A stretch of DNA of 14,394 bases from Crocinitomix sp. (lineage in GTDB: Bacteria > Bacteroidota > Bacteroidia > Flavobacteriales_D > Crocinitomicaceae): assembly GCA_020849935.1 (NCBI GenBank), contig JADZFJ010000085.1:1-14394 (forward strand). The letters run 5' to 3'. Positions 1 through 14,394 of this stretch are shown here, piece by piece. The notes under the pieces are model-generated. The model saw only the letters and a list, made by a program, of their open reading frames with translations. It made no database searches and was not told where the DNA came from. Position numbers and translations under genes: made by a program. The first letter of the stretch is position 1. The number at the start of each line of letters is the position of its first letter.

Positions 1-2
1 AC

Positions 3-122
3 CTAAAACGCACCATTTGGGCCGATATCGCAGGGTTTAACGTGGCAGTACATTACGTCCTAAACGGTCAAAAATTCGAGTTCGACATGATGCTCGACGC
101 CAATTTTTATCCGGTTAATTAA
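3..122 (+). CDS. C-terminal fragment of an unknown protein (5' end outside window)
   Basis: The window opens inside a reading frame that ends with TAA at 120-122 after 39 codons. The visible peptide ends in ...FEFDMMLDANFYPVN and has the alternating polar/hydrophobic pattern of beta strands (for example FNVAVHYVL followed by KFEFDMML). I do not recognise the family. The codons are richer in C and G at third positions (CTC, GAC, GCC, ATC) than the SUKH gene next to it, which argues that it is a real and perhaps well-expressed gene end rather than chance. The other two forward frames are closed by stops within the first 40 bases. Confidence 0.55.
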   Translation, partial: LKRTIWADIAGFNVAVHYVLNGQKFEFDMMLDANFYPVN

Positions 123-159
123 ATTGATCAGTTTGATTTTCTTCGTCGCTCCTCGCTGC

Positions 160-235
160 GCTGCGTAGGATATCCATCCTACGCCAAACTACAAATTAAG
201 CGATATTTATCGCCTTTGCAAATTAAAACTAATGC
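160..235. repeat. 76-bp direct repeat, copy 1 (with hairpin)
   Basis: This segment matches 871-946 without gaps at 68 of 76 positions, in the same orientation. It contains a perfect 8-bp stem, GCGTAGGA (163-170) and TCCTACGC (177-184), around the loop TATCCA. In the second copy the stem is degraded to one mismatch and one G-T pair. The two copies bracket the SUKH gene. This is most likely a dispersed palindromic repeat of this genome. Confidence 0.8.
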
Positions 236-290
236 GTGGCTGAAGAGTTCTATTAATCAAAGAGGTTTAAAGTTAGATGAACGTACCCTT

Positions 291-797
291 TTATTCTATT
301 ATAAATGATCCTCCTTCTATTCTAGTTGTTACGTCCAAAGGATCAGGCTTGAATAAACCATCAATAAAAGCACCAAAGGAATCACATACTTTGGAAATAT
401 TGGAATAGTCAGGCTGCCCTTCAAATTCCAAGTTATGATCCCAAAAATAAACACTATTTCCACCTATGTTTTCTTCACTTCCTAATTTTAAAAGGAAATG
501 ATTCCCTCCTGAATCACCCGCAAAAGGCAAATAATCCTTAGGAATTCTATTTCTCAAAGATGAAAGAACTGAATCAATATTCGTCCGATATTTTTCTTGT
601 CTGAGTCCGTAAAAATAATCGACATTATATAAATCTCCATCTACTCCCTTAAAGCATGATAAAATAGACCTCCCTCCATTTGTTGCGACAAGAGAACTCC
701 TAAACTCACTCGGTAAATTACCAAATTCATTTTCAATATCATTTAGTTTTTCTAAATTGACTGATCCGAATTCATTCGGTATTTCAACTTTCCACAT
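291..797 (-). CDS. SMI1/KNR4 (SUKH) family protein, likely immunity protein
   Basis: A complete 168-aa protein with the size and layout of single-domain SUKH proteins. The N-terminal part carries a helix followed by LPSEFRSSLVATNGG (about 28-42), the usual 'LP.ef..fl...NGG' signature. The middle holds LPFAGDSGGNHFLL (90-103), the conserved glycine-rich turn and strand, followed by VYFWDHN (116-122). The end has the closing helix CDSFGAFIDGL. SUKH domains are known mainly as immunity proteins that bind and neutralise toxins of contact-dependent and polymorphic toxin systems, and act in the cytoplasm; no signal peptide is present, which fits. No cognate toxin is visible in the window, so it is an orphan here and its partner cannot be named. 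It sits between two 76-bp repeats, which suggests an accessory gene. Family assignment is firm; the immunity role is inferred from the family. Confidence 0.8.
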   Translation of the reverse strand: MWKVEIPNEFGSVNLEKLNDIENEFGNLPSEFRSSLVATNGGRSILSCFKGVDGDLYNVDYFYGLRQEKYRTNIDSVLSSLRNRIPKDYLPFAGDSGGNHFLLKLGSEENIGGNSVYFWDHNLEFEGQPDYSNISKVCDSFGAFIDGLFKPDPLDVTTRIEGGSFIIE

Positions 798-870
798 GTA
801 TCTATTTATTGTCCCGATTCATTCCCTTCGCAACGGCCTATAACCCCTTGTACCATGCTACTTCTACTTC

Positions 871-946
871 GCTGCGTAGGATATCCATCATATGCCAAAC
901 CACTATTTAAGCTATATTGATCGCCTTTGCAAATCAAAACTAATGC
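871..946. repeat. 76-bp direct repeat, copy 2
   Basis: Ungapped match to 160-235 (68/76). The last seven bases overlap the stop codon and final codon of the CRTAC1-family gene that ends at 940. The palindromic core (874-895) is less perfect than in copy 1. Upstream of it, the reverse strand carries the promoter-proximal region of the SUKH gene. Confidence 0.8.
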
Positions 947-3189
947 TGATGCTTATGCGCCCCAGAAGCCTTTGCAAAAGCAATGTATTTATAAGAAACC
1001 TTTTCAACCGTCGATTTACCTTCGGTAATTCTAACCTTTTGGTTTGCTTTTAATTGGGTGAATTCTTGTTTTTCACTGTTTTGCCAATAAATAGTCAGTT
1101 TCTTAATCTCGGTAGCTTTACCCATTCCAAATTCTTCGTGCATACTTGAGGCGCCGAACGAACCACCCGTACCAACCATACGATACAATTTTTTTCCGTC
1201 ATTTAATTCAATTTCTAGACGAGTACCAATGGCATTTCGGTTGGTTTTCACCCCAACCAATTCAAGCACAAACCAATTATTTCCAAATCCCGGATTTTCA
1301 AAAAGCACGTTTGTAAAATCATCACCATCATAAGCACCGCCCATTACCGCATACACGTCTTGGTCGCCATCCTGATCCATGTCAGAAAACGAAACCCCGT
1401 GCCCTTTTTGAATATGGCCAAAACCACCAGCCGAAGTCACTTCTTCGAATTTTTTCCCGCCCACATTTCTAAACATTCTATTCGGAACCAAGGTGCTGTA
1501 TTCAGGCGATCCAGTTCCAATGTAAAAATCTAAAAAACCATCATTATCCAAATCTCCGAAATTAGAACCCATTCCGTACATGGTTTTCGAAATTCCATAA
1601 GCTGCTGTTCGATCGGTAAACGTTTCATCACCATTATTAATATACAAGCGAGGTTTGTCGGTTTTTACCTCTTTTCCTTCTAGTTCCGAAGCAAAATCAC
1701 CTCCCAAAGCAAATAAATCCGTTAAATCATACCCGCACACAAAAATATCTTGAAAACCATCATTATTTGCATCAAAAAACCAACAAGGAAAACTGTGATA
1801 AGGTTCTTGAACACCTGCTTTTTTACCAATCTCTTCAAATTGTCCGCCGTTATTTTTATACAATAAATTCATTCCTCGTGCATCCGAAATATACAAATCG
1901 GGCCAAGTGTCATTGTTAATGTCACCCCAAGCCACCCCTTTCACAAATTTGCTAATCCCACCTAAGCCATGTGCGGCAGAAACTTCAGAAAAAGTACCAT
2001 TGCCATTATTTTTATACAATTCGCAGGGTTGTGAGCTGGTTTCACTTTCATTTCCGATGAATAAATCTAAAAAACCATCCTTATTGAAATCAGCCCAAGC
2101 CCCAGTTTGGGTGGAGAAATACGATAAAATTCCAGCCGAGCGGGTGACATCATCAAAAGTACCATCACCATTATTTTTTAAGAGAGAATTTGGATGTTTA
2201 CCTCCGTCAGAAAGCCAACCACCACGTAAAATAAAGATATCTTCAAATCCGTCATTATTATAATCGGCGTGGGTGCAATTTAATCCGCCAGTTAAGCCTT
2301 GTAAACCAGCTTTGATTGTGGCGTCCTCGTAACTCCCTTTTCCATTATTAATAAAAAGTTTGGCTTGGTCCCTCATTTGACTCGAGGTTGCAAAAACATC
2401 CAAAAGCCCATCTTCATTAAAATCTTCCACACAAACTCCACCGGACAAACCGTTTTCGGCCAAACCAACATTCATGGCAATTTCCTCAAATCGCGGGAAA
2501 TTTTTTTGTTCCATGTTCCAATTTGGGTAAATAATTTTCTGATCCGCAGGTACTTTATCAGGATATTCGCCTAAGGTCATGTACGCAATATTAATCAACC
2601 ACTTATATTTATCTTGCGGCCGATGTTTTTGAATCAAGCTATATAATTCAATCGCTTTTCGCGAACCTTCTTCTAATTTATGAACAGCAGGATCATGCAA
2701 AGGAATAATACACGAAAAGGCGGTATGTGAATTTTGGCAATTTTCTTCTTCCCCCAAGCGTAAATAGGCCAAGGCCAATAATTCAAATACAGGGTAATAC
2801 AGATCAGACATGATTTCCTCGTAAGGTTTTTCAAATTTATTCAAGTAGGCTTCAAGTTCGTTAATACATTGTCTGTTTTCGCCGGCGAACAATAATTCAG
2901 AACAATAGCTGTAAAAAATGAGGTTGTAATTTTCGGGGGCCACTGTTTCTAGTTCGGTCTTATACAAAGCAGCACGTTCGGTATTCCAGTTAAAATAAAC
3001 TTTTGGGTCGCCGTTGGTAATTAACCCGCGCAATTCATCCACCATTTGTTTTGTTTCAGCCGTTTGAACTTGTTCGGTACCGCTGGTTTCAGCAGTTGTG
3101 GTTGCATCGGCAGGTTTGTCCGATTCTGATCCACAACGCGTAAAAAGAACCAACGCAAAAAATAAAATGAAGATAGATTTTAGTTTCAT
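940..3189 (-). CDS. CRTAC1-family surface lipoprotein (FG-GAP/VCBS repeats plus ASPIC/UnbV domain)
   Basis: A complete 749-aa protein. Residues 1-19 form a lipoprotein signal with lipobox LFTRC (Cys19), followed by a Thr/Ser/Glu-rich linker typical of exported Bacteroidota lipoproteins. Residues about 45-215 are helical (TPR-like) and include the conserved CIIPLHDPAVH segment (160-170) seen in CRTAC1-type proteins. From about 250 to 635 run FG-GAP/VCBS propeller repeats with seven Asp-rich calcium-type motifs: DFNEDGLLD, DYNNDGFED, DFNKDGFLD, DINNDTWPD, DANNDGFQD, DLDNDGFLD and DMDQDGDQD. Residues about 637-724 are the ASPIC/UnbV domain. The tail is His-rich (HKHQH). The likely role is a calcium-stabilised beta-propeller on the cell surface that binds proteins or glycans; the substrate is unknown. 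The gene is divergent from the LVIVD gene across a 109-bp gap, so the two may share a control region. Family is secure, function is not. Confidence 0.9.
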   Translation of the reverse strand: MKLKSIFILFFALVLFTRCGSESDKPADATTTAETSGTEQVQTAETKQMVDELRGLITNGDPKVYFNWNTERAALYKTELETVAPENYNLIFYSYCSELLFAGENRQCINELEAYLNKFEKPYEEIMSDLYYPVFELLALAYLRLGEEENCQNSHTAFSCIIPLHDPAVHKLEEGSRKAIELYSLIQKHRPQDKYKWLINIAYMTLGEYPDKVPADQKIIYPNWNMEQKNFPRFEEIAMNVGLAENGLSGGVCVEDFNEDGLLDVFATSSQMRDQAKLFINNGKGSYEDATIKAGLQGLTGGLNCTHADYNNDGFEDIFILRGGWLSDGGKHPNSLLKNNGDGTFDDVTRSAGILSYFSTQTGAWADFNKDGFLDLFIGNESETSSQPCELYKNNGNGTFSEVSAAHGLGGISKFVKGVAWGDINNDTWPDLYISDARGMNLLYKNNGGQFEEIGKKAGVQEPYHSFPCWFFDANNDGFQDIFVCGYDLTDLFALGGDFASELEGKEVKTDKPRLYINNGDETFTDRTAAYGISKTMYGMGSNFGDLDNDGFLDFYIGTGSPEYSTLVPNRMFRNVGGKKFEEVTSAGGFGHIQKGHGVSFSDMDQDGDQDVYAVMGGAYDGDDFTNVLFENPGFGNNWFVLELVGVKTNRNAIGTRLEIELNDGKKLYRMVGTGGSFGASSMHEEFGMGKATEIKKLTIYWQNSEKQEFTQLKANQKVRITEGKSTVEKVSYKYIAFAKASGAHKHQH

Positions 3190-3298
3190 AGTAAAGTAAA
3201 ATTACAAAAAAAATCTTCACTGCATGCAACCAAATCAAACCCTGCTTCATCAATGATAAAAAACGCTGACTGCTACAAATAAATTAAAAAATAATACA

Positions 3299-4546
3299 AT
3301 GAGAAACACCACATTATTTTTAGCGATTGTTCTCCTTTTAGGAGCTTGTAAAGATAAAATGTATCAAAAGTACCTTGCAAATGTCCCTGTGTATACTTCG
3401 TATGAAACATTTCGTAGTTCGGGAGGATTTGAAAGTCCGAGGGCGATTGATAAAATGGGAAATATTTATTTTAAAGACAATTATCTTTTTGTCGTTGAGC
3501 CAGATAATGGAATTCATTTTATTGATAATGCCAATCCTTCCGCACCAATTCAAAAAGGATTTTTAAATGTTTGGGGCGCAGGAAACATGGCCATCAAAGG
3601 AAATTATTTGTATGTGAACAGTTATATTGATTTGTTGGTGTATGACATAGCTTCGATGGAAAATCCAACTTTAACCCGTCGAATGGAGGATGTATTTCCA
3701 ACTGCTTTGCCCACTTCGAACAGCGATTATCCTTATGCAGCAATTGACAAAAGCAAAGGAGTCGTTACTTCATGGATTGTCGAAGAGGTAAACGAAGAAG
3801 TAACACCATACTCCCCAAGTTATTTTGAGGATGGCGGCATTGTCGCATTTAATGAAACCTCTGGGGCTCCATCTATTTCAGCTACAGGAATTGCTGGGTC
3901 AATCAGTTTGTTCACCATTGTGGGAGATTATTTATATGTCATGGAAGAAGGAAATTTATTACATCCTTTTGACCTTACCAATCCAGCTTCGCCAGTGACG
4001 CATGAACGTGTGAATGTTTGGGGAACAGAAGTAGAAACTCTTTTTCCATACCAAGATTATTTATTTATGGGGACACCTTCAGGAATTCAAATTTTTGGTA
4101 CCACTAATCCAAAATCACCGAATCATTTGTCCACTTTCGATCACGGTCGTGGCTGCGACCCGGTGGTGGTGAAAGACGATTATGCTTATGTGACTGTGCG
4201 TTCAGGTGGCGCATGTGGCGGGGTAATCAATCAATTGGACGTGATTAATGTTTCAAATAAATCAAATCCAACCTTGATAAGTTCTTTTGAAATGACCAAT
4301 CCACATGGGTTAGGGATTGACGATAATTTACTCTTTATTTGCGATGGTGCTGCTGGCTTAAAGGTTTTTGACGCCACCAACCCAAGCGAAAGTGGCAATC
4401 ATTTATTGTATTCATTTCCTTCTGTTCAAGTTACCGATATCATTCCATTTAATAATGTGGCGATGGTGATTGGTACGGATGGAATTTATCAATACGACTA
4501 TTCGGTACCAGGAGAATTTAATTTATTAAGTGTCATTTCTTTCTAA
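3299..4546 (+). CDS. LVIVD-repeat lipoprotein (predicted beta-propeller)
   Basis: A complete 415-aa protein. The signal peptide ends in lipobox LLGAC (Cys17). The rest is a series of repeated strands of the form 'nyLYV...(g)l.vyDi.np.sP', for example NYLFVVEPDNGIHFID, NYLYVNSYIDLLVYDI, DYLYVMEEGNLLHPFDL, DYLFMGTPSGIQIF, DYAYVTVRSGG and NLLFICDGAAGLKVFDAT. This is the LVIVD repeat pattern, which folds as a beta-propeller. It should be anchored in the outer membrane or face the periplasm. A Cys-bearing loop (GGACGG, encoded near 4207-4222) interrupts one blade. The start ATG follows an A-rich stretch typical of Bacteroidota. The next gene starts 9 bp after its stop, so the two are almost surely co-transcribed. 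The ligand is unknown. LVIVD genes next to sigma/outer-membrane genes are, from memory, a recurring neighbourhood in this phylum. Confidence 0.85.
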   Translation: MRNTTLFLAIVLLLGACKDKMYQKYLANVPVYTSYETFRSSGGFESPRAIDKMGNIYFKDNYLFVVEPDNGIHFIDNANPSAPIQKGFLNVWGAGNMAIKGNYLYVNSYIDLLVYDIASMENPTLTRRMEDVFPTALPTSNSDYPYAAIDKSKGVVTSWIVEEVNEEVTPYSPSYFEDGGIVAFNETSGAPSISATGIAGSISLFTIVGDYLYVMEEGNLLHPFDLTNPASPVTHERVNVWGTEVETLFPYQDYLFMGTPSGIQIFGTTNPKSPNHLSTFDHGRGCDPVVVKDDYAYVTVRSGGACGGVINQLDVINVSNKSNPTLISSFEMTNPHGLGIDDNLLFICDGAAGLKVFDATNPSESGNHLLYSFPSVQVTDIIPFNNVAMVIGTDGIYQYDYSVPGEFNLLSVISF

Positions 4547-4555
4547 AAAACACGT

Positions 4556-5140
4556 ATGAAATTTCAACTAAAAAACATCCTTTGCCTAGCGATAACCTTG
4601 TTTTTATCAACATTAGGCAATGCACAAAATAGTACAGAGGAACTAAATGAAGAACTTCCGATTGGTTCAGATAAATCCGTGGTCAGCGGTTTTTACAATC
4701 GGTTTGACGTTGGAATTTTGGGAGGTAGCGCAGCCTCCCGATCTTTCAACATTGTCAATGGTTATCGAATTAATGCACATTGGAGTGCTGGGCTAGGATT
4801 AGGAGTCGAAGAATTTTATTGGAACCGATACATCCCTACTTATCTTGAAGGAAATTATAATCTCTTAAAAAAATCCACCACACCTTGGTTGAGTGTGATG
4901 GCGGGTTATGAAATTCCAACCGTAAGTTCCAATGGCGCCAACCGCGGCGGATTTACTTATGGAGGAAAAGTAGGTTTTAGTTATTTTATTGGAAAACATA
5001 TCGGAATCACTACATCCATCGGTTATCGATATGCGCATTTGCAAGCCGAAACATTTTGGACAGGTTGGGATTTGCCGCCAATAACAACGGTGACAGATAT
5101 TAACCGATACGAATTTCGGTTTGGGATGATATTTAAATAA
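4556..5140 (+). CDS. Small outer-membrane beta-barrel protein
   Basis: A complete 194-aa protein starting 9 bp after the LVIVD gene. Residues 1-23 are a signal peptide ending in GNA-Q. The mature part shows amphipathic strands with Gly and aromatic residues (RFDVGILGG, WSAGLGLGVEEFYW, PWLSVMAGYEIP, FTYGGKVGFSYFIG, IGITTSIGYRYAH) and ends YEFRFGMIFK, the aromatic-rich last strand expected of an outer-membrane barrel. The length suits an 8-strand barrel. It resembles the broad Bacteroidota 'outer membrane protein beta-barrel' group (PorT/OmpW-like), but I cannot name a closer family. It probably partners the LVIVD lipoprotein. A stem-loop follows 20 bp after the stop. Confidence 0.75.
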   Translation: MKFQLKNILCLAITLFLSTLGNAQNSTEELNEELPIGSDKSVVSGFYNRFDVGILGGSAASRSFNIVNGYRINAHWSAGLGLGVEEFYWNRYIPTYLEGNYNLLKKSTTPWLSVMAGYEIPTVSSNGANRGGFTYGGKVGFSYFIGKHIGITTSIGYRYAHLQAETFWTGWDLPPITTVTDINRYEFRFGMIFK

Positions 5141-5160
5141 GTAAATTTAGGGTTATAAAA

Positions 5161-5192
5161 GCAGAGAATTACGTTCGAAAGTAATTCTCTGC
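5161..5192 (+). promoter_or_regulatory. Perfect 12-bp stem-loop between OM barrel and sigma genes
   Basis: GCAGAGAATTAC (5161-5172) pairs perfectly with GTAATTCTCTGC (5181-5192) around the 8-nt loop GTTCGAAA. On the plus strand it is not followed by a T-run, only TATATGTT, while on the minus strand it is followed by TTTT. It lies 20 bp after the barrel gene and 29 bp before the proposed sigma start. It may be an intercistronic terminator or processing stem, or a leader structure controlling the sigma gene. No convincing promoter fits between it and 5222. Confidence 0.7.
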
Positions 5193-5221
5193 TATATGTT
5201 AACTTTCTAAAAACAAACAAG

Positions 5222-5806
5222 ATTTTAAAAGAAGAGACATATTCTGACCAAGAATTAATTCGAGCCTGTATTGATAAAAATCGGCAGGCTCAGAAGGTAT
5301 TATACACAAAATATGTCCAGTTAATAAAAGGGGTGTGTATGCGATACGCCGCTAATGAGGAGGAAGCGGAAGATTTGGTACAAGAAACATTTATTCAAGC
5401 TTTTAATAAGATTGATACGTTTAAAGGCGATGGCGCTTTGGGCGGTTGGATGCGAAAAATTGCCGTGAATAAATCCTTGGAACAATACCGAAAAAATAAA
5501 TCCTTGCAAAATACAAAAGAAGGATTGATTCTTTCCATTGACAATTCGCCCGCTGATTTTGGGGTGATTGAGCAATTAAGTTTAGCAGATTTGTTGGCAA
5601 TGATTCAACGCTTGCCAATTGGTTTTAGGACGGTATTTAACTTGTATGCAGTAGAGGGTTTTACTCACCAAGAAATTGCAGAAAATTTGGGAATAGCCGA
5701 AGGCACTTCTAAATCGCAATACAGCAGAGCAAAACAACAATTGGTGTCGTGGATAGAAGAGGAGAAGATGAATGAAATTAAAAGATTAGCACATGCAAAG
5801 AGATGA
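5222..5806 (+). CDS. ECF-type RNA polymerase sigma factor, probable ATT start
   Basis: An ECF sigma-70 factor of 194 aa if initiated at ATT 5222. From that start, residues about 10-42 (ELIRACIDKNRQAQ...VCMRYA) are region 2.1. EEEAEDLVQETFIQAFNKI is region 2.2, and GWMRKIAVNKSLEQYRK covers regions 2.3-2.4. After a linker, region 4 runs from RLPIGFRTVFNLY through the helix-turn-helix HQEIAENLGIAEGTSKSQYSRAK. A GTG at 5333 would delete region 2.1, so the start must lie upstream. The frame is open back to TAA 5156-5158 but holds no ATG, GTG or TTG before 5333. ATT at 5222 follows the A-rich AAAAACAAACAAG, like other starts here. The stop overlaps the next gene by 14 nt, which implies translational coupling to its membrane partner. 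It probably drives envelope genes, perhaps its own operon. Confidence 0.85.
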   Translation: MLKEETYSDQELIRACIDKNRQAQKVLYTKYVQLIKGVCMRYAANEEEAEDLVQETFIQAFNKIDTFKGDGALGGWMRKIAVNKSLEQYRKNKSLQNTKEGLILSIDNSPADFGVIEQLSLADLLAMIQRLPIGFRTVFNLYAVEGFTHQEIAENLGIAEGTSKSQYSRAKQQLVSWIEEEKMNEIKRLAHAKR

Positions 5807-7082
5807 GCAAAGAGGCGCTTTAGGCGATAGATTTGAAAGTTTTGGCGCTGAACCTTCGGCTGGTTTATGGGATTCTATTGCGGATTCGTTAGATCAGAAA
5901 AAAAGGCGTAAAGCAATTATTTGGTGGTGGTTAGGGAGTGGAATCGCCGCCATTGGCATCCTTTTTATTTTGTTCGTTCAACCAACAAAAGCAAATTTTG
6001 ATCAAACAGGTGACCATGCACGTTTGGTTTCCGATTCATCTCACCAAGATCAACAGTTATCCTTAGAAGCACCAACACGAACAAAAAAATTAACTGCGAA
6101 TAAATTAAATGCGAGCAATTTGAAATCACCTCAAAATAAGGTTTCATCTTTCGCAGCAAATCAAGGATCAGCTCCTAAATTGGATCCGAATAACCAACCA
6201 AACGGGCTTGGAACGAATCCTCCAAATCGCCCTGACATTGAAATTGGGAATGCAGTTACCATGGAGCAACAAACGATTGAGAAGGTGTCAAGAATTCCTT
6301 TGGTGGAGGTGGAAGAATTGTTAATTCCCAAAATGAATCCCGAGTTAATTATTGGAGATGTGGCCGAATTAGATCAGCATAAATGGGAACTAGGTTTTGG
6401 GGTGAGTACTTGGACGGTGTCAAATAGATTATTATCAGACATAAATTATCAAAACAATAATTCCGAATTAATTGTCGATTATGGAGTAGGGACAGCAGAT
6501 GTGCCAGAGATTTCCACCGATTTATTTGTAAAAGCCAATCGCCCACTTGGGTTTAATTTTTACGCGGGCTATCGTGTTCGTCCTCATTTGCGCATTACAT
6601 CTGGTTTACAATATGAAACCACAAATTATAGCATTCGCGATTCAGAAAACAAGGTCTATGATGCTGGGGCGTTTCAAGTGTATAACGAACTTTCGGTGGA
6701 TCAAAATTTGTATTATCGTCCAACCAAAATCACTTCAGTTTCAGTTCCTATAGGACTTGATTGGGATTTTTTCGGAACGCGGAGGATGAGGTTTGGAACA
6801 GGGTTGAGTATTTTGAATGAATTTCCAATCCTAGAAAAAAGTCCTACCGTTTCAGCTTTATCGTTTGATGGTGAGACAGTACCCACAAAAGCGAGGATTT
6901 CGGGTTACCATTTTGGTACTGGGATCAATCTCATTGCCTCTTATTTTTTAACCGAGCGATTCCGAATTCAATTAAACCCAGGCATAAGAGGGTATTGGTT
7001 TCAAAAAACAAATGCCTCTGATTTGATTCCGCATCGACGCTTGTGGTATGGCGGTTCGGTGAATTTGATTTGGAAGATTTAA
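5793..7082 (+). CDS. Sigma-linked membrane protein: cytoplasmic head, one TM helix, linker, beta-barrel-like C-terminus
   Basis: A complete 429-aa protein whose ATG lies inside the last 14 nt of the sigma gene. Residues 1-40 are a charged cytoplasmic head with FESFGAEPSAGLWDSIADSL followed by DQKKRRK, a motif I associate with Bacteroidota proteins encoded next to ECF sigma genes. Residues 41-62 (starting AIIWWWLG) are a transmembrane helix without a signal-peptidase site. Residues about 65-195 are low-complexity, rich in Asn, Gln, Pro and Lys. From about 198 to the end, strands such as WELGFGVSTWTV, FNFYAGYRV, LRITSGLQYETT, SVPIGLDWDFF and GGSVNLIWKI look like an outer-membrane barrel. The positive-inside rule places the head in the cytoplasm. 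It is probably the anti-sigma or sensor partner of the sigma factor. It has no zinc-binding anti-sigma (HxxxCxxC) or FecR motif. Confidence 0.75.
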   Translation: MQRDEQRGALGDRFESFGAEPSAGLWDSIADSLDQKKRRKAIIWWWLGSGIAAIGILFILFVQPTKANFDQTGDHARLVSDSSHQDQQLSLEAPTRTKKLTANKLNASNLKSPQNKVSSFAANQGSAPKLDPNNQPNGLGTNPPNRPDIEIGNAVTMEQQTIEKVSRIPLVEVEELLIPKMNPELIIGDVAELDQHKWELGFGVSTWTVSNRLLSDINYQNNNSELIVDYGVGTADVPEISTDLFVKANRPLGFNFYAGYRVRPHLRITSGLQYETTNYSIRDSENKVYDAGAFQVYNELSVDQNLYYRPTKITSVSVPIGLDWDFFGTRRMRFGTGLSILNEFPILEKSPTVSALSFDGETVPTKARISGYHFGTGINLIASYFLTERFRIQLNPGIRGYWFQKTNASDLIPHRRLWYGGSVNLIWKI

Positions 7083-7112
7083 CACCAACGAAAAGTTCAA
7101 AAAAAATCTTAA

Positions 7113-7367
7113 AAGAAGCCTAAAGTAGGAAAGGCATTAAAAATAAAATGGCGATATTTAGCATCCAAAAAGTTCAAAGTAATGGCAAAAAAAAGTATCA
7201 AATCGGCAAAAACATTTGACGAACTTCTAGCGCTAAAATATGGTAAAATTGGATCAGCCAAACGCGATGAGTTTGAAGTGAAGGCGCAAAGTTTTATAAA
7301 TAGCGAACTCTCGAAAGAATCAAGGAAATAGGCAAATATGGTTTAGGATGAATTGGCTAAAAGTACA
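7113..7367 (+). pseudogene. Decayed higBA-type toxin-antitoxin remnant
   Basis: One frame reads KKPKVGKALKIKWRY from 7113, resembling the C-terminus of HigB/RelE-like toxins ('TPK.EI.KALKIK..Y'). It then runs into ATG 7182 and a 49-aa peptide with TFDELLALKYGKIGSAKRDE and AQSFINSELSKESRK, the pre-HTH region of Bacteroidota HigA-type XRE antitoxins. TAG (7329-7331) interrupts it, after which the same frame continues ANMV, TAG (7344-7346), DELAKST. This fits the expected 'KEARK-E-ANMT-Q-EELAKKT' start of the helix-turn-helix with two sense codons turned into stops. The rest of the HTH is absent and most of the toxin is gone. The family match is from memory of the motif pattern. A short functional 49-aa protein is an alternative but unlikely. 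Confidence 0.65.
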
Positions 7368-7379
7368 TTTCAACCTATT

Positions 7380-8132
7380 CTATTGATTCAACCACTCCTT
7401 AAAAGGCTTAACTCGGCTGCGACTGACAATTGTATCCTCTTTTTCGACAGGGTTCAATTCTAATTTTAAGCGATTATTGAAAAAATTGGTGATGCGTGTA
7501 ATACAATCAAGTCCAACAATTTGTCCGCGATTAATTCTGAAAAATTTAGCGGGATCAAGTTCTTTTTCAATTTCATCCATCGTCAAATCAACCAAATAGC
7601 GCCCACCCGAAATGGTGACAATAAATGAATAACTCGCCGTCGATAAAAAATAGGCAATTTCGCTGGTGCGAACAAAACTCAAATCTTCGCCAGATTTTAT
7701 TAAAAAACGTTCTTTGAACCGCTCAGTGCGTTGCTTAAACAAGTCGGAGAGTTGATTGATATGAACCACATTTTTAACGTGGGTAGCTTTAAATCGGTCG
7801 ATACTTGCTTGCAATAAATCTAACTGAATGGGTTTTAATAAATAATCCAACCCATTCACCCGAAACGCATTTATTGCATATTGGTCAAAAGCGGTGACAA
7901 AAACTACCGGAGAAACGACTTGGTGCCGTTCAAATATTTCAAAACTAAATCCATCCGCCAATTGGATGTCCATAAAAATTAAATCTGGCGCCGGATTCGT
8001 GGCTAACCATTCCACCGCGCTGTTCACCTCATCCAAAATGGTTAAAATACTCCACGAAGGCTCAAGTTGTTGGATTAAACTGACCAACCTTCGGGCACCT
8101 GGAAGTTCATCTTCAATTATCAATACTTTCAT
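7380..8132 (-). CDS. LytTR-family response regulator
   Basis: A complete 250-aa protein. Residues 1-120 are a receiver domain: acidic pair E7/D8, phospho-acceptor D55 in LIFMDIQL, T80 in VFVTAFDQYA and K100 in LDYLLKPI. After a linker, residues about 145-248 are a LytTR DNA-binding domain, with KSGEDLSFVRTSEIAYF, the FFRINRGQIV motif near 197-206 and the C-terminal strand pair ending VKPFKEWLNQ. It is the last gene of a minus-strand operon and starts 9 bp after the histidine kinase that should phosphorylate it. LytTR proteins bind paired direct repeats, and a 15-bp direct repeat lies upstream of the first gene of this operon. All phosphorelay residues are present, so it should be functional. 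Confidence 0.92.
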   Translation of the reverse strand: MKVLIIEDELPGARRLVSLIQQLEPSWSILTILDEVNSAVEWLATNPAPDLIFMDIQLADGFSFEIFERHQVVSPVVFVTAFDQYAINAFRVNGLDYLLKPIQLDLLQASIDRFKATHVKNVVHINQLSDLFKQRTERFKERFLIKSGEDLSFVRTSEIAYFLSTASYSFIVTISGGRYLVDLTMDEIEKELDPAKFFRINRGQIVGLDCITRITNFFNNRLKLELNPVEKEDTIVSRSRVKPFKEWLNQ

Positions 8133-8141
8133 AGCTCCAAA

Positions 8142-9203
8142 TTAACGCACTTCTTTTAGGTGTAAAAGTGGCAAATGAACACAAAATAAATCGGCTGTTT
8201 TTTCAACCTTAATTTCTCGATTCGCCAAAAGTTGGTACCTTTTTTTGATATTGTCCAATCCCATTCCTGTCGAATCCGTAGGCTGTGATTTTAATTGCAG
8301 GTTATTGCATATCACCAACATGCCGTCTGCATTCGAAATTGAAATGGTTAAAGGCCTCGCTTGCGAAACAACGTTGTGTTTCACGGCGTTTTCAATCAAC
8401 ATTTGAATCGAAAGTGGCACCACATACAGCCCTTGATTGGTCTCTAAACCTGCTCTGTCAAACTTAATTTGATTCCCAAATCGAATGGACAAAAGGTATT
8501 GATAAGCCTTCACACAGGCCAATTCATCTTCTAACGAAATCAATTCCTTTTCACGAATTTCTAAAATGTACCGGTAAACGCTGGATAAATTTTCTGCAAA
8601 TTTTACGGCGATTACAGGATCTTCCGGAATCACCGAAATTAAGGTGTTGAGTGAGTTAAAAAGAAAATGCGGATTAACTTGATTTTTTAACGAATCGAGT
8701 TGGGCTTGAACGTTTATCCGTTGCAATTCTTCGTTTTTAATTAAACTTTGTTTAAATAACTGAAAATTGTAAATGGCTTCGTAAATAGTGATGATAATGA
8801 TGGTAATAATCAAACTCCCCATGAATTTGCTAAACAGCGGCGCAATTGGAACTCCTGGAATTTTTTCCAAACAAAAAAGAGGAAATTCAGTGATTAAACT
8901 AAGCAAGAGGGTGGAAAGCAGTAAAATTGCTCCTTCCAAAGCCAACCTTTTTTTATAATCACTCGCCAAAGGAATTCGTTTGCGTAAAACAATGATGAGA
9001 TAACGCTCAATCAACCAATAAAAAAGTGTGTAGAGAATACTTATAAAAAAGCAAATAATAAAAAGTACTGGTTCATCGATCGGCGAAAGTCCAAATACTA
9101 AAAGTGGATAAAAGAAGGCGAATATTGGAATGGTAATTAGCATCAATGTATAATCATTGAATCCAATTATTCGCCTTCTTTCTGCTCGATTGATGTACTT
9201 CAT
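8142..9203 (-). CDS. LytS/YehU-type sensor histidine kinase
   Basis: A complete 353-aa integral membrane kinase. Four hydrophobic segments, at about 19-39, 46-71, 91-110 and 128-146, form the membrane sensor. A coiled-coil linker (about 150-175) leads to the His_kinase domain with the phospho-acceptor His179 in NPHFLFNSLNTL. The ATPase part has the N-box LIENAVKHNV (Asn272) and the G-box GMGLDNIKKRY (313 onward). There is no separate periplasmic sensing domain, so the signal is probably sensed in or at the membrane, perhaps through the neighbouring receptor. It lies between the TonB-dependent receptor (22-bp gap) and the LytTR regulator (9-bp gap), all on the same strand. The pairing with that regulator is well supported by context. 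Confidence 0.92.
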   Translation of the reverse strand: MKYINRAERRRIIGFNDYTLMLITIPIFAFFYPLLVFGLSPIDEPVLFIICFFISILYTLFYWLIERYLIIVLRKRIPLASDYKKRLALEGAILLLSTLLLSLITEFPLFCLEKIPGVPIAPLFSKFMGSLIITIIIITIYEAIYNFQLFKQSLIKNEELQRINVQAQLDSLKNQVNPHFLFNSLNTLISVIPEDPVIAVKFAENLSSVYRYILEIREKELISLEDELACVKAYQYLLSIRFGNQIKFDRAGLETNQGLYVVPLSIQMLIENAVKHNVVSQARPLTISISNADGMLVICNNLQLKSQPTDSTGMGLDNIKKRYQLLANREIKVEKTADLFCVHLPLLHLKEVR

Positions 9204-9225
9204 TTCTTAAAAGTAGTAGTTTCTT

Positions 9226-11577
9226 TTAAAACACAATCGTGTACTGCACATTTGGGAAAAATCCTCTTTGATAAATGGTCCCAATTTTTTGAGTATTGGC
9301 ATTGTACCCGGTTTGGAAAATATTTTGTTGATTGGTTAAATTTTGCAAATCGACAGAAAATTGTTGCGAAACTCTTTTGCCGTTATGTTTTAAGGTCGTT
9401 TTAAAATCCAATCTGAAATATTCTTTTTGTTGATCTTCATATAATTGATCTTCGTATAAAACTTCTGAACCTGCCAATTTCGAAGCTTCTAAATCAATTG
9501 GGGTGGTTCTTCTTCCCCCCGCAACCGTAACTTTTACGTCAAATCCAAGTGTTAAATTATGCTTTAACTGAAATTCTTTTCCCCCCAAAGCATTAAAGAT
9601 ATAATTACCATTAAAAGCTGTATTTCTTTCAATTCCGTCGCTGCCTTTGTAGGTCGAATTAAACAAAGAGGTCGTGAATAAAAAATAAGCACCTTTGTTC
9701 AAAAATCGTTCAAACGTAATCTCAGCGCCATAATTCTGTCCTGTTCCATCGTTCATATAACCCGTTCCATTCGGCAAAATAAATCCAGCACCCTCGTTGA
9801 TCATTGAAAAGTTTGAACTTGCCGTATCTACCGGAATACCAAACAGATATTGGTAATAAAATTCAGTTTTTAACCGAACATTTTCAGAAAGTTGAATGTC
9901 ATAACCTAATACATTGTGTACGGCACGACTAAAACCTAAATTTTGATTTGGATAGGAAATTTTATCTGCCAATTCTTCTTCAATAAAATAAACCGTAATG
10001 GGTTGAATTTGTGAATGTAAACCAGCGCCAATGCTGATGGTGTGTCGTTTGTTTGGATTGTATTTTAATCCAAGACGCGGCTCAACCACATTCGATGAGG
10101 TTAATTCAAAATGTTGGGAATGAACCCCTCCGTTAAACACCAATTTATCGGAGAATTTATGTTGGTAATTAATGTACCCTTGCAACAAAATGGCATCCCC
10201 TTTATTTTTAGAAATTATTCGGTAAGCCCCAAACGAATAGGCACTGTCCTTAATATCGGTGAAATAAGATTCGGCGATAATGCCTGTGGTGAAGGTATTT
10301 CGGGCATTAATTTTATGGTTGATTTTAAAATTTGACGATGCTTTTTGTTGGGTGCGGTCAAAGCCAAACGTATTAAAAAAGTCCCCACTTTCTGAAAGGG
10401 TATCGCCTGCACCGGTTGTGCCAGAATAAGAATAGGCAAGAATTAATTCAGAAAACGTTTTGGTACCAAAAAAGTATTTATGCGAAGCACCTACCACCCC
10501 TGTTTGCGAACTGAAAGTGGTTCGCTCTTTTGGGTTTGAATATAAGTTAGTTGAATCAGCCACCCCAGTTGCGGCAAACTCAATTGCACTTACGCCACCA
10601 ATTCCCCACACCGTAAATTTTCCCAATTTTGCAGTCGGAAAATTAAATTTAAAGGTTAAATCTTGGTATTGCGGCACCGCTGTTCCAACGCCTAAATTTA
10701 TCCCTAAAGCGCTTATAACCCCTAAGGTAGAGTAGCGGTAATTCAACAAATACGAAGCATTACTTTTTTTGCTAAAAGGACCTTCAGCGCCAAATTCGAA
10801 TCCATTAAATCCAACCTGAGCCAAATATTCTCTTTTTGCACTATTTCCATTTCTTAAACGTAAATCAAAAACACCTGAAAGCGCATTGCCATAATCCGCT
10901 GTCCAAGCAGAGGTGTAAAAATCGGAGTTTGCTAAGTTATTAATGTTTAACATACTCACCGGTCCACCCGTGGTGCCTAACGACGAAAAGTGATTTGGAC
11001 TTGGAATATCAATACCTTCCATGCGCCAAAGAACCCCCAGTGGAGAGTTTCCACGAATAATAATATCATTTCTGCTATCGCTTACCCCACTTACTCCGGC
11101 GTAATTTTGCGCCATCCGAGCAGGGTCGTTTAGTGTTCCTGCAAATTTACCCGCTTCTTCAGTCGAAATAGTGCGCGCACTTACTGTGGACATTTTATTA
11201 ATCGTCTCCGATTTTTCTTCTGTAAACGTCACTTCAACTTGGTCAAGTTGCGTTACACTTTCCTCAATTCCCACATTCACAATTAGTTCCTTGCCTGATT
11301 TTAGTTCAAGGTTTCCCAAAGTCACGGTTTCATAGCCTATAAATTTTACCACCAAGGTCAATCGTCCTACAGGTACATTTAAAATTTGAAAATTCCCTTC
11401 GTTATCCGTCACTGCGGCTAAGAGAGGTTGGCTGTCAAGCACCATCACTTTTGCGCCAGGAATTGCCCCTTGCGATTGTTTGTCAATTACAGTACCGCGC
11501 ACGGTTTGCGTCAACACTTGCGAAAAAATTACCTGCTGAAAAGTAAAAAGCAAGAAAATAGAAAAAATTAGCTTCAT
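9226..11577 (-). CDS. TonB-dependent receptor with carboxypeptidase-regulatory N-domain
   Basis: A complete 783-aa outer-membrane receptor, taking the start at 11577 because the signal peptide MKLIFSIFLLFTFQQVIFSQ begins there. A longer ATG form from 11610 would put 11 residues (MEFCLVLKPFY) before it. Residues about 25-105 are a carboxypeptidase-regulatory-like domain (VRGTVIDKQSQGAIPGAKV ... FIGYETVTLG). Residues about 125-235 are the plug, with IIIRGNSPLGVLWRMEGIDI and the DYGNALSGVFDLRLR segment. The remainder is a 22-strand-type barrel ending FPNVQYTIVF, with a terminal Phe. No SusD homologue is adjacent, so it is not a standard Sus-like glycan locus. It heads an operon with the kinase and response regulator. 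The ligand cannot be predicted; metal chelates, peptides or small organics are possible. Confidence 0.9.
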   Translation of the reverse strand: MKLIFSIFLLFTFQQVIFSQVLTQTVRGTVIDKQSQGAIPGAKVMVLDSQPLLAAVTDNEGNFQILNVPVGRLTLVVKFIGYETVTLGNLELKSGKELIVNVGIEESVTQLDQVEVTFTEEKSETINKMSTVSARTISTEEAGKFAGTLNDPARMAQNYAGVSGVSDSRNDIIIRGNSPLGVLWRMEGIDIPSPNHFSSLGTTGGPVSMLNINNLANSDFYTSAWTADYGNALSGVFDLRLRNGNSAKREYLAQVGFNGFEFGAEGPFSKKSNASYLLNYRYSTLGVISALGINLGVGTAVPQYQDLTFKFNFPTAKLGKFTVWGIGGVSAIEFAATGVADSTNLYSNPKERTTFSSQTGVVGASHKYFFGTKTFSELILAYSYSGTTGAGDTLSESGDFFNTFGFDRTQQKASSNFKINHKINARNTFTTGIIAESYFTDIKDSAYSFGAYRIISKNKGDAILLQGYINYQHKFSDKLVFNGGVHSQHFELTSSNVVEPRLGLKYNPNKRHTISIGAGLHSQIQPITVYFIEEELADKISYPNQNLGFSRAVHNVLGYDIQLSENVRLKTEFYYQYLFGIPVDTASSNFSMINEGAGFILPNGTGYMNDGTGQNYGAEITFERFLNKGAYFLFTTSLFNSTYKGSDGIERNTAFNGNYIFNALGGKEFQLKHNLTLGFDVKVTVAGGRRTTPIDLEASKLAGSEVLYEDQLYEDQQKEYFRLDFKTTLKHNGKRVSQQFSVDLQNLTNQQNIFQTGYNANTQKIGTIYQRGFFPNVQYTIVF

Positions 11578-11661
11578 ATAAAACGGTTTAAGTACGAGGC
11601 AAAATTCCATTTTAAATTCAGTACCTAAAAACCCTTTTTGTTGAATTGCCTTTTTTTTAAC

Positions 11662-11696
11662 TTGAAATGTAGTTTGGTAGGTTGAAATGTAGTTTG
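11662..11696 (-). promoter_or_regulatory. Candidate operator: 15-bp direct repeat upstream of the receptor/kinase/regulator operon
   Basis: TTGAAATGTAGTTTG occurs exactly at 11662-11676 and again at 11682-11696 (plus-strand reading), giving a 20-bp period, about two helical turns. It lies about 85-120 bp upstream of the receptor start on the minus strand. LytTR regulators typically bind two direct repeats on the same face of the helix, with an AGTT-type core that also appears here. Autoregulation by the operon's own LytTR protein is an inference. A Bacteroidota sigma-ABfr promoter could not be placed with confidence. Confidence 0.5.
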
Positions 11697-11715
11697 AAGA
11701 TTTTTTTTCACTTGG

Positions 11716-11846
11716 GCGTTATCCCCAACAAGTTGGGGATCGGGTGTTCACTCCAATCCAAAGTTGGCAAAAGCCGCCAACTTCGGGATTTCCGCACCAC
11801 CCCCTAACGCTTGCGCAAATAAATTGCGCTTTTGATGGGTTTAAAA
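11716..11846. repeat. Palindromic dispersed repeat, copy A
   Basis: The segment 11738-11846 matches 13081-13189 at 107 of 109 positions in the same orientation. It contains three hairpins: ATCCCCAAC/GTTGGGGAT (11721-11740, 2-nt loop, not shared with copy B), AAGTTGGC/GCCAACTT (11761-11783), and GCGCAA/TTGCGC (11813-11829) followed by TTTT on the plus strand. GCGTTA at 11716 and TAACGC at 11805-11810 form inverted ends. It looks like a REP-like intergenic element. No coding content. Confidence 0.85.
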
Positions 11847-11858
11847 ATGAAATTTACC

Positions 11859-12827
11859 TTATTTTTCAACTTGTTTCAGCGTTATTTCTTTTTGGCAGGT
11901 AGCCCGGTTATCGTTAAATGTCGTAGCTGAAGGTTTGAGAATTAGGGCGCGATTGTATAATTCGAGTGCTTTTTCGTAGTCTTTATTGTTAAAATATTCA
12001 TTCGCTTTTTGCAAGACTATTTGATACTCTATTTCAGCTAGTTGTTCTTTTGGGTATTGCTCATTTGGAAGAATTATGCAGGCTTTTTGGTAAGCAGTAG
12101 TGGCAGCGTCAAATTTATTTTCTGCAAACAAACGATCGCCGTCAGCTAGATAACGCTGATACTCCTCTTGTAAGTTTAATGCAATTTCACAAGCCTGAAT
12201 TTTATCTACAACAAATGGACAATCAACAATTTCTTTTGCTTTTAAAAGTAGATCTAAACTTGCATCAAAATTTTCTAATTCCATTTGCTCAATTCCTTCA
12301 TCATAAACTGCCGAAAATGCTTCTTTATCTTCTGCAGAGAGATTCGCGTATTTTGCGTCTTCAACTTTCTTCTTCATCATTATTAGATGTTTTCTATCAT
12401 ATTGTAAAAACATTGTTGAATCTAATTTGAAGTTGATAAGCGGTTCAGTTTTCATGAATTCATAATTTCCAGCGTAACATTCCTCAAACAATGTTATGTC
12501 CATACGCATATGAATTGGCGTTGTGGTCTGTAAATTTGAGACTGAATAAAACCGTGTATCTAATGAGGCAATTTTTGAAACATAACCTTGTTTTCCTATT
12601 ATTATTCGGTAATTTGCACCAAGCGGTAACTTAAGACTATCCACCACTCCATTTGCTTTTGTGATGTGCGACGAAAACAAGCTATCTTCTATATACGAAT
12701 TAAGGATGACGCCTGCCAAGGGCTTTCCTGATTCATCGTTCAAACTTACCTTAATAACGACAATTTCATCCTGCGCAAAAGAGAGCCAACTTAAAAAGAG
12801 TAATAAAGTGGTGAGGATGGATTTCAT
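11859..12827 (-). CDS. Secreted tetratricopeptide-repeat protein with carboxypeptidase-regulatory-like N-domain
   Basis: A 322-aa protein, taking the start at 12827 because MKSILTTLLLFLSWLSFAQ is a clear signal peptide. An upstream in-frame ATG at 12884 would add 19 residues before it. Residues about 22-95 form a carboxypeptidase-regulatory/CNA-B-like beta-sandwich (VSLNDESGKPLAGVILNSY ... YRIIIGKQGYVSKIA). Residues about 170-315 are helical with TPR units, clearest in GDRLFAENKFDAATTAYQKA and ANEYFNNKDYEKALELYNRA followed by LILKP. It should be periplasmic or surface-bound and act in protein-protein contacts. It is transcribed alone, between two copies of the palindromic repeat. TPR proteins of this build occur with Bacteroidota envelope and secretion complexes, but no partner is visible here. 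Confidence 0.8.
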   Translation of the reverse strand: MKSILTTLLLFLSWLSFAQDEIVVIKVSLNDESGKPLAGVILNSYIEDSLFSSHITKANGVVDSLKLPLGANYRIIIGKQGYVSKIASLDTRFYSVSNLQTTTPIHMRMDITLFEECYAGNYEFMKTEPLINFKLDSTMFLQYDRKHLIMMKKKVEDAKYANLSAEDKEAFSAVYDEGIEQMELENFDASLDLLLKAKEIVDCPFVVDKIQACEIALNLQEEYQRYLADGDRLFAENKFDAATTAYQKACIILPNEQYPKEQLAEIEYQIVLQKANEYFNNKDYEKALELYNRALILKPSATTFNDNRATCQKEITLKQVEK

Positions 12828-12865
12828 TTTTAAAACTATTTGTTCCTTTCTCTGATTTAACGAAG

Positions 12866-12873
12866 CAAAAATA
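12866..12873 (-). promoter_or_regulatory. Possible -7 element of the TPR gene promoter
   Basis: The minus strand reads TATTTTTG, an exact fit to the Bacteroidota -7 consensus TAnnTTTG, about 40 bp before the proposed start at 12827. A good -33 TTG at the right distance is missing, so this is only a candidate. It lies downstream of the longer in-frame ATG (12884), which supports the shorter start. Confidence 0.35.
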
Positions 12874-12983
12874 TTGAAGACCAAGGTAACGATTTTTGAA
12901 ACATTGGCTGTTTTATACGAGAAAATTGTACAAATACTTGGTCATTTGATGATTGTTCGTAAAGTAAAAAGAACCGAATGTAC

Positions 12984-13189
12984 GCGTTAGTGGGAGAAAC
13001 GGCAGCTTCCCTGACCATCCCAACCGCAGTGTTTTGGATGCTCTGGGTTTATAATCCAGACCCGATTCATCGGCGTCTGTGATCGGGTGTTCACTCCAAT
13101 CCAAAGTTGGCAAAAGCCGCCAACTTCGGGATTTCCGCACCACCCCCTAACGCTTGCGCAAATAAATTGCGCTTTTATTGGGTTTAAAA
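12984..13189. repeat. Palindromic dispersed repeat, copy B (longer left arm)
   Basis: The right part (13081-13189) is the 109-bp near-copy of 11738-11846, with the AAGTTGGC/GCCAACTT hairpin at 13104-13126 and GCGCAA/TTGCGC at 13156-13172. The left part (12984-13080) differs from copy A and has its own hairpin, CAGAC-CCGA/TCGG-GTCTG with one bulged base, near 13057-13079. GCGTTAGTGGG (12984-12994) and CCCCCTAACGC (13143-13153) form imperfect inverted ends (10 of 11). A minus-strand open frame across it is a by-product of the repeat. Confidence 0.8.
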
Positions 13190-13195
13190 TCGGTT

Positions 13196-13321
13196 ATGGG
13201 ACGTGTCTTGGTTCGAGTTAGAGAAGGTTTGGAAGATGCCCTAACCTATTTAATGGAAACTGGAGAGGTTTGGTACGGAATTGGACTGGCAATTTCCAAA
13301 GATGTTGAGTTATATTTTTAA
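13196..13321 (+). pseudogene. Short 41-codon open frame, probable 3' remnant of a gene
   Basis: ATG 13196 to TAA 13319-13321 encodes 41 residues, including VRVREGLEDALTYLMETGEV followed by WYGIGLAISKDVELYF. The composition is balanced and the amphipathic helix followed by strands looks like real protein, but there is no signal, no recognisable family, and no ribosome site that stands out. It begins 7 bases after copy B of the repeat, so the repeat may have replaced the 5' part of a longer gene. A genuine small protein is also possible. Confidence 0.35.
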
Positions 13322-13382
13322 ATACGTGTAAAACGAAAAATCACATTCTATTGACAAATAATAATTTAGAGCCACTAATTAA

Positions 13383-13646
13383 GAAATAAATACGACAGAT
13401 ATTAAAAATAGTACTAACTTTTCTGATATGTTTAATTATGTGAGCCCTTTTGTGGAGGAAGATGTCTTTATGAAAAACCAATGGCATAGTTACGGTGTTT
13501 CTGATAATAAGTTCAAAAATGGTAATGAATAAATTGCGGCTTCTTCAGGTTGTTTGGGAATTTCGGTTTTTCCAGTTATGACATTTTACAAAGAAGAATA
13601 CAGACAAAGATTGTATCAATATTATTTTTTGCAGGAGATTAATTAA
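13383..13646 (+). pseudogene. Gene relic with an in-frame stop, family unknown
   Basis: One frame is protein-like on both sides of a single TAA at 13530-13532. Before it are TDIKNSTNFSDMFNYVSPF and EEDVFMKNQWHSYGVSDNKF. After it are IAASSGCLGISVFPVMTFYK and EEYRQRLYQYYFLQEIN, up to TAA 13644-13646. The only ATG near the 5' side is 13428. A further protein-like stretch (VNPDYASKLKNYYEEFKWF) follows at 13672-13728 in another frame, as expected after a frameshift. No family is recognised. Two short separate ORFs are less likely because both halves share the same frame and a similar aromatic-rich composition. Confidence 0.45.
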
Positions 13647-13835
13647 ATGGTCAAATTTCAGGGAGGATTAAGTTAACCCAGATTATGCATCAAAACTAAA
13701 GAATTATTATGAAGAATTTAAATGGTTTTTATGCTGTTAGTTATGCTCAAATTCAGAAATTATTGATACTTTTATCGGATAATTCCCAATTATTTTTAAA
13801 TATTATTTATTACTTAACTTATCAAATAAAAAGAA
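13647..13835. other. AT-rich gap without an intact gene
   Basis: This stretch holds the possible frameshifted tail of the preceding relic (13672-13740, ending in TAG) and then a very AT-rich leader for the next gene. A 52-residue open frame at 13709-13867 overlaps the start of the secreted protein and has no recognisable content. No hairpin or promoter was identified. Confidence 0.5.
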
Positions 13836-14394
13836 ATGAAAAAAATTACACTGTTACTTTTGGTTAATTCGATATCGTTTATCTCTATTTGTCAATCAAT
13901 TGATAATGAGAAGGTAACATTCAATAGTGAACAGCTTCCTTCGGAGCCGATTTCAAATTTGGAGGGATATTCTTTTACTGTGGAAACCCCATATGCTGCT
14001 AATAATGATGAATTAATCGAAAGAGCAAAAAGAAAATACGAGGAAGATAAAGCAAATTATCCTAATGCGGTAGCCGCAGCTGAAGCTCAATACGCGAGAG
14101 ATCTAGATCAATATGATCGAGATGTTATTACTGCTCAGGAAAATTTCAAATTAAAATCAGAAGAATACGATAAAATGTCAACTGTTGAGAAGCTTGCATT
14201 AAAAATACAAGCCCCTACACTTCATTTACCCAATAAACCTGTTTATAGAAAACCTGAAGACCCTGTTTATCGCGAGCCAAACACATCTGGAATTATTACA
14301 TTTGACCCTAATGTACTAGCTGGGTCATATCTAAAACTAAGTGGTTATAATAAAGGAACTGAAGGAAAAGTATTGACAGGTGTAGTGATTTTAA
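13836..14394 (+). CDS. Secreted protein with coiled-coil segment (3' end outside window)
   Basis: ATG 13836 opens a frame that continues past the window end (186 codons visible). The first 20 or so residues, MKKITLLLLVNSISFISICQ, are a signal peptide; the Cys could be a weak lipobox (ISIC), but cleavage before or after Gln by signal peptidase I is as likely. Residues about 58-115 are charged and helical with an Ala/Glu/Tyr-rich coiled-coil pattern (ELIERAKRKYEEDKANY, AAAEAQYARDLDQYDRD). A proline-rich pair follows, NKPVYRKPEDPVYREP, which is an internal duplication of 'PVYRxPxD'. Then a beta-type region begins (GIITFDPNVLAGSYLKL). The family is not recognised. The start follows the A-rich sequence AAATAAAAAGAA, typical here. 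It is probably a periplasmic or surface protein. Confidence 0.75.
   Translation, partial: MKKITLLLLVNSISFISICQSIDNEKVTFNSEQLPSEPISNLEGYSFTVETPYAANNDELIERAKRKYEEDKANYPNAVAAAEAQYARDLDQYDRDVITAQENFKLKSEEYDKMSTVEKLALKIQAPTLHLPNKPVYRKPEDPVYREPNTSGIITFDPNVLAGSYLKLSGYNKGTEGKVLTGVVIL

Follow-up and report, generated by a model that had tools for sequence, protein, structure and literature searches.

From which codon is the ECF sigma factor gene in this stretch of DNA (hereafter the window, 14,394 nucleotides in all) translated? The open frame runs from 5159 to 5806, and the first-pass annotation reported that it holds no ATG, GTG or TTG between the in-frame TAA at 5156-5158 and a GTG at 5333; our own reading of the frame likewise finds none. 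The same annotation proposed that the gene starts at an ATT upstream of this GTG. The features on which the question turns are as follows.

5156..5158, forward strand: in-frame TAA, the upstream closure of the sigma frame (sequence reading)
5209..5221, forward strand: A-rich, Kozak-like initiation context, with A at -3, -6, -12 and -13 of ATT 5222 (sequence reading)
5222..5224, forward strand: ATT, the inferred sigma start codon (homologous position in a 29-locus clade, context peak, coding onset)
5222..5806, forward strand: ECF sigma factor gene, 194 aa counted from the ATT, stop TGA (Sigma70_r2, Sigma70_r4_2, sigma70-ECF TIGR02937)
5333..5335, forward strand: GTG, the first standard start codon, use of which would cut into region 2 (Pfam position)

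The encoded protein has the make-up of an ECF sigma factor, with sigma regions 2 and 4 only in about 200 aa, and it matches PF04542 (5e-17), PF08281 (7e-15) and TIGR02937 (3e-25). Counted in the frame opened at 5159, the Pfam Sigma70_r2 match starts with residue 48, 11 codons 5' of GTG 5333, and a start at this GTG would therefore cut region 2; the claim that region 2 homology begins upstream of the GTG holds. Directly after ATT 5222 stands ILKEETYSDQELIRACIDKNRQAQ, which aligns with orthologues, as does the 194-residue product along its full length. The initiation-like context that had been noted around the ATT is present in full, with all four of the Kozak-like A's in place (4/4). Comparison with orthologues makes ATT 5222 a well-supported candidate for the sigma start, the grounds being its position, region 2.1, a peak in initiation context, purifying selection from this codon on and the lack of ATG at all 29 orthologous loci (0/29).

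Orthologous loci and their start codons

We searched the window's genome and those of 59 relatives with the sigma protein, and 240 genomes of the window's family with a 13-row alignment (at most 13 candidates scored per genome, among the matches listed); 80 loci were kept from one scan of named genomes, and duplicates were then removed. In a tree of 124 ECF proteins, 29 loci form a clade (clade A; ultrafast bootstrap 97, SH-aLRT 95). All 29 come from the window's family, which its named members, among them Crocinitomix catalasitica ATCC 23190 (L040, sequence same as L017) and Lishizhenia tianjinensis (L043, sequence same as L018), place as Crocinitomicaceae. Across 399 sampled genomes of the order, no locus outside the family reaches the scores of the members, the lowest of which is 267 bits; the highest-scoring outsider, L246, has 252 bits and starts with ATG. 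Two of the ECF matches, L026 (G054:C17:19560-20099) and G033:C3:216647-217216, contain a stop inside the matched stretch; these are probably match ends that overrun the gene's own stop.

Start codons were assigned by eye from the homologous position in the aligned codons, before initiation context was examined. They comprise ATT (12 loci), ATA (4), CTG (4), ATC (3), GTG (3), TTG (2) and GTT (1), five of the 29 loci thus having GTG or TTG and none having ATG. Independently of this manual choice, 22 of the 29 loci have none of ATG, GTG and TTG 5' of model position +5, so that at this limit the absence of a standard start is kept in the window and in 22/29 loci, and all 29 are free of ATG over the same stretch. 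An in-frame stop lies only 1-4 codons 5' of the assigned codon in 14/29 loci, which leaves almost no space there for another start. At some loci the choice of codon has alternatives: the start of L018 may be GTT, ACG or a TTG within the upstream gene, L016 and L134 each offer two adjacent AUH codons, L041 has an alternative TTG further upstream, and neighboring candidates exist in L125, L133, L135, L137-L139, L140, L141 and L143.

Parsimony on the clade A tree requires at least 13 codon changes, with 5 changes between codon classes. A point against the explanation preferred below is that the third bases of the AUH starts (ATT:ATA:ATC, 12:4:3) match the usage of Ile codons in the gene bodies (207:84:68). 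Judged from the aligned codons, the trait that is kept in clade A is "not ATG" (ATT, ATA, ATC, CTG, GTG, TTG and perhaps GTT). The proposal that the gene starts at ATT is thus backed by comparison as to the site, while "ATT" was too narrow a description of what persists. Region 2.1, absence of which from orthologues would have spoken against the proposal, is conserved.

One probable exception to the lack of ATG came from database proteins. Entries from the JGI source appear to keep the raw first letter of the translation; the 24 group-A proteins from there comprise 16 truncated ones, 7 with L as first letter and one, the metagenomic P0029, with M at the start position, and P0029 is therefore likely a true ATG orthologue. 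It counts against an absolute avoidance of ATG, which seems to be tolerated in one lineage. P0004, P0005, P0013, P0020 and P0022 also begin with M, in entries whose source may convert the first letter, so that the codon is not readable from the protein.

As controls, 60 ECF paralogues were chosen from among the listed hits in genomes with a clade A member. ATG is available in 35 of them and only GTG or TTG in 24; one is without any standard start, against 22/29 clade A loci at the +5 limit (Fisher 8e-14, relatedness ignored). The lack of standard starts in clade A is beyond chance.

Initiation in Flavobacterium johnsoniae is described as favoring A at -3, later summed up as -3, -6, -12 and -13 (PMC6847099, PMC9976891). 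The assigned clade A codons carry on average 2.76 of these four A's, the highest value of all shifts from -12 to +12 (the next being 2.41 at +1). Shifting the codons upstream at random gives a mean of 1.74 and shuffling the positions one of 1.84, and in neither test did any of 20000 permutations reach the observed value. Predicted folding of the clade A initiation regions (-25..+25) ranges from -6.2 to 0 kcal/mol.

The overlapping partner gene and related sigma/partner pairs

Downstream of the sigma gene, and overlapping its end, lies a second gene.

5793..7082, forward strand: partner gene, ATG start, 14-base overlap with the sigma gene; a Dma-like putative anti-sigma factor (start, hydropathy, Pfam)

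Its product has an N-terminal part of ~40 aa, one TM helix (41-65), a tether and a probable C-terminal beta-barrel, the match to the latter being weak in the window (E 0.028, below the curated cut-off). Across clade A, an ATG start candidate is found at the N-terminus of the partner in 29/29 loci and overlaps the sigma stop in 27; by hydropathy, 25 of the 28 complete proteins have a TM helix close to the N-terminus (below threshold in L014, L129 and L131), and the families OMP_b-brl and OMP_b-brl_2 each match 9/28 partners at E <= 0.1, with a best value of 3e-07. The same domain order is described for the Dma anti-sigma factors of the Dma/Das dual membrane-spanning systems of Bacteroides, in which an ECF sigma gene adjoins the gene of a protein with an N-terminal domain, one TM helix, a long tether and a C-terminal beta-barrel (PMC13088901). 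The likeness to Dma drawn here is one of domain order and gene neighborhood. The main text of that report contains neither "start codon" nor "translation". By this analogy the partner is probably an anti-sigma factor, and its Dma-like domain order together with synteny suggests that it would bind the sigma factor.

Three further clades of sigma/partner pairs show other arrangements of start codons. In clade B (such as L002, L023, L028, L164 and L209), the sigma gene has ATG in 31/32 pairs and the partner GTG or TTG in 31/32, which is the mirror image of clade A (ATG start of the sigma gene, clade A vs clade B: Fisher 1e-16, relatedness ignored). Clade C (such as L003, L165, L171 and L182) combines sigma GTG with partner ATG (12/12 each), and clade D has sigma TTG in six of seven pairs and CTG in the other, with partner ATG in 7/7. 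The mean number of Kozak-like A's at the sigma start is 0.97 in clade B, 3.0 in C and 1.5 in D, and at the partner start it is 2.07 in A, 2.13 in B, 1.67 in C and 1.29 in D. Because the partner ATG of clade A thus has a poorer context than the sigma start (2.07 against 2.76), relative output is not readable from context.

Exactly one gene of the pair has ATG in 78/80 pairs of clades A-D (exceptions L036 and L037), a count that represents four clades and not 80 independent events, and for which the sigma starts had been seen before the clades were named. As a general rule, "exactly one of two genes has ATG" is rejected by 18 same-genome control pairs outside clades A-D, in which ATG starts one gene of the pair in 7 cases, both genes in 8 and neither in 3. 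Among 26 pairs chosen from outside these clades, the partner has ATG in 16.

Proposed initiation at a weak codon and the alternatives

The start codon of Escherichia coli infC is AUU, and initiation at this non-AUG AUH codon depends on discrimination by IF3, its own product, which makes the gene autoregulatory. The clade A sigma genes resemble it in their non-AUG AUH starts and differ in being another gene under another regulator. A search of the genome to which the window belongs (68% complete) gave no infC, and relatives were used instead. In all 8 of the same-genus genomes other than the window's, the infC frame has no ATG, GTG or TTG in its first 30 codons, and a GGAGG-like sequence lies upstream; among Flavobacteriales relatives the lack of standard codons holds for 13/19 frames, with ATA followed by GCA or GCT as the usual start candidate (12 of those 13).

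infC loci of relatives: L145, L147, L150-L156, L158-L160, L162

Given these non-standard infC starts, above all the 8/8 within the genus, discrimination by IF3 in this lineage, and with it IF3 control of the sigma gene, would be plausible.

The closest precedent is the SigR/RsrA pair of Streptomyces, whose sigma factor we take to be of the ECF type. As described in PMC5472188, sigR has a GTC start behind an extensive, strong RBS and is overlapped by the anti-sigma gene rsrA; changing the GTC to ATG, GTG or TTG lets the sigma factor exceed its anti-sigma factor, and IF3 represses SigR. That study finds the GTC start in Streptomyces and no sign of it in other genera of Actinobacteria. The two systems share a non-canonical sigma start, a good initiation context with a poor codon and an overlapping anti-sigma gene, which in clade A is the presumed cognate partner with its canonical ATG in 29/29 loci. 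They differ in that SigR belongs to Actinobacteria, with GTC, SD-based initiation and a zinc-containing, redox-sensitive anti-sigma factor (PMC5472188), whereas the Crocinitomicaceae system, as read from sequence, belongs to one family of Bacteroidota and has AUH or NUG codons, an A-rich context and a transmembrane partner. A further parallel concerns Listeria rsbW, for which a start strength of ATG > ATA > ATT was proposed to alter the anti-sigma:sigma stoichiometry (PMC13068326); start-codon strength is there likewise tied to this ratio, but through selected mutations in a SigB antagonist gene and not through a conserved sigma start. Among the open-licence papers listed by our literature searches, none has a title or abstract describing such a sigma start in Bacteroidota.

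Our preferred explanation, which we hold to be probable, is that the ECF sigma factor is translated from ATT 5222 with fMet and that the weak codon slows an IF3-dependent synthesis of sigma, leaving the anti-sigma factor in excess and the switch off, in a SigR/RsrA-like manner that evolved separately. A good ribosome-binding context combined with a codon that pairs imperfectly with the initiator tRNA would make sigma synthesis slow and dependent on the stringency of initiation, as set by IF3; the sigma factor would then be scarcer than its anti-sigma factor, and its release would come with an envelope signal or with less stringent initiation. For the start position, the non-AUG codon in 29/29 loci, the rich Kozak-like context, the onset of coding and the partner ATG in 29/29, the explanation draws on comparison; we infer that AUU initiates with fMet, that little sigma factor is made, that the anti-sigma factor is in excess and that IF3 exerts control, the dependence on IF3 by analogy. 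The idea of the first-pass annotation that such a sigma factor could be held low on purpose fits the conserved partner ATG and the SigR precedent, and an independent Bacteroidota version of the SigR logic, of separate evolutionary origin, appears to us the best reading.

The strongest rival is plain low expression, in which the non-AUG start would set a fixed, low sigma level and neither IF3 nor the state of translation would carry a signal. It shares most of its evidence with the preferred explanation, and we consider it a serious contender, if somewhat short of an even chance. Various weak starts, with GTG and TTG among them, replace one another at this codon, and the clade D sigma gene uses TTG; for SigR itself, the work described could not show that oxidative stress enhances translation from GTC (PMC5472188). 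The A-rich context, however, is kept (2.76 of 4), which would be odd if only low output were selected, and infC of the same genus is also without a standard start.

Translational coupling would make a strong start of its own unneeded, as ribosomes ending the upstream gene would reinitiate at the sigma gene. Two features of the window bear on this region.

4556..5140, forward strand: upstream gene, outer-membrane-type protein with the tail NRYEFRFGMIFK (ORF, translation)
5160..5193, forward strand: perfect hairpin of 13 bp, in the gap that separates the upstream gene from the sigma gene (-20.3 kcal/mol, z -6.2)

The distance from the stop of the upstream frame to the sigma start runs from 1 to 140 nt across the 29 loci. 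It is at most 12 nt in nine (L012, L015, L018, L019, L020, L129, L134, L136 and L142), which favors coupling, but 23-140 nt in the other 20, and in the window the 81 nt include the stable hairpin; several loci, L009, L011 and L017 for example, are non-AUG despite a different gene directly upstream. With so variable a gap, 12 nt or less in only 9/29, coupling fails as a general account, and we judge it improbable.

The hairpin itself occurs as a single copy in the genome, has no T-run behind it and is perhaps terminator-like. As a shared regulatory mechanism it was rejected: 22/29 loci have no stem of at least 9 pairs in -130..-1, and the stems of 6 others are different ones. In 14/29 loci, the window included, a tail similar to that of the upstream gene (NR, then an end containing E or D) is present at a distance of 1-90 nt upstream. 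In L009, L011 and L017 the sigma gene is immediately preceded by a frame for a small cysteine-containing protein, which in L009 and L011 appears Kunitz-like in pattern.

If instead an internal standard codon were the true start, the N-terminal segment would be untranslated. Among the 120 database relatives listed, 95 score as group A, and 62 of these are truncated, starting inside; moving the limit to model position +11 leaves 13/29 clade A loci without a standard codon, while in the other 16 a GTG or TTG is available, for the most part within region 2.1 at +7..+9. Yet the segment is under purifying selection, with pN/pS in 13 chosen pairs of 0.65 for the nine codons before the assigned start, 0.26 for codons +2..+12 and 0.23 for codons +2..+30 (in the eight closest pairs, 0.46, 0.21 and 0.21), most of it is also encoded by the ATG-started clade B paralogues, and the internal sites differ between members, as gene callers would yield. 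We regard an internal start as very unlikely. That gene callers would shorten the protein had been predicted, and they do: the public C. catalasitica protein has 167 aa and begins within region 2, against 193 aa if read from the ATT, and P0001, near-identical to the window protein (97%; 26 sequences, 9 contigs), is called from an internal codon. The window comes from a draft genome that is fragmented into 576 contigs and 68% complete, so that loss of an ATG through faulty sequencing or assembly is conceivable. The orthologues refute this and leave it almost no probability, since 28 further genomes, isolates included, are likewise without ATG at the same place; the internal call of P0001 also speaks against a local base error.

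Start codons as a possible set-point of the switch

Beyond the preferred explanation of a weak, IF3-dependent sigma start, a broader reading is possible, which we offer tentatively and would not yet call probable. The start codon may be an inherited set-point of the family's sigma/anti-sigma switches, with four clades each fixing which partner has AUG: the sigma gene non-AUG and the partner AUG in clade A, sigma AUG and partner GUG or UUG in B, sigma GUG and partner AUG in C, and sigma UUG or CUG and partner AUG in D. The AUH codons of clade A would then read IF3 stringency, so that a single codon integrates envelope stress and the state of translation, and this on ribosomes without use of Shine-Dalgarno pairing. 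Clade-specific and partly mirrored start codons make the setting of switch stoichiometry directly testable.

In public annotation many of these sigma factors are truncated, that of C. catalasitica included, and studies of them would begin from the wrong protein. If the preferred explanation is true, the locus adds an independent example of a non-canonical start codon that throttles a sigma factor, from a phylum in which ribosomes make hardly any use of Shine-Dalgarno pairing, and selection would be shown to keep such starts across a family.
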